Below are positions 1-64,000 of a DNA stretch of 64,000 nt, piece by piece; the first letter of the stretch is position 1, and each line of letters starts with the position of its first letter. The DNA lies in the NCBI RefSeq assembly GCF_007990505.1, contig NZ_AP019822.1, positions 372,001 to 436,000 on the forward strand, given 5' to 3'. The notes below the pieces were generated by a model. It had not been told where the DNA came from. It was given only the letters and a program-made list of their open reading frames with translations, and made no database searches. The DNA is from Pseudoleptotrichia goodfellowii. Lineage in GTDB: Bacteria > Fusobacteriota > Fusobacteriia > Fusobacteriales > Leptotrichiaceae. The position numbers and the translations under genes are program-made.

Positions 1-5
1 AATAT

Positions 6-371
6 TTGAAAATATCATTTGTTTTAAGGCTTGGAAAAGTTGATTTTAATTTTATAGTTAATGCTATATCAATATTTTTTGGGATAGAGAAAAGTAAAAT
101 TAAAATCTTTGACAAAAATTCAAACAAAGAAATGAAATCAAGGCACATTAAATTAAGGATTTTAGAAAAAACAGATATACAAGAAGTTATAAGTTTTTTA
201 AAACATATAAAAGCAGCTGGAATAATAATAGATTGCTGGGAAATGTTAGATGGAAATTTTTTAATTGATTGTAAGGGTAATAAAAAAGAATATAAAGTAG
301 GAAATAATACAGATTATGAATATGATAGACATGAATATAATCTTGATGAGATGCAAGAAATAAATGATTAA
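6..371 (+). CDS. Phage late-operon protein of unknown function, possibly truncated at the window edge
   Basis: A 121-residue protein starting at a TTG (position 6), with no stop between that codon and the window edge, so the true start may lie outside. It is rich in Lys, Ile and Asn, has no signal peptide or membrane segment and ends in an acidic tail (DEMQEIND). I do not recognise the family. It stops 11 nt before a tail-fibre gene, in the same direction, with the fibre gene's ribosome site (AAGGAGG) in the gap. That position in a phage late operon suggests a baseplate or tail-end protein, but this is inferred only from context. Confidence 0.5.
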   Translation: MKISFVLRLGKVDFNFIVNAISIFFGIEKSKIKIFDKNSNKEMKSRHIKLRILEKTDIQEVISFLKHIKAAGIIIDCWEMLDGNFLIDCKGNKKEYKVGNNTDYEYDRHEYNLDEMQEIND

Positions 372-382
372 GGAGGTTAAAA

Positions 383-1687
383 ATGCCGAGCATTAAGAAA
401 TTTAAAAGAGGAGTATACGAACACAATAATTTATTTAAAATAAAAGAACCGATTGCAAATGTTGGGGATAGCGAAGTTAGAGAAATAACTCCGTTTAGAG
501 GGGTTATACAAACTCAGGGAGATATTATTAGTTCCGACGATTTGAATGAAATACAAAAAAATTCAGTTTACTTTGTTGATACTGAATATTCTGAGAATTA
601 TGGAACGGGAGTTGATGCTTATGTAATTAGTAATTTTACAAATGAGCAGAATGTTTTTTCAGGATTGAAGTTAAAATTTATAATTCCGAAAACTAATGTA
701 TTTGATAATCCTATTTTGATTATAGATAATAATAGATATGCCTTGAAATTGTCTGGAAGCCAAGAAATAAAAGCACAAGCATTGAAAAAGGATAGCGTTA
801 TAAATGTAGTGTATAACGGTGATGTTTTTTTTACAGAATTAGTCACAACAGCAAGTGAAGAGACATCAGGAATTGCTAAAATCTACAAAAAATCAGATAC
901 AGAAAACGACGCAAAGAAAATCAAGAAATATGCTCGTGAAAATATCGGCAACAATAAAGAAGTCAAAGAAGGACTAAACGGAAAAGATTATGAACGAGAA
1001 TATCAAAATGCAAAGACATATTGGGAAAATTTAATTGAAAAAGCGGACCATACAAAATTTGTAACAATGAAAGATTTGTCAATCATTTTAAAAGAAATCC
1101 TGCAACCTGCGAATGGGAATGAATACGGGATAGTTAGCTACGATACAATAAGAAGCGTATCGCCAAAGCCTGATTTGTCGCCTTACGTTCCATTTGCAAA
1201 AGGTTATAGAGATAAGGGAAACGTTACAGAATTTGTAAGAGCTAATGCATCAGATGTATGGACACCTCGCCATTTACACATGTATCTTGAAAATGGCGAT
1301 TATATGGGGGCGTTCCACTTAAATGGCGGACGTGCTTATTACAGAGTGCCGAACAGAAATAGCGGAAATTGGTGTGAGATTATGGACCAATTCGACATGA
1401 TAGCAAGAGACCAGCGAATGGATAGGATTGATGCGGATAAATCGAATTTGTGGGGAAGGGCAAATGATGCTTGGAATAAAGCACACGACGCTCAAGTAAA
1501 CAGAATTTATGAAATTAGAATGGTAGGTTATGTAGAAGATGAAATTAATGGAAAGGGAGAAAGAAATGGTTATGTTTTAACAAAGGTTTCGAGAAATTAT
1601 GGAGAAAGTCAGGATCATATTAAAATAGGGAGCAGAGCTTTACAGTTTCATAGAAATGGTCAATGGCTTAATGCTTATTTTGCATAA
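383..1687 (+). CDS. Phage tail fibre protein
   Basis: A 434-residue protein with the build of a tail fibre. Residues 1-150 are a beta-rich, probably particle-proximal part. Residues about 155-235 are charged and probably helical (DAKKIKKYAREN, YWENLIEKADHTKF). The C-terminal 130 residues hold the low-complexity Asn/Gly/Tyr-rich tip (GGRAYYRVPNRNSGNW) and a linker of the type seen before fibre tips (WGRANDAWNKAHDAQ). The protein ends in aromatic-rich sequence (NGQWLNAYFA). The start follows a strong AAGGAGG. It would bind the host surface. Fibres diverge quickly, so the call rests on composition, length and its place before the lysis genes. Codon use is slightly less AT-biased in residues 170-380 than at either end, which may reflect module exchange. 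Confidence 0.7.
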   Translation: MPSIKKFKRGVYEHNNLFKIKEPIANVGDSEVREITPFRGVIQTQGDIISSDDLNEIQKNSVYFVDTEYSENYGTGVDAYVISNFTNEQNVFSGLKLKFIIPKTNVFDNPILIIDNNRYALKLSGSQEIKAQALKKDSVINVVYNGDVFFTELVTTASEETSGIAKIYKKSDTENDAKKIKKYARENIGNNKEVKEGLNGKDYEREYQNAKTYWENLIEKADHTKFVTMKDLSIILKEILQPANGNEYGIVSYDTIRSVSPKPDLSPYVPFAKGYRDKGNVTEFVRANASDVWTPRHLHMYLENGDYMGAFHLNGGRAYYRVPNRNSGNWCEIMDQFDMIARDQRMDRIDADKSNLWGRANDAWNKAHDAQVNRIYEIRMVGYVEDEINGKGERNGYVLTKVSRNYGESQDHIKIGSRALQFHRNGQWLNAYFA

Positions 1688-1699
1688 CAGGAGGAAAAA

Positions 1700-2416
1700 A
1701 TGAAAAAATTTGTAGTTGATAGAGTAGAAGTAATGGAAACAGAGGAAGGAATGAAGTATTGGGGGATTTTTGATAAAGATAATAAGAATTGGTATGAAGA
1801 GCAGAAAAATTTTAAAGAAAATACATTAAAAATTATGTATAACAAAGATAGTTTTTTAATTTTAGGAAGAGAAAAAGACGTTTCAAAAATAGCTCCTACT
1901 ATGGTTGGAGATATTATTGAAGAAATTGAATACAGTGAAGAAATAAAAGTAAATCCGAATTTGTATTTTATTAACGGAGAAATGATAGAATTAAAGGAAT
2001 GTGAAATAATAAAGAACGGGAAAGTCGTATATGATAGAGATTTTAAAATAAAGAAGATAAAAGAGAAGTTGAAAGAACTTAAGGAAGAAAAAATAAAACT
2101 TGGTGTAAAGATAAAAGACGGTGTCTATCAACCTATTCGTGATACTGATAGAGTACTTTTGATGATGATTAAAGACACCATAGCTAAAGAAAAAGAATGG
2201 AAATATTATGACGAAGAACATAATCCCGTTCTCAGTAAAATAACAAAAGAGATAATAGGAGAAATATTTGTTAAGGGTGAAAAAGTATTAAACGGAGTGA
2301 TAATCGGAGAAGCGAAAGCAGAGGAAGCTTTGGAAGATTTAATAGACGAAGAGTTGAAAAATTTAGATATTAAAATTTATTTTGAAAAGTATTACAGAGA
2401 AAATGGAGGTATCTAA
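1700..2416 (+). CDS. Phage tail-fibre-associated protein (DUF4376-like C-terminus, tentative)
   Basis: A 238-residue soluble, highly charged protein starting 12 nt after the fibre stop, behind an AGGAGG site. Residues 1-110 carry short beta-type segments. Residues about 115-150 form a Lys/Glu-rich helix (KIKEKLKELKEEKIKL) followed by a segment like those in phage DUF4376 proteins (KIKDGVYQPIRDTDRVLL). Such proteins usually sit directly after tail fibres and may act as fibre assembly factors or secondary fibre parts. The family match is from memory and weak; the position is clear. The stop codon lies inside a hairpin that also covers the stop of the convergent acyltransferase gene. Confidence 0.5.
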   Translation: MKKFVVDRVEVMETEEGMKYWGIFDKDNKNWYEEQKNFKENTLKIMYNKDSFLILGREKDVSKIAPTMVGDIIEEIEYSEEIKVNPNLYFINGEMIELKECEIIKNGKVVYDRDFKIKKIKEKLKELKEEKIKLGVKIKDGVYQPIRDTDRVLLMMIKDTIAKEKEWKYYDEEHNPVLSKITKEIIGEIFVKGEKVLNGVIIGEAKAEEALEDLIDEELKNLDIKIYFEKYYRENGGI

Positions 2417-2438
2417 AATCCATTAGGACTTTAGATAC
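2409..2438. terminator. Hairpin shared by two convergent gene ends
   Basis: A perfect 9-bp inverted repeat (GTATCTAAA / TTTAGATAC) with a 12-nt loop. It overlaps the stop codon of the upstream plus-strand gene and lies over the stop of the minus-strand acyltransferase, whose coding ends are only 6 nt apart. No clean T-run follows on either strand, so it could be a weak bidirectional terminator or an RNA-stabilising end. Confidence 0.5.
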
Positions 2439-3424
2439 TTGCTACATAAAAATTTATAATATTTATTTTCAATAAAGTATTTTGTGCCATTTGAAGCAAC
2501 GAAAACTATTATAAAAAATATTAGAAAATGGAAATTATTATCAATACTATGTATATATTTCCTATAAATGTGATAAATAGGAACATGAAGAATATATATT
2601 GAAAAACTTAAACTTCCTAAATATATAAAAAAGTCATTACCTAAAATTTTGCTAAAAAATCCTGTATCTAAAAATAAAAACATAATCAAAGGTACAAAAG
2701 ATAATGAAATTAATATAGACGTATAAGGAATAAATTTATTATATTGAATAAATAGAGTTAAAAATAAAAAATATAAGAGGAGTAAAAAAGAATAATATTT
2801 TTTACCATTTATATTTTTTAAATAATAAAACAACAGCATCCCAGCAACAAAGGAAGAAAGATGCATTAAAGGAAAATAATTAATAAGATGATAAATATAT
2901 GAATTATCACTGTATTTATTAAATGTTAGATACACGTAGTAAGTGTAAATAACTGTAAATATTGTGAAACATTTAAAATATTTAGAATGTACTTTCATAA
3001 ATTTTAATAAATATGGGAATATTATTATTAGAAAAGCCAAGACAGAAAGATACCAAGAGGCATAATTATAATTTTGGTCTGTAGCTTTTCCGAATATTAA
3101 ACTTTGTATCATTAAAAGGCTGTATATTAATTTTTCTTTATATTTTAGGGAATAAACAAAAAGAAGTAATAAAGAAAAAAAGTATAAGGGATAAAATTTA
3201 AAAAGTCTCGTTAAATAAAATTTTTTTATATCAATGTTTTTATTCAAATGAGAATAAGAAAGCATAAATCCTGATAAAACGAAAAAGAAATATACCCAAA
3301 TTGTTCCATTTTGGAAAAGCAAAGGAACTTGGGGATAAAAACTTGTGTCTTTAGCTGTATGAAAAATCAAAACGCTGAATGCACCAATAAATCTAAAAAT
3401 TTCAAATTGATTATATTTTTTCAT
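2423..3424 (-). CDS. Acyltransferase family 3 membrane protein (OafA/WecH-like), probable prophage cargo
   Basis: A 333-residue integral membrane protein with about ten hydrophobic segments. The N-terminus has the family signature: an FxxRFxGAFxVLIFHT segment carrying the catalytic-type histidine, followed by WVYFFFVLSGFMLSYS. Family members transfer acetyl or other acyl groups to sugars of LPS, O-antigen, capsule or peptidoglycan at the inner membrane. It starts at ATG behind AAAGGAG. It is on the minus strand between the phage fibre genes and the lysis genes, which otherwise all run plus. That layout fits a lysogenic-conversion gene that alters the host surface and so excludes competing phages. 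The acyl donor and substrate cannot be read from the sequence. Confidence 0.85.
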   Translation of the reverse strand: MKKYNQFEIFRFIGAFSVLIFHTAKDTSFYPQVPLLFQNGTIWVYFFFVLSGFMLSYSHLNKNIDIKKFYLTRLFKFYPLYFFSLLLLFVYSLKYKEKLIYSLLMIQSLIFGKATDQNYNYASWYLSVLAFLIIIFPYLLKFMKVHSKYFKCFTIFTVIYTYYVYLTFNKYSDNSYIYHLINYFPLMHLSSFVAGMLLFYYLKNINGKKYYSFLLLLYFLFLTLFIQYNKFIPYTSILISLSFVPLIMFLFLDTGFFSKILGNDFFIYLGSLSFSIYILHVPIYHIYRKYIHSIDNNFHFLIFFIIVFVASNGTKYFIENKYYKFLCSKYLKS

Positions 3425-3455
3425 AGTAAAACTCCTTTAAAATTTAATTTATATT

Positions 3456-3461
3456 ATTATA
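3456..3461 (-). promoter_or_regulatory. Likely -10 box of the acyltransferase gene
   Basis: On the minus strand a TATAAT lies about 30 nt upstream of the acyltransferase start codon, in the short divergent spacer. No clear -35 is seen. An own promoter is expected for a gene transcribed against the phage late operon. Confidence 0.4.
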
Positions 3462-3487
3462 ACATAAAAAAATGAAAGGTGGTAGAA

Positions 3488-3973
3488 ATGTTAAAAAAAG
3501 ATACTTTATACATATGTTTTCACAAGCCAAAGAGCTTAGTCGGATTTTTAATTTCTGCGTGGACATTAGGAAACTACTCTCATTGTGAATTTGTTTATAA
3601 CAACGAAGTTTATTTAGCAAATCCTGGTGGAGTACGGAAAGAGCCGTATATTCCAAAGAAAAATTTCGATATTTACGAGGCTTCGGCTTTAGTAAATATA
3701 GATAAAATAATGGAGTTTTTCGAGATGACAAAAGGATCGGGATATGACTATAAAGGAATAATTGAAAGCCAACTGTTTTTCGCGGGAAACGGGCATAACT
3801 TAGACGAGTTTTTTTGTTCTGAATGGTGCTTGAACGCGATAGATTATGCTTTAAACTACAGATTGCAATACGGTAAAAGGGCTATGACAAAAAAAGGATA
3901 TAACAAGTTCAATCCTGAACGGTTGTATAAATATTTGAAGAAAATAAATTTAATAAACGGAAAGGAGGCGTAA
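3488..3973 (+). CDS. Permuted papain-like (NlpC/P60-type) cysteine hydrolase of phage
   Basis: A 161-residue protein. The ATG at 3488 is preferred to the upstream in-frame GTG at 3479 because GAAAGGTGG lies just before it. The pattern YSHCEFVYNNEVYLA (residues about 32-46) followed much later by FFCSEWCLNAI (about 115-125) is that of circularly permuted papain-fold enzymes. In those the His comes first and the nucleophilic Cys second. Such proteins are amidases or peptidases, often in phages next to lysins. It is followed after 3 nt by the endolysin gene, so a role in peptidoglycan or lipid cleavage at lysis is plausible. No signal peptide is visible. Confidence 0.65.
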   Translation: MLKKDTLYICFHKPKSLVGFLISAWTLGNYSHCEFVYNNEVYLANPGGVRKEPYIPKKNFDIYEASALVNIDKIMEFFEMTKGSGYDYKGIIESQLFFAGNGHNLDEFFCSEWCLNAIDYALNYRLQYGKRAMTKKGYNKFNPERLYKYLKKINLINGKEA

Positions 3974-3976
3974 AAA

Positions 3977-4501
3977 ATGAGCAGTAGATTTGAAAAACTA
4001 TTCGATTATATTTTAAAAGTGGAGGGGGATTATAGCGATGATAAGCACGACAAAGGCGGAAAGACGAGATACGGTATTATAGAAAGTGAAGCAAGGCGGC
4101 ACGGATATAAAGGAAAAATGAGCGAATTGCCTTTGAGTATGGCAAAAGATATTTACAAAAAAGACTACTACGACAAAAATCGTCTTGAAGAATTAAAAGA
4201 CGATAGAGTAGCGTTGTCAATATTAGATTGGGCTGTAAATAGCGGGATGACAGGGATAAAAAAAGCACAGTCGACAGCTAACGACTTAGGAGCATTTTTG
4301 AATATTGACGGAGTAGTTGGGAGTAAAACTATAGAAGCGATTAATAAAATAACTCCCGAAAAATTTTTGGTTTTATATCATACAAAACAAAGAAGATTTT
4401 ATGAAAGCTTAGCAGAGAGAAAGCCGACACAGCGGGTGTTTTTGAAAGGTTGGCTAAACAGAGTTGCAAGAAAGGAAAAATACATTAAAGAAAATCTATA
4501 G
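3977..4501 (+). CDS. Phage endolysin, GH108 N-acetylmuramidase with peptidoglycan-binding domain
   Basis: A 174-residue protein matching the usual length of GH108 lysins. Residues 12-34 carry the family signature (VEGDYSDDKHDKGGKTRYGI) with the catalytic Glu in VEG. The middle has WAVNSGMTGIKKAQ, typical of this fold, and residues about 110-170 correspond to the PG_binding_3 type C-terminal domain (NIDGVVGSKTIEAIN). It cleaves the glycan strand of murein during lysis. Start ATG lies behind AAAGGAGG and only 3 nt after the papain-like gene, so the two are translationally linked. No secretion signal is seen, so release would depend on a holin, consistent with the membrane-protein genes downstream. 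Confidence 0.9.
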   Translation: MSSRFEKLFDYILKVEGDYSDDKHDKGGKTRYGIIESEARRHGYKGKMSELPLSMAKDIYKKDYYDKNRLEELKDDRVALSILDWAVNSGMTGIKKAQSTANDLGAFLNIDGVVGSKTIEAINKITPEKFLVLYHTKQRRFYESLAERKPTQRVFLKGWLNRVARKEKYIKENL

Positions 4502-4649
4502 GCTCAAAAAATCGCAAAATTGAGTTTAAAAAATAAATAAGGCTCAAAAATCATAAAAAATGAGTCTAAAAATTCGCGAGAATATTCGAGTGATTTCTCG
4601 CGAATAATCAAACAAATAACAAAAAAATAAAATTTTAGGAGGTATGACT
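4502..4649 (+). other. Gene-free lysis-cassette spacer with three stacked inverted repeats
   Basis: Two similar short hairpins (GGCTCAA...TTGAGTT and GGCTCA...TGAGTC) in tandem are followed by a perfect 11-bp inverted repeat with a 12-nt loop at 4572-4605 (ATTCGCGAGAA / TTCTCGCGAAT). No poly-T follows the last stem. The AGGAGG of the next gene comes 33 nt later. Possible roles are a processing or attenuation element between endolysin and holin genes, or a protein-binding site. Confidence 0.55.
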
Positions 4650-4967
4650 ATGGATATAGCATTAAAAATAATATTATTAGGAAAAATTAAAGAATTTGCA
4701 AGAAAGAGAGTTCTTGAGCAGGAAATATTGAAAGGAGCAAAAAAAGGACTTGAGAAATTAGAAGCAGCACTTGACAATTTCTGGAACGATTCAATAGAGT
4801 TTGTTAAAAATGCTCAAAAAGTTGATAATAAATATATTCCAAATGCAATTGAATTTGCGACAGAAGAATTGGTACTCGGAACTATAGAAATCTTAAAAAA
4901 AGAAATTAATTTAAGAGAATTAATTGAAGAGGTATTGAGAGAGGAAAAAATAGCAATCGGAATATAG
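4650..4967 (+). CDS. Small helical phage protein of unknown function in the lysis cassette
   Basis: A 105-residue, mostly helical, soluble protein. The ATG at 4650 has AGGAGG at proper spacing, while the ATG at 4644 is almost on top of it. The N-terminus (MDIALKIILLGKIKEFARKRVLEQEILKGAKKGLEKLEAALDNFW) is amphipathic rather than membrane-spanning. The rest is acidic helices. I do not recognise it. It lies between endolysin and a holin-like gene, 13 nt before the latter, so it may belong to lysis or its timing. Confidence 0.55.
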   Translation: MDIALKIILLGKIKEFARKRVLEQEILKGAKKGLEKLEAALDNFWNDSIEFVKNAQKVDNKYIPNAIEFATEELVLGTIEILKKEINLRELIEEVLREEKIAIGI

Positions 4968-4980
4968 GAGGAGTTTTACA

Positions 4981-5349
4981 GTGTTAAATGATTTGCAGGA
5001 GATAATAAACAATCACGGATTTTTCATAATACTATTCTTTAGCGGTGTGCTTTTCGGAGTAGTATCACAAAGAATAGTTGACAATAAACCTGTAAAACCC
5101 GTTTTTAAGAGAGTGGCAATAGCGGGAATGACAATGTCTATTGCTCTTTCGTTCAATAAGATTATGGGGCATTTCGGAGCTGATTTTTTATATCCGTCAA
5201 GCCCTGTAATTGGCTTTTTTGGAGAGGCTATAGTAGAAACTATAAATCAAAAAAGATACGGAATAAGCACGGGATTTTTGGAATTATTATTGGAGAAATT
5301 CGGATTCGTGAAGAAAGGCGGCAGAAAGAATGGAAAAGAAATATCATAA
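4981..5349 (+). CDS. Holin-like phage membrane protein
   Basis: A 122-residue protein starting at GTG behind AGGAGG. It has a hydrophobic segment at residues about 14-30 (FFIILFFSGVLFGVVS), a second weaker one at about 45-60 (VAIAGMTMSIALSF) and a third possible one at about 70-90, then a basic C-terminus (KKGGRKNGKE). Small proteins with two or three membrane segments next to an endolysin are usually holins, which open the inner membrane. Sequence similarity to a named holin family was not recognised. It overlaps the next gene by 20 nt. Confidence 0.6.
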   Translation: MLNDLQEIINNHGFFIILFFSGVLFGVVSQRIVDNKPVKPVFKRVAIAGMTMSIALSFNKIMGHFGADFLYPSSPVIGFFGEAIVETINQKRYGISTGFLELLLEKFGFVKKGGRKNGKEIS

Positions 5350-5665
5350 AAGCCGTAAATTTCTTATTATAGTATTAGCATTAGTATTTTTGAACTCTGT
5401 TGTGACTCTTAAATTAAGAGCATATCAGCGGAATCAAAATTTGACGGCTATAAAAATGGAACTTAAAAACAGATACACGGAAAAAATATTTATAGATATA
5501 GAAAATAAGTCAAGAAAAGAAGATATGTGGCTTTTAATCGGAATTAATATGTTATCTTTGGGAGTTATTGTCGGATTTGATAGATTCGGTGTTTTTGAAG
5601 AGACAGATGATACTGTAAAAGCTAATAAAAAGAAAGTGGTAGACGGGATTAAAATGTTGCTGTAG
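5330..5665 (+). CDS. Two-segment membrane protein ending the phage lysis cassette
   Basis: A 111-residue protein with a basic N-terminus, a membrane segment at residues about 11-27 (FLIIVLALVFLNSVVTL), a charged 40-residue stretch, and a second membrane segment at about 66-82 (MWLLIGINMLSLGVIVGF). It overlaps the holin-like gene by 20 nt, and a terminator begins inside its stop codon. It could be a second holin or an antiholin. A spanin is possible in a diderm host, but an inner-membrane spanin normally has one segment and a long periplasmic coil. Function is not established. Confidence 0.55.
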   Translation: MEKKYHKSRKFLIIVLALVFLNSVVTLKLRAYQRNQNLTAIKMELKNRYTEKIFIDIENKSRKEDMWLLIGINMLSLGVIVGFDRFGVFEETDDTVKANKKKVVDGIKMLL

Positions 5666-5692
5666 GATAGCCTAAAAAGGCTATCCTTTTTA
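5664..5692 (+). terminator. Rho-independent terminator closing the phage late operon
   Basis: A perfect 9-bp stem (AGGATAGCC / GGCTATCCT) with a 6-nt loop, then TTTTT. It starts within the stop codon of the last lysis gene and ends just inside the end of the convergent gene. Confidence 0.9.
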
Positions 5693-6097
5693 TATAATTT
5701 TATTCTGAAATTCAAATAATTTGAGAATTTGAGGGAGTGTGAGAATTACTCCGAAATATTCTTCGTCTGCTTTTTCAAAGTCAATTATTTCATAGAACTT
5801 CACATGCTTTCGGCTTCTTGCTTTATATTTTATTTTGTATTTCTTCTTAGTCCCATACAGCATAATACTTTCATTAATTAAATTAATCATATCACTGCAC
5901 TCGATGAATTGAACATCTTGAGTAACCATTTCAATTAATTTAAGCCATTCTTTGATATGTTCAAATTCGGATCCGCCTATTATTTTTTCTATAATTTCAG
6001 GATCAATTTTTACTTCCTTTGATATTTCGTTTATATCAAAGTCTTTAAATTTATAATATAAATCTCTTTCTATTTGTTCTCCAGTTTTTAATAACAT
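5690..6097 (-). CDS. Prophage accessory protein with a possible N-terminal helix-turn-helix
   Basis: A 135-residue protein. The inner ATG (6097) is chosen because AGGAGG precedes it; the upstream ATG at 6127 lacks one. Residues about 20-40 (FDINEISKEVKIDPEIIEKIIGG) have the spacing of a small helix-turn-helix, as in phage Cro/CI-like or antitoxin proteins. The remainder (CSDMINLINESIMLYG, KYKIKYKARSRKHVKFYEIIDF) is unrecognised. It runs opposite to the late operon, from a spacer that also holds the promoter of the divergent gene at 6209. This suits a gene expressed in the lysogen. Not identified further. Confidence 0.5.
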   Translation of the reverse strand: MLLKTGEQIERDLYYKFKDFDINEISKEVKIDPEIIEKIIGGSEFEHIKEWLKLIEMVTQDVQFIECSDMINLINESIMLYGTKKKYKIKYKARSRKHVKFYEIIDFEKADEEYFGVILTLPQILKLFEFQNKII

Positions 6098-6149
6098 AAA
6101 ATACCTCCTGTCGATATTATACCTCATTTCTCAAAATTTCACAAAAATG

Positions 6150-6177
6150 TTGACAAAATTAAAAAATAAGATATAAT
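6150..6177 (+). promoter_or_regulatory. Sigma-70-type promoter
   Basis: TTGACA and TATAAT separated by 16 nt, about 30 nt upstream of the start at 6209. It drives the divergent accessory gene independently of the phage late promoter. Confidence 0.75.
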
Positions 6178-6208
6178 TATGTAAAATATTAAAGGAGATG
6201 GTTTTTTT

Positions 6209-6790
6209 ATGGAGATAGGAAAAATAATCAAAGATGAATTAATCGGTATAAGAAAAAAGCCTGAAGAATTATATTGCAAAATTAAAATGATTGTCGAAGA
6301 ATATTATCCTTATAGTATAGAGATACAACCTACTTTTAATAAGTGTGAAAAAGATGAGATTCGCAACATAAAAAGCCGCAGAGAAGATATAACAATAAAA
6401 GATACAGGCGTAACGATAGCGTATTTATTTATAAAAGAAGAAAAAGATTTTTTTGAAATATTAAATATAGATTCATTATTATATTTAAAAGAGGAGTTCG
6501 AAATAAAATATGAAAGACCTTTATTAACTGTCTATGAAAGTGATTCTGTTGTTATAGAGACAAATAAAATAGAAGATATTGTTGATTATTGTAAGAAAAA
6601 ATCAAACCCTGAAAATAAAATAGGATTTATATTAATATATTATAAAAATTATAAAATATTGTATGATGTAAATTCAAATAAATATAGTTGCATAGAATTA
6701 AACTTATTTGACAAAAACTTTTCAGAAATAGCAGATAAAATAGATGATTTAGAAAAAGAAGTTGTTTATGATAAGCCAATTGATATGTAA
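6209..6790 (+). CDS. Prophage accessory protein of unknown function
   Basis: A 193-residue soluble acidic protein, start ATG after AAAGGAGATGG. It alternates Ile/Tyr-rich beta-type stretches (TGVTIAYLFIKEEKDFFEIL, RPLLTVYESDSVVIET, IGFILIYYKNYKILYDV) with charged linkers. No catalytic motif, signal peptide or membrane segment is seen. It has its own strong promoter and terminator, so it is an independent unit within the phage-derived accessory region. The function is unknown; surface exclusion or anti-phage activity is possible from location only. Confidence 0.55.
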   Translation: MEIGKIIKDELIGIRKKPEELYCKIKMIVEEYYPYSIEIQPTFNKCEKDEIRNIKSRREDITIKDTGVTIAYLFIKEEKDFFEILNIDSLLYLKEEFEIKYERPLLTVYESDSVVIETNKIEDIVDYCKKKSNPENKIGFILIYYKNYKILYDVNSNKYSCIELNLFDKNFSEIADKIDDLEKEVVYDKPIDM

Positions 6791-6804
6791 AATAAGTTAA
6801 TTAT

Positions 6805-6834
6805 AAAGAGCTCTTAAGGCTCTTTTCTTTTTTT
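6805..6834 (+). terminator. Rho-independent terminator
   Basis: Stem AAAGAGC / GCTCTTT with a 7-nt loop followed by a T-rich run, 15 nt after the stop of the gene ending at 6790. Confidence 0.75.
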
Positions 6835-6844
6835 AAATCTGAGG

Positions 6845-6850
6845 TATAAT
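6845..6850 (+). promoter_or_regulatory. -10 box of the small gene at 6874
   Basis: TATAAT 24 nt before the start codon, with a GGGAGG ribosome site between. No convincing -35 in the terminator region just upstream. Confidence 0.4.
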
Positions 6851-6873
6851 ATATTAAAAGGGAGGGATGTATT

Positions 6874-7140
6874 ATGGCAAAATTTTTTATTCATTTTAGA
6901 GATAATGTCTACAGACTCAACAGAGGTGTAGACAGAGCGTATTTTTATATTCATCTACAGGAATTAGATATTTTAAATGGAGATGAAACGTATGAAGTAA
7001 GGAGAATTTTAAATGGATACAGATATAAAAGGTTGTTTGAGATTGAGAAGTTGAAAGACTTAATCTCTGAGGCAACGGAAGATGAATACAATATATTTTG
7101 GGAAAATAGAAAAACAGAAGCAAAAAAGGGTCGTAATTGA
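6874..7140 (+). CDS. Small hypothetical protein in the prophage border
   Basis: An 88-residue soluble protein, start ATG behind GGGAGG. The sequence (FIHFRDNVYRLNRGVDRAYF) is basic at the ends and rich in Arg, Tyr and Glu. No family recognised. It stands alone with its own -10 box. Directly after the stop comes a T-rich stretch (CTCTTTTTG) preceded by an A-rich, GGGTC-containing region, which may act as a weak terminator. Confidence 0.5.
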   Translation: MAKFFIHFRDNVYRLNRGVDRAYFYIHLQELDILNGDETYEVRRILNGYRYKRLFEIEKLKDLISEATEDEYNIFWENRKTEAKKGRN

Positions 7141-7157
7141 CTCTTTTTGTTTAAATG

Positions 7158-7186
7158 TTGACAAAGGTTATAAATTATTATAAAAT
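7158..7186 (+). promoter_or_regulatory. Promoter of the gene-free segment
   Basis: TTGACA followed by TATAAA (15 nt) or TAAAAT (17 nt). No open reading frame follows on this strand; a structured segment does. Confidence 0.55.
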
Positions 7187-7190
7187 CTCT

Positions 7191-7375
7191 TGAAAATAGG
7201 CGTAGATATTATACCGTTAATTGTGGTGTTAAGTAGAGTATGCACTCTCGCACCATTTATTTAATAAAAGATTTTAAAGTTTGGTAAAATTTCTCAGCAG
7301 TTTAGAGCTGTAAAAAGATATTTATTAAATAATTCGAACTGAAAGCCTGTTTTAAAAAGGGCTATTTTTTTATAA
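7191..7375 (+). ncRNA. Candidate structured RNA (small RNA or orphaned leader)
   Basis: No plausible gene lies on either strand here. The predicted transcript can form a closing stem between its ends (AAAATAGGC / GCCTGTTTT, 9 bp with one G-U). Inside it lies a hairpin TGGTG...AGAGT-ATGC-ACTCT...CACCA (7231-7255 region) and a long stem TTATTTAATAAA / TTTATTAAATAA. The long stem encloses CAGC-AGTTTAGA-GCTG. It ends at AGCC...GGGCT followed by seven T, a terminator-like structure whose left arm is also the right arm of the closing stem. The three-way-junction shape with own promoter and terminator suits a small RNA. An insertion sequence begins 30 nt downstream, so it could equally be a leader cut off from its gene. 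Confidence 0.45.
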
Positions 7376-7406
7376 AATTATAAAATTTTTAGAAAGGAAA
7401 TTAAAT

Positions 7407-9139
7407 CCTAAATTCCCGAAGAATTATACATATGAAAAAAGGACATAGAATTAGTCTTTTTCTATAATAATTCTTCAGGAAATTTAATATCCATATATTT
7501 AAATATTTCTTTCTGTTTCTTTGTTACTTCTCCCAATTTAAGTTTTTCATTACCTCTTTCATAACTTTCTATCAAGTCCAATTCATCAAGAAGTTCCTGT
7601 GTTGTGTATTTCTTATATAATTCTTTTTCACTCATCTTATTTTTTATATACGATAGCATTACTAATGACACGAATGTTACAAATATTTTTCCATCCATTG
7701 TAGGTTTTGATGATACTCTTAATCTTCTTGCATCAAGTCGGTCTTTTATATTATGAAATGCTTTCTCTGCTACATCTTTTGTCTATATATACTTAATATT
7801 TCTCTTGCTTCAAGATTTTCATTACTTATCAAACTGAAATAACCATATTTTTTCATATGTTTTTCTATAATATCATCTTTTGCTACAGCAATTATATTTT
7901 CTTTTTCAACTTTAATATCGAAATATTTCCTATAGTCTTCGACTCTTTTTTCATTTTCTACATTATTTTCTATATCTGTTTTTAATTTAATCAGGTATTC
8001 TGTAAAATCTTTATCTTCTTTTAAAGCTTTTTCATCATCAAAAAACACATACAAGTAAAGATACTTCTTATTTTCCTTGTCTGTATCGTCCCACATAAGT
8101 ATTTCTTTTTTACCATATATATTATATTCAGCTATATAATTAGTAAATTTCTTAATATCTTTTACTTTTTCTATTCTTTCTTTTATTATTTTTGATGATG
8201 ACTTTGTTCCTACAATAAATTTAAATTTATTATTCATGAGTTCATCTATATTGTTTTTACTGTAGAATCCTCTATCCATCACTAATTTAGGTTTCTTAAC
8301 TCCTATATACTGAACATCTTTTATTAATCTTCTAACTGTTGACACATCAACAATGTTTCCTGGTAAAACTCTATAGTAAAAAGGCAATCTTGACTTTTCT
8401 CCATACAAAATTGCAAGATTGATTTGTGCTAATGTATCATTTTCCTTATTATATCCGTATCTCATTTGATTAATAGCTTTTGAATAAGATGATATGCTTG
8501 TTGTATCATAAGCCCAATACTCATCTTCTTTCAACTGTTCAGCCTGTAATTTAAAGAAATTGTTTTTTCCGCTTTCATTTATTTCTGAAAACATTTCACT
8601 TATTCTTTGAGAAGTTAGTTCACTTCTGTTAAATGTTTTATGAATTTTACTCCATTTTTCATATCTTGATATAGGACTATCTTTTCTAATATCAGATATT
8701 GTGCAACAGATAAAATTTCTTTGTACAAATCAGGAAAACATTCTTTAAGATTAGAAGTCAGTCCCAATTTTTTAGCAATAAGATTTAAAAGCAGATTAGC
8801 ACCATAAAATTTACGCTTATCATTTTGAGCTTTATTTTCTTCCAATTTCTTTTTTGGAGTGGAAGTAGGTACAATTTGTCCAGTAAGAGGGTCCTTAATA
8901 CCGATTAATTTTCTTTTAGATTTAGATTTTTTTTCAGATTTATCCCAATAGTTAATAGATTCATAAACATAAGTTTTATTGTATTTTTTATTATATAGAA
9001 AAACTAAAGAAGCCATAAGATTATCACCTATGTATAATTATACATAGAAATAAAGAAAAAGTCAAGAAAAAAATGTAGAAAAAAGCAATAAAATTAATCT
9101 TTTTTCTACTTCATATGTTTATTTCTTCGGAAATTTAGG
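7407..9139 (-). mobile_element. IS1634-family insertion sequence, degenerate
   Basis: About 1.73 kb bounded by imperfect inverted repeats of about 30 bp. The left end reads CCTAAATTCCCGAAGAA and the right end, on the other strand, CCTAAATTTCCGAAGAA; both continue to CATATGAA. The flanks TTAAAT and TAAAAT are similar but not identical, so a target duplication is possible but eroded. It carries one transposase reading frame broken twice. Its insertion separates the structured segment on the left from the phosphatase gene on the right. Confidence 0.8.
7462..9016 (-). pseudogene. IS1634-family DDE transposase, interrupted by two frameshifts
   Basis: Three consecutive reading-frame pieces make one transposase. 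Piece 1 (start ATG 9016, AGGTGAT upstream) has the family N-terminus (INYWDKSEKKSKSKRKLIGIKDPLTG is split over this part). Piece 2 (about 7770-8685) holds the first two acidic residues, in YWAYDTTSISS and LVMDRGFYS. Piece 3 (7462-7776) continues with DVAEKAFHNIKDRLDARRL, carrying the third acidic residue, and ends at PEELL. Both joins need a -1 shift at the identical motif AAAAGAT (minus strand; T-runs at 8682-8685 and 7777-7780), where a five-A run would restore the frame. So it is a one-base loss in an A run at each place, or frameshifting. Most likely inactive. Confidence 0.8.
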
Positions 9140-9176
9140 TAAAATATATGACTGATAAAATAAAAAAATATTTGGA

Positions 9177-9908
9177 ATGTTTAAAAAAAGCGAAAAATCC
9201 AAGAATATAATCAGAATAGAAAAAATTCATGAAAAAGATTTTGAAAGAATTTTTGTAACTTCGGATATACATGGATACTACTCATTATTTTTAAAGTTGC
9301 TGGATAAAATACAACTTACTAAGAAAGATTTGCTTATAATAATGGGAGATTCATGCGACAGAGGACCTCAATCTTATGAACTTTATAAAAAATATATGGA
9401 ATTGTCCGAACAGGGATATAATATAAAGCATATTTTAGGGAATCATGAAGATATGCTGTATAAAGCTGTTCAATCAGGAGATGATGCTCATTGGTATCGT
9501 AACGGAGGAGAGAAAACCGATATTTCCTTCTCTGAAAATTTGGGTATAACTTTAGAAGAATGGAAAGAAAAAGACGGAATGAAAAATTTGGAATGGTTTG
9601 TAAACTGGATAGAGCAGTTGCCTTTAATAATTGAAGGAGATAAAAATATATTTGTTCATGCGGCTTATGATACTACTAAAGGTATAGATGAACAGGAGCA
9701 TAGATTTTTAGTTTGGAGTAGAGATGATTTTTGGACAAATAATAAAACAGGAAAAGCAATTTATTTTGGACATACTCCAAGTAAAGACGGTAAAATAAGA
9801 TACTATGTAAATGATGTCTGCTGTATTGACACAGGTTCGTATAACACGAAAGTACTAGGCTGTATAAATTTGAATTCCAAAGAAGAAATATATGTTAAAG
9901 AAGATTAA
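9177..9908 (+). CDS. Lambda-type metallophosphatase (serine/threonine protein phosphatase)
   Basis: A 243-residue protein with all calcineurin-like motifs in order: SDIHGYY (residues about 29-35), GDSCDRGP (about 57-64), GNHEDM (about 87-92), FVHAAYD (about 163-169) and FGHTP (about 202-206). These bind two metals and hydrolyse phosphoesters; the best-known relatives are phage lambda phosphatase and PrpA/PrpB. The second motif has SC where YV is usual. The start ATG has only a poor ribosome site (TTTGG), and the upstream side is the insertion sequence, so the native promoter may be lost. It lies at the prophage border and may be phage cargo or a host stress gene. Confidence 0.85.
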   Translation: MFKKSEKSKNIIRIEKIHEKDFERIFVTSDIHGYYSLFLKLLDKIQLTKKDLLIIMGDSCDRGPQSYELYKKYMELSEQGYNIKHILGNHEDMLYKAVQSGDDAHWYRNGGEKTDISFSENLGITLEEWKEKDGMKNLEWFVNWIEQLPLIIEGDKNIFVHAAYDTTKGIDEQEHRFLVWSRDDFWTNNKTGKAIYFGHTPSKDGKIRYYVNDVCCIDTGSYNTKVLGCINLNSKEEIYVKED

Positions 9909-9910
9909 GA

Positions 9911-9951
9911 AATAAAAAAAGACCCTGTTGGTTAGACAAAGCCTTTTCTTA
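9911..9951. repeat. 41-bp direct repeat, copy 1
   Basis: Identical over 41 bp to 11090-11130, same orientation. It starts 2 nt after the phosphatase stop. Read on the minus strand it folds into a 12-bp stem with G-U pairs and a 7-nt loop followed by eight T, so it looks like a terminator for leftward transcription; on the plus strand the same stem has mismatches. Confidence 0.85.
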
Positions 9952-10028
9952 TAGAAAAAGTCAGTAAAATCAAGATGAACCAACAATAAAAATAAAATTA
10001 TGGTTTAATAAAGATAAAGATATCCGAT

Positions 10029-10056
10029 TTGATTTAATAATGAAGTATGTTATAAT
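10029..10056 (+). promoter_or_regulatory. Promoter of the Doc toxin module
   Basis: TTGATT and TATAAT with 16-nt spacing, about 37 nt upstream of the 42-codon first gene. Confidence 0.6.
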
Positions 10057-10092
10057 CATAATAGAAGATAAAATGAAATGAGGGGATATAAA

Positions 10093-10221
10093 ATGGATAA
10101 GAAGCCAGTAAAAATGACCGAAAAAGAGATAAGAGAGCGGGAACTGAAAAAAGCAATGGAAACTGTGAAAGCTAAAATAAGAGAGCATAAGGATGTATTT
10201 ATAAGATTGAGGGATAAATAA
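10093..10221 (+). CDS. Short probable antitoxin (42 residues) of the Doc/Fic module
   Basis: A 42-codon frame starting at ATG behind GAGGGG, encoding MDKKPVKMTEKEIRERELKK... and ending VFIRLRDK. It is basic-acidic and fully helical in character. Its stop overlaps the toxin start by one base (TAATG), the coupling typical of antitoxin-toxin pairs, and it has its own promoter. It is shorter than Phd of phage P1 and I see no DNA-binding N-terminal domain. It may be only the toxin-neutralising helix. It was assigned by position and translational coupling, not by recognised homology. Confidence 0.6.
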   Translation: MDKKPVKMTEKEIRERELKKAMETVKAKIREHKDVFIRLRDK

Positions 10222-10595
10222 TGGATATTAAATATTTTGATGTTGAGAAAGTATGGGAAATACACAAAGAAGTCTTGGAGGTGTCTGGTGGCTTATCAGG
10301 ATATAAAGATAAAAACGGTATAAGTCAAATTTGTGATTTTATGCAGAATGATTTATATTATCCCGGCTTTGTAGATAAACTCGAATATTTGATATTCAGC
10401 ATAGCAAAAAACCATTTCTTTAATGACGGGAACAAAAGGACTTCAATAGCCACAGGAACATTATTTTTGAGTATAAATGGGTACAATGAAAAACTGGACC
10501 TGTATATTGAGGAAATGGAATATTATATAATTGAATTGGTAGAGAGAAAATTGGCGAGAGAGCAGTTTAAGGAAATATTGAAAAGATATTTGTAA
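10221..10595 (+). CDS. doc: Doc-type Fic-family toxin
   Basis: A 124-residue protein of Doc length. The active-site loop reads HFFNDGNKRTS (residues about 72-82), matching the Doc version of the Fic motif, HxFxDxNKRT. In this version Lys replaces the Gly of AMP-transferring Fic proteins. P1 Doc with this loop phosphorylates EF-Tu and stops translation. All motif residues are present, so the toxin looks intact. The upstream half (GGLSGYKDKNGISQICDFMQNDLYYP) matches the family. It is the second gene of a coupled pair and is followed after 14 nt by another gene with a good ribosome site. Confidence 0.88.
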   Translation: MDIKYFDVEKVWEIHKEVLEVSGGLSGYKDKNGISQICDFMQNDLYYPGFVDKLEYLIFSIAKNHFFNDGNKRTSIATGTLFLSINGYNEKLDLYIEEMEYYIIELVERKLAREQFKEILKRYL

Positions 10596-10609
10596 TAAGG
10601 AGGAGTAAA

Positions 10610-10957
10610 ATGAGCAGAACAAAAAGGAATATGCCTTATATAAGTATTTTAGCTTATCAAGATTATAAGGAAGATAAAGTGAGCTATAAGAAAGACAATA
10701 AAAAGAAAGTCCGAAAAATAATGAAAGATATTAACAGCGATGTATTTCATTTTAAAAAAATAAAAGTCGGATATAGGGGATTTAAAAGAAATGAAGTGAT
10801 GAATCAAGCTAAAAGAGATATCCTACAAGCAGCAATGATAAATGCTTTTTTTGAACATTTAGAATATAGATTAAAAAATAGTCGTACTTATTCACATGAA
10901 GAAGTACGGGAAATGTTAAAATTCAATAAAGATAAAACAGTTGAGAAAACGGGATGA
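10610..10957 (+). CDS. Basic hypothetical protein, third gene of the toxin cassette
   Basis: A 115-residue protein with pI well above neutral in its first 75 residues (SRTKRNMPYISI, SYKKDNKKKVRKIMKDI, FKKIKVGYRGFKRNE). The C-terminal helix is mixed charge. Start ATG follows AAGGAGG, 14 nt after the toxin. I do not recognise a family. The basic surface suggests nucleic-acid binding, and its position in the cassette suggests a regulator or accessory of the toxin. It is followed by a terminator. Confidence 0.5.
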   Translation: MSRTKRNMPYISILAYQDYKEDKVSYKKDNKKKVRKIMKDINSDVFHFKKIKVGYRGFKRNEVMNQAKRDILQAAMINAFFEHLEYRLKNSRTYSHEEVREMLKFNKDKTVEKTG

Positions 10958-10965
10958 ATTTCTAT

Positions 10966-10997
10966 AAGACTGACAATAGACTTTGACGGTCTTTTTT
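10966..10997 (+). terminator. Terminator of the toxin cassette
   Basis: Stem AAGACTG / CGGTCTT (one G-U) with a 14-nt loop, followed by TTTTT, shortly after the stop at 10957. Confidence 0.75.
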
Positions 10998-11089
10998 GTT
11001 TATATGAATTTTTATCGAAAATATGATAAAATACATTGATTAAAAAAGTGTAGTAAATTCTTTTGAAATCAGGATTTGTAGGGATATAG

Positions 11090-11130
11090 AATAAAAAAAG
11101 ACCCTGTTGGTTAGACAAAGCCTTTTCTTA
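11090..11130. repeat. 41-bp direct repeat, copy 2
   Basis: Second copy of 9911-9951, identical and in the same orientation. The two copies enclose the promoter, the 42-residue gene, doc, the basic protein and their terminator, giving a repeat-to-repeat unit of 1179 bp. The following 195 nt up to truA hold no gene. Confidence 0.85.
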
Positions 11131-11325
11131 AGGAAGTTATGAAGAAAAAAGTTAATTTATTACTTTATGTATATATATTAAACGAAAACACTTAGAATAA
11201 ACTTATTATTTCATATTAAATGATTTATAAGAACTTAAAATAAGTCTTTAATTTAATTAGTTCAAAAAATTCATTGCGAAAATAATGATGTAAAACAAAA
11301 ATTAATTTTTCGGATCGGGAGAAAG

Positions 11326-12075
11326 ATGACAAAAGAGAAAAATATTAAAATGGTATATCAATACGACGGGAGTAAGTTTTACGGCTTTCAAAGGCAAAAA
11401 AATAAAAAGACTGTTCAGGGAGAAATCGAAAAAGTTATTTTGAAAAATTTTTCTCAAAAAATAAATATGATATCATCAGGACGTACTGATAAGGGAGTCC
11501 ATGCTTTAGGTCAGGTTTCCAATTTTTTTATTGATGAAAAAATTCCTTTAGAAGCAATAAAAAGGCAAATCAATAAAAATTTATACGGAGAGATAAAGAT
11601 TTTATCAGTTGAAGAAATAGAGAGAGAGTTTAATTCAAGGTTTGACGCAAAATCAAGAACTTATTTATATATTATGAAAAAAGAGGAAGAAATAACTCCT
11701 TTTGAGTCGAATTATATTACGGGAATAAAAAATGATATAAATATTGAACAGTTTCAGAAAATAATGGAAATTTTCAAGGGAAAGTACGACTTTAGCAGTT
11801 TTATGAAAAAAGATAAGGCAATCAGAAATACAATGAGGGAAATTTACAACATTAAATGTGAATACGAAGAAAGAGAAAAAAAAATATATGTTGAAATATG
11901 CGGAAGTTCATTTTTAAAAACAATGATAAGAATAATGATAGGATCGGCAATGGCAATATATTTCGGAAAAGAAAGAGAAGATTATATAAAAATGAGGCTT
12001 GAAAATCCTGATGCTGATAAACCGAAAATATTGGCTCCGTCTGAAGGACTGTATCTTTACAGGGTTGATTATTAG
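11326..12075 (+). CDS. truA: tRNA pseudouridine(38-40) synthase TruA
   Basis: A 249-residue protein of normal TruA length. It shows YDGSKFYGFQRQ near the N-terminus, the catalytic SGRTDKGVHALGQ with the nucleophilic Asp at residue about 55, and the C-terminal half-domain (FMKKDKAIRNTMREIYNI; SFLKTMIRIMIG). It isomerises uridines in the anticodon arm of many tRNAs. Start ATG follows GGGAGAAAG. It is the first clear housekeeping gene after the mobile region, so the prophage border lies to its left. A GNAT gene follows after about 20 nt. Confidence 0.95.
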   Translation: MTKEKNIKMVYQYDGSKFYGFQRQKNKKTVQGEIEKVILKNFSQKINMISSGRTDKGVHALGQVSNFFIDEKIPLEAIKRQINKNLYGEIKILSVEEIEREFNSRFDAKSRTYLYIMKKEEEITPFESNYITGIKNDINIEQFQKIMEIFKGKYDFSSFMKKDKAIRNTMREIYNIKCEYEEREKKIYVEICGSSFLKTMIRIMIGSAMAIYFGKEREDYIKMRLENPDADKPKILAPSEGLYLYRVDY

Positions 12076-12095
12076 AATAAGTGAAAGGAAATTAT

Positions 12096-12569
12096 ATGGG
12101 AGAATTTTTTATCAGAGAACTGGATTCGGAAAAAGATTCCGAACTGTTATTTCAAATAGTGAAACATGAAGATGAAGTATTTCAGAAAGCGTCTATTGGA
12201 AATTTCAATATAAAACCTTTTGCAAAATATGGAAAAGTATTTGCGATGCTGCATAAAGAGGATAAAATGGAAGAACCTGTTTCTATAATAGAAGTTTTAA
12301 GAAGTTTCAACGGAGAAAAAGGCTATCTTTACGGAGTTTCTGCAGTTCCTAAGTATGAAAAACAAGGTCATACAAGAAAATTGCTCGAATATGTGATAAA
12401 TTACCTGTCTGAAAATAGTATAAATATTATCGAACTGACTGTCGGAGTAAATAATGAAAGAGCGATAAAAATGTATAAAAAGTCCGGATTTAAAATAGAA
12501 AAAGTTCTGACAAATGAGTATAAAGATGGAGAAAAAAGATATTTAATGAAGTATGAAAATAAAGGTTAA
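12096..12569 (+). CDS. GNAT-family N-acetyltransferase
   Basis: A 157-residue protein. The ATG at 12096 has GAAAGGA at good spacing, unlike the GTG at 12081. The GNAT core is visible: YLYGVSAVPKYEKQGHTRKLLEYV (acetyl-CoA loop, in the QGHTRKL position of Q/RxxGxG/A) and IIELTVGVNNERAIKMYKKSGFKIEK, the classic C-terminal motif. It moves acetyl from acetyl-CoA to an amine; the substrate is unknown. It is downstream of truA in the same direction and probably cotranscribed. Confidence 0.85.
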   Translation: MGEFFIRELDSEKDSELLFQIVKHEDEVFQKASIGNFNIKPFAKYGKVFAMLHKEDKMEEPVSIIEVLRSFNGEKGYLYGVSAVPKYEKQGHTRKLLEYVINYLSENSINIIELTVGVNNERAIKMYKKSGFKIEKVLTNEYKDGEKRYLMKYENKG

Positions 12570-12604
12570 TTAAAATAGTTTGATAATTAAAGTAAAAAAA
12601 ATAA

Positions 12605-12639
12605 TTGACAAGTTTTAAAATACATTATAAAATTATAAT
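12605..12639 (+). promoter_or_regulatory. Promoter with overlapping palindrome upstream of the PerR-like gene
   Basis: TTGACA at 12605 is followed after 15 nt by TATAAA. The -10 area reads TTATAAA-ATTATAA, a near-palindrome close to the PerR box (TTATAAT-N-ATTATAA) but without the central base. It is a candidate autoregulatory operator. Confidence 0.45.
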
Positions 12640-12721
12640 GAATACAAAATTGAAGTAAGAAGCAAAAAAACGGATTGTATCAATACATTGTTAACAAAGC
12701 CGGAAAATTTAAGGAGGAAAC

Positions 12722-13156
12722 ATGCACATAGAAAATGTAGGAGAATATTTGAAAGAAAATGGAATTAAACCTTCCATTCAAAGAATAAAAATATTTGAAT
12801 TTTTACTGGAACATCATATTCATCCTACGGTAGATGATATATTTCAAACACTTTCTGCTGAAATTCCGACTTTATCAAAAACAACTGTTTATAATATGTT
12901 GAACCTTTTTGTCGGGAATCATATTGTTCAGGAAGTAATAATAGAGGAAAATGAAGTCAGATATGATGTTGTAACAGGGGTTCACGGGCATTTTAAATGT
13001 AAAGTATGCGGAGAGATTAAGGATTTTGATGTGGATTTGTCTAAATTGGATTTGTCCAAATTAGGAGATGTGGAAATAGAAGAAACGCATTTTTATCTTA
13101 AAGGAACGTGTGCCGAATGTTTAAAAAACAGAAATACAACAGTTGTTAAAAATTAG
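12722..13156 (+). CDS. perR: Fur-family metalloregulator, PerR-like
   Basis: A 144-residue protein of Fur length. The winged-helix segment IHPTVDDIFQTLSAEIPTLSKTTVYNML occupies residues about 37-64. The regulatory metal site shows RYDVVTGVHGHFKC, in which the Asp in RYD is at the position that distinguishes PerR from Fur. Two Cys pairs (CKVC and CAEC) form the structural zinc site. PerR senses peroxide by metal-catalysed oxidation. Start ATG follows AAGGAGG. The ferritin gene begins 41 nt after the stop. PerR rather than Fur is favoured by the Asp and by the ferritin and nearby peroxidase genes, but is not certain. Confidence 0.8.
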   Translation: MHIENVGEYLKENGIKPSIQRIKIFEFLLEHHIHPTVDDIFQTLSAEIPTLSKTTVYNMLNLFVGNHIVQEVIIEENEVRYDVVTGVHGHFKCKVCGEIKDFDVDLSKLDLSKLGDVEIEETHFYLKGTCAECLKNRNTTVVKN

Positions 13157-13197
13157 TTTGATTTTGTTTTTTAAAATTTGAAATAGGAGAGATATCG

Positions 13198-13701
13198 ATG
13201 AAATTAACGAAAAAAACAGAAAAGCTATTAAATGATCAGGTAAACATGGAATTGGGAGCTGCCTATCAATATCAGGCAATGGCTGCACATTTTGAATCTT
13301 TGGGGTTGGAAGGATTTGCAAAATGGATGGACAACCAAGCTAAAGAAGAGATAGAACATTCAAGAAAGTTTTACGATTATTTATTATCAAGAAACGGAAA
13401 AGTCGAGCTTGAAGCTTTGGGAAAGCCCAAAGGAAATTTTAAAACAGTAAAAGAAGTTTTTGAAGATTCTTTAAAACACGAACAGTCAGTTACAAAATCT
13501 ATAGAAGCTATTTATGAAAATGTAAGAAAAGAAAAAGATTACGGAGCGGAAGTGTTTTTAAACTGGTTTGTGTCGGAACAGGGAGAAGAAGAGGAAACTG
13601 TTCAGAAAATTATCGATAAAATAACATTGTTGAATGTGGATAAAGACAGTGTTGCATTGTATATGTTCGATAAAGAAATGGGAGAGAGAACTGAAGAATA
13701 G
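13198..13701 (+). CDS. ftnA: Ferritin (non-haem iron storage)
   Basis: A 167-residue protein of bacterial ferritin length. Ferroxidase ligands are visible: Glu18 in NMELGAAYQY, Glu51 and His54 in KEEIEHSRKF, Glu94-95 region in KHEQSV and the C-terminal WFVSEQGEEE motif. It oxidises Fe(II) and stores it in a 24-mer shell in the cytoplasm. Start ATG lies behind TAGGAGAG. It sits directly behind the PerR-like gene, so iron storage and peroxide sensing are probably one transcription unit. Confidence 0.93.
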   Translation: MKLTKKTEKLLNDQVNMELGAAYQYQAMAAHFESLGLEGFAKWMDNQAKEEIEHSRKFYDYLLSRNGKVELEALGKPKGNFKTVKEVFEDSLKHEQSVTKSIEAIYENVRKEKDYGAEVFLNWFVSEQGEEEETVQKIIDKITLLNVDKDSVALYMFDKEMGERTEE

Positions 13702-13923
13702 TAACAAAATATTTGATTTATTTTAGAGATATAAAATATAGAAACAGAAAAAGTGTGGAAATTAAATACATCGAAAAAAATAGTTTTAAAACAGGAAAAT
13801 AATATTTTTAAAAATTTCGGGTCATCTGAATACTCCGAATACGTCGGGAATAAAGGATGAAAGGATGGGGAAGTTAATAAAAAGTTCTTGTTTTAATATA
13901 ATTTTATAAGATGTATTTTTTTA

Positions 13924-13952
13924 TTGCAACATTGGGAATTTATTGCTATAAT
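13924..13952 (+). promoter_or_regulatory. Promoter of the SurA/PpiD-like gene
   Basis: TTGCAA and TATAAT with a 17-nt spacer, 31 nt before the start codon. The 220 nt between the ferritin stop and this promoter hold no gene that I can support. Confidence 0.6.
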
Positions 13953-13983
13953 AAATTCAGCAGTAAATAAAATAGGAGGAAAC

Positions 13984-15807
13984 ATGTCAGTAAGAAAACA
14001 CAAAAATATTATTAAAGGGATATCAATCGCTTTAATTATAGCATTTGCACTTTCAATGGTATATGCAGGATGGAATTTCCTGAAAAATAATGTGTTCATT
14101 GAAAGAAAAAAAGTGATAGCCGAAGTAAACGGAGAAAAAATTTATGCAGATGATATGGAAAAGAGTTATGCGGATCTCAGTTCAAGACTTGATTCCATAG
14201 TTGCACAAAGAAAACAGCAAATAGCTCAGTTAGGAGGAAATCCTGATAATTTTAAATCATTACCTGAAGAACTGTTGAGAGAGTATCTTTTAAAAGGATT
14301 GATTGATCAGAAACTTCTTTTGTCCTCAGCTAAAGATTTGAAGGTAAAAGTGAGTTCAGCGGATATTGATAAAATAGTCGAAAACGACCAAAAACAGGCA
14401 GGCGGAAAAGAAAATTTTATTAGACTTTTAGGTACGAACGGTTATAATTTGACTACTTATAAAGAATTTATAAGAGATAAAATGTTACTTGAAAAAGTAG
14501 CGGAAAAGATAGAAAGTTCTTCAAAAATAAGTGATGAAGAATTGAAAAAAGCATACGAAAGATATAAATACTTCAATTTTCAGGATCAGACATTTGAAGA
14601 AGCAAAACCTCAGTTAATTGAAACTTTAAACGGTGACAATGAACAGATGCTTATAAGTTCTTATTTAGTAAAAGCGTGGAAAAATGCCAAAATAAAAATA
14701 AAAAATGATGATGTGAAAAAAATAGATTATAAAAAAATGTACGAAAATATAACTAAAACTATAGTTGAAAAAGACGGATATAAATTTGAAGGCGGCTCTT
14801 TAAACGAAAAAATAATTACAATGTTTGTAAATTCCGAAAACGGATACAGCGAAGCTTTAAGAGAAGAGGCTAAAAAATCTTTGGAATCCGATTTGAATAA
14901 ATTGATAGAGATAGCTAAAAAAGCTAAAGCTGCAGGAATAAAAGCTTCTCCTGAAGCTGCGGGGATACAGGAATTGAATGATTATGCAAAAAAATACTAC
15001 AGTTATTTAATAGATACTTATAAACCTACTGAACAGGCGATGCTTGAAAGATTTAATTCTAAAAGAGAAACTTATAATATACAGAATACAATTGCAGGAC
15101 AGGTTGTAGGAGATTATTTCCAACCTTCAAAAGCTGATTTTGACGAAGTTAAAAAGAAAGCGGAAGAATTGATTAAAACAGTAAATGTTGAAAACTTCGG
15201 ACAAAAAGCCAAAGAATTAAGTCAGGATCCGGGATCCAAAGATAACGGAGGACAACTGGGAGTCATTGATTTATCGGGAATGGTTCCGGAATTTGCCGAA
15301 GCTGTTAAAAAAGCCGAAAAAGGTAAAATAGTAGGGCCTGTAAAAACACAGTTCGGATATCATATTATTTATGTTGAAGATAAAGATTCTTCAAACAGCG
15401 ATAAAGCAAAAGTAAGTCATATATTACTTACACCTTCTGTATCCGAAGCTACAAAACAGGAACTTATAAAGAAAATGAAAACTTTAAAAGATGAACTTAC
15501 AGCTAAAAAAGTTACTTGGCAGCAAGTAAATACTCAGGATAAGTATAAATTTGAAATAAAGGAACAGTTTAAAAAATTGACTAAATCTCAGCCAATTCCG
15601 GGAGTAGGAAAATATGACTCGGAATTAAGTAATAAACTGTTTGCTTCAAAAGTCGGAGATATAATCGAACATCAAACTGAATACGGTTATTTCCTTTTGA
15701 GTAAAATATCCGAAGTGCCGTTTAAAGAAGTTACATTTGACAGTGTAAAGGAAAGAATAAGACTTGAACTTGCTTTTGAGCATGTAAATGAAGAAATTGA
15801 AAAATAG
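13984..15807 (+). CDS. Membrane-anchored SurA/PpiD-type peptidyl-prolyl isomerase chaperone
   Basis: A 607-residue protein. ATG 13984 has TAGGAGG just before it; the longer frame from 13924 does not. Residues about 12-30 (ISIALIIAFALSMVYAGW) are a signal anchor. Residues 40-170 match the SurA N-terminal chaperone domain (VIAEVNGEKIYADDMEKSY). Two parvulin (PPIC) units follow: one complete near residues 375-470 (FGQKAKELSQDPGSKDNGG, TQFGYHIIYVED) and a second, partial one near 480-590 (ITEYGYFLLSKI-like ending). It would fold envelope proteins in the periplasm. PpiD topology with SurA-like content; the exact family is uncertain. Confidence 0.82.
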   Translation: MSVRKHKNIIKGISIALIIAFALSMVYAGWNFLKNNVFIERKKVIAEVNGEKIYADDMEKSYADLSSRLDSIVAQRKQQIAQLGGNPDNFKSLPEELLREYLLKGLIDQKLLLSSAKDLKVKVSSADIDKIVENDQKQAGGKENFIRLLGTNGYNLTTYKEFIRDKMLLEKVAEKIESSSKISDEELKKAYERYKYFNFQDQTFEEAKPQLIETLNGDNEQMLISSYLVKAWKNAKIKIKNDDVKKIDYKKMYENITKTIVEKDGYKFEGGSLNEKIITMFVNSENGYSEALREEAKKSLESDLNKLIEIAKKAKAAGIKASPEAAGIQELNDYAKKYYSYLIDTYKPTEQAMLERFNSKRETYNIQNTIAGQVVGDYFQPSKADFDEVKKKAEELIKTVNVENFGQKAKELSQDPGSKDNGGQLGVIDLSGMVPEFAEAVKKAEKGKIVGPVKTQFGYHIIYVEDKDSSNSDKAKVSHILLTPSVSEATKQELIKKMKTLKDELTAKKVTWQQVNTQDKYKFEIKEQFKKLTKSQPIPGVGKYDSELSNKLFASKVGDIIEHQTEYGYFLLSKISEVPFKEVTFDSVKERIRLELAFEHVNEEIEK

Positions 15808-15893
15808 AAATGAAAAATAAAATTTTCTTTTGAAAATAAACAGACATTGTGATATAATCAAAGAGTAAAATAAATAAAAATTATTGGAGGTAA

Positions 15894-17204
<1,311 letters not shown>

Positions 17205-17224
17205 TTTTAAGAATTATAAATAGA

Positions 17225-17267
17225 AGAGTCGGCTCGAATTATAAAATTCAGTTCGACTCTTTTTTTA
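17225..17267 (+). terminator. Terminator of eno
   Basis: Stem AGAGTCG / CGACTCT with a nested GAATT/AATTC pairing, followed by seven T. Confidence 0.9.
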
Positions 17268-17296
17268 AAATTAATATTTTAATATACAAATATTTA

Positions 17297-17325
17297 TTGA
17301 CAATAAAAACTATTTGTATTAAAAT
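17297..17325 (+). promoter_or_regulatory. Promoter of tpx
   Basis: TTGACA followed after 17 nt by TAAAAT, about 50 nt upstream of the start. Confidence 0.55.
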
Positions 17326-17376
17326 AAAAAGACAATAAAAATTACGTTTAAAGATAAATTATTAGAGAGGAGAAAT

Positions 17377-17895
17377 ATGATGACAGAAAGAAAAAATGTT
17401 GTTACATTTAAAGGAACTCCGATTACATTATTGGGGGAAGAAGTAAAAGTAGGAGATAAAGCAAAAGATTTTACAGTTTTGGCAAATGATTTGAAAGAAG
17501 TTAAATTGAGTGACTATAAAGGAAAAGTAGTTATAATTTCAGTGTTTCCTTCTGTAGATACAGGAGTTTGTGCTTTACAGACTACAAGATTTAATCAGGA
17601 AGCGGCTAAATTTCCTGAAGATATTCAGTTATTGACAGTTTCGGCTGACTTGCCTTTCGCTTTAGGAAGATTTTGTGCGGATAAAGGGATAGAAAATGCA
17701 TTAACGACATCTGATCATAAAGAACTGGATTTTGGATTGAAATACGGCTTTGTTATAAAAGAATTAAGACTTCTTGCGAGAGGAACTGTAATTGTTGATA
17801 AAGAAGGAAATGTAAAATATGTGGAATATGTTTCCGAAATAGGAGAACATCCTGATTATGATAAAGCTCTTGAAGTAGCAAAATCATTAGTTTAG
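17377..17895 (+). CDS. tpx: Thiol peroxidase (2-Cys peroxiredoxin, Tpx)
   Basis: A 172-residue protein of Tpx size. Peroxidatic Cys is in SVDTGVCALQTTRF (residue about 61) and resolving Cys in GRFCADKGIENALT (about 95), the spacing typical of atypical 2-Cys Tpx. It reduces hydrogen peroxide and organic peroxides with thioredoxin. Start could be either of two adjacent ATGs (17377, 17380) after GAGAGGAG. It is monocistronic between a promoter and a terminator shared with the convergent protease gene. Confidence 0.95.
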   Translation: MMTERKNVVTFKGTPITLLGEEVKVGDKAKDFTVLANDLKEVKLSDYKGKVVIISVFPSVDTGVCALQTTRFNQEAAKFPEDIQLLTVSADLPFALGRFCADKGIENALTTSDHKELDFGLKYGFVIKELRLLARGTVIVDKEGNVKYVEYVSEIGEHPDYDKALEVAKSLV

Positions 17896-17929
17896 TTTTT
17901 TGAGTTGTTGGAGTTAATATTCAAAATAT

Positions 17930-17953
17930 CGAGGGCAATAAGCCCTCGTTTTT
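17930..17953. terminator. Bidirectional terminator between tpx and the HtrA gene
   Basis: Perfect 7-bp stem CGAGGGC / GCCCTCG with a 5-nt loop and TTTTT on the plus side; it lies in the short convergent spacer. Confidence 0.85.
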
Positions 17954-17959
17954 ATAAAA

Positions 17960-19099
17960 TTATCTTTGCTGTATTTTAGGGGAAGATTCCAAAGTAACAT
18001 TTACATTCATAGTTTGAGAATTTCTTATTATTTGTAAATTTACAGTTTGTCCTATTTTTTTAGCCGCCAATTCACCTATAAAAGAACCGGCAGAATTTAT
18101 AGGTTTATCATTAACTCTGATTATTACATCATTAGCTTTTAATCCTGCTTTTTCCGCAGGTGAACCTGGAACAACCTGAGCTATGTAAACTCCGTTTCCT
18201 GATTTAATATTCAGATTTTTTACTTTCTGGCTGTCAAGATTATCCAAGTAAAGTCCGACATAAGGTCTTTCAAATTTTCCTGTGGAAATTATAGAGTCTT
18301 TTACAACGGAAACAAGGTTGGAAGGTATTGCAAATCCGAGACCTACACTTCCTCCTGAAGTCGAGAGTATGGCTGTATTTACACCTATAACTTTTCCGTT
18401 AATGTCAACCAGAGGACCTCCGCTATTTCCCTGATTAATCGCAGCATCTGTCTGTATAAAGTTTTCTATTTCTTCTATTCCTAAAGAACTTCTTCCTGCT
18501 GCACTTATTATTCCTACAGTCATAGAATCGTTTAATCCTAAAGGATTACCGAAAGCTATTGACCATTGACCGATTTGTATTTTATCTGAATCGGCAAATT
18601 CCAAAGGCTTAAATTTTTCGCTGGATTCTATTTTTAATATGGCAATGTCCACTTCGGGAGAAGTTCCTACGAGTTTTGTAAGATATTCTCTTCCGTCGGT
18701 AAACTTCACATAAATTTCGTCGGCATTATTGACTACATGGTTATTTGTAACTATATAACCGTCTTCGGATACGACAAATCCTGATCCTAAAGAACCCGAT
18801 TCTCTCTTTTCCTGTCCTCCGGAACTCCCGAAAAGCAGTTCTTCTAGGGGATTGTAAGTATTTACTGTAATCGTTTTTTTTGTTCTTATATTAACAATAG
18901 AATCTTTAGCTTCTTTGTATACATTTATAAATGCCCCTTGAGTTTCCAATGCATTTTTATTACTTTTTTCAACTTCCTTTTGGGAAACAGTGTTGTTTTG
19001 ACTGTTATTCTGAGAAACATCCTTTTTTTGTTCTGCAGGCTTTGAACAGCTTAAAATTATTGATAACAATAATATAATAAATGCTTTATTTTTTTTCAT
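17960..19099 (-). CDS. HtrA/DegP-type serine protease, predicted lipoprotein
   Basis: A 379-residue protein. The start is placed at 19099, where ATG follows GGAGGAATT; the longer frame only adds an Asn/Tyr-rich lead without ribosome site. The N-terminus (KKNKAFIILLLSIILSC) is a lipoprotein signal with Cys at about residue 18. A Gln/Asn/Ser linker precedes the trypsin-like domain with His in TNNHVVNNA, Asp in EVDIAILKI and Ser in NQGNSGGPLVD. One PDZ domain follows (YVGLYLDNL, GSPAEKAGLKANDVIIRVN). It degrades damaged envelope proteins. Lipid anchoring is a difference from soluble DegP. One PDZ, so DegS/HtrA-like in size. Confidence 0.9.
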   Translation of the reverse strand: MKKNKAFIILLLSIILSCSKPAEQKKDVSQNNSQNNTVSQKEVEKSNKNALETQGAFINVYKEAKDSIVNIRTKKTITVNTYNPLEELLFGSSGGQEKRESGSLGSGFVVSEDGYIVTNNHVVNNADEIYVKFTDGREYLTKLVGTSPEVDIAILKIESSEKFKPLEFADSDKIQIGQWSIAFGNPLGLNDSMTVGIISAAGRSSLGIEEIENFIQTDAAINQGNSGGPLVDINGKVIGVNTAILSTSGGSVGLGFAIPSNLVSVVKDSIISTGKFERPYVGLYLDNLDSQKVKNLNIKSGNGVYIAQVVPGSPAEKAGLKANDVIIRVNDKPINSAGSFIGELAAKKIGQTVNLQIIRNSQTMNVNVTLESSPKIQQR

Positions 19100-19203
19100 T
19101 TTAAATTCCTCCTTCATTTTTTTGTGATGTAAGATAGTGTAAATAAAATAAATTAAATAGCTATATGAATTTTCTTTGTATTGACTTAAAAATGTAAAAA
19201 AAC

Positions 19204-19239
19204 TTGACGTTTGACATTTGCAAGTATAAAAGTTATAAT
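19204..19239 (+). promoter_or_regulatory. Two overlapping promoters before kdsC
   Basis: TTGACG with TATAAA at 16 nt, and TTGACA with TATAAT at 17 nt, offset by 7-8 nt. The second is nearly consensus. The start codon of kdsC lies 27 nt downstream. Confidence 0.75.
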
Positions 19240-19265
19240 ATATCATCTATAAGTAGGGAGAAATT

Positions 19266-19760
19266 ATGATAAAATTGATTTTGCTGGATGTTGACGGTAC
19301 GTTGACTGACGGAGGAATATACCGTGGAAATAAAGGAGAAGAACTGAAAAAGTTCAATGTAAAAGACGGATATATCATTGTTAATTCACAAAAAGTCGGT
19401 ATAGATTTCGGGATAATAACCGGTAGAGAATCCGAACTTGTAAAAATAAGATCCGAAGAACTGAAAATAAAATATTTGTACCAGGGAATCTCGGAGAAAA
19501 CTCTTATTTTGGAAGAAATAATGGAAAAAACTCTTTTGAAAAAAGACGAGATTGCTTATATGGGAGATGATCTGAATGATCTCAATATAATGAAAAAAGT
19601 CGGATTAAAAGGGGCTCCTCAGGATGCCGTACCGGAAGTAAAAGAAGTGGCTGATTTTGTATCTTCAAAAAACGGAGGAGACGGAGCAGTCAGAGAATTT
19701 ACGGAGTTTATATTGAAAAAAGACGGAATTTGGGAAAAATTTCTGAAAAATTTAAAATAA
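19266..19760 (+). CDS. kdsC: 3-deoxy-D-manno-octulosonate 8-phosphate phosphatase (KdsC)
   Basis: A 164-residue HAD phosphatase of KdsC size without a cap domain. Motif I is LLDVDGTLTDG (nucleophile Asp and acid/base Asp, residues 8 and 10), with IITGRES as motif II, a Lys before it, and GDDLNDLNIM as motif IV. The segment GGIYRGNKGEELKKFNVKDG is typical of KdsC. It removes phosphate from Kdo 8-P in LPS core synthesis, showing that the organism is a diderm with Kdo. Start ATG follows TAGGGAG. No other kds gene lies nearby. Confidence 0.9.
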   Translation: MIKLILLDVDGTLTDGGIYRGNKGEELKKFNVKDGYIIVNSQKVGIDFGIITGRESELVKIRSEELKIKYLYQGISEKTLILEEIMEKTLLKKDEIAYMGDDLNDLNIMKKVGLKGAPQDAVPEVKEVADFVSSKNGGDGAVREFTEFILKKDGIWEKFLKNLK

Positions 19761-19802
19761 TGAGTCAAAATGACAAAGAAAAATAATTGTTTAGGAGGAA
19801 TA

Positions 19803-22307
19803 ATGGGAATAAAGTATTTAGATGCCAAAAGACTTAGAGTAATTTTAATGGGCGGCGGAAAATGGGTAATAAAACATGAAGATATATTAAATGAATTGAA
19901 TGTTTATCCTGTCCCTGACGGAGATACCGGAAGTAATATGGCAATGACTTTAAATTCAATGGTAACCGAATTGGAAAACAACACAAACGAAAAAACTTCC
20001 ATGGAAGATTTGATAGGCGTAGTGGAAGAAGCTGTATTAATGGGAGCAAGAGGAAATTCGGGAACTATACTTTCTCAAGTTATTACAGGTTTTCTTAAAG
20101 GAATCGGAAATAAAATAAAATTACTTCCTGCCGATGTTGCTCAGGCTTTTGAAAGTGCAAAGAAAACAGCATACGGGGCAGTAAGTGAACCTGTAGAAGG
20201 AACTATGCTCACGGTTATAAGAAAAATAGCTGATAAAGCTATGGAAATAGCTCCTTCTATGGATGATTTGGTAATATTTCTGAAGGAAATTACGGAAGAA
20301 GCTAATCGTGCAGTGGAAGAAACACCTGAATTGCTTCCTAAATTAAAAGAAGCGGGAGTTGTAGATGCCGGAGGAAAAGGATTGTTCTTTTTGTTTGAGG
20401 GATTTTATAAAGTTGCGACAGAATTGAATCTGCTTGCAGAATTGCAAAAAGCTCAAGTTAAAGAAAATGAATTTGATAAAACCATAGCAAATATAGATCA
20501 CGATCCTGAAAGTATAAAGTTCCAGTATTGTACTGAATATATAATACTGAACGGAGATTTTGATGTGGAGGAATATAAAAGAAGAGTTTTGGAATTGGGA
20601 GATTCAGCGGTTTTTGCTCAAACATCCAAAAAATTCAAAACTCACATACATACAAACCATCCGGGAAAAGCTTTTGAAATAGCCCTTGAATACGGTCCGC
20701 TTGAAAAAATGAAAGTGGAAAATATGAAATTGCAACATGACAATTTACAAATTTTCAGTGAAAAAGACGAAGCGAAAATATTTAAGAACAACAAAATAAA
20801 TAAAACCGAAAATGCTTATATTATACTTGCAGATTCGGAAAACCTGAAAGACGAATTTTTAAAAGAAGGAGCCGATGTTGTTATTCTCGGAGGTCAAAGC
20901 AAAAACCCGAGCGTACAGGAAATTCTGTCGGCAATAGATAAAGTTGAAAAGACAAACGTTTACGTACTTCCTAACAATAAAAACGTTATAACTACTGCAA
21001 AAATGGCAGCAGAAAAATCAGGGAAAAATACAATAGTTTATGAAACTAAAACAATGCTTGAAGGTTACTACTGTTTAAAAAACAGGCAGGACGGGATAGA
21101 AGAAATTAAAAATAATGCTAAAAGAAATTATTCGATTGAAATTACTAAAGCTGTCAGAGATACTAAAGTAGATGAACTTACAATAGAAAAAGACAATTAT
21201 ATAGGTCTTGTAAACGGAAAAATTAAGTATACAAATTCTTCGTTGAAAGAATTAACAGAAGAAATATTAAATTCTCTCATAACTCCGAATACAGTAAAAG
21301 TAGTAGCAGTAGAGGGAAATACCAAAGACGAAGAAGTAAAACAGTTTATATTGGATAAATTAGGCAACATAAAGGTTACTTACATCAACGGAAATCAGGA
21401 AAATTATTATTATTATATTTATATTGAAAATAAAGATCCTAATATGCCTGAAATTGCTATATTGACAGACTCGGTATCGGATCTGTCTAAGGAGGATATA
21501 GAAGGACTGCCTGTTAAAATAGTTCCTTTAAAAATCGATATAAACGGAGAAATATTTAAAGACGGGGAGGAAATTTCGAAAACTGAATTTTGGAAAGATA
21601 TGACTGAAAAAGAATTGGAAATAAAAACTTCCCAACCTTCTCCACAGGAATTTTTAAATGCTTATAACAGATTGTTTGAAAAGGGATACAAAAAAATAAT
21701 TTCCATACATCCGTCGGCTAAATTCAGCGGTACTCTTCAAGCAGCAAGAGTGGGAAGATCTCTTACCAACAGAGAAAATGATATAGAGCTTATAGACAGT
21801 ATGGGAGCTTCTCTACTTGAAGGATTTTTAGTTATAGAAGCTGCTAAAAAATCCATAAAAAGAGAAAGTTACGGAGAAATAATAAATTGGGTAAATTCTT
21901 TCAAAAATAAAGGAAAATTGTTGATTGTAGTTCCGGATCTTAAATATCTTGAAAAAGGCGGAAGAATAGGAAAAGCAAGTTCCGTTATAGCGGGAGCCTT
22001 CCAGCTTAAACCTATATTAACGGTAAGTCAGGGAGAAATAACAGTAGAGAAAAAAGTACTTGGAGAAAGAAATGCTCAAAAATATATTGAAAAATATGTA
22101 AAAGATGAAAGTAAGAAACAAAGTCTTATAGTGTTTACAGGTTGGGGAGGAGGTCCGAATGAACTTGAAAGTATAGTGAAAATTCATTCGGAAATAGGAG
22201 AAAGTTCAAGAATAAGTTTCCCTATACTTAACAGACAGGTCGGAGCTGTAATAGGAGCTCACGCAGGTCCTGTTTACGGAGTATTTGTATTTCCAAGATT
22301 AAGTTAA
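19803..22307 (+). CDS. Fatty acid kinase fusion: FakA (DAK2) plus FakB (DegV)
   Basis: An 834-residue protein. ATG 19803 has AGGAGG directly before it. Residues 1-200 are the DhaL/DAK2 kinase domain: LNVYPVPDGDTGSNMAMT binds ATP-Mg, and MGARGNSGTILSQ follows. Residues 200-550 match the FakA middle and C-terminal parts (FKTHIHTNHPGKAFEIALEYG). From about residue 553 a complete DegV/FakB domain begins (IAILTDSVSDLSKEDIEGLPVKIVPL; SAKFSGTLQAARVG; LIDSMGASLLEG; GRIGKASSVIAG). FakB binds a fatty acid and FakA phosphorylates it for phospholipid synthesis. The two parts are usually separate genes; here they are joined. Confidence 0.9.
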   Translation: MGIKYLDAKRLRVILMGGGKWVIKHEDILNELNVYPVPDGDTGSNMAMTLNSMVTELENNTNEKTSMEDLIGVVEEAVLMGARGNSGTILSQVITGFLKGIGNKIKLLPADVAQAFESAKKTAYGAVSEPVEGTMLTVIRKIADKAMEIAPSMDDLVIFLKEITEEANRAVEETPELLPKLKEAGVVDAGGKGLFFLFEGFYKVATELNLLAELQKAQVKENEFDKTIANIDHDPESIKFQYCTEYIILNGDFDVEEYKRRVLELGDSAVFAQTSKKFKTHIHTNHPGKAFEIALEYGPLEKMKVENMKLQHDNLQIFSEKDEAKIFKNNKINKTENAYIILADSENLKDEFLKEGADVVILGGQSKNPSVQEILSAIDKVEKTNVYVLPNNKNVITTAKMAAEKSGKNTIVYETKTMLEGYYCLKNRQDGIEEIKNNAKRNYSIEITKAVRDTKVDELTIEKDNYIGLVNGKIKYTNSSLKELTEEILNSLITPNTVKVVAVEGNTKDEEVKQFILDKLGNIKVTYINGNQENYYYYIYIENKDPNMPEIAILTDSVSDLSKEDIEGLPVKIVPLKIDINGEIFKDGEEISKTEFWKDMTEKELEIKTSQPSPQEFLNAYNRLFEKGYKKIISIHPSAKFSGTLQAARVGRSLTNRENDIELIDSMGASLLEGFLVIEAAKKSIKRESYGEIINWVNSFKNKGKLLIVVPDLKYLEKGGRIGKASSVIAGAFQLKPILTVSQGEITVEKKVLGERNAQKYIEKYVKDESKKQSLIVFTGWGGGPNELESIVKIHSEIGESSRISFPILNRQVGAVIGAHAGPVYGVFVFPRLS

Positions 22308-22347
22308 ATTATTAAAAAGAGAAATATGTTGAAAAGAGGGATTGCTT

Positions 22348-23076
22348 TTGAAGTTCACAGTTTTTGAAGAAATAGATTCTACTAATGATTATTTGAGAAA
22401 AAATCATAAAATAGAAGAATTTGAAGTTATAATTGCGAAAAGACAAACAGCCGGAAGAGGAAAAAGAGGGAGAGTGTGGATTTCCGACGAGGGAGCTGCA
22501 CTCTTCTCGTTTTCGGTAAAAGATAAGGAAAATTTACAGGAAAAAATAACGATTTTCAGTGGATATACAGTATATGAAATTTTGAAAAAATATATAGATG
22601 AAAATCTTAAAAATGATGATTTTTCTGAAAATCTGAAGTTTAAGTGGCCAAATGACATTTACTATCAAGACAAAAAAATATGCGGAATTTTATGTGAAAA
22701 AATAAGAGAAAACATAATAATAGGAATAGGAATAAACATAAATAATAATGATTTCGGTATATTTCAGGAAAGGGCAGTTTCTCTTTCGGAAATATGCGGG
22801 ATAAAGTTTTCTGTAGAAGAAATAATAAAAGAAATTGTTTTTTTGTTTGAAAAAGAATTTACAAACCTGAATAAGGAATGGGAAAGAATACTTGAGAAGA
22901 TAAATGAAAAAAGCTATTTAAAAGATAAAATAATAAAAATAAAAAAAGAAAATAAATTGGGAGAAAAAATATACAGATTTCTCCGTATAGACAGAGCAGG
23001 AAAAATTTGTCTAATAGGAAAAGGGGATACAGAAGAATCAAAATTTGAATCGCTTGATTTTGAAGTGATTTTGTAA
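22348..23076 (+). CDS. birA: Biotin--[acetyl-CoA carboxylase] ligase (BirA without repressor domain)
   Basis: A 242-residue protein starting at TTG 22348, which has AGAGGG at correct distance; TTG 22342 is too close to it. The catalytic signature is clear: EEIDSTNDYL, then KRQTAGRGKRGRVWIS (biotin-AMP loop), KFKWPNDIYYQDKKICGILCE and IGIGININN. It attaches biotin to carboxylase carrier domains. The N-terminal winged helix of repressor-type BirA is absent, so it is a monofunctional ligase. It follows the fatty-acid kinase fusion by 40 nt, consistent with a lipid theme. Confidence 0.93.
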   Translation: MKFTVFEEIDSTNDYLRKNHKIEEFEVIIAKRQTAGRGKRGRVWISDEGAALFSFSVKDKENLQEKITIFSGYTVYEILKKYIDENLKNDDFSENLKFKWPNDIYYQDKKICGILCEKIRENIIIGIGININNNDFGIFQERAVSLSEICGIKFSVEEIIKEIVFLFEKEFTNLNKEWERILEKINEKSYLKDKIIKIKKENKLGEKIYRFLRIDRAGKICLIGKGDTEESKFESLDFEVIL

Positions 23077-23159
23077 ACTCAATATATAGTGATATAGTTT
23101 TTATAAATTACAAAGATATAGAGATGAAAAATTTTTTTCAAAATTTTTTCAGAAATATC

Positions 23160-23191
23160 TTGACAAAGGGTAATAAATTTGGTAATATAAT
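23160..23191 (+). promoter_or_regulatory. rRNA operon promoter region
   Basis: TTGACA at 23160, and TAATAT (17 nt) or TATAAT (20 nt) downstream. It is followed by an untranslated leader of about 110 nt before the mature 16S start. Confidence 0.6.
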
Positions 23192-23240
23192 TTTTGTCAA
23201 TTACGGGAGTGTAGTTGGCGAGGACAATGAAAACATGAGA

Positions 23241-23257
23241 AGAAGAAGCAAAGATGT
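23241..23257 (+). other. 16S processing stem, 5' arm
   Basis: AGAAGAAGCAAAGATGT can pair over 16 bp with 24831-24846, downstream of 16S, with one bulged C. Such stems bracket 16S in the primary transcript and are cut by RNase III. Confidence 0.7.
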
Positions 23258-23302
23258 GAAAAGATGAAATAATGGTGAAATAAAGGAAATATAGAGATAT
23301 AT

Positions 23303-24814
<1,512 letters not shown>

Positions 24815-24830
24815 CTAAGGAGAAAAGAAA

Positions 24831-24846
24831 ACATCTTTCTTCTTCT
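24831..24846 (+). other. 16S processing stem, 3' arm
   Basis: ACATCTTTCTTCTTCT, complementary to 23241-23257 with one bulge. Confidence 0.7.
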
Positions 24847-24872
24847 TGTGTTTAAAAGCTTTAAGGGATTGA

Positions 24873-24949
<77 letters not shown>

Positions 24950-24972
24950 AGGTTTTTTAAAGGTGATTGTAT

Positions 24973-25048
24973 GGGGATATAGCTCAGTTGGGAGAGCGCT
25001 GCCCTTGCAAGGCAGAGGTCAGCGGTTCGAACCCGCTTATCTCCACCA
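24973..25048 (+). tRNA. tRNA-Ala (TGC)
   Basis: 76 nt. Acceptor GGGGATA pairs with TATCTCC; anticodon loop CTTGCAA gives TGC; T arm GCGGTTCGAACCCGC; encoded CCA. Second spacer tRNA. Confidence 0.97.
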
Positions 25049-25061
25049 AGAGTGAAAAAAG

Positions 25062-25083
25062 GACAATGAGAAATGAATAGTAG
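25062..25083 (+). other. 23S processing stem, 5' arm
   Basis: A 22-nt segment (GACAATGAGAAAT... ) pairs without gaps to 28031-28052 beyond the 23S end, with one G-U. It is the expected RNase III stem around 23S. Confidence 0.8.
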
Positions 25084-25100
25084 GTAAAAGAGTTACAATG

Positions 25101-28018
<2,918 letters not shown>

Positions 28019-28030
28019 ACTTCTTTACTA

Positions 28031-28052
28031 CTACTATTTATTTCTCATTGTC
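28031..28052 (+). other. 23S processing stem, 3' arm
   Basis: Complement of 25062-25083; begins CTACTATTTATTTCTC. It lies between 23S and 5S. Confidence 0.8.
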
Positions 28053-28062
28053 TTTATATTCA

Positions 28063-28178
28063 GTTTGGTGATCTTAGCAACAGGGATACACCCGGTTACA
28101 TTTCGAACCCGGCAGTTAAGTCTGTTTACGCCTAAAATACTTAGATTTACTTCTAGGGAAAATCGGTAATCGCCAAAC
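28063..28178 (+). rRNA. rrf: 5S ribosomal RNA
   Basis: About 116 nt. GTTTGGTG at the 5' end pairs with CGCCAAAC at the 3' end; the central CATTTCGAACCCGG and AGTTAAG segments are diagnostic. It lies 45 nt after 23S. Confidence 0.95.
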
Positions 28179-28192
28179 TTTTTCTTTTTTGC

Positions 28193-28269
28193 GTCTCCGT
28201 AGCTCAGTCGGTTAGAGCATTTGGCTGTTAACCAAAGGGTCGTTGGTTCGAATCCATCCGGGGACGCCA
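28193..28269 (+). tRNA. tRNA-Asn (GTT)
   Basis: 77 nt. Acceptor GTCTCCG pairs with CGGGGAC; anticodon loop CTGTTAA gives GTT; encoded CCA. Follows 5S. Confidence 0.95.
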
Positions 28270-28319
28270 TTTTTTTTGTTTGTTTTTTTATTTGAAATGT
28301 GATAAAATTATTAAGAGGT

Positions 28320-28396
28320 GCATTCGTAGCTCAACTGGATAGAGCGTCTGACTTCGGATCAGAAGGCTTGGGGTTCGATTCCTCACGAGTGCGCCA
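28320..28396 (+). tRNA. tRNA-Arg (TCG)
   Basis: 77 nt. Acceptor GCATTCG pairs with CGAGTGC; anticodon loop CTTCGGA gives TCG; encoded CCA. The 50-nt spacer before it contains a T-run and GATAAAAT, so it may have its own promoter. Confidence 0.93.
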
Positions 28397-28452
28397 TGTT
28401 TTTATATATTAAAGTGTTATTTGAAGAGTGTGAGTTTTAAATCGGGGGAAAT

Positions 28453-29127
28453 ATGGGTGAAAATGAGGGACATAGAGAAAGGCTGAGAAAACGGTTTCTG
28501 ATGTCGGGAATCTCAGGATTTCATGATTATGAAGTGTTGGAACTTCTTTTGAGTTATGTTATAGTAAGAAGAGATTGTAAGAAAATTGCGAAGGATTTAC
28601 TTAATAAATACGGTGATTTGTATTCTTTACTGAAACAGTCTAAAGACGAACTGGAAACAAACAGTTTTATCACTGAAAGAATTGCAATATTTTTAAAAGT
28701 ATTATTTTCAATGTTGGAAGATCAGTTGTATAGGAAAATTCACAATGAAAGAATTGTAATTTCAAGTAACGTTCAGCTTCTGGATTATTTAGAATTTTCT
28801 CTTTTGAAAAGAGATATTGAAATTTTTAAAGTGTTATTTTTGAACACTCAAAATGAGCTTATACGAGAAGAAGAACTTTTTCAGGGAACTTTGGACCGAA
28901 GTACTATTTATGTCAGGGAATTGATGAAAAAGGTTTTGAAATACAATGCAAAATCTGTTATACTTGTACATAATCATCCTTCAGGTTCTTTGAAACCTTC
29001 GCAGTCTGATATAATATTGACAAAAAAAATTAAAGAAATATTTGAAAATGTCGAAATAAGATTGCTGGACCATATAATAATAAGTGAAAAAGGATATTTT
29101 AGTTTTTTAGAAGGTGGAATATTATGA
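28453..29127 (+). CDS. radC: RadC-family JAMM-domain protein
   Basis: A 224-residue protein of RadC length. The N-terminal helix-hairpin-helix-like part begins with GHRERLRKRFLMSGISGFHDYEVLELLL. The C-terminal JAB/MPN domain carries the metal motif HNHPSGSLKPSQSD (residues about 172-185), and the family FNTQNELIREEELFQGTLDRSTIYVREL is in frame. The name comes from an old E. coli DNA-repair allele; a deubiquitinase-like metallopeptidase fold is visible but the function is not settled. Start ATG follows GGGGG. It overlaps the next gene by 4 nt (ATGA-type). Confidence 0.93.
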   Translation: MGENEGHRERLRKRFLMSGISGFHDYEVLELLLSYVIVRRDCKKIAKDLLNKYGDLYSLLKQSKDELETNSFITERIAIFLKVLFSMLEDQLYRKIHNERIVISSNVQLLDYLEFSLLKRDIEIFKVLFLNTQNELIREEELFQGTLDRSTIYVRELMKKVLKYNAKSVILVHNHPSGSLKPSQSDIILTKKIKEIFENVEIRLLDHIIISEKGYFSFLEGGIL

Positions 29128-29636
29128 AGATTTTAAACATAAAATTTAGAAAAACAAAAAAAGTTTATCCCTTTTTAATAGGGAAATATGAAAATTATCA
29201 AAAAGGCGATCATGTAATAGTTGATACAATAAGGGGAGAACAGACAGGTATCGTTATAGGAATGACTGATAAATTCGGAGAAGAATCCGAAGAAAAAGAT
29301 GATGTAAAAATAAGGGAAGTAAAGAGAAAACTTACCGATAAAGAAGTCGAAAAATTAAAAGAGTTGGATGAAAAGGCAAATGATGCTTATTTTAAGTGTA
29401 AAAAAATAGTTAAAAGTATTTTACCTGAAATGAATTTAGTTATAGGGGAGTATACTTTTGATGAAAATAAGCTTATTTTTTATTTTACAGCTGAAAACAG
29501 ACTTGATTTCAGAGAATTGGTAAAAGAAGTAAATAAGACTTTCAAGAAAAGAGTAGAATTCTATCAAATAAAGCAAAATGATGAAGGGAGAATTTTAAGT
29601 GCATTTGGAAAATATGGGAAAGAGATATACTGGTAA
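29124..29636 (+). CDS. RicT-like PSP1-domain paralogue lacking the cysteine ligands
   Basis: A 170-residue protein that aligns over its whole length with residues about 30-200 of the next gene's product: EYTFDENKLIFYFTAENRLDF against EYTFDKKKLIFYFASEERVDF. It carries only the PSP1 part. At its end, where RicT has DCGSCGKTLCC, it reads SAFGKYGKEIYW: every Cys is replaced. It therefore cannot bind the iron-sulphur cluster of RicT and has no C-terminal half. It is translationally coupled to radC (4-nt overlap) and overlaps the intact ricT by 38 nt. The overlap is odd and may mark an ancient tandem duplication kept as a partner subunit. Confidence 0.75.
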   Translation: MKILNIKFRKTKKVYPFLIGKYENYQKGDHVIVDTIRGEQTGIVIGMTDKFGEESEEKDDVKIREVKRKLTDKEVEKLKELDEKANDAYFKCKKIVKSILPEMNLVIGEYTFDENKLIFYFTAENRLDFRELVKEVNKTFKKRVEFYQIKQNDEGRILSAFGKYGKEIYW

Positions 29637-30531
29637 TGAGAATGAACTTGATTCCGGTATTATCAATAAAATCAATGAGGATAGAACCATAGATGTGTAC
29701 TTTGAAACTTTTCAAAAGCGGTATTTTTTTCTTGACAATCCTGATTTTAGGGTAAAAATAAACGATAAAGTTCTGGTAGAGACTCAAATGGGTTTAGGAA
29801 TCGGAAAAGTTATAGGCATAAAATCAGGAAGAGTTGAAGAAAAAGAATCTTTAAAGAGGATTATAAGAGTAGCGGATGATAAGGATTTGGAAAAAAATAA
29901 AGAATTAAAAGAGGATTCGGTTAAAGCAGGATTTATATTCAGAAATAAACTGAAAAAGTATAATCTTAATTTAAAACTTGTTGCCACTGAATATACTTTC
30001 GATAAGAAAAAGTTAATTTTTTATTTTGCTTCTGAAGAAAGAGTAGATTTTAGGGATTTTGTAAAAGATTTGGCTGCAATATTCAAAGTCAGGATAGAGT
30101 TAAGACAAATCGGTGTAAGAGATTATGCAAAAATGGTTGGAGATTGCGGAAGTTGCGGAAAAACATTATGCTGTAAATCTTTTATAAACAAATTTGATTC
30201 AGTTTCAATAAAAATGGCAAGAGATCAAGGAGTAGTAGTTACTCCGTCAAAAATTACGGGAGTATGCGGACGTTTGAAATGCTGTATAGGATTTGAAAAT
30301 GATCAGTATAATGAAGTAAGAGAAAACTATCCGGCAGTGGGACAAACTGTAACAACCGAAGAAGGAAAAGGTAACGTTATAAGTATGAATATGCTGAATG
30401 ATTTGATATTTGTAAATATTCATGGAAAAGGTATAGGAAGATACGGATTGGCTGAAATACAGTTTGATGCGGAAGAAAAGAGAGAAATAGAGAAAAGACA
30501 GAATTGCTGTAATTTTATAGAAGGAAATTAA
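29599..30531 (+). CDS. ricT: RicT (YaaT)-type PSP1 protein with intact cysteine set
   Basis: A 310-residue protein. The GTG start at 29599 follows AAGGGAG at 9-nt spacing; ATG 29614 is an alternative. PSP1 domain occupies residues about 45-185 (KVLVETQMGLGIGKVIGI; EYTFDKKKLIFYFASEERVDFRDFV). Cysteine ligands follow in DCGSCGKTLCC (about 191-201) and GVCGRLKCC (about 228-236), the arrangement of RicT. With RicA and RicF, RicT binds [4Fe-4S] and controls RNA processing in Bacillus; RicA/RicF genes are not seen here. The last stretch has additional CC (QNCCNFIEGN). Confidence 0.88.
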   Translation: MHLENMGKRYTGNENELDSGIINKINEDRTIDVYFETFQKRYFFLDNPDFRVKINDKVLVETQMGLGIGKVIGIKSGRVEEKESLKRIIRVADDKDLEKNKELKEDSVKAGFIFRNKLKKYNLNLKLVATEYTFDKKKLIFYFASEERVDFRDFVKDLAAIFKVRIELRQIGVRDYAKMVGDCGSCGKTLCCKSFINKFDSVSIKMARDQGVVVTPSKITGVCGRLKCCIGFENDQYNEVRENYPAVGQTVTTEEGKGNVISMNMLNDLIFVNIHGKGIGRYGLAEIQFDAEEKREIEKRQNCCNFIEGN

Positions 30532-30533
30532 CT

Positions 30534-31283
30534 ATGGGCAGTTTAAAAAATAATAAAAAAGATGATTTTTTGAGGGAATCTGATGAAATCGGAGATGTAG
30601 GCAGTTATACTGAAAGACTTGAAAGTGTCAATAAAATTATGACTGTAAGTGAAATTGGTTTAAAGATAACAGAAGATTCATTATTATTGGCAAATTTTAT
30701 AAAAAATAAATTGGAAAAAAAATCCGGGAAATCAAACCGGACTTTTTTTCATAATCGAAATATGCTTGAAATAGGAGCAGGACAGGGAATTATTTCCTTA
30801 TTAGTTTCGGGATTGCCGAATATTTCAAAAATTTATGCTGTAGAAGTACAAAAAGAAGTATTTGGGTATTTGATAGGGAATGTAGAGAAAAACTCGTTAC
30901 AAAGCAAAATTTTGGTTTTAAATGAGGATATAAGAAATGTTGTCGGAGAGTATGACTATATTTTTTCCAATCCTCCTTATAAAAAAGTAAATTCGGGGAA
31001 ATTACCTCAGGATAAAACAGAAGCCATAAGTAAATACGAAGTGTTGCTGACATTGGAAGAACTGTTTTTTAATACAAAAAGATTACTTAAAAATTATGGA
31101 GAATTTTTTGTTATTGTTCCTGAAGAAAGGCTGAATGACAGCTTTCGATATATTTATAAAAATGAATTGCAAATATTGAGTTTGAATATAAATCAATATA
31201 AAAAAAAGAAATTGATAATAATACATGGAAAAAAAGGCGGAAAAATCAACTCGGGAATTGAAATTGAATATAATTTGAAATAA
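30534..31283 (+). CDS. Class I SAM-dependent methyltransferase, TrmN6/YfiC-like
   Basis: A 249-residue protein. SAM-binding motif MLEIGAGQGIISLL is at residues about 77-90, followed by acidic KIYAVEVQKE and the catalytic NPPYKK (about 145) typical of N6-adenine or tRNA methyltransferases of the COG4123 type. The N-terminal part (DSLLLANFIK) matches YfiC. In E. coli YfiC methylates A37 of tRNA1(Val). It begins 2 nt after ricT, so it belongs to the radC-ricT operon. Substrate assignment is by family. Confidence 0.85.
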   Translation: MGSLKNNKKDDFLRESDEIGDVGSYTERLESVNKIMTVSEIGLKITEDSLLLANFIKNKLEKKSGKSNRTFFHNRNMLEIGAGQGIISLLVSGLPNISKIYAVEVQKEVFGYLIGNVEKNSLQSKILVLNEDIRNVVGEYDYIFSNPPYKKVNSGKLPQDKTEAISKYEVLLTLEELFFNTKRLLKNYGEFFVIVPEERLNDSFRYIYKNELQILSLNINQYKKKKLIIIHGKKGGKINSGIEIEYNLK

Positions 31284-31301
31284 TATTGTTTAGCTGTGAT
31301 T

Positions 31302-31342
31302 AAAAAATCCCGCATAACCTATTTTTTAGAGGCTAACGGGAT
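31302..31342 (-). terminator. Terminator of the thioredoxin-like gene
   Basis: Stem ATCCCG / CGGGAT with further internal pairing. On the minus strand the stem is followed by TTTTTTA. It lies 17 nt past the stop of the minus-strand gene and also faces the methyltransferase. Confidence 0.75.
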
Positions 31343-31358
31343 GTGAATTTTATCGGAT

Positions 31359-31832
31359 TTACAAAGAAATTAAATAATTTACAAGTTCTTTTTCTATTTC
31401 CTGATTATATTTTCCTGTTCTGAAATTGTATTTTATTTCATCATAATTTTCGGGATTTTCTTTCATCGCTTTTTGTACAACATTAGGAAATTCCAATAAA
31501 AATACCGACATATTATTTTCTTTTTCATAAACCAGTGTGGGAATTTTAACTGTTTCGGTCAATTTTTTCAATAATTCTTCGTTACCTTCTCTGGGCAGAT
31601 AGTTGACTTTTATATTACTGTTCAGTTCGGAAAATTTTTTCATAAAAGGAACTATGGCACGACAGTCGGGGCAGTAAACTTGAGCTAAACATAATATTTT
31701 TATTTCTTTGTTTATAGATTTTACAGCTTTTTCAGTTTCTTCGGAAAGAGTTATTTTATCTATAATTTTTAACTGTTTTTGTGAATATTCTTCGTTGTCG
31801 GAAAACTTTAAATAATCCTGAAATGTACTCAT
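31359..31832 (-). CDS. Thioredoxin-like protein with CPDC motif
   Basis: A 157-residue protein without signal peptide. Thioredoxin-fold segment ILCLAQVYCPDCRAIVPFMKKF carries the CxxC as CPDC (residues about 54-57), followed by the cis-Pro KIPTLVYEK. It matches the cytosolic thioredoxin_9 / YtpP-like group, which reduces disulphides; CPDC differs from the CGPC of general thioredoxin. Start ATG lies after AGAGGTGATAAA. It stands alone with a terminator and is divergent from the HAD operon. Confidence 0.85.
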   Translation of the reverse strand: MSTFQDYLKFSDNEEYSQKQLKIIDKITLSEETEKAVKSINKEIKILCLAQVYCPDCRAIVPFMKKFSELNSNIKVNYLPREGNEELLKKLTETVKIPTLVYEKENNMSVFLLEFPNVVQKAMKENPENYDEIKYNFRTGKYNQEIEKELVNYLISL

Positions 31833-31983
31833 TTTATCACCTCTAAATAATTTTATTATAATTATTATAAACCAAAAATCTTAAAAAATAAAGGTTAACT
31901 TTAAAAAAATTCCCAAAGTAAAGCAAAAACTTATTCTATTTATTTTTATATCAAAATATGCTAAAATAACTGAAGGAGGAAAA

Positions 31984-32787
31984 ATGTATAAAGCTGTAAT
32001 AAGTGATTTGGATGGAACATTATTGGATGAAAATCACCAAATAAACGATTTCACAATAGAAACCGTCAAAAAAGTAGTCGAAAAAGGAATAAAATTCTAT
32101 ATTGCAACAGGAAGAAGTTATTTCGGGGCTAAAGAAATAATGGATAAAATAAATCTGAAAATACCTTTGATTACTTCTAACGGAGCAAGAATAATGGACA
32201 GTGACGGTAACGAGATTTATATAAATAATATTGAAAAAAAATATCTTGATGAAATTTACAAAGTTGATTATAAATTCGTAGGGCAAAATATAATATTGAA
32301 CGGTTATTCGGGAAGTAACTGGTACATAGTTGAAGATGTTGTTGACTATTACAGAAAAAAAAGACCGGACAGAACATTTTTGCCTGAAGTTGTCAGTTGG
32401 AAAGAATTTATGGAAAAAGAATATACAAAAATTTTCTTTTTAGGACCTCATGACAAACTTTTAAAACTCGAAAAAATATTGAAAAAAGTGACTAATGAAG
32501 AAGTAAATGCAGTATTTGTTTCGGAAGGAAGTCTGGAAGTGTTTGATAAAAATTCGGATAAAGCAGTTGCTGCAAAGTATTTACTCGAAAAGGACGGGAT
32601 AAAATTAAGTGAAACTGTAGCTTTCGGAGACGGGTATAATGACTATGAGCTATTGAAAGAAGCAGGAAAAGGTTATCTTATGGGAAATTCTTTATACAGA
32701 TTGTTGGAAGGTTTGCCTGATTATGAAGTGATCGGCACAAATGAAAATAACGGAGAAGCTGAAAAATTAAGAGAATTATTTTTATAA
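31984..32787 (+). CDS. Cof-type HAD-IIB phosphatase (copy 1)
   Basis: A 267-residue protein of Cof size. Motif I is SDLDGTLLDE (nucleophile Asp8, acid Asp10), FYIATGRSY is motif II, Lys in NSDKAVAAKYL is motif III, and AFGDGYNDYELL is motif IV; the cap is the IIB type. Members remove phosphate from sugar phosphates, nucleotides or cofactors. Start ATG follows GAAGGAGG. The next gene is a CheY-like receiver, and the next is a second HAD protein about 55-60% identical in the visible stretches, so the two arose by duplication. Confidence 0.9.
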   Translation: MYKAVISDLDGTLLDENHQINDFTIETVKKVVEKGIKFYIATGRSYFGAKEIMDKINLKIPLITSNGARIMDSDGNEIYINNIEKKYLDEIYKVDYKFVGQNIILNGYSGSNWYIVEDVVDYYRKKRPDRTFLPEVVSWKEFMEKEYTKIFFLGPHDKLLKLEKILKKVTNEEVNAVFVSEGSLEVFDKNSDKAVAAKYLLEKDGIKLSETVAFGDGYNDYELLKEAGKGYLMGNSLYRLLEGLPDYEVIGTNENNGEAEKLRELFL

Positions 32788-32807
32788 AAACAGGATAGGA
32801 GAAAAAA

Positions 32808-33170
32808 ATGACAAAAACAGCATTAGTAGCAGACGATGCTTCATATATAAGAGAAGATATAAAAGATATACTGGAAGATCAGGGATACGAAGTTTATGAA
32901 GCGGCAGACGGAATGGAAGCTTTTGAAATGTACAAAAAAGTAAAGCCGACTATTGTAACAATGGATATTAATATGCCTAGAGTACACGGGATAAAAGCAA
33001 CACAACTAATTATAGATTATGATCCCCAAGCAAAAGTTATGTTGTGCAGTACGATGATAACTTTTCAGAATTATATAAAAATGGGAAAAGAAGCAGGAGC
33101 AAAAGGATTTTTATCCAAACCTTTTACAGATGAGGAATTTATGAACGAATTGTCAAAATTATTTTTATAA
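32808..33170 (+). CDS. Single-domain response regulator receiver (CheY-like)
   Basis: A 120-residue receiver without an output domain. Acidic pocket ADDASYIRED (residues about 8-10), phospho-acceptor Asp in TMDINMPRVHGIKA (residue about 54), Thr/Ser in LCSTM, and Lys in FLSKPF (about 103) are all present. Single receivers act as phosphate shuttles or by direct binding; no flagellar or chemotaxis gene is seen here. It starts 20 nt after the first HAD gene, behind TAGGAGA, and lies between two HAD paralogues, which suggests that it works with them. Confidence 0.9.
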   Translation: MTKTALVADDASYIREDIKDILEDQGYEVYEAADGMEAFEMYKKVKPTIVTMDINMPRVHGIKATQLIIDYDPQAKVMLCSTMITFQNYIKMGKEAGAKGFLSKPFTDEEFMNELSKLFL

Positions 33171-33197
33171 TTAAAATCGGAAACGGAGGTATAATTT

Positions 33198-34007
33198 ATG
33201 TATAAAGCGGTAGTAACTGATTTGGACGGGACATTACTCAATGATGAGCACAAAGTGTCCGAATTTACTAAAGAAACAGTCAGAAAAATAATAGATAAAG
33301 GAATAAAATTTTATATTGCCACAGGAAGAAATTACGGATTGGCAAAAGTAGTAAAAGATGAATTGGGAATAAATATTCCTCTTATTTCGTCAAACGGTGC
33401 GAGAATAAATGATGAAGACGGAAAAGTAATATATGAAGACGGCTTGGGAAGAAAAGAAATAGATGCAATTTTGAGTATTGATTACAAGTCTTTCGGAAAA
33501 GATATTCACTTAAATATATTTTCGGGAGATGACTGGATAATAACAAAAGGAACGTTGGAAGAAGTTATAAAAAGAGACGGAGAAACTTTTCCTCTGGATA
33601 TGATCGAAGTTCCTGAAAATGAACTGGGGAAAAGGGAAATATTGAAATTTTTCTATATAGGAAAGCATGAAAATCTAATCGAACTGGAAAAAGAAATATT
33701 GAAAAAAACTGATAATAATGTAAGTGTCGTATTTGTATCCGATGACTGTATGGAAGTCTTTTCAAAAACAGCAAATAAGGCAAATGCAGCTAAATTTCTA
33801 CTTAAAAGGGACGGCATAAATTCTGAAGAAACAGTCAGTTTCGGAGACGGAGAAAATGATTACGAGCTTTTAACAACCATGGGAAAAGGGCATGCAATGG
33901 GAAATGCCATATACAGACTTAAAAATTTGTTGCCGAAAGACTTTGAAATAATAGGAAAAAATTCAGATGACGGAGAAGCGAAAAAACTTATAGAGTTATT
34001 TTTGTAA
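33198..34007 (+). CDS. Cof-type HAD-IIB phosphatase (copy 2)
   Basis: A 269-residue paralogue of the gene at 31984 with the same motifs: TDLDGTLLND, FYIATGRNY, KANAAKFLLKRDG and SFGDGENDYELL. Catalytic residues are all kept, so both copies should be active; the cap regions differ most, so substrates may differ. Start ATG follows ACGGAGG, 27 nt after the receiver. It ends with a strong terminator. Confidence 0.9.
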   Translation: MYKAVVTDLDGTLLNDEHKVSEFTKETVRKIIDKGIKFYIATGRNYGLAKVVKDELGINIPLISSNGARINDEDGKVIYEDGLGRKEIDAILSIDYKSFGKDIHLNIFSGDDWIITKGTLEEVIKRDGETFPLDMIEVPENELGKREILKFFYIGKHENLIELEKEILKKTDNNVSVVFVSDDCMEVFSKTANKANAAKFLLKRDGINSEETVSFGDGENDYELLTTMGKGHAMGNAIYRLKNLLPKDFEIIGKNSDDGEAKKLIELFL

Positions 34008-34012
34008 AATAT

Positions 34013-34056
34013 AATCCTGCCAAACAGCTTTTAAAATGCTGAAAGCAGGATTTTTA
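34013..34056 (+). terminator. Terminator of the HAD-receiver-HAD operon
   Basis: Stem AATCCTGC / GCAGGATT with an internal CAGC...GCTG hairpin in the loop, then TTTTAAT. Confidence 0.85.
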
Positions 34057-34176
34057 ATATAAAAAATCAATCCTCAAATTTTACAATGCTAAAAATGTGT
34101 TAGTGAGTGTAATGAAAACATCTTTTTTGTAACGGACATTCTTGAGCATGTAAAATTTGAGATTGTGAAAGGGGTT

Positions 34177-34205
34177 TTAGGGGGAAATTCCCCCTAATTA
34201 TTTTT
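34177..34205 (+). terminator. G/C-rich palindrome between the HAD operon and sppA
   Basis: Stem TTAGGGGG / CCCCCTAA with a 5-nt loop, followed on the plus strand by TTATTTTTA. It ends at the sppA stop. No plus-strand gene directly precedes it; it may serve as a transcription barrier for both directions. Confidence 0.6.
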
Positions 34206-35991
34206 AAAATTTTATTTGGTAAGGTAAATAATACATAGGTTTATTTTTATTTTGCTCTATTAATTTATATTCGTCCATTATTTTTGAACTTCCCGGTAAT
34301 TTTGTTTCCAACTGGGAAGTCAGCTGGAATTTCTCAAATATATAAGAAGAAAGTAATTTCAATGTTTCTTTAAAATCTTTTTTAGCATAAATGTTTTCAA
34401 CTCTGTAATTATCGCCTAAGTTTAAATCACGGGCAAGAATTTTTATTGTTTCATCAAGAGTAGCAATACCGTCTACAAGATTAATTTCCTTTGCTTCACT
34501 TCCTAGCCAGATTTTACCCTGTGCATAATTTTCAAGCACTTGAGGAGCCATATTTCTGTTTTTGGAAACTCTCGATTTAAACTCGTCATAAGTGGCATTC
34601 ATGGATTCTATTATTTTATTTCTGGATTCGGTAGATAAAGGAACAAAAGGATCGAAAGTATCCGTATATTTTCCTTTGCTGATAGAGTTTGAGGTAACTC
34701 CGTATTTATTTTGAGCATTATAGAATTTAGGGAACATGGAGACAACTCCTATAGACCCTGTAATTGTGGCATCATTAGCAAAGACTTTTTTTCCGCTCAT
34801 AGATATATAATATCCTCCTGAAGCTGCAACTTCAGACATTGAAACATAAACAGGAACATTTATTTTTGAAAGCATCTGATAAATCATTTCCGAAGCAAGA
34901 GCCGACCCTCCCGGTGAATTAACCCTTAAAACGACACCTTTCAAATCTTTAATTTTTGAAAGCTCTTTCAATTTTTCCGCCATGTTGTCAGGAGATATGT
35001 ATATTCCCTGAGCTTCTTCATTATAAACTATAGGACCTTCAGCGTAAATTACCGCTATTGTACCTTTATCCTGATTCTGCTCTTCTATTCTTTTTCCGTT
35101 ATCGGCATAATAATCGTAAATATCTACTATATTATCTTCGTTTATTTGAAGTTTTGTCATTAAATCATTAAAATATTCAAGAGTATCAACAAAATTTTTA
35201 TCTCTTGCAGCAGAAGGAGTAAGATTCGTATCATCTCCGTTAAGTATATCGGCATTGAGTTTGTTTTTATCGAGTCTTCTGGCTTTTGAAACTTTATCAA
35301 GGAAAGAGTTGAATCTGCTTTCCAGAATACGTGTCAGCTCATTTCTTAATCCCGGAGACATTGTATCGGATGTATAATTTTCTCCATATGATTTAAAATC
35401 TCCGATACGGACAACTTCCATATCTACTCCGACATTTGAAAGCAGTTTTTTATAATATAAATCCGAGTAATGATATCCTGCCAGAGAAACTGAACCTGAA
35501 GCTGACGGCACCATTATTATTTCATTTGCTACAGAAGCCAGAGGATAATTGCTGTTATCCATATATGCTCCGAAAGCATAAACTTTTTTATTTTTATTTT
35601 TAATTTCCTGAAGTTTTTTAGAGATTTCTTCGGATTTTACTGAAGAAATATTTGTCTGATCAAGATTTATTATAATTCCTTTTATATTATCGTTATTTTT
35701 TATATCTTCCAAACTGTTAAGTACGTCCATATAAGAAATATTGTATTTTTTAGTTTCTCCGAATAGAGAAGTGTCAAGTTTGTCTTCGGATATTGAAGAA
35801 ACGTTAAGTAAAACATAGTTGTAATTTTTGGAAATACTGTCTTCGTCTTTTGCTTTGCTTATAATATAACCTATCAGTGAACTTAACAGTATAAAAAATA
35901 CAAAAAATAACAATGACAATTTTAAAAAGAAAGAGTATATTTCTTTAATTGTAAATAATAAAAATCTTTTTATAAAATCAAAAAATTTCAT
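34204..35991 (-). CDS. sppA: Signal peptide peptidase SppA, long (67K) type
   Basis: A 595-residue protein. The start at 35991 has AAGGAGG before the ATG, unlike the longer frame. One N-terminal membrane anchor (LSLLFFVFFILLSSLIGYI, residues about 25-43). Two tandem S49 peptidase domains: the first carries the catalytic Lys (IGDFKSYGENYTSD, about 203), the second the Ser (MSEVAASGGYYISM, about 400), as in the E. coli tetramer. It digests cleaved signal peptides in the membrane. It is divergent from the tRNA cluster. Confidence 0.93.
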   Translation of the reverse strand: MKFFDFIKRFLLFTIKEIYSFFLKLSLLFFVFFILLSSLIGYIISKAKDEDSISKNYNYVLLNVSSISEDKLDTSLFGETKKYNISYMDVLNSLEDIKNNDNIKGIIINLDQTNISSVKSEEISKKLQEIKNKNKKVYAFGAYMDNSNYPLASVANEIIMVPSASGSVSLAGYHYSDLYYKKLLSNVGVDMEVVRIGDFKSYGENYTSDTMSPGLRNELTRILESRFNSFLDKVSKARRLDKNKLNADILNGDDTNLTPSAARDKNFVDTLEYFNDLMTKLQINEDNIVDIYDYYADNGKRIEEQNQDKGTIAVIYAEGPIVYNEEAQGIYISPDNMAEKLKELSKIKDLKGVVLRVNSPGGSALASEMIYQMLSKINVPVYVSMSEVAASGGYYISMSGKKVFANDATITGSIGVVSMFPKFYNAQNKYGVTSNSISKGKYTDTFDPFVPLSTESRNKIIESMNATYDEFKSRVSKNRNMAPQVLENYAQGKIWLGSEAKEINLVDGIATLDETIKILARDLNLGDNYRVENIYAKKDFKETLKLLSSYIFEKFQLTSQLETKLPGSSKIMDEYKLIEQNKNKPMYYLPYQIKF

Positions 35992-36107
35992 TGGTAACCT
36001 CCTTAATATATCTGGAATTATATCATTTAAAATCTTAAATATCAACGTATAAAAAAATAAAATTTTTAGTATATGTCAAAAAAATATAAAAAAATTAAAA
36101 AAAAGTA

Positions 36108-36136
36108 TTGACTTAATTTTCCATTTATGATAATAT
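36108..36136 (+). promoter_or_regulatory. Promoter of the tRNA cluster
   Basis: TTGACT and TAATAT with a 17-nt spacer, about 38 nt before tRNA-Glu. Confidence 0.55.
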
Positions 36137-36173
36137 CTTTTTTGTCTGTAAGAGAAGTGTGAAAAAATAATGT

Positions 36174-36248
36174 GCGCCCTTCGTCTAGAGGTCAGGACCT
36201 CGGGTTTTCATCCCGGTAACAGGAGTTCGATTCTCCTAGGGCGTACCA
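36174..36248 (+). tRNA. tRNA-Glu (TTC)
   Basis: 75 nt. Acceptor GCGCCCT pairs with AGGGCGT (a G-U at the first pair); anticodon loop TTTTCAT gives TTC; encoded CCA. Confidence 0.95.
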
Positions 36249-36268
36249 TTTAAAAATACAGATATATC

Positions 36269-36344
36269 GGTCGCATAGCTCAGTTGGGAGAGCACCTGCC
36301 TTACAAGCAGGGGGTCATTGGTTCGAGCCCAATTGTGACCACCA
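36269..36344 (+). tRNA. tRNA-Val (TAC)
   Basis: 76 nt. Acceptor GGTCGCA pairs with TGTGACC; anticodon loop CTTACAA gives TAC; encoded CCA. Confidence 0.95.
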
Positions 36345-36349
36345 TTTAT

Positions 36350-36426
36350 GGAGGTGTAGCTCAGTTGGTTAGAGTGCTTGCCTGTCACGCAAGATGTCGC
36401 GAGTTCGAGTCTCGTCACTTCCGCCA
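36350..36426 (+). tRNA. tRNA-Asp (GTC)
   Basis: 77 nt. Acceptor GGAGGTG pairs with CACTTCC; anticodon loop CTGTCAC gives GTC; encoded CCA; 5 nt after tRNA-Val. Confidence 0.95.
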
Positions 36427-36438
36427 TTTATATTTTAT

Positions 36439-36514
<76 letters not shown>

Positions 36515-36528
36515 CTTTTAAAGAATGC

Positions 36529-36613
<85 letters not shown>

Positions 36614-36686
36614 TTTTTTTATTAATGAGATATGAATTTTTATAGATAATTTATTATGTGAATTTTATTCAGGAGGCAATAATAAC

Positions 36687-37046
36687 ATGGTTAGAAAGTT
36701 AAAAGGAGCCAATTCAGGAAAAAGCGGAAGTCAACAGGATATAATAAAACAGGCACAGGTTATGCAACAGGAAATGTTGAAAATACAGGAAGGTCTGAAA
36801 GATAAATTTGTGGAAACGTCTGTTGCCGGTGGCGGAATAACTGTAAAAGCAAACGGACAGAAAAAAATAGTTGATTTGTCTATTTCGATGGATATATTAA
36901 AAGATGCAGTTGATGAAGGGGATACTTCAATTGTTTCTGATGTAATAATAAATGCAATAAATGAAATACTTGAAAAAGCTGAAGAAATGGCTGAAAAAGA
37001 AATGGAAGTAATAACAGGCGGTGTAAGTATACCGGGATTATTCTAA
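36687..37046 (+). CDS. ebfC: YbaB/EbfC-family nucleoid-associated protein
   Basis: A 119-residue protein: a Gly/Ser-rich lead, then KQAQVMQQEMLKIQEGLKDKFVE helix, GGGITVKANGQKKIVDLSI strand region and a C-terminal helix, matching YbaB/EbfC length and order. These dimers bind DNA without strong sequence preference. Often found beside dnaX and recR, which are not here. Start ATG follows CAGGAGGC; alone between the tRNAs and a terminator. Confidence 0.9.
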   Translation: MVRKLKGANSGKSGSQQDIIKQAQVMQQEMLKIQEGLKDKFVETSVAGGGITVKANGQKKIVDLSISMDILKDAVDEGDTSIVSDVIINAINEILEKAEEMAEKEMEVITGGVSIPGLF

Positions 37047-37073
37047 AAATTTTAAATCATAATAAATTCATAG

Positions 37074-37098
37074 AAAGTCGGATATTTCCGACTTTTTT
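37074..37098 (+). terminator. Terminator of ebfC
   Basis: Perfect 8-bp stem AAAGTCGG / CCGACTTT with a 6-nt loop and TTT. Confidence 0.9.
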
Positions 37099-37204
37099 CT
37101 ATATGATTTAAAAAAATTCAAAATTCTAAGTAATTTCTATTTGTTATATTTAATAAATGTGGTAAAATTAAAATAAATAACATTATTTTAGGGAGGATAT
37201 CGCT

Positions 37205-38923
37205 ATGGAATTTATGGAAAAGTATGAATACTGGTTAAATTCAGATTCTGTTGATGAAAAAGACAAAGAGGAATTGAAAAGTCTAAAGGACGATCCGAAA
37301 GAAATAGAAGACAGATTTTTTAAGGATTTGAGCTTCGGTACAGGAGGAATAAGAGGAGTAAGGGGAATAGGAACAAACAGAATCAACAAATATGTTATAA
37401 GAAAAGCGACTCAGGGGCTTGCAAATTATATGCTTAAATATAACAAAAAAGAAGCTGAAGAAAAAGGTGTTATAATAGCTCATGACTGTAGAATAGGTTC
37501 GAGAGAATATGCTTTAAATACTGCAAGAGTAATGGCTGCAAACGGTATAAAAGCGTATATTTATTCCGATTTACGTTCCACTCCGGAATTGTCTTTCGGT
37601 GTCAGATATAAAGGCTGCCTTGCAGGAATAGTAGTTACTGCGAGTCATAATCCTCCTGAATACAATGGATATAAAGTTTACTGGAGTGATGGAGGTCAAA
37701 TCGTAGCACCTGAAGTAACAGGAATATTAGAAGAAGTAAATAAAATTAAAACTTTGGAAGAAATAAAAGTCATGTGTGAAAAAGAAGCACGGGAAAAAGG
37801 ACTTATAATAGAACTTGACGGGAAAATAGATGATGATTACCTTTCTGAAATAAAAAAACAGACTTTAAAAACGAATATTCCGGGAAAAGAAAACTTTAAA
37901 ATAGTTTATACGCCTTTGCATGGTACAGGCGGAAGACCAATGAAAAGAATATTGTCCGATTTCGGGTACAGTTTTGAAGTAGTAAAAGAGCAGATAGAGC
38001 CTGATGGGAATTTTCCTACGGTAGTATATGCCAATCCTGAAGAAGTGGCAGCATTTAAACTTGGAGTAAAATTAGCCGATGAAATAGGAGCAAAACTTGT
38101 AATGGCTAATGATCCTGATGCCGACAGAATAGGGATAGCGGTAAAAGACGACAGCGATAACTGGTATTATCCTAACGGAAACCAAATGGGACTGTTATTA
38201 CTTCAATATTTGTTAAATAATAAAAAAGATATCCCTGCAAATGCAAAAGTAATAACTACAATAGTATCGACCCCTATGATAGATGTTGTGGCACCTGCGA
38301 AAAATGTAGGTGTTATGAAAACATTGACAGGATTTAAATACATAGGGGAAAAAATAAGAGAATTTGAAACAGGAAAACTTGACGGAAGCTATTTATTCGG
38401 ATTTGAGGAAAGTTACGGATATTTAATAGGAACTCATGCCAGAGATAAAGATGCGTTGGTAACATCAATGGTAATAGCTGAAATGGCTGCATATTATAAT
38501 TCGATTGGAAGTTCAATATATAAAGAATTGCAAAAATTGTACAAAGAATTCGGATATTATCTTGAGGGAATAAAATCGGTAACATTAAAAGGAAAAGACG
38601 GAATAGAAAAAATGACGGCATTAATGTCGGATTTAAGGGAAAACATAAAAGATACGCTGATAGGAAAGAAAATAAAAATCAAAAGAGATTTCGATTCGCA
38701 TAAAGAGTATAATTTGGAAACGGGAGAAGAAAAAGAAATCAAACTTCCGAAAGAAAATGTATTGCAGTTTGTGTTGGAAGACAATACATATATCACTGCA
38801 AGACCTTCGGGAACAGAGCCTAAAATTAAATTTTATTTCAGTGTGAATGCCGATTCCGATGAAAAAGTAAAAGAAAAACTTGAAAATACAATGGAAGAAT
38901 TTTTGAAAATTTTGAAATTATAA
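37205..38923 (+). CDS. pgcA: Alpha-D-phosphoglucomutase (PgcA-type phosphohexomutase)
   Basis: A 572-residue protein of the four-domain mutase family. Motifs: FGTGGIRG near residue 45, active phosphoserine TASHNPPEYNGYK (Ser about 146), metal loop DPDADRIGIA (about 303), sugar loop GFEESYGYL (about 400) and phosphate-binding RPSGTEPKIKFY (about 535). It interconverts glucose 1-phosphate and glucose 6-phosphate. Start ATG follows GGGAGG. Length and the DPDADR loop fit the Bacillus PgcA group rather than GlmM. Confidence 0.93.
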   Translation: MEFMEKYEYWLNSDSVDEKDKEELKSLKDDPKEIEDRFFKDLSFGTGGIRGVRGIGTNRINKYVIRKATQGLANYMLKYNKKEAEEKGVIIAHDCRIGSREYALNTARVMAANGIKAYIYSDLRSTPELSFGVRYKGCLAGIVVTASHNPPEYNGYKVYWSDGGQIVAPEVTGILEEVNKIKTLEEIKVMCEKEAREKGLIIELDGKIDDDYLSEIKKQTLKTNIPGKENFKIVYTPLHGTGGRPMKRILSDFGYSFEVVKEQIEPDGNFPTVVYANPEEVAAFKLGVKLADEIGAKLVMANDPDADRIGIAVKDDSDNWYYPNGNQMGLLLLQYLLNNKKDIPANAKVITTIVSTPMIDVVAPAKNVGVMKTLTGFKYIGEKIREFETGKLDGSYLFGFEESYGYLIGTHARDKDALVTSMVIAEMAAYYNSIGSSIYKELQKLYKEFGYYLEGIKSVTLKGKDGIEKMTALMSDLRENIKDTLIGKKIKIKRDFDSHKEYNLETGEEKEIKLPKENVLQFVLEDNTYITARPSGTEPKIKFYFSVNADSDEKVKEKLENTMEEFLKILKL

Positions 38924-38961
38924 AAAAGTTTTAGACAAATAATGAAAGCAAGAATAAGGAG

Positions 38962-40137
38962 ATGAACAGTACAGAAAATAATAAGAACTTGGAAAATGTA
39001 AATGGATTGTATATAAAAGAGAGTATGAAAATAAAGGGCTCCTGTAACAAAAAAGAACCGGATGCACTTTATCTTCATATTCCTTTCTGCGAAAAAAAAT
39101 GTGAATATTGTGACTTTTGCACATTTATCAATATGAGCCGTGAGTATGAAAGGTATACGAAAGCACTGATAAAAGAACTTAAAATGTATCCCGAATATGA
39201 ATACGACACTGTTTATTTCGGAGGAGGAACTCCTTCGTTACTTCCTGTGGAAATGACAGCCGAAATAATGAGTAATATTCGATACAAAGAAAATTCCGAA
39301 ATAACATTGGAACTGAATCCTAACGACATGACGGCAGAAAAACTTAAAGGATTGAGAAAAACAGGTATAAACAGACTCAGTATAGGAATACAGAGCTTTC
39401 AAAATCACGTGCTGAAATTTATCGGTAGACTGCATAGCGGAGAAGATGCCGTAAGAGTTTTTCGTGATGCGAGAAAAGCTGGATTTGAAAATATTTCAAT
39501 TGATTTGATGTTCGGTATTCCTAATCAGAGTTTTGAGGATTTAAAAAAAGATTTGGAGAATATACTGCTCCTTTCTCCTGACAATATATCTATTTATTCG
39601 CTGATATGGGAAGAAGGGACAGTATTCTGGAGCAAACTGAAAAAAGGAATATTATCCGAAATGGATCAGGATTTGGAAGCTGAAATGTACGAAGAAATAA
39701 TAGATTTTCTGAAAAAAAATGGCTACAATCATTATGAAATATCAAATTTTTCCAAAAAAGGAAGAGGCGGTATTCATAATCTTAAATATTGGAGAAATAA
39801 AGAGTTTATAGGAGTTGGACTTAGTGCGGCAACTTACTTTAAAGGACGAAGATATTCCAATGTGAGAACTTTCAATAAATATTATAAATCTCTTGAGGAA
39901 AATGCACTTCCCATAGATGAAAAAAGTATTGAAATAATAGACGAAAAGGAAAAAGAAAAACTTAAAAATATGCTCGGATTAAGACTGACAGAAGAGGGAA
40001 TAAAATACTTTCAAAATGAAAAAGTCGAAAGCCTTTTGGAAAGAGGACTGCTCGAAAGGTTTGACAGCGGGAAAAGAATGAGACTCACAAGAAAAGGTAT
40101 TTTACTTGCAAATGAAGTATTTGTCGAATTTATTTAA
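38962..40137 (+). CDS. hemW: HemW-like radical SAM haem chaperone
   Basis: A 391-residue protein. The radical SAM cluster motif is HIPFCEKKCEYCDF (CxxxCxxC), with YFGGGTPSLLP following. Further HemW marks: ELNPNDMTAEKL, RLSIGIQSFQ, ISIDLMFGIPNQS and HYEISNFSKKG. Formerly called oxygen-independent coproporphyrinogen oxidase; HemW binds haem and hands it on. Start is uncertain: ATG 38962 has AAGGAG directly adjacent, and ATG 39025 is an alternative that fits usual N-terminal length. It forms a run with yggS and sepF. Confidence 0.9.
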   Translation: MNSTENNKNLENVNGLYIKESMKIKGSCNKKEPDALYLHIPFCEKKCEYCDFCTFINMSREYERYTKALIKELKMYPEYEYDTVYFGGGTPSLLPVEMTAEIMSNIRYKENSEITLELNPNDMTAEKLKGLRKTGINRLSIGIQSFQNHVLKFIGRLHSGEDAVRVFRDARKAGFENISIDLMFGIPNQSFEDLKKDLENILLLSPDNISIYSLIWEEGTVFWSKLKKGILSEMDQDLEAEMYEEIIDFLKKNGYNHYEISNFSKKGRGGIHNLKYWRNKEFIGVGLSAATYFKGRRYSNVRTFNKYYKSLEENALPIDEKSIEIIDEKEKEKLKNMLGLRLTEEGIKYFQNEKVESLLERGLLERFDSGKRMRLTRKGILLANEVFVEFI

Positions 40138-40160
40138 AATTTACAATTTAAGGAGTAAAA

Positions 40161-40844
40161 ATGGAACTTACCCGGGAAAAAATACATCAAAATTATGAAA
40201 AAATAAAGGAAGATATAAAAAAATATTCTCCTTATCCTGAAAAAGTAAAAATATTATTTGTAACAAAATATTTTAATTTTGAAGAACAGAAAAAAATTAT
40301 AGATATGGGATATAATTATTTTGGAGAAAACAAAGCCCAAGTTTACAGAGATAAAGTGAAAAATTATTCTGAAGATAAATATAAAAATTTGAAATGGGAT
40401 TTTATCGGGAGGTTGCAAAAAAATAAAATAAAGTATATAATAAAAAATGTAAATTTGATACATTCAATAGATTCTTATGAACTTTTGGAAGAAATAAATA
40501 AAAAAGCCGCTGAAAATAACAGAATTGTAAACGGTTTAATACAAATAAATATTTCAAAAGAAGAGTCGAAAACAGGAGTTTATGTCGAAAGTTTTGAAAA
40601 AGAGTATGAAAAATATTTTTCTATGGATAACGTAAAAATAAAAGGATTTATGACAATGGCTCCTTTGGAAGCTGAGAGTCATGAAATAAAGGAATATTTT
40701 TTTAATATGCTGAGGTTAAAAGAGAAATATGAAAAAAAATACGATTATTTAGATGAACTTTCTATGGGAATGTCCAATGATTATATAGAAGCACTGGAGA
40801 GCGGATCAACTATAATCAGAATAGGAAGTAAATTGTTTAAATAA
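40161..40844 (+). CDS. PLP homeostasis protein (YggS/PROSC family)
   Basis: A 227-residue protein with the PLP-binding Lys in ILFVTKYFNFEEQ (residue about 36), the FGENKAQVYRDK strand, LKWDFIGRLQKNK, IHSIDS and the phosphate-binding MGMSNDYIEALESGSTIIRIGS. Family proteins bind pyridoxal phosphate and buffer vitamin B6 and amino-acid pools; no enzyme activity is known. Start ATG follows AAGGAG. The neighbour sepF is a common partner of this gene in Firmicutes and here. Confidence 0.93.
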   Translation: MELTREKIHQNYEKIKEDIKKYSPYPEKVKILFVTKYFNFEEQKKIIDMGYNYFGENKAQVYRDKVKNYSEDKYKNLKWDFIGRLQKNKIKYIIKNVNLIHSIDSYELLEEINKKAAENNRIVNGLIQINISKEESKTGVYVESFEKEYEKYFSMDNVKIKGFMTMAPLEAESHEIKEYFFNMLRLKEKYEKKYDYLDELSMGMSNDYIEALESGSTIIRIGSKLFK

Positions 40845-40862
40845 AAACAGGAGGTTATTAAT

Positions 40863-41348
40863 TTGAAATTAGGAAAGAAATTTTTGGAATTTTTCGGAGA
40901 TGTGGATGAAGAAGAAGTAATAGAAGAAGAGGAAGTTGTCGTTAAGCCTAAACCTCAGGTCAAAACTCACACTGTCAATGAAAGTGAGCAGCAACCTGAA
41001 GAGAAAGAAAAAAGAGTAATGAGCATTTTCGGTGGAGGAAAGAAGGAGGAAATCGGGAAAATGAAAGTAAGTTATGTTTCGATAATAAGACCAAAAACAT
41101 TTGAAGACTCAAGGCTGATAGCTGATTCTATAAAAGAAAAAAAAGTGGTTACATTCAGTTTGGAATTTTTGGAATTTGAAGTAGGACAAAGAGTTATAGA
41201 TTTTGTAAGTGGAGCTGCTTATGCAATGGATGCCCATTTATCAAAAGTTACCGATAAAGTTCTTACGTCTATTCCTAACGGAGTGGGATATGAAGATATA
41301 GACACTTCTTTGGAAGAAGAAAGAAAGAGAAATTCCGATTTGCTTTAA
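40863..41348 (+). CDS. sepF: Cell-division protein SepF
   Basis: A 161-residue protein starting at TTG 40863 behind AGGAGG. The N-terminal amphipathic helix (KLGKKFLEFFG) would bind membrane; residues 15-65 are an acidic, Pro-containing linker; residues 70-155 are the SepF core (IIRPKTFEDSRLIADSIKEKKVVTF; RVIDFVSGAAYAMDAHL). SepF anchors and bundles FtsZ filaments. Its presence in a diderm fermenter, coupled to yggS, is notable since many diderms use FtsA/ZipA. A terminator follows. Confidence 0.93.
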   Translation: MKLGKKFLEFFGDVDEEEVIEEEEVVVKPKPQVKTHTVNESEQQPEEKEKRVMSIFGGGKKEEIGKMKVSYVSIIRPKTFEDSRLIADSIKEKKVVTFSLEFLEFEVGQRVIDFVSGAAYAMDAHLSKVTDKVLTSIPNGVGYEDIDTSLEEERKRNSDLL

Positions 41349-41374
41349 AATACGGTATTTATTTAAAACAATAT

Positions 41375-41430
41375 AAAAATATACCTTTTGACTATTCTTA
41401 CTGTAAAAATAGTTTTAAGGTATATTTTTA
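41375..41430. terminator. Bidirectional terminator between sepF and the DMT gene
   Basis: Inverted repeat AAAATATACCTT / AAGGTATATTTTT around a 30-nt loop with a further small hairpin; it supplies T-runs on both strands. Confidence 0.8.
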
Positions 41431-41442
41431 TTTTACTTTATA

Positions 41443-42408
41443 CTATATCTCGGAATCTCCGACTTTATCTATATTTTTAAATTCTTTGTCCACTTTGGAA
41501 AGATTCAGATATAGAATAGAACCTACCAAAATCATAGCCGATACAAACTGTACAGGAGAGAGAAATCTTTTTAATATTACCGCTTCGGCAAAGACCGAAG
41601 TTAAAGGGTATGCCAGTTCGCAGAATGTAGCGATAGATGCAGGAATGTTTTTTAATCCGTTGTAGTAAATAAATATTGCACAAAGTCCATATACGGCGAT
41701 AAAAAGTGCCAATGACATTAGACTTTTATTTCCTGTAAATGTAATTATACTTTTTTCGGTATTTCCGGAAAAGAGAATAAAAACAAGCATTATTACAGTA
41801 GTAAAGAAAAATCTGTAAAATGTACTTGTTAAAAAAGAAAACTTTCCTACAATTTTTTTCCCGAAAACAGTTGAACTTCCGAAAGAAAAAGCTGCAAGGA
41901 GGGAATACATGGCTGCCAAAAGATTATTTTTAGGCAAAAGTGTAGGACTCTTGAACTCGAAAGTAAGTAAATAAATCGAAATCATGCAAATAATCGCAAC
42001 TATATAAAATTTTTTTGAAGGTCTTTCTTTTAAAATAAGGAAAGCCAGAATTACAGCAAATATAGGCTGAGATTTCTGAATCAGAATAACTATACTGAAT
42101 TTACTGTATTCACTTAGTTGTAAGGCTTTTACTATGGATAAAGTTCCTATGCTTCCGCCGAATAGAGCAATAAGCAGAAAAAATATATAGTCATTTTTAG
42201 TAAATTCTTTTAACATTTTATATTGTTTTGTAAAAAGTACCGATAAAATAAGTGTAGGTATCGCATGAGCAATAAATACGATAAAATTCACATCATAAAA
42301 ATGGAATTTTGAAAAATACGAAGGTGTAAGTAAAACCCCGTCAAGTCCCCACATAATAGCAGCGATAACTATTAAAAATCCTCCTAAAATTAAATTGTTT
42401 TTTTTCAT
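41443..42408 (-). CDS. DMT-superfamily (EamA) permease
   Basis: A 321-residue protein with ten hydrophobic segments in two EamA repeats, the first starting LILGGFLIVIAAIMWGLDGVL and the second with LLAAMYSLLAAFSFGSSTVFGKK. Typical end ELAYPLTSVFAEAVILKRFLSPVQFVSAMILVGSILYL. These carriers export amino acids, nucleotide sugars or other small metabolites across the inner membrane; the substrate is not deducible. The start has AAAGGA before ATG. It is divergent from rseP. Confidence 0.9.
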   Translation of the reverse strand: MKKNNLILGGFLIVIAAIMWGLDGVLLTPSYFSKFHFYDVNFIVFIAHAIPTLILSVLFTKQYKMLKEFTKNDYIFFLLIALFGGSIGTLSIVKALQLSEYSKFSIVILIQKSQPIFAVILAFLILKERPSKKFYIVAIICMISIYLLTFEFKSPTLLPKNNLLAAMYSLLAAFSFGSSTVFGKKIVGKFSFLTSTFYRFFFTTVIMLVFILFSGNTEKSIITFTGNKSLMSLALFIAVYGLCAIFIYYNGLKNIPASIATFCELAYPLTSVFAEAVILKRFLSPVQFVSAMILVGSILYLNLSKVDKEFKNIDKVGDSEI

Positions 42409-42455
42409 TTTAATCCTTTCTTTGTTACTTTTGTTTGTAATTCAATATTGACGTA

Positions 42456-42464
42456 TGATATAAT
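42456..42464 (+). promoter_or_regulatory. Extended -10 promoter of the rseP gene
   Basis: TGATATAAT (TGn plus TATAAT) with no good -35 at the right distance; about 50 nt before the start. Confidence 0.45.
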
Positions 42465-42515
42465 AAACAAAGTATAGCACAAAAAAGAAGATTTTAAAAT
42501 AATGAGAGGAAAAAA

Positions 42516-43556
42516 ATGAGTATAATTTTTACGATAATAATATTGGGAATAATAATATTTTTGCATGAATTGGGACATTTTATGACAGCAAAATATTATA
42601 AAATGCCCGTTCTGGAATTTGCTATAGGAATGGGACCAAAAGTATTTTCAAAAAAAATAAATGAAACTGCTTATTCTATAAGACTGCTTCCTTTGGGAGG
42701 TTTTGTAAATATAGGAGGCATGCAGCCTGAAGATGATCCTGAAAAGCAAGTAAAGGACGGCTTTTACACAAAGTCACCGTTCAGCAGATTTGTCGTACTG
42801 ATAGCCGGAATAATGATGAACTTTATATCGTCGATAATAGCTATATTTATTATGCTTTCTGTTACGGGAGGAGTTCCTGCGGGATATATCAAGCCTATAG
42901 TAGGATCTGTCAATGAAAACTCTGCTGCAAAGAATGTGTTGCAGGTAAATGACAGAATTACGGAAATAAACGGTAAAAAAATAAAAAACTGGGAAGATTT
43001 GGCTAATGCGATATATAAAATAAATGAAAAAGGTTATAATGGAGAAAATATTTCTTTAAAAATAATGAGAGATAATAAAGAGATAAATACAGATATTAAA
43101 CTCACTTATAGTGAGGAATTGAAAATAAATGCCCTCGGTATAGTAGCAGCACAGGCTAAAATTTCGTTTTTCCAAAAGATTTCGGCGTCTTTCTATACTT
43201 TCGGGAACTATTTTAAAGTTATGGCAGACGGGCTTAAAATGCTTATTACCGGGAAAGTGTCCGTGAAAGAAGTTACAGGACCTGTAGGACTTCCCAAATA
43301 TGTGGGACAGGCTTATAAAGACGGAGGAGGAATAGGATTATTGAATATCTTTATTCTGCTTTCGATTAATATAGGATTGATGAATCTGCTCCCGATACCT
43401 GCTCTTGACGGAGGAAGACTGTTGTTTGTAATACCTGAATTTTTCGGAATAAAAGTGAATAAAAAAATCGAAGAAAGAATACATATGATCGGAATGTTGT
43501 TGTTGCTGGGATTAATGGTATTTATTGTGTTTAACGATGTGATGAAATATTTTTAG
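42516..43556 (+). CDS. rseP: Site-2 intramembrane zinc metalloprotease RseP
   Basis: A 346-residue membrane protein. Zinc motif FLHELGHFMTAKY in the first membrane helix (residues about 15-27), GGFVNIGG loop, MMNFISSIIAIFIML helix, one PDZ domain (residues about 125-210: GSVNENSAAKNVLQVNDRITEINGKK) and the third zinc ligand in LLPIPALDGGRLLF (LDG). It cuts membrane-bound anti-sigma factors or signal peptides. Start ATG follows GAGAGG. It is alone between terminators. One PDZ rather than the two of E. coli. Confidence 0.94.
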   Translation: MSIIFTIIILGIIIFLHELGHFMTAKYYKMPVLEFAIGMGPKVFSKKINETAYSIRLLPLGGFVNIGGMQPEDDPEKQVKDGFYTKSPFSRFVVLIAGIMMNFISSIIAIFIMLSVTGGVPAGYIKPIVGSVNENSAAKNVLQVNDRITEINGKKIKNWEDLANAIYKINEKGYNGENISLKIMRDNKEINTDIKLTYSEELKINALGIVAAQAKISFFQKISASFYTFGNYFKVMADGLKMLITGKVSVKEVTGPVGLPKYVGQAYKDGGGIGLLNIFILLSINIGLMNLLPIPALDGGRLLFVIPEFFGIKVNKKIEERIHMIGMLLLLGLMVFIVFNDVMKYF

Positions 43557-43578
43557 AAAAATAATGAGCTATAAAAAA

Positions 43579-43611
43579 GAAACTGTTTTAAATTTTAAGA
43601 CAGTTTTTTTG
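43579..43611 (+). terminator. Terminator of rseP
   Basis: Stem AAACTGT / ACAGTTT with a 13-nt loop and a T-run. Confidence 0.85.
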
Positions 43612-43677
43612 TTTTAAAAATAAAAAAATAAGATTTTTTAGTTTTTATAAATATAATATTTACAAAATTGTAAAAAC

Positions 43678-43727
43678 AAATAGCTGTAAAAATAGAAAAA
43701 TCTATTAACACAGCTATTTTTAGTTTT
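43678..43727 (-). terminator. Terminator of the META-domain genes
   Basis: 10-bp inverted repeat AAATAGCTGT / ACAGCTATTT with an inner AAAATAGA/TCTATT hairpin, T-rich on both sides, just beyond the stop at 43745. Confidence 0.75.
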
Positions 43728-43744
43728 TTAGAAATTTGTAAAAT

Positions 43745-44203
43745 TTATTTTTTCGTAAATTTCAAAGTATCGGTATTACTTTTTAAAATTAAAGTATTTT
43801 CGTCGGGTAATTCGACTTTATTAACTTTATCCAGTATGTTGAAATATTTGTATTCAAGATCCATAAATTCTTTAGGACCTCCCATTCTTGTAGCCCCTAT
43901 ACCTCCGAAATTGATATTGTCGTCATTTATTTTGTATGAAGAAAAATATCCGTTTACAACAGAACGCCCGTTCATTCCGTTATCTTTAAATTCTATAGTA
44001 ATAACAGGTTTTGATGAATAGGCAACTCCGAAATCGGGTTCTTGTCCGTTTATTTCAGTTAATTCCCATGAAGTATTTAATAATTTAGCTGCGATATCGG
44101 TTTTTACTTTGCCGGGTTTATTGTTTTGAGAAGCAGTATTAGCTGTTGTGCAGGCAAATATAAACAGAATACTGATTAAACTTAAAATAATTTTTGTTTT
44201 CAT
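43745..44203 (-). CDS. META-domain lipoprotein (HslJ-like)
   Basis: A 152-residue protein with lipoprotein signal (MKTKIILSLISILFIFACTT; Cys at residue 18) and a META domain: LLNTSWELTEINGQ, MNGRSVVNGYFSSYKINDDNINFGG, ILKSNTDTLKFTKK. HslJ-type proteins sit in the outer envelope and contribute to novobiocin or stress tolerance in E. coli; the molecular role is not settled. Start ATG follows AAAGGAGTA. It is 22 nt downstream of a second META-domain gene, its apparent paralogue. Confidence 0.85.
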   Translation of the reverse strand: MKTKIILSLISILFIFACTTANTASQNNKPGKVKTDIAAKLLNTSWELTEINGQEPDFGVAYSSKPVITIEFKDNGMNGRSVVNGYFSSYKINDDNINFGGIGATRMGGPKEFMDLEYKYFNILDKVNKVELPDENTLILKSNTDTLKFTKK

Positions 44204-44225
44204 AATTTATTACTCCTTTCGGTAC

Positions 44226-44798
44226 TTATTGAACTCTTTGGAATATTAATAAATCTTTTCCTGCTCTTAAAGTAAGTATATTTCCTGAAACACTGATTGA
44301 AGAAACTCTTCCTAAAAGGTTCAGGTACTCTGTTTCGAGCTCTGTCGATCCGTCGTAAACAGCCGAGTTTCCGAATAAACTTATAGAAATACTGTTTCCG
44401 TTCAGCTTATAGTTGCCGAAATATCCGTTATCTCCTGTAACTCCGTTCATTCCGCCGTTGGAAGATAAGTAAAGAGTAATGATTTCTTTTTTATCCTGTT
44501 CATCTTCACTTGAAGCTAAGTCTTTATCGGAAATTTTTGTCAATCTCCATAAAATATTTGCAACTTCTTTTTTCTTGAATGTTGCAGAAGATTTAGCTTT
44601 TTTGCTTTCTTTAGTAGTAACACTTGTTGTTACAGGTTTTACAATAGGTTCAGTCGCTTCTTCACTGTTTTCAATTTTAGTTTCCGTATTATTAACAGTA
44701 GTTTCAGTTTCAGCCGGAGTTTCATTATCTGAAAAAGAGTAAGCGGAAATTAACAGCATTAGTGCTGTAATAAGAAATTTGTTTATTTTCATTTTCAT
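44226..44798 (-). CDS. Exported META-domain protein with Thr/Glu-rich linker
   Basis: A 190-residue protein. The N-terminus (KINKFLITALMLLISAYSFSD) is a signal peptide without lipobox Cys. Residues about 25-75 are a Thr/Glu/Lys linker. The C-terminal META domain reads VANILWRLTKISDKD ... GGMNGVTGDNGYFGNYKLNGNSISI ... GNILTLRAGKDLLIFQRV. It differs from its neighbour in being soluble-exported. Both META proteins together suggest a shared envelope role. The start follows GAAAGGATT. Confidence 0.8.
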   Translation of the reverse strand: MKMKINKFLITALMLLISAYSFSDNETPAETETTVNNTETKIENSEEATEPIVKPVTTSVTTKESKKAKSSATFKKKEVANILWRLTKISDKDLASSEDEQDKKEIITLYLSSNGGMNGVTGDNGYFGNYKLNGNSISISLFGNSAVYDGSTELETEYLNLLGRVSSISVSGNILTLRAGKDLLIFQRVQ

Positions 44799-44909
44799 TT
44801 GGGTAAAATCCTTTCAAATTTTTAATAATACAATATAATATCACAGAAAAGTTTGAAAAGTCTTTATTTTGAAAAAATATAAAAATTATAATAAGCTTTT
44901 CAAAAAAAT

Positions 44910-44948
44910 AATCTTTACAATGTAAAGATTGTGTGTTATAATCTTTAC
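44910..44948 (+). promoter_or_regulatory. TetR operator overlapping a strong promoter
   Basis: Palindrome AATCTTTACA-A-TGTAAAGATT (44910-44930) covers the -35 (TTTACA, 44914-44919). A second half-site AATCTTTAC (44940-44948) overlaps the -10 TATAAT (44937-44942). The promoter spacer is 17 nt. This is the layout expected for autorepression of the following TetR gene. Confidence 0.8.
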
Positions 44949-44975
44949 GTGATTAAGATTAAGAGGTGAATTGTA

Positions 44976-45608
44976 ATGAAGAATAAAATTAAAGAAGACA
45001 GGTATCATCATGGCGATTTGAGATATGCACTTATTGAAAAAGGGATAGAAATTATTAATCTGGAAGGAGAAAGTAACTTTTCGTTAAGAAAGGTGGCTAC
45101 GAGATGCGGAGTCAGCAATGCAGCTCCATATGCACATTTTAAAAATAAGGAAGAATTGTTGGATGCTATGCGTTTACATGTTATTGATCAATTGGCAGAA
45201 GAATTGGAAAAAGCAAAAAAAGAATATTATGGAACTCCTGATGTTTTGATGAAAATGGGAAAAAGTTATGTTCTGTTTTTTTATAAATATCCGATTTATC
45301 ATAATTTCTTATTTTCAAAAAAGAATTTAAAAATGGATTTTTCTCTTGAATTTACAGAAAAAACTGAAAATAAAGCACTTGAAATTCTAAAAAAGACAGC
45401 ACTTGATATATTTGATGAGTTGAAAGTGTCTTCTAAAATAATACAGGATAAGATTATTGCCATGTGGGCATTGGTAGAAGGATTGACAGTTATTATAACT
45501 ATGTCGGATATAAAGTATGATGAAAATTGGGACAAACGTATAGAAGAAATTTTAAATTCAGTAATGATTTTTGACGGAAATGAGAATTTATTAGAAAAAG
45601 TACAGTAA
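44976..45608 (+). CDS. TetR/AcrR-family regulator with WHG-like C-terminal domain
   Basis: A 210-residue protein. N-terminal domain: HHGDLRYALIEKGIEII, then the helix-turn-helix FSLRKVATRCGVSNAAPYAHFKNKEELLDAM (residues about 30-60). The C-terminal part (LVEGLTVIIT near 165) resembles the WHG ligand domain. It binds the palindrome found directly upstream. Start ATG follows AGAGGTG. No obvious target gene other than itself adjoins: upstream are the META genes, divergent, at 180 nt, and they may be co-regulated. Confidence 0.88.
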   Translation: MKNKIKEDRYHHGDLRYALIEKGIEIINLEGESNFSLRKVATRCGVSNAAPYAHFKNKEELLDAMRLHVIDQLAEELEKAKKEYYGTPDVLMKMGKSYVLFFYKYPIYHNFLFSKKNLKMDFSLEFTEKTENKALEILKKTALDIFDELKVSSKIIQDKIIAMWALVEGLTVIITMSDIKYDENWDKRIEEILNSVMIFDGNENLLEKVQ

Positions 45609-45719
45609 TTTATTTTCCAAATAAAAAAATTTCAACATGATATAATTCGCTGCAACTTAAAGTTTGGGCAATATTTTATCTCTAAAGTATCGAAAAATTC
45701 AAAAAATGAATTTTAATGA

Positions 45720-45748
45720 TTGACAAAACAGAAAAAAAGGAATATTAT
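45720..45748 (+). promoter_or_regulatory. Promoter of the TetR-efflux operon
   Basis: TTGACA and TATTAT with 17-nt spacing. Downstream are two inverted repeats likely to be operators. Confidence 0.75.
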
Positions 45749-45757
45749 ATATAAAAA

Positions 45758-45788
45758 TGACTTGTGGGTCACTTTTTCAGAAAAGTGA
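45758..45788 (+). promoter_or_regulatory. Operator candidates of the efflux operon
   Basis: TGACTTGTGGGTCA (TGAC/GTCA arms) immediately followed by TCACTTTT-TCAG-AAAAGTGA (8-bp perfect arms, 4-nt loop). Both lie just after the promoter and before the ribosome site of the TetR gene. Confidence 0.65.
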
Positions 45789-45802
45789 AAAAAGGAGTGG
45801 AG

Positions 45803-46390
45803 ATGATGAAAAAAGAAGACAAAAGACAAATGATTATAGAAAAATCAATAGAATTATTTTCTGAAAACGGATATCATAAAACAAAGGTAGAAGACATAAC
45901 AAAGGCACTGGAAATATCTAAAGGGAATTTTTACACGTATTTTGACTCCAAAGAAGAAGTTTTATATGAAATTCTGGATAGAATAAAAGAAGAAAAAATA
46001 AAGGCACTAAAAGAAATAGACGTAAATGCAAATCCGAAAGAAATTTTAAAAGAATTTGTAAATAAAAGGAGTAATATATTTTTTAAATATATGAAAAAAA
46101 CAAATATGCAGAATGTGGATGCTTTTTTAAAAGATCAGAAGATTGTCAATTATTTGAACGAAATTCAGATTATATCTGTAAATTTTATCGAAGAAAATAT
46201 TATAAACAGAGGTGGAGGAGGGGAAAAATACAACAGCAGATTTATATCCGAATTTATACTTTTATCTATAGAAGGGTTCTTTCTGGATGAAGTTTTATCC
46301 GAAGGAATAGATTGTGAAAGAGGATACACTATGGAAAGAGAAAAAAAGATAGAACAGATAATAGAATTTATAAATAATGCATTAAAATAA
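45803..46390 (+). CDS. TetR-family repressor of the RND efflux operon
   Basis: A 195-residue protein. ATG 45803 (or the next codon, 45806) has AAAGGAGTGG before it; the longer frame from 45764 starts inside the operator palindrome and has no site. The HTH reads KTKVEDITKALEISKGNFYTYFDSKEEVL (residues about 28-55), near-canonical. The ligand domain is unassigned. It is 14 nt upstream of the TolC gene, in the same operon, as is usual for pump regulators. Confidence 0.9.
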   Translation: MMKKEDKRQMIIEKSIELFSENGYHKTKVEDITKALEISKGNFYTYFDSKEEVLYEILDRIKEEKIKALKEIDVNANPKEILKEFVNKRSNIFFKYMKKTNMQNVDAFLKDQKIVNYLNEIQIISVNFIEENIINRGGGGEKYNSRFISEFILLSIEGFFLDEVLSEGIDCERGYTMEREKKIEQIIEFINNALK

Positions 46391-46404
46391 GTCAGGAGGA
46401 AGAG

Positions 46405-47685
46405 ATGAGAATAAAACAAATCGGCGTAGCAGTTACAATGATGTTATTTGCATTGCCTGTTTTCGTTTTCGGACAAAAGATAACCGTACAGGAAGCGGCG
46501 GAAATGGCAATAAAAAATAACAAAGATATAAAAATCGGAATGCTTGAAGTGGAAAAAGGTAAACTTGATGTGAATAAAGCGTGGAAAAGTGCTTATTTCA
46601 AGGTAACTTATAATGCAACGGCAAATAAGTATTTTAAAGATGTTAAATCGCCTTTTACAGGTAAATACAATCAGGCATACGGACAAAATGTTACATTGGC
46701 TCAGCCTATTTATACAGGGGGAGCTATAAAATCGGGGATAGAAATAGGAAAAAACTATTTGTCGTTAATGGAACTGTCTCTGGATAAAATAAGAAAAGAT
46801 ACGATGCTGAGTGTTATACAGGCGTATATAGATGTCTATGAAGCTGAAAATACGCTTGAAGTGCTGAAAAAGTCCAAAGAGGCGTTATCGAGAAATTATG
46901 AGGAACAGAAAGAAAAATATAAATTAAGACTGGTTACAAAGCCTGAATTTATAGAAGCTGAAAGAAGTCTGAAAGCAATAGAAGCCGATGTGATACAGCA
47001 AACTTCAAATATAGAAATAGCAAAAGAAGCATTGGGGAATATGATCGGAGTAAAAGACAGCGAGAAAATAGAAATCGTCCCTTTTACTGTAGAAGAAAAG
47101 TTCAGTAAAGCCGTAAATCTGAAAGATGATTTGGCAAAACTTACAACTAGAAATACCGAATATCAAATGGCTTTAAAACAGAAGGAAATAAGCAGAAAAA
47201 ACATAGATCTTGAAAAAGCCGATTTGCGACCTAAAGTAACAGGAGTAGTAACTTACGGAACTTCTGACAGAACAAAATTTTCCGAAGTTTCAAAAACGAA
47301 AAACTATAACGGTACAATAGGGTTAAATTTATCATGGCAGATATTCGACTGGGGAGAAAATAAACTGGATGTGGAAAAAGCCAAAAGAAATCATGAAATA
47401 AAAGAAATAGAAGCGGAAAAAGCTCTTGATGATTTGAAAGTGGGAATGAAAAAAGTCTATTATCAGCTGCAGGCCCTTGAGAAAAGCCTTGAAGCTAAGA
47501 AAATAGCAGTCGAAAAAGCTGAAGAAGTGTATGAACTCGAACAGGAAAGATATTCTTACAGACTGATAACAATGAGAGATCTGCTTAATGCCGAATCAAA
47601 CTTAAGACAGAGCAGAACAGACTATATAAGTTCAAAATTGAGATATTATTACTTAGTTTCAAGATACGGAGCATTTTTAGACTAA
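46405..47685 (+). CDS. TolC-family outer-membrane efflux protein
   Basis: A 426-residue protein with signal peptide (QIGVAVTMMLFALPVFVFG) and two OEP repeats, each with the conserved LxxAExxLxxxxxxYxxx helices (AYIDVYEAENTLEVLKKS; LRDLLNAESNLRQSRTDYISSKLRYYYLVSRYG at the end). It forms the outer-membrane tunnel. Lacks extra domains; the mature size is typical. Start ATG follows CAGGAGGAAG. Confidence 0.93.
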   Translation: MRIKQIGVAVTMMLFALPVFVFGQKITVQEAAEMAIKNNKDIKIGMLEVEKGKLDVNKAWKSAYFKVTYNATANKYFKDVKSPFTGKYNQAYGQNVTLAQPIYTGGAIKSGIEIGKNYLSLMELSLDKIRKDTMLSVIQAYIDVYEAENTLEVLKKSKEALSRNYEEQKEKYKLRLVTKPEFIEAERSLKAIEADVIQQTSNIEIAKEALGNMIGVKDSEKIEIVPFTVEEKFSKAVNLKDDLAKLTTRNTEYQMALKQKEISRKNIDLEKADLRPKVTGVVTYGTSDRTKFSEVSKTKNYNGTIGLNLSWQIFDWGENKLDVEKAKRNHEIKEIEAEKALDDLKVGMKKVYYQLQALEKSLEAKKIAVEKAEEVYELEQERYSYRLITMRDLLNAESNLRQSRTDYISSKLRYYYLVSRYGAFLD

Positions 47686-47718
47686 TTATTCAATAAGAAA
47701 TCGGAGGAAAGAAAAGGT

Positions 47719-48762
47719 ATGAAAAACGGTAAAAAATCGTATTACAATAAATATATTTTAGGGCTGTTGGTATTGCTCATATTTGCAATATCATGCGGAA
47801 AAAAGAAGGAACAGAAAGTCGAAGAGGACTTAAGACCTGTAAAAACTGTACTTTTAAATCAGAGCGATATGTCTTTGGGATATACTGCAGGAGCTGAAAT
47901 AAAAGGGAAAGAAGAAATACCTTATACAGCGGTAGTCAGCGGTGAGTTGACTGTGCTGAATGTAAAAGACGGAGATACTGTCCATGCAGGGCAGGTAATA
48001 CTGGGGATAGACAATCAGGCGGCGAGATCCAACGTCCAGTCGGCATCTGCAAATTATAATGCTGCCAGAATACAGTATGAAAAATACAGTCAGTTATACC
48101 AAAAAAGACTGATTACTGAAACGGATTATCTGAATGCAAAAACAAATTATGAATCTGCAAGTGCAAATTTGGCATTGGCAAATGACAGTAACAGCAAATC
48201 CGTAATAAAAGCGGATATAAACGGTGTAATATCCGGACTTACTTTGGAAAGACATCAGCAAATAAGTGCGGGGCAGACATTGTTTAAAATAGTAAACGAG
48301 TCGGAAATGGAAATAAAAGTGGGAGTTTCTCCTAACGCTATAAGTAAAATAAAAGTGGGAACAGATGCAAAAATAAAAATAGACGAATTAAATAAAGAAG
48401 TTTCGGGAAAGGTTTATGAAATATCTGGAACTGCCGATACGAAAACAAGACAGTTTGTCGTTAAGATAAGAATACCGAATCCTGAAAAAGAAATAAAAAG
48501 CGGTATGTACGGTACGGCAAGTATAGATACAGGTATCGAAGCGGGAATAATAATACCCAAAGAAGCTATAGTTGTGAGAGGTGTACAACAGATTATATAC
48601 ATAGTAAGAGACGGAAAAGCCATGGCAATACCGATAAAAATACTGAATCAGAATGAAAAATATGCTGCAGTGGAAGGAGAAGGACTGACTGCAGGATCCG
48701 AACTTATAATTGACGGACAGAATGTAGTACAGGACGGAGAAAAACTGAAAAAAGTTAATTAG
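47719..48762 (+). CDS. Efflux periplasmic adaptor (membrane fusion protein), lipoprotein
   Basis: A 347-residue protein. The N-terminus (YILGLLVLLIFAISCGKKKE) is a lipoprotein signal with Cys at about residue 27. A biotinyl-lipoyl-type domain is split around a short helical hairpin: GELTVLNVKDGDTVHAGQVIL and GVISGLTLERHQQISAGQTLF. Beta-barrel and membrane-proximal domains follow. It links pump and tunnel. Start ATG follows CGGAGGAAAG; 33 nt after TolC. Confidence 0.93.
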   Translation: MKNGKKSYYNKYILGLLVLLIFAISCGKKKEQKVEEDLRPVKTVLLNQSDMSLGYTAGAEIKGKEEIPYTAVVSGELTVLNVKDGDTVHAGQVILGIDNQAARSNVQSASANYNAARIQYEKYSQLYQKRLITETDYLNAKTNYESASANLALANDSNSKSVIKADINGVISGLTLERHQQISAGQTLFKIVNESEMEIKVGVSPNAISKIKVGTDAKIKIDELNKEVSGKVYEISGTADTKTRQFVVKIRIPNPEKEIKSGMYGTASIDTGIEAGIIIPKEAIVVRGVQQIIYIVRDGKAMAIPIKILNQNEKYAAVEGEGLTAGSELIIDGQNVVQDGEKLKKVN

Positions 48763-48789
48763 AAATAACCGGGAGAAAGGAGCAACAAA

Positions 48790-51700
48790 ATGACAATAGC
48801 GGAATTCGCAACCAAAAGGGTCGTTTCAACAACGATGATAATAATATTTATGATTTTTGCCGGTTATAGTGCTATGAAAAATATGAAACAGGAATTAATA
48901 CCGGATTTTAACTTTCCTTTTGTAGTCGTACAGACAAAATGGACAGGAGCAACGTCCGAGGACGTAGATACTCAAATAACAAAAAGAATAGAAGAAGCAT
49001 CACTGAATGTAGACGGTATAAAAAATATAACAACTACTTCGGCATATGGAACATCGGTAGTAGTAATACAGTTTAATTTCGGATCAAATACCGATACAAA
49101 GAAAGTACAGATACAGTCTGAAATAGATAAAATCAAAAATGATTTGCCGACTGATGCGGACAGCCCTATAATATCAGGGGCAAATACAAGAGGAGGAAAT
49201 TCCTCGATGGCTTTATTTATAATACTTAAAGGTGCAGATGAAGCCACTCTTACTTCTTTTGTTAAGGAAACTATGAAACCGAGATTACAGAGAAACAGAG
49301 GAATCGGAGATATAAGAGTAACGGGAAGTACCGAAAGAGAAATAAAAGTCGAACTAGATCCTTATAAACTGAAAGCGTTTAATTTGTCGCCTTCGGAAAT
49401 ATATTCCAAAATAAAAGCGGCAAATACAATAACTCCTGCGGGAACAGTAACTGACGGAGGGAAAAAATTTATTTTAAAAGTTTCGGGAGAAATAGAAAAT
49501 CTCGAACAGGTTGAAAATATAATTTTATCCAATGATAACGGACAGACATTGAAACTTGCAGATATTGCAAAGGTGAGCTACAGCACAAAAGACAGAGAAA
49601 CTTATACGAGAGTAAACGGAAAAGACGCTGTCGGAGTAATTATAGAAAAAACAAAAGACGGAAATATCGTGGAAATAGCCGATACCGCAAAAAAACAGCT
49701 GGAAGAAATGAAACCTTTATTTCCTAAAGGGTCAACCTACGAACTTATTACCGATAACAGTATAATGGTAAAAGATTCCATAGCCAACGTTACGAGCAGC
49801 GGATTACAGGCATTGGTTATAGCTGCTATAGTACTTATGGTATTCCTTAAAGATATAAGAGCTTCCATATTTATATCGTTGTCAATACCGATTTCTACAA
49901 TGTTTACGCTATTCCTTTTAGGAACACAAGGGATCTCGCTGAATATGGTTTCTCTTATGGGGCTTGCTCTTGCGGTAGGATCACTGGTAGATAACTCGGT
50001 AGTTACACTGGACAATATATTCGATCATATGCAGGAATATAAAGAACCGCCTAATGTAGCTGCCGTACGTGGAACAAATGAAGTCGTTATGCCGATGATA
50101 GCTTCGACAATGACTTCGGTTTGTGTATTTTTACCGATAGTCATATTTGAAGGATTTACTAAAGCAGTATTTAAAAGTATTGCATTTTCAATGATGTTCG
50201 CATTAAGTGCTTCGATAATAGTGGCAGTTCTGTTTATTCCTATGGTATCGAGCAGATTTCTGAATTTGCAGAAAATACTGGACAGTAAAGATAAATCCAA
50301 ATATTATAACGCTTTTAAAGAAAAGTACAAAAAAGCAATAGCGGCCGCACTGGATAACAAATGGAAAGTCGTTATAGGGACATTTGTAGGATTTGTGGCT
50401 ACTATGGTAATATTCGGACCCATGGTAAAAACGGCATTTTTCCCGCAGATAGATAATAAAGAATATTCGGTGGTGGCTTCTCTTGCCACAGGACTGGATT
50501 TAGAAAAATCTTATGAAATTACTAAAAAAATAGAAGAAGCTGTAAAAGCCGATAAAAATACAAAAAGTTATTATTCGATATCTCAGACAGATGCTGCAAT
50601 AGTAAATGTGAAAGTCGATAAAGATACTGCCAAAGCTATGGACAGAATAAGAGAAAAACTTAAAGATCTGCCTGATGTAAATTTAGCGGTACTTTTTGAA
50701 GAAACAACTTCGGCAAATGCCAATAAAGATTACTCTTTTGAAATAGAAGGAGAAAATGAAGATGAACTTAACAGAATTGCAAATTCGATAATAGGTGAAA
50801 TAAAGAAAGAAAACTGGATGAAAGACGTAAAATCTTCCACAGAAGGAGGATATCCTCAGGCACAGCTTGAAATAAACAGAGAAAAAGCAGAAAGCTACGG
50901 AATAAATGTTACAAATCTGACAACTATGCTTAATATGTCTGTACTCGGTATAGCTCCTATAGAAATAACCGAAGGTACTGAAAAACTCGATGTAACATTG
51001 CAGTTGGAAGAACAGTACAGAAACTCGTTGGAAAAAATACTGGATCTCGAAATAAAAGCTTCAGACGGAGCCTATGTGAGAATAGGAGATATAGCAAAAC
51101 TTTCCAATGTCGAAGGAACTTCGGAGATAACTAAGTATAACGGATCGAGAATAGTAACGGTAGGGTTTAACCTTGACAGTTCCAAAGGACTTAGTGATGC
51201 GGCAAAATTTGTAAATGCGGCATTTAAAAAAGCACGTCCTGCCCAAGGGTACAAACTGGCAACTGCAGGGAATGCAAGAAGCCAGGAAGAAATGGGCGGA
51301 GAAATGAGTCGTGCTTTGGGATTATCAATTGTATTGATATATATAGTATTAGCAATACAGCTTGAATCTTTTATACTGCCGTTCATAATAATGACTTCTC
51401 TGCCTTTATCGATAATAGGAGTCGTAATCGGAATGGTAATAACCCGTGTTCAGTTAAGTATGTTCGTTATGATAGGAATAATAATGCTTATGGGTATGGT
51501 TGTTAATAACGCCATTGTGTTACTGGATTTTGTAGCAAATATGCGGCAAAGAGGAGTCGGAATAAGGGAAGCACTTATAGAGTCGGGAGGATCGAGACTT
51601 CGTCCGATACTGATGACCACCCTTACAACAGTTTTGGGATGGATACCGATGGCCCTCGCCATAGGCGGAGGAACGGCAGGATACTATCAGGGAATGGCTA

Positions 51701-51837
51701 TAGCGGTAATGTTCGGATTGTCTTTCTCTACACTGCTTACATTGATATTTATTCCGGTATTGTATTTAATAGTGGAAGAAGCAAAAGAAAAAAGAGCCGA
51801 AAAAAAGAAAAAGAAAGAAAATACACAATTAGCATAA
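48790..51837 (+). CDS. RND-family efflux transporter
   Basis: A 1015-residue inner-membrane pump with 12 membrane segments and two periplasmic porter blocks. The first segment starts FATKRVVSTTMIIIFMIFAGY. Proton-relay area: TM4 reads LAVGSLVDNSVVTLDNI (one Asp of the AcrB pair, the second replaced by Asn) and TM10 reads GMVVNNAIVLLDFV, with Asn where AcrB has the relay Lys. These features match the SwrC/YerP-like HAE1 branch rather than AcrB. It exports amphipathic compounds. The C-terminal tail is Lys-rich. Confidence 0.93.
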   Translation: MTIAEFATKRVVSTTMIIIFMIFAGYSAMKNMKQELIPDFNFPFVVVQTKWTGATSEDVDTQITKRIEEASLNVDGIKNITTTSAYGTSVVVIQFNFGSNTDTKKVQIQSEIDKIKNDLPTDADSPIISGANTRGGNSSMALFIILKGADEATLTSFVKETMKPRLQRNRGIGDIRVTGSTEREIKVELDPYKLKAFNLSPSEIYSKIKAANTITPAGTVTDGGKKFILKVSGEIENLEQVENIILSNDNGQTLKLADIAKVSYSTKDRETYTRVNGKDAVGVIIEKTKDGNIVEIADTAKKQLEEMKPLFPKGSTYELITDNSIMVKDSIANVTSSGLQALVIAAIVLMVFLKDIRASIFISLSIPISTMFTLFLLGTQGISLNMVSLMGLALAVGSLVDNSVVTLDNIFDHMQEYKEPPNVAAVRGTNEVVMPMIASTMTSVCVFLPIVIFEGFTKAVFKSIAFSMMFALSASIIVAVLFIPMVSSRFLNLQKILDSKDKSKYYNAFKEKYKKAIAAALDNKWKVVIGTFVGFVATMVIFGPMVKTAFFPQIDNKEYSVVASLATGLDLEKSYEITKKIEEAVKADKNTKSYYSISQTDAAIVNVKVDKDTAKAMDRIREKLKDLPDVNLAVLFEETTSANANKDYSFEIEGENEDELNRIANSIIGEIKKENWMKDVKSSTEGGYPQAQLEINREKAESYGINVTNLTTMLNMSVLGIAPIEITEGTEKLDVTLQLEEQYRNSLEKILDLEIKASDGAYVRIGDIAKLSNVEGTSEITKYNGSRIVTVGFNLDSSKGLSDAAKFVNAAFKKARPAQGYKLATAGNARSQEEMGGEMSRALGLSIVLIYIVLAIQLESFILPFIIMTSLPLSIIGVVIGMVITRVQLSMFVMIGIIMLMGMVVNNAIVLLDFVANMRQRGVGIREALIESGGSRLRPILMTTLTTVLGWIPMALAIGGGTAGYYQGMAIAVMFGLSFSTLLTLIFIPVLYLIVEEAKEKRAEKKKKKENTQLA

Positions 51838-51873
51838 AATAGGGTATAATATATTATATATCCGAAGGGAGAG

Positions 51874-52179
51874 ATGGTCGATATGAAAAGACTTGAAGTA
51901 TATTTTGACTCGTTTTTCTTGGAAAAAGTAAAAGAAGAACTGAATGAATACGGGCTTGAGAAATACGTTTTAGTTCCTGAAGTTTTCAGTGACTGGGGGA
52001 AACATCTGAAACATTTTAACAGTCATTTATGGCCGGGGACGGACAGTATACTCATAGCCTATGTGGAAGATGATCAGGGCGAAGAAATTATGAGGGTTAT
52101 AAAGAAAATGAAAATAGATGTAGGGCATATGATCTCGATGGGAGCGGTTCTCATACCTATAGATGATATGATACTTTAA
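51874..52179 (+). CDS. PII-like small protein adjoining the RND operon
   Basis: A 101-residue protein (start ATG 51874, or 51883, after AAGGGAG). Sequence: MKRLEVYFDSFFLEKVKEELNEYG, then VFSDWGKHLKHFNSHLWPGTDSILIAYVEDDQGEEIMRVI. The beta-alpha-beta pattern with the SDWGKH...LWPG loop is like PII-related (DUF3240/PG0823-type) proteins often next to RND pumps. A PII-type fold suggests ligand sensing, but the ligand is unknown. A TATAAT at 51845 may give it an own promoter. Confidence 0.65.
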   Translation: MVDMKRLEVYFDSFFLEKVKEELNEYGLEKYVLVPEVFSDWGKHLKHFNSHLWPGTDSILIAYVEDDQGEEIMRVIKKMKIDVGHMISMGAVLIPIDDMIL

Positions 52180-52220
52180 AATTATTTGATTTTTATAAAA
52201 AATATTAAAAAAGTACGAAA

Positions 52221-52261
52221 AGACGGTAGAAGTTCAAAAAAGGGACTTTTGCCGTTTTTAT
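52221..52261 (+). terminator. Terminator of the efflux operon
   Basis: 11-bp stem ACGGTAGAAGT / ACTTTTGCCGT (two G-U) with an 11-nt loop, then TTTTT. Confidence 0.85.
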
Positions 52262-52373
52262 TTGAAAATACTTTATTCAGGCACAGGCAGCTGCAATTTT
52301 AAAATAAATTTTTTCTAATATTGAGATGATAAAATCCTATTACAATGAAAAAAACAAAATTAGGAGGGCAATT

Positions 52374-52712
52374 ATGAAAAAATTTGCAATTTTAATTTCA
52401 ACAGCGATTTCATTACAGTCTTTTGCAGCCGATTATCAAACGACAAAAGAAGAAAATGTCGGATTTTCAAAACAGGAGATTAGAAAAAATAACGCACAAA
52501 TAGAAAGTGAAATAAAAAGAAGCATAGAAAATATAGTTAGTCCTGTTTCAAAGTACGAAATTCAGGAAATCAGCTATATGTCCGAAACAAATGCCGAAGT
52601 CAAAATAGGGCTTAAAGAAACTCCGGAAAAACAAAAAGAAAATAAAAAACAGTTGGTTATTAAGTTTTCCAAAGAAGAAGGAAACTGGTCAATGGAAGAA
52701 ACTGTAAGTTAG
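52374..52712 (+). CDS. Small exported protein of unknown function
   Basis: A 112-residue protein; start at ATG 52374 behind TAGGAGGG, rather than 52326. Signal peptide MKKFAILISTAISLQSFA with cleavage after AxA-like FAA. The mature part is charged, with a beta-strand end (KKQLVIKFSKEEGNWSMEETVS). No family recognised. It is followed by a strong terminator and precedes a two-component operon, with which it may be linked. Confidence 0.7.
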   Translation: MKKFAILISTAISLQSFAADYQTTKEENVGFSKQEIRKNNAQIESEIKRSIENIVSPVSKYEIQEISYMSETNAEVKIGLKETPEKQKENKKQLVIKFSKEEGNWSMEETVS

Positions 52713-52748
52713 AAAAAGTAAAAATATTATGAAATATAATCATTATTA

Positions 52749-52780
52749 ATATGAGGACGAAAAGTCCTCATAGTTTTTTT
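52749..52780 (+). terminator. Terminator after the small exported gene
   Basis: Perfect 8-bp stem ATGAGGAC / GTCCTCAT around GAAAA, followed by a T-run. Confidence 0.92.
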
Positions 52781-52869
52781 GAACTTGAAAATAAAAATTT
52801 TCAGTTTATTTTAAGGAATAAATGTTAAAATATGTTATAATTAATAAAAATAGATTTTCAGGAGAAAAA

Positions 52870-53553
52870 ATGAGAATATTGGTAGTAGAAGATGAAAAAA
52901 AGATAAACGATGTAATAGTAAAAATATTAAAACAGGAGAAATATGGAGTGGATAGCTGTTATGACGGACAGGAGGCTTTGGATTATATTTTTTCTGTAGA
53001 CTACGATGCCGTTATTTTGGATATTATGTTGCCTAAAATAGATGGTTTTCAAGTGCTGAAAAAGATAAGAGAAAAAAATATAAAAACACCCGTGCTTTTT
53101 CTGACGGCGAGAGATCGGGTAGAAGACAGAGTAAAAGGATTGGATTACGGAGCAGACGACTATCTCATAAAACCTTTTGCTTTTGAAGAGCTTTTGGCAC
53201 GGGTAAGAGTTCTACTCAGAAAAAGTTCGGATACTTCTCAAACGGGAAATATATTCAAAGTAGAAAATCTAACTGTAAACTGTAACGATCATACTGTATT
53301 TCGTGATGAAACTTCTATAAAACTTTCGGCTAAAGAATTTGCCATACTGGAATATCTCATAAGAAATAAGGGGAAAGTCGTTTCCAAAGAGAAAATAGAA
53401 GAGCATGTGTGGGATTTTGATTATGAAGGTGGAAGTAATATAGTCGAAGTGTATATAAAATTTTTAAGAAAAAAAATAGACGACAATTTTTCTCCGAAAT
53501 TAATTCACACAATAAGAAGAGTCGGATATATACTAAAGGTGGAAAATGACTAA
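52870..53553 (+). CDS. OmpR/PhoB-type response regulator
   Basis: A 227-residue protein; ATG 52870 follows CAGGAGA. Receiver: VVEDEKKIND (acidic pocket), DYDAVILDIMLPKIDG (phospho-Asp about 51), FLTARDRVEDRVKGLDYGADDYLIKPFAFEELLARV. Winged helix: LSAKEFAILEYLIRNKGKVVSKEKIEEHVW, VEVYIKFLRKKID, IHTIRRVGYIL. Its stop overlaps the start of the kinase gene by 8 nt. Regulates envelope-related genes, by context. Confidence 0.95.
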   Translation: MRILVVEDEKKINDVIVKILKQEKYGVDSCYDGQEALDYIFSVDYDAVILDIMLPKIDGFQVLKKIREKNIKTPVLFLTARDRVEDRVKGLDYGADDYLIKPFAFEELLARVRVLLRKSSDTSQTGNIFKVENLTVNCNDHTVFRDETSIKLSAKEFAILEYLIRNKGKVVSKEKIEEHVWDFDYEGGSNIVEVYIKFLRKKIDDNFSPKLIHTIRRVGYILKVEND

Positions 53554-54991
53554 AGCAGCTAAAATAAGAAAAAATACAATCGGAAATGAAAAAAAATCTT
53601 CGGGAAAACTGTCTATTAAAATGAGGATAGCATTCTGGTACACGGGCCTTATAATAGGAATTACGGCATTGTTTATTATAACAATGCTGAACATCGGAAG
53701 CCTTAACGTCAGAAATGCAGTTCATAACAGACTGAAAAAAACAGTGGAAAAATCTTTTGAAAGAATAGATTTTATTGACGGAGAGATTGTTCTCGATAAT
53801 AATCTTGATACTTCAGCAGGAGATATTTTCATATCCGTATATGATAAAAACGGAGATTTCATATACGGAGATTTGTATCTGGACTTGGAAACGGGAAGTT
53901 CTTTTAAAGAAAACAATAAAGTAAAAACGGTCAAACAGGGTAATTTGAAATGGTATGTTTACGAGATAAAAAGGAATTTTGAAGGTTACGGAGATTTGTG
54001 GATTCGCGGAGTTACTCCTATTTCGCAGCCTGAAAAAAGTGCAGAAATGACGATTTTTATATTTTTGGCATTATTTCCTTTTTTGATTATAATTTCCGCG
54101 TCGGGTGGATATATCATAACAAAAAAAGCATTTAAACCTATAGAAGATATAACAAAAACTGCCGAGAAAATAAACAAAGGAAATGACCTTTCCGAGAGAA
54201 TAAATATCGGTAACGGAAAAGACGAAATTTTTACATTGGCAAATACTTTTGATGAGATGTTTGACAGACTTCAGGGTTCTTTCGACAGAGAAGTGCAGTT
54301 TACATCCGATGTATCTCATGAGCTTCGTACTCCTATTTCGGTAATAAGTACCCAAAGTGAGTACGGACTTAAATATCTGGATATTAATGAAGAAACAAAA
54401 GAGATTTTTCAGAGTATACTTGAGGAAACGAAGAAAATGTCGGGATTGGTGTCCAATCTGCTGATGCTTGCAAGGATGGATAAAGGTTATCAGAAGCTTA
54501 ATGTTGAAAATACGAATTTGAGTGAAACGGCTGAAATAGCTATAGAAACTCAAAGACCGAATGCAGAAAAGAGAAATATAACCATAAAAAGTAATATTTC
54601 CGGGAATGTTTATGCGGATATAGATGAATCAATGATAATGAGAGTATTTATAAATCTTTTGTCCAATGCAGTTTTTTACGGGAAAGACGGAGGAAATGTT
54701 TCGGTTGATTTGTTTGCAAAAGAAGATAAAGTTATTTGTAAAATTACCGATGACGGAATAGGAATATCCGAGGAACATATAGACAAAATATGGGATCGGT
54801 TTTACAGAGCGGATTTTTCAAGGACAGGAGATAATTCGGGATTAGGATTGTCAATGGTAAAAGGGATTATAGAAGTTCATAAAGGGAAAATACAGGTTCA
54901 AAGTGAACTAAATAAAGGGACAGTTTTTACTTTTGAACTGCCTGTAGTTTTTTCAAGTGGAAATGGAGGAAGTATGTATAATGAAAAATAA
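53546..54991 (+). CDS. Sensor histidine kinase
   Basis: A 481-residue protein. Two membrane segments (residues about 27-50 and 170-193), a periplasmic loop of about 115 residues, HAMP linker (KPIEDITKTAEKINKGNDLSERI), HisKA with VSHELRTPISVIS (His about 259) and an HATPase domain with NLLSNAVFYGKDGG, DDGIGISEEHIDKIWDRFYR and NSGLGLSMVKGI. Pairs with the regulator just upstream by overlap of 8 nt. Confidence 0.95.
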   Translation: MTKAAKIRKNTIGNEKKSSGKLSIKMRIAFWYTGLIIGITALFIITMLNIGSLNVRNAVHNRLKKTVEKSFERIDFIDGEIVLDNNLDTSAGDIFISVYDKNGDFIYGDLYLDLETGSSFKENNKVKTVKQGNLKWYVYEIKRNFEGYGDLWIRGVTPISQPEKSAEMTIFIFLALFPFLIIISASGGYIITKKAFKPIEDITKTAEKINKGNDLSERINIGNGKDEIFTLANTFDEMFDRLQGSFDREVQFTSDVSHELRTPISVISTQSEYGLKYLDINEETKEIFQSILEETKKMSGLVSNLLMLARMDKGYQKLNVENTNLSETAEIAIETQRPNAEKRNITIKSNISGNVYADIDESMIMRVFINLLSNAVFYGKDGGNVSVDLFAKEDKVICKITDDGIGISEEHIDKIWDRFYRADFSRTGDNSGLGLSMVKGIIEVHKGKIQVQSELNKGTVFTFELPVVFSSGNGGSMYNEK

Positions 54992-55349
54992 GATTTTAAG
55001 AATTGTACTGACAGGAATGGCGATTTTTACTATCGGAATTTTTGCAGAGGGTAGTAAAAAGGGAGTCAAATTTACCAATCCGAATGTAAAAATTTCTACG
55101 GGAAAAGCTAAAGAAATTATGCTGCAACACGCAGGAATACATTTAGGACAGAAAGTAAGAATTACTAAAATAATGCTCCAAAAAGAAAACAGAAAATATT
55201 TTTATGTAATAGAATTTTTTACCGAGGATAAAAAATATAAATATAATATCGACGCAGGAAAAGGAAATGTTCTGAATTTCAGTCAGGAAAACAGAAAAAG
55301 AGCGGAAAATAAATCTAAAGGAACATTTTGGGATATTATAGGAATTTAG
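54981..55349 (+). CDS. PepSY-domain exported protein
   Basis: A 122-residue protein; ATG 54981 follows GGAGGAAG and overlaps the end of the kinase gene. Signal peptide ILRIVLTGMAIFTIGIFA. The mature part carries one PepSY repeat (STGKAKEIMLQHAGI; RKYFYVIEFFTEDKKYKYNIDAGKGNVL). PepSY proteins near a kinase often inhibit proteases or modulate the sensor in the periplasm. It is the third gene of the operon. Confidence 0.85.
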   Translation: MKNKILRIVLTGMAIFTIGIFAEGSKKGVKFTNPNVKISTGKAKEIMLQHAGIHLGQKVRITKIMLQKENRKYFYVIEFFTEDKKYKYNIDAGKGNVLNFSQENRKRAENKSKGTFWDIIGI

Positions 55350-55370
55350 AACGGTAATTCGGGAGGAAAA

Positions 55371-56258
55371 ATGAAAAAGAAAAAATTCGGGAATTTGTTG
55401 ACAGTAGTATTTTTGATATTCGGGATTCAAATATTGTCCCAAGCACGGACTGCTACAATCGGACAAATCGAGCAGTATAAACTGAAATTGAAAAAATATA
55501 ATATAAAGAAAGAATCTTCAGATATATTGGTAAAAGCATTGCAAACGGAAAATCCGTCTGAAGTGGAAAAACTTCTTTTAAAAGCTGTAGAAGCTGATAA
55601 AAGAAATTATATCGCTTATGAGCTGCTTGGTGCTTATTATCAAAATGAAAAATACGGAAATGATATAAAAAAGGCTCTGGAATATTATGAAAAGGCATTG
55701 GAAGTAAATCCTGACGAAGAAAAAATATATTTGCAGTTAGGAGAGAATTATATAAGAGCGAATGATTACGATAAAGCTGCAAATATTTATGGTCAGATGA
55801 AAAGCAGATTTTCTGAAAATTCTGTGAAAGCCGAAGAAATGGCAGTTGCGTCTGCAGAGTATGCAAGAAGCAGTAAAATGGCCGAAAAAACTCGTGAAGA
55901 ACAGGCACTTTATTCAAAAAAAAGTGACAGTTTTGCCGGGTTTGTTGCACCGTCCGCAGCTTTTGAATCGGGAGCAAACAGTTATACTAAAGAAAGTAAA
56001 AAAAGATATGATTTTGAAGAAGACAAGAAAAAAGCAAAAGAAGAAATACTGGCTTCATTGTCATACTTTGAAAATAAACAGTATGAAAAGGGCTTTCAGT
56101 CTTTTTATGAAAATTATTCCCGATACGCAGATGTTCTCGATGACGGACTTATTGAAGAAACTATTAAAATTATAAAAAAATATAACGAAGAAATAAAAAA
56201 TACAAATAAAAAACTTTACAGAAAAAATTTGAAGAAATTTAAGGAACTGGAAATATAA
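55371..56258 (+). CDS. TPR-repeat exported protein
   Basis: A 295-residue protein. Signal peptide KKKKFGNLLTVVFLIFGIQILSQA. TPR motifs: IAYELLGAYYQNEKYGNDIKKALEYYEKALEVNPDEEKIYLQLGENYIRANDYDKAANIY, in two to three repeats (residues about 75-145). The rest is helical and charged. It may be a scaffold for envelope complexes. Start ATG follows GGGAGG, 21 nt after the PepSY gene; it probably closes the two-component operon. Confidence 0.8.
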   Translation: MKKKKFGNLLTVVFLIFGIQILSQARTATIGQIEQYKLKLKKYNIKKESSDILVKALQTENPSEVEKLLLKAVEADKRNYIAYELLGAYYQNEKYGNDIKKALEYYEKALEVNPDEEKIYLQLGENYIRANDYDKAANIYGQMKSRFSENSVKAEEMAVASAEYARSSKMAEKTREEQALYSKKSDSFAGFVAPSAAFESGANSYTKESKKRYDFEEDKKKAKEEILASLSYFENKQYEKGFQSFYENYSRYADVLDDGLIEETIKIIKKYNEEIKNTNKKLYRKNLKKFKELEI

Positions 56259-56296
56259 AAAAGTAAAGAGATGTTTTGAATCTTAAAAATATATAA

Positions 56297-56324
56297 TTGA
56301 CATATAAGAATAATGTGATATAAC
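56297..56324 (+). promoter_or_regulatory. Promoter of the beta-glucoside operon
   Basis: TTGACA and TATAAC with 16-nt spacing, about 39 nt before the IIA gene. Confidence 0.65.
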
Positions 56325-56362
56325 TAATATATGAAGAAAATAAAAACTCAGGAGGAAATAAA

Positions 56363-56689
56363 ATGGCTGAAAATTTTGATGTTGAAACAGTTGCGATGAC
56401 TTTAATAGGACACGCAGGAGAAAGTAAAAGTTTAGCTTATCAGGCATTAAACGAAGCTAAAAAAGGAAATTTTGAAGAGGCACAAAAGTTTATGGATCAG
56501 GCAGGAGAAGAAATGCTGAAAGCTCACAGCATGCAGACTGATTTGATTATGAAAGAAGCAAACGGGGAAAAAATAGATATAGGATTGATAATGGTACATT
56601 CTCAGGATCATTTAATGGGAGCGATATTGTTCAAAGATTTGGCGAAAGAGTTTATTGATTTGTATAAAACGATATATAATAAAAAATAG
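56363..56689 (+). CDS. PTS lactose/cellobiose-type IIA component
   Basis: A 108-residue protein of IIA(Lac/Cel) length, with helical core (TLIGHAGESKSLAYQALNEAKKGNFEEAQKFM) and the phospho-acceptor His79 in MVHSQDHLM, plus the trimer-interface Asp82. It carries phosphate from HPr to a cellobiose- or lactose-specific IIB. No IIB or IIC gene lies in this window. The GH4 and GH1 genes downstream suggest phospho-beta-glucosides are the cargo. Start ATG follows CAGGAGG. Confidence 0.9.
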   Translation: MAENFDVETVAMTLIGHAGESKSLAYQALNEAKKGNFEEAQKFMDQAGEEMLKAHSMQTDLIMKEANGEKIDIGLIMVHSQDHLMGAILFKDLAKEFIDLYKTIYNKK

Positions 56690-57012
56690 TAAATTCAATA
56701 GAAAATTAGAGCTTGTAGAATTTTATATGTCAGAAAGAATGGCAATATATAATTTAGAATACTTAAAAAGACGGGGTTGTTTCATAGTAAAATTGAGACA
56801 GCCCTGTAATGATAATTTGACGGGGTATTAAAAATTATTTTTACATCAATACGGGCTACAAAGAGTTGGAATGTTTCTTTAATCTACGGAATGAACGGAA
56901 TCCCTGTCAAATTTATATAAAATAGATTGGAGATTAAGTTGGAAAATTTATTGAATAAAATTTAATTCTATAATAAAATAATATATAGACTATGAAAAAC
57001 AGGAGGATAAAT
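56690..57012 (+). other. Spacer with an IS-end-like inverted repeat
   Basis: No gene seen on either strand. At about 56774-56812 GGGTTGTTTC pairs with GAGACAGCCC (two G-U) around TAGTAAAAT, a pattern like the ends of some insertion sequences; no transposase remains. The rest is AT-rich, with the AGGAGG of the GH4 gene near the end. Confidence 0.5.
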
Positions 57013-58416
57013 ATGGCTAAAAAAGGTGTGAAAATAGTTACAATAGGGGGAGGATCAAGCTATACTCCCGAACTTATAGAAGGTTTTATTAAAAGAATAA
57101 AAGAACTTCCTGTAAAGGAAATATGGCTTGTAGATATTGAAGAAGGAAAAGAAAAACTGGAAATAGTGGGAAAACTGGCTCAAAGGATGGTAAAAGCGGC
57201 AGGAATAGACTGTAAAGTGCATTTGACACTGGATAGAAGAAAAGCATTGAAAAATGCCGATTTTGTAACTACGCAGTTTCGTGTGGGACTTCTCGACGCG
57301 AGAATAAAAGATGAAAGAATTCCTTTTGAAAACGGACTGCTCGGACAGGAGACAAACGGAGCGGGAGGAATATTTAAAGCATTCAGAACAATACCGGTAA
57401 TACTTGATATCGTAAAAGATATGAAAGAACTTGCTCCCGATGCATGGCTTATAAACTTTACAAATCCAGCCGGGATGGTAACCGAAGCAGTTTTAAAATA
57501 CGGTAATTTCGATAAAGTTGTAGGTCTTTGTAACGTTCCGGTAAATCTTATGATGGACTGTGCGAAAATATATGAAAAAAGTAAAGACGATTTTATTTTT
57601 CAGTTCGCGGGATTGAATCATTTTGTCTGGTATAATGTTTACGATAAAAAAGGAAATGATTTGACGTACGATTTATGGGAAAGATTACAGGATAAAGAAG
57701 ATATTGGTGTAAAAAATATAGTAAACTTCAATTTTGATTACGATCAGATAAAAAATCTGGGCATGTTGCCTTGTCCTTATCACAGATACTATTATTTACA
57801 AGATACAATGTTGCAGCAGTCTTTGAAAGACTATAAAGAAAAAGGAACAAGAGGACAAATCGTAAAAAAAGTAGAAGAAGAACTGTTTGAATTGTATAAA
57901 AATGCTGAATTACATGAAAAACCGAAACAGCTTGAACAAAGAGGAGGAGCATACTATTCCGATGCGGCGTGCGAGATTATAAACGGTATTTATAACAATA
58001 AAGGCACAATAATGGTCGTAAATACTAAAAATAAGGGAGCGATAGCCGATTTGCCTTATGATGCGGCAGTGGAAATATCTTCATATATAACAGGAGCAGG
58101 TCCTAAGCCTCTTGACTTCGGAAGATTTCCCAATGCAGGGCAGAGAGGCTGGATACAGGTTATGAAAGCTATGGAAGAACTTACTATAGAAGCTGCGGTT
58201 ACGGGAGATTATGCGACTGCATTACAGGCATTTACTACAAATCCTCTTATACCGGGAACGGAAATAGCGAGAAAAGTTTTAAATGAACTGCTTGACGCTC
58301 ATGAAAAATATTTGCCGCAATTTAGGGAGTATTATAAAAATCCTGAAAAATATAAAATAAAAGAATCAAAAGAAAAAGCAGTTAAAAAATCTACTAAAAA
58401 AACAGTAAAAAAGTAA
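57013..58416 (+). CDS. GH4 6-phospho-alpha/beta-glucosidase
   Basis: A 467-residue protein; ATG 57013 has AGGAGG before it. NAD-binding start KIVTIGGGSSYTPELIEGF; catalytic area GLLGQETNGAGGIFKAFRTIP; metal ligands in GLCNVPVN (Cys) and AGLNHFVWYN (His); a GH4-type ending. These enzymes use NAD and Mn2+ to cleave 6-phospho-disaccharides. The C-terminal Lys-rich tail (KAVKKSTKKTVKK) is unusual. Specific for beta-linked sugars by its operon; not proven. Confidence 0.9.
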   Translation: MAKKGVKIVTIGGGSSYTPELIEGFIKRIKELPVKEIWLVDIEEGKEKLEIVGKLAQRMVKAAGIDCKVHLTLDRRKALKNADFVTTQFRVGLLDARIKDERIPFENGLLGQETNGAGGIFKAFRTIPVILDIVKDMKELAPDAWLINFTNPAGMVTEAVLKYGNFDKVVGLCNVPVNLMMDCAKIYEKSKDDFIFQFAGLNHFVWYNVYDKKGNDLTYDLWERLQDKEDIGVKNIVNFNFDYDQIKNLGMLPCPYHRYYYLQDTMLQQSLKDYKEKGTRGQIVKKVEEELFELYKNAELHEKPKQLEQRGGAYYSDAACEIINGIYNNKGTIMVVNTKNKGAIADLPYDAAVEISSYITGAGPKPLDFGRFPNAGQRGWIQVMKAMEELTIEAAVTGDYATALQAFTTNPLIPGTEIARKVLNELLDAHEKYLPQFREYYKNPEKYKIKESKEKAVKKSTKKTVKK

Positions 58417-58446
58417 AATATATATTAAAATCCAGGAGAAATAAAT

Positions 58447-60338
<1,892 letters not shown>

Positions 60339-60364
60339 AAAATTATGTAAAAAAGGGGGGCAGT

Positions 60365-61102
60365 ATGGATAATATACTTAATGAAAATAACGGCATATTG
60401 GGGAAAATACGTGTGTTTTCAGGTGCACAGTTAAAATACACAGCTTTTTTATCTATGCTAGCAGACCATGTAAATAAGGCTTTAATATACCCGATTTTAA
60501 CAGGAGAAGGAGTGCTGCAGCAAATAAGTAATGTATTTGATGTTTTCGGAAGAGTGGCATTTCCGCTTTTTTCGTTCTTTTTGGTTGAAGGCTTTTTCAA
60601 GACAAAAAGTCGCAAAAAATATCTTTTGTATTTGCTGACTTTCGGTGTGCTTTCCGAAATTCCTTTTGATATGTTTCAATCGGGTGTTTTTTTCAATCCC
60701 GACTCGAACAATGTCCTTTTTTCGTTGGCATTATCTCTTGTAACAATTTGGATTATAGACATATTGAAAAGAAAAACCGGGAAAATATCCAAAATAATGT
60801 GGTATCCGGTTTCGTTCATAATCCTTATAATAATGTCCGTTATTGCTGTATTTTTATCGGTAGACTATGAATATCATGCTATTTTAATCGGATATTTTTT
60901 CTATATTTTTTATGAAAAGCCTTTATTATCGGCTGTATTCGGATATGTTTCGATTTTTAAAGAAGTGTGGTCGATACTCGGTTTCGGGCTTACTCTTACA
61001 TATAACGGAAAGCGTGGAAAACAGTACAAGATTTTAAATTACTGCTTTTATCCTGCACATCTTCTTGTATTGGGATTGCTGAGAATGTACTTTAATTTAT
61101 AA
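60365..61102 (+). CDS. TraX-family membrane protein
   Basis: A 245-residue membrane protein with about seven hydrophobic segments. Family marks: KYTAFLSMLADHVNKAL near the N-terminus, FGRVAFPLFSFFLVEGFFKTKSRKKYLLYLLTFGVLSEIPFD and the C-terminal YPAHLLVLGLLRMY. TraX of F plasmid acetylates pilin; chromosomal homologues are widespread and their substrate is unknown. Start ATG follows GGGGGG, 26 nt after the GH1 gene, so it may be co-transcribed. Confidence 0.88.
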   Translation: MDNILNENNGILGKIRVFSGAQLKYTAFLSMLADHVNKALIYPILTGEGVLQQISNVFDVFGRVAFPLFSFFLVEGFFKTKSRKKYLLYLLTFGVLSEIPFDMFQSGVFFNPDSNNVLFSLALSLVTIWIIDILKRKTGKISKIMWYPVSFIILIIMSVIAVFLSVDYEYHAILIGYFFYIFYEKPLLSAVFGYVSIFKEVWSILGFGLTLTYNGKRGKQYKILNYCFYPAHLLVLGLLRMYFNL

Positions 61103-61126
61103 AGGAAAAGAAAGGAGAAGATATAA

Positions 61127-61963
61127 ATGCTCGCAGATTATCATATACATTGCAGATACAGCGATGATTCCGAGGAAGAACTTCAAAAAATAATAGAAAG
61201 TGCTGTCAGTAAAAATTTTGACGAAATTTGTTTTACGGATCATGTAGATTACGGAATAAAAATCGACCATGATGTTTATAATAAAATGAATGACAGCGAA
61301 AAAGAAAAATATAAAAATCTGCTCAATGTAGATTATCCGAAATATTTTAGGGAGATAGGCGAACTTAGAGAAAAATATAAAGATAAAATTATAATAAGAC
61401 AGGGTTTGGAATTTGGAATGCAGACTCATACAATAGTTGATTTTCAAAAAATATTCGACAAATATGACCTTGATTTTGTAATTCTTTCGTGTCATCAGGT
61501 AAATGACGAAGAATTTTGGAATAAAGTTTTTCAGCAAGGGAAAACTCTTGATGAGTATAATTACAAATATTATGAGGAAATTTATAAAGTGATTCAGAAA
61601 TATAGTGATTACAGTATTTTAGGACATCTTGATCATATACAGAGGTATAATGAAACGATTTATCCTTTTGAAAAATCACGGGAAATTATTACCGAAATTT
61701 TGAAAAAAGTCATAGAAGACGGAAAAGGTATAGAAGTAAATACATCGAGTTTTAGATACGGTCTGAAAGATTTGACTCCCGAAAGAAATATTTTAAAGCT
61801 TTATTATGAACTGGGCGGGAAAATAATTACAATAGGTTCCGATGCCCATAAAGCTGAAAATGTGGGGGATCATATTCCTTATATTCAAAGTGAACTGAAA
61901 AAAATAGGATTTACTCATATTTGCACTTTTGACAAAATGAAACCGATATTTCATGAATTATAA
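61127..61963 (+). CDS. PHP-domain phosphatase, histidinol-phosphatase (HisJ) type
   Basis: A 278-residue protein of HisJ length. Metal ligands: DYHIHCRYSDD at the start, FTDHVDYG, RQGLEFGMQTHT, FVILSCHQVN, ILGHLDHIQRYN and TIGSDAHKAENVG. It hydrolyses a phosphate ester, in the family histidinol phosphate. No other his gene is here, so the substrate could differ. Start ATG follows AAAGGAGAAG. Confidence 0.88.
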   Translation: MLADYHIHCRYSDDSEEELQKIIESAVSKNFDEICFTDHVDYGIKIDHDVYNKMNDSEKEKYKNLLNVDYPKYFREIGELREKYKDKIIIRQGLEFGMQTHTIVDFQKIFDKYDLDFVILSCHQVNDEEFWNKVFQQGKTLDEYNYKYYEEIYKVIQKYSDYSILGHLDHIQRYNETIYPFEKSREIITEILKKVIEDGKGIEVNTSSFRYGLKDLTPERNILKLYYELGGKIITIGSDAHKAENVGDHIPYIQSELKKIGFTHICTFDKMKPIFHEL

Positions 61964-62046
61964 ATATATTTTGTTCAAAAAATATTGAACTAAATTTGGA
62001 AATATGATATAGTTAACTCATAAATATTATATAAGGAGCAGAAAAT

Positions 62047-62643
62047 ATGTTTAAAAAAATAGAAAAAAACGGATTTTATTACGGATTTCCTGTAATACTT
62101 ATGACAACAAAAGACAAACAGACAGGAAAGAATAATGTATCTCCGTTATCATCATCATGGGTATTGGGGAAAACAATGGTTATAGGAATAGGTCTTGGGA
62201 GCAAAGGGTTTCAGAACATAGAAGAAGGCTCGGACTTGACTTTCAATATTCCTGACGAAAAATTATTTGAAAATATAAAAAGAATTGAAAAGTTTACAGG
62301 TATGCCTGAAGTACCTGAAGCAAAACAGAAATTGGGATATTCTTATTGCGAGGATAAATTTGAAGTTGCCGAATTTACTGAAATAGAGGGGGAAACTGTA
62401 AAAGCCGTAAGAATAAAAGAGTGTCCCATTCATATAGAAGCCAAAGCTGCCGATATTGTGAAAAAAGACTGGTTTGCCATTGTAACGTGTGAAATACAGG
62501 CTATTTTTATGTCGGAAGAAATATTAAAAAATGATTCACAGATAGACACGGAAAAATGGAAACCTTTGATTTATAAATTTAGGGAATATGTAGGAACAGG
62601 AGAAAGACTGGGATTGAATTTCAATTTTCAGGAAGCTTTGTAA
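62047..62643 (+). CDS. Flavin reductase-like domain protein
   Basis: A 198-residue protein with FMN-binding fold: GFPVILMTTKDKQTGKNNVSPLSSSWVLGKTMVIGIG at the N-terminus, ECPIHIEAKAADI and TCEIQAIFMSEEIL. It probably reduces or carries flavin; partner unknown. Start ATG follows AAGGAGC, 84 nt after the PHP gene. Confidence 0.8.
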   Translation: MFKKIEKNGFYYGFPVILMTTKDKQTGKNNVSPLSSSWVLGKTMVIGIGLGSKGFQNIEEGSDLTFNIPDEKLFENIKRIEKFTGMPEVPEAKQKLGYSYCEDKFEVAEFTEIEGETVKAVRIKECPIHIEAKAADIVKKDWFAIVTCEIQAIFMSEEILKNDSQIDTEKWKPLIYKFREYVGTGERLGLNFNFQEAL

Positions 62644-62669
62644 AATATCGGATTGAAAGGGTGTTAATA

Positions 62670-63056
62670 ATGAAAATAAATCATATTGCATTGTATACAA
62701 ACGACTTGGAAAGAATAAGAGAATTTTACGAAAAATATTTCGGAGCAAAGGCTAATACAAAATATCATAATAAAAACACAGGATTACAGACGTATTTCTT
62801 AGGTTTTGAAGGAAGTGATACAAGGCTCGAAATAATGACAAGACCGGAAATCAGTCAAAGAGAAGAAAGAACAGTAAATGAGGGATTTATTCATCTGGCA
62901 TTCAGTACAGGCTCTGACAGTGAAGTTGACAGGCTTACAGAAATGCTGGTTAAAGACGGATATAAATGTCTGAGCGGACCGAGAACGACGGGAGACGGCT
63001 ATTATGAAAGTGTGATTGAAGATCCTGACGGAAATTTGATAGAAATAACAGTTTAA
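62670..63056 (+). CDS. VOC-family (glyoxalase-like) protein
   Basis: A 128-residue protein. ATG 62670 with GAAAGGG before it is preferred over GTG 62661. Two half-domains: INHIALYTNDLERIREFYEKYFGA and EGFIHLAFSTGSDSEVDRLTEMLVKDGYK, ending with YYESVIEDPDGNLIEITV, typical of VOC metalloenzymes. Substrate unknown. Confidence 0.85.
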   Translation: MKINHIALYTNDLERIREFYEKYFGAKANTKYHNKNTGLQTYFLGFEGSDTRLEIMTRPEISQREERTVNEGFIHLAFSTGSDSEVDRLTEMLVKDGYKCLSGPRTTGDGYYESVIEDPDGNLIEITV

Positions 63057-63146
63057 GAATAGAGTATATGATTTATTTCCGTTTTTGCAGATAATACAAA
63101 AATTAAAGATAAGAGCAGGAATAAACTGTCGTACGAAAGGAATTAT

Positions 63147-63701
63147 ATGACAGAAAAAGAAAAAATGTTGGCGGGAATGATTTACGATGCCAATTATAAT
63201 GAAGAACTTGCAGAAGAAAGAAGAAAAGCTAAAGATTTGTGCTATGAATACAATCAGATTTATCCTTCTCAGGAGGAAAAGCAAAGAGAGGTTATGAGAA
63301 AAATTTTAGGAAAAACAGAAAAAAATTTTATGATTGTCGCTCCTTTTTGGTGTGATTATGGATACAATATTGAGATAGGAGAAAATTTTTATGCCAATCA
63401 TAATATGATTATACTGGACGGAGGCAAAGTAACTTTCGGAGATAATGTATTTATTGCACCGAATTGCGGATTTTACACTGCAGGACATCCCCTTGATACA
63501 GAGAGCAGAAACGCAGGACTTGAATATGCCCATCCTATTAAAGTGGGAAATAATGTCTGGATAGGAGCGGGAGTGAGTGTGCTGCCGGGTGTTACAATCG
63601 GCAATAATACGGTAATAGGTGCAGGAAGTGTTGTAACAAAAGACATTCCTGATAATGTAGTTGCCGTAGGAAATCCCTGCAGAGTAATAAAAAAATTATA
63701 A
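63147..63701 (+). CDS. Maltose/galactoside O-acetyltransferase (LbH_MAT type)
   Basis: A 184-residue protein. N-terminal MTEKEKMLAGMIYDANYNEELAEERRKAKDL; left-handed beta-helix with hexapeptides (YNIEIGENFYANHNMIILDGGKVTFGDNVFIAPNC), catalytic His in FYTAGHPLDTESRNAG, and GNNVWIGAGVSVLPGVTIGNNTVIGAGSVVTKDIP. It transfers acetyl from acetyl-CoA to sugars. Start ATG follows CGAAAGGA. Confidence 0.93.
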   Translation: MTEKEKMLAGMIYDANYNEELAEERRKAKDLCYEYNQIYPSQEEKQREVMRKILGKTEKNFMIVAPFWCDYGYNIEIGENFYANHNMIILDGGKVTFGDNVFIAPNCGFYTAGHPLDTESRNAGLEYAHPIKVGNNVWIGAGVSVLPGVTIGNNTVIGAGSVVTKDIPDNVVAVGNPCRVIKKL

Positions 63702-63753
63702 ATAAAATGCAGTATTTGAAAATGATCGGTTTTTGTAAATACTTATTATAAAG

Positions 63754-63786
63754 AATGTGAGGACGGTAAAATTCTCACATTTTTAT
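63754..63786 (+). terminator. Terminator of the acetyltransferase gene
   Basis: Stem AATGTGAG / CTCACATT with a 12-nt loop, then TTTTAT. Confidence 0.85.
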
Positions 63787-63904
63787 ATTTTGATAAAAAA
63801 ATTTTTTCAATTCATTTTATATTCATAAAAGTAATTTATAATAAGCTCAAGTTAAGAGGGAAAACAAAAAAATATAAAAATAAAATTATAAGGAGAGATG
63901 TAAA

Positions 63905-64000
63905 ATGAAAAGCAAAACTTTAAAACTTGCAGTATTGGGAATAGGAATGTTAGGAATTTTGGGAATCGCATACGGTGTGAGCAGAAATAACGTTTCAAAT
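63905..64000 (+). CDS. Start of an exported or membrane-anchored protein, cut by the window end
   Basis: ATG 63905 follows AAGGAGAG. The 32 visible codons read MKSKTLKLAVLGIGMLGI..., a signal peptide or anchor with hydrophobic residues 8-23. The gene continues outside the window; no family can be given. Confidence 0.6.
   Translation, partial: MKSKTLKLAVLGIGMLGILGIAYGVSRNNVSN

Follow-up and report, generated by a model that had tools for sequence, protein, structure and literature searches.

An orphan CheY-like receiver paired with Cof-type HAD phosphatases across the Leptotrichiaceae: a possible acetyl phosphate-responsive unit

The window analysed here is a 64,000-nucleotide stretch of the Pseudoleptotrichia goodfellowii genome (NZ_AP019822.1, positions 372,001 to 436,000), in which three genes lie in tandem on the forward strand. 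The first, HAD1 (31984–32787, +), encodes a Cof-type HAD-IIB phosphatase of 267 aa with the motifs D8xD10GT, T42GR, K193 and GDGxND220, and is preceded by a probable ribosome-binding site, GAAGGAGG (31972–31983, +). This is followed by a CheY-like stand-alone receiver of 120 aa (32808–33170, +) and by a second Cof-type HAD-IIB phosphatase, HAD2, of 269 aa (33198–34007, +), which is 50% identical to HAD1 (133/267 residues). The intergenic gaps are 20 bp between HAD1 and the receiver and 27 bp between the receiver and HAD2, so no second promoter would be required downstream of HAD1. An intrinsic terminator ends the unit (34013–34052, +), with an 8-bp outer stem (ATCCTGC/GCAGGAT), an inner hairpin and then T5, and a folding energy of -15.9 kcal/mol (z = -4.18) which none of 200 shuffled sequences equalled. 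Outside the unit lie a divergent thioredoxin-like gene on the left (Thioredoxin_9 in Pfam; 31359–31832, −), belonging to an older synteny, and a convergent S49 peptidase gene on the right (SppA-like, by Pfam; 34204–36045, −), and no kinase or chemotaxis gene was seen adjoining the three genes in the window. A first-pass annotation had described a receiver between two HAD paralogues, in one operon with a single terminator and with no chemotaxis or kinase gene beside it, and the coordinates, the Pfam and NCBIfam matches, the HAD identity, the common strand, the short gaps and the hairpin all agree with that description. Elsewhere in the window we observed tandem similar ORFs of the same cluster with a slight overlap (29124–30531; 170 and 310 aa), also present in several relatives, and, at the left window end beside phage-like genes, transposase-like ORFs in two pieces (7770–9016).

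We searched for the receiver in 33 Leptotrichiaceae genomes and then clustered the gene neighbourhoods. An orthologue was found in 32/33 genomes, the exception (G025) being an assembly that is 86% complete. In 30/32 loci the gene immediately upstream of the receiver is a complete HAD, and 31/32 loci, representing 10/11 genera, have one or more intact HADs adjacent to it; in G011 the upstream HAD is a decayed remnant with two intact HADs downstream, and G002 is the sole genome to keep the receiver with no HAD beside it. The HAD and receiver genes overlap by 4 bp in five genomes (G001, G003, G019, G027 and G028), which suggests translational coupling, and the gaps are often small elsewhere. The gene beyond the HAD varies by genus and may be thioredoxin-like, a methyltransferase, dicarboxylate-symporter-like or one of several unrelated genes, which indicates that the pair outlasts its surroundings. 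The thioredoxin-like and SppA genes are still near in many genera, and since this synteny is partly shared some of the adjacency may be passively inherited. With about 5–11 Hydrolase_3 matches per genome (ten genomes scanned), the probability of finding an upstream HAD in 30/32 loci by chance is negligible, and chance adjacency was ruled out by this conservation. Outside the Leptotrichiaceae, no HAD was found beside related receivers in any of 31 loci. As judged from comparative genomics, the HAD–receiver pair is a conserved unit of the Leptotrichiaceae. Of the three-gene order first proposed, it is this pair that is retained, whereas the second HAD is limited to the window's clade; neither a loss of order nor a receiver placed beside a kinase, which together would have spoken against a unit, occurred at the 32 loci.

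Both window HADs match Hydrolase_3 in Pfam (1.4e-57 and 6.7e-60) and the Cof-type model TIGR00099 in NCBIfam, at 166 and 170.8 bits against a cut-off of 137. HAD motifs I–IV are intact in all 57 locus HADs, one HAD being cut off by a contig end. In a phylogenetic tree the locus HADs form one subfamily together with one further paralogue group encoded elsewhere in the genomes, and their grouping as a clade on their own received weak support (55%). A further copy lies downstream in the window's clade, and a third is present in Leptotrichia proper, motifs I–IV being retained in each; HAD2 is an older duplicate retained in the window's clade, and the core unit is one HAD and one receiver, with the HAD duplication specific to that clade. 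The closest solved relatives are Cof-type HAD-IIB enzymes, sugar-phosphatases among them, in which a large cap closes over small substrates, and the HAD is a predicted phosphatase for a sugar or cofactor phosphate.

The receiver matches Response_reg in Pfam (5.3e-24, 85 bits over 120 aa). D9, D53, S81 and K104 are invariant in 32/32 orthologues and D10 is present in 31/32, and with its receiver fold, acidic pair, phospho-accepting Asp, Ser and Lys, and no output domain, the protein is a single-domain response regulator; a degenerate receiver was ruled out by conservation of the catalytic residues. Its description at first pass as complete holds for these five residues but less well for the switch aromatic F101, three positions before K104, which the window's receiver has but which C or L replaces in 9/32 orthologues, those of the reduced genomes; this element of classical CheY switching is therefore not conserved. 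C80, Y89 and E110 are invariant across the Leptotrichiaceae orthologues and uncommon among the CheYs compared, and the β4-α4 loop, which contains Y89, is one residue longer than in CheY. The receiver has CheYs as its nearest matches, and among solved structures it is closest to those of T. maritima CheY (1tmy/4iga), to which an AlphaFold model of the G014 orthologue compares with TMt 0.88–0.94 and 44–46% identity. In the receiver tree the 32 orthologues form one group that falls close to CheYs and apart from the OmpR-type receivers of the genome, although support for the deep branches is poor; a solitary receiver on a long branch, from the more distant genome G072, also falls within this group. 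The G072 receiver (L125:4413-6889) has the same longer loop, and its gene is flanked on one side by a glucose-type PTS EIIA gene and on the other by the gene of a 505-aa protein that matches lipase-3 weakly. A plasmid search for the receiver returned other receivers alone, at about 40–43%.

In four reduced genera (G001; G019, G020; G027, G028; G029-G032) the operon reads HAD, receiver, LrgA, LrgB. LrgB is present in 9/33 genomes and always two genes after the receiver, with otherwise one sub-threshold fragment. LrgA was read directly in three genomes, with LrgA/LrgB Pfam matches, and is presumed in the other lrgAB genomes, where an ORF on the opposite strand, or an LrgB frame of greater length, covers the space before LrgB. 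In S. mutans, LrgAB is a pyruvate uptake system (PMC6790026) that is tied to, and modulated by, Pta-AckA (PMC7355876), while lrgAB of S. aureus is under the control of LytR; acetyl phosphate phosphorylates LytR more rapidly than LytS does, and the isolated LytR receiver also accepts phosphate from this donor (PMC4830213). Neither the LytTR output domain nor the LytS partner of LytSR-type regulation was found here, the receiver being 120 aa alone, and the sensor in G019 and G020 is YesM-like with an AraC-type regulator and not LytS.

Weak CheW-domain matches, in 6/33 genomes, led to a CheA-derived protein with domains P3–P5 (E 1.6e-60 to T. maritima CheA; hhalign 99.9%) and an adjoining ~355-aa protein, encoded in 14–15 genomes. 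This gene pair occurs in six Leptotrichiaceae genera and lies elsewhere in the genome from the receiver; in Sebaldella-like genomes the cluster also includes two receptor-like proteins, CheW and a ROK glucokinase. In its model the ~355-aa protein has a helical bundle at the N terminus, together with a domain similar to P2, the CheY-binding domain of CheA (against 1u0s_A: probability 1.00, TMt 0.74, E 5.6e-3), and we tentatively assign it a P2-like domain. Aligned to CheA P1 with hhalign it was collinear, but without significance (probability 0.5%, E 0.12). A conserved histidine is absent from both proteins, and the ATP-binding G1 motif of the CheA-derived protein is present only in G004 and the Sebaldella-like genomes and lost in four genera. 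Both proteins are absent from the window's clade, and with no conserved histidine in the genomes that do have them, a dedicated CheA kinase for the receiver was ruled out. A chemotaxis CheY works with CheA/CheW and the flagellar switch FliM; of these partners, CheW was matched in only those 6/33 genomes and the CheA-like protein is degenerate or absent. Relatives have been described as non-motile (PMC3535699, PMC5646626). We infer that the receiver is the remainder of a lost chemosensory pathway.

No kinase adjoins the receiver in any of the 32 Leptotrichiaceae loci. HisKA was detected in 31/33 genomes, with a single HisKA kinase each in G001, G027 and G028; G019 and G020 have no HisKA and instead encode a YesM-like kinase with an AraC-type regulator, that of G019 carrying dCache and His_kinase domains. 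The genomes examined each retain one or more histidine kinases or YesM-type kinases, and among the types searched, with HATPase domains covered as far as PF02518 detects them, none is common to all receiver carriers. Among these types, the receiver has no cognate kinase of the kind that defines a two-component pair, either adjacent or common to all carriers. The acetate kinase gene ackA is present in 32/33 genomes, the exception being 82% complete, and acetyl phosphate should therefore be available family-wide, which makes it a plausible donor. Besides the receiver described here, the 2.29 Mb source genome has five that are clear, of which four are encoded near HisKA kinases and the fifth close to a HATPase_c protein; its seventh receiver is a poorly conserved orphan at 1478618 (L142:1274-1951), an OmpR-like regulator that starts MKILVCNKNEKS, has a receiver without the usual acidic pair and is probably phosphorylation-independent. 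The acetate kinase matches of three related Leptotrichia genomes (G010, G012 and G014) have one in-frame stop each, and G020 encodes a SpoIIE-type phosphatase with a weak internal receiver match (L140:2691-4088), with weak receiver matches also in similar-length ORFs of other reduced genomes.

Direct contact between the two proteins was assessed with a tethered AlphaFold model, for which the same-frame HAD–receiver pair of G014 was used with stops read as residues to give one chain. Both domains were modelled confidently, with an overall pTM of 0.64 that equals the HAD fraction of the chain (270/420), and so no interface was placed between them. As the alignment had only 33 rows and the phosphorylated state lies outside the model, this negative is weak. 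The signalling unit proposed at first pass is partly upheld, as a conserved gene unit, with no HAD–receiver contact in the AlphaFold model.

We favour control of the co-encoded HAD by a receiver charged with acetyl phosphate over co-expression alone, dephosphorylation by the HAD, an unlinked kinase and phosphate feeding, and rate it somewhat short of an even chance; among the links first proposed between the two proteins, the one in which the receiver controls the HAD ranks as most plausible. In this mechanism a CheY-derived single-domain receiver would have outlived its chemosensory pathway, co-expressed with one to three Cof-type HADs. A small-molecule donor would phosphorylate D53, acetyl phosphate made by the acetate kinase pathway being the likeliest candidate, with an additional donor possibly in whatever kinase each genome keeps. 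Phosphorylation would alter the surface around α4, where C80, Y89 and E110 lie, so that the receiver may bind the HAD and adjust its hydrolysis of a sugar or cofactor phosphate, and in the lrgAB-bearing genera the receiver may act on pyruvate exchange too. Such a unit would tie the pools of sugar phosphates and pyruvate to overflow metabolism. The fullest version, a kinase-less unit in which an orphan CheY charged by acetyl phosphate directly controls a sugar-phosphatase, and LrgAB in host-adapted relatives, having outlived the decay of CheA to a histidine-less scaffold, is possible but on the doubtful side.

The strongest alternative is that the genes are only co-expressed, the HAD being a housekeeping phosphatase on the same transcript and the receiver serving a different target, which in some genera might be the P2-like protein that survives from CheA. 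The modelled chain without an interface and the G002 receiver without a HAD are what this would predict, and the P2-like protein, encoded elsewhere in the genome beside a decayed CheA, resembles a CheY-binding domain. Against this, the pair survives a change of both flanks in 10/11 genera, and the window's clade has no CheA-like gene yet has kept and multiplied its HADs; we consider co-expression alone a substantial, if minority, prospect. That the HAD is instead the receiver's own phosphatase, draining its aspartyl phosphate, is unlikely. HADs do hydrolyse phosphoryl groups via an aspartate, and dedicated receiver phosphatases exist (CheZ, CheC/CheX and Rap), but to our knowledge all of these are unrelated to HADs, the closest solved relatives here are cap-bearing Cof-type enzymes acting on small substrates, sugar-phosphatases included, and the tethered model placed no interface. 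Ordinary two-component signalling from a kinase encoded elsewhere would suit the intact acid pocket of the receiver and the kinases that these genomes keep, yet the carriers have no kinase type in common, and the acceptor histidine is missing from the CheA-like protein, as is the ATP-binding motif in four genera, which makes this distinctly improbable. The first-pass suggestion that the HAD feeds the receiver from its own phospho-aspartate has only gene proximity in its favour and is very improbable, since the HAD phospho-enzyme is normally hydrolysed by water, we know of no aspartate-to-aspartate transfer, and no contact was predicted.

Single-domain receivers are common and few have a known partner, and the literature searched held no paper joining 'single-domain response regulator' with 'haloacid dehalogenase'. 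A family-wide receiver–enzyme pair where kinases are scarce would test whether a receiver can work in vivo on acetyl phosphate alone, would show a chemotaxis part re-used after loss of motility, and would offer a way into the control of carbon flux in oral and vaginal anaerobes that have been little studied.

Among known systems, the window HADs share their fold and all four motifs with YigL-like Cof-type HAD-IIB phosphatases (closest solved structure 3pgv), but score 181 and 179 bits against the YigL equivalog, below its cut-off of 386, and differ in their constant pairing with a receiver. The receiver in turn shares a single domain and the same catalytic residues with chemotaxis CheY, whereas it lies in no flagellar or chemotaxis operon, is accompanied by no intact CheA, carries E110 in place of the usual R/N/K, an extra loop residue and an invariant Y89, and has a variable switch aromatic. 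LytSR-lrgAB and LytST-lrgAB likewise link a receiver to lrgAB, as in the four reduced genera; however, the Leptotrichiaceae unit has no LytTR DNA-binding domain or adjacent LytS, has a HAD in the operon, and has lrgAB in those four genera and not in that of the window. A parallel in arrangement is Rv3143 with NADH dehydrogenase (PMC9274095), likewise an orphan receiver without an output domain that lies beside the enzyme in many genomes, although that enzyme is of another class and its physical binding has been shown, whereas the receiver–HAD link is known from the genes. In that case the receiver binds NuoD and changes the activity of complex I, an example of direct action by an orphan receiver on a metabolic enzyme encoded next to it (PMC9274095).
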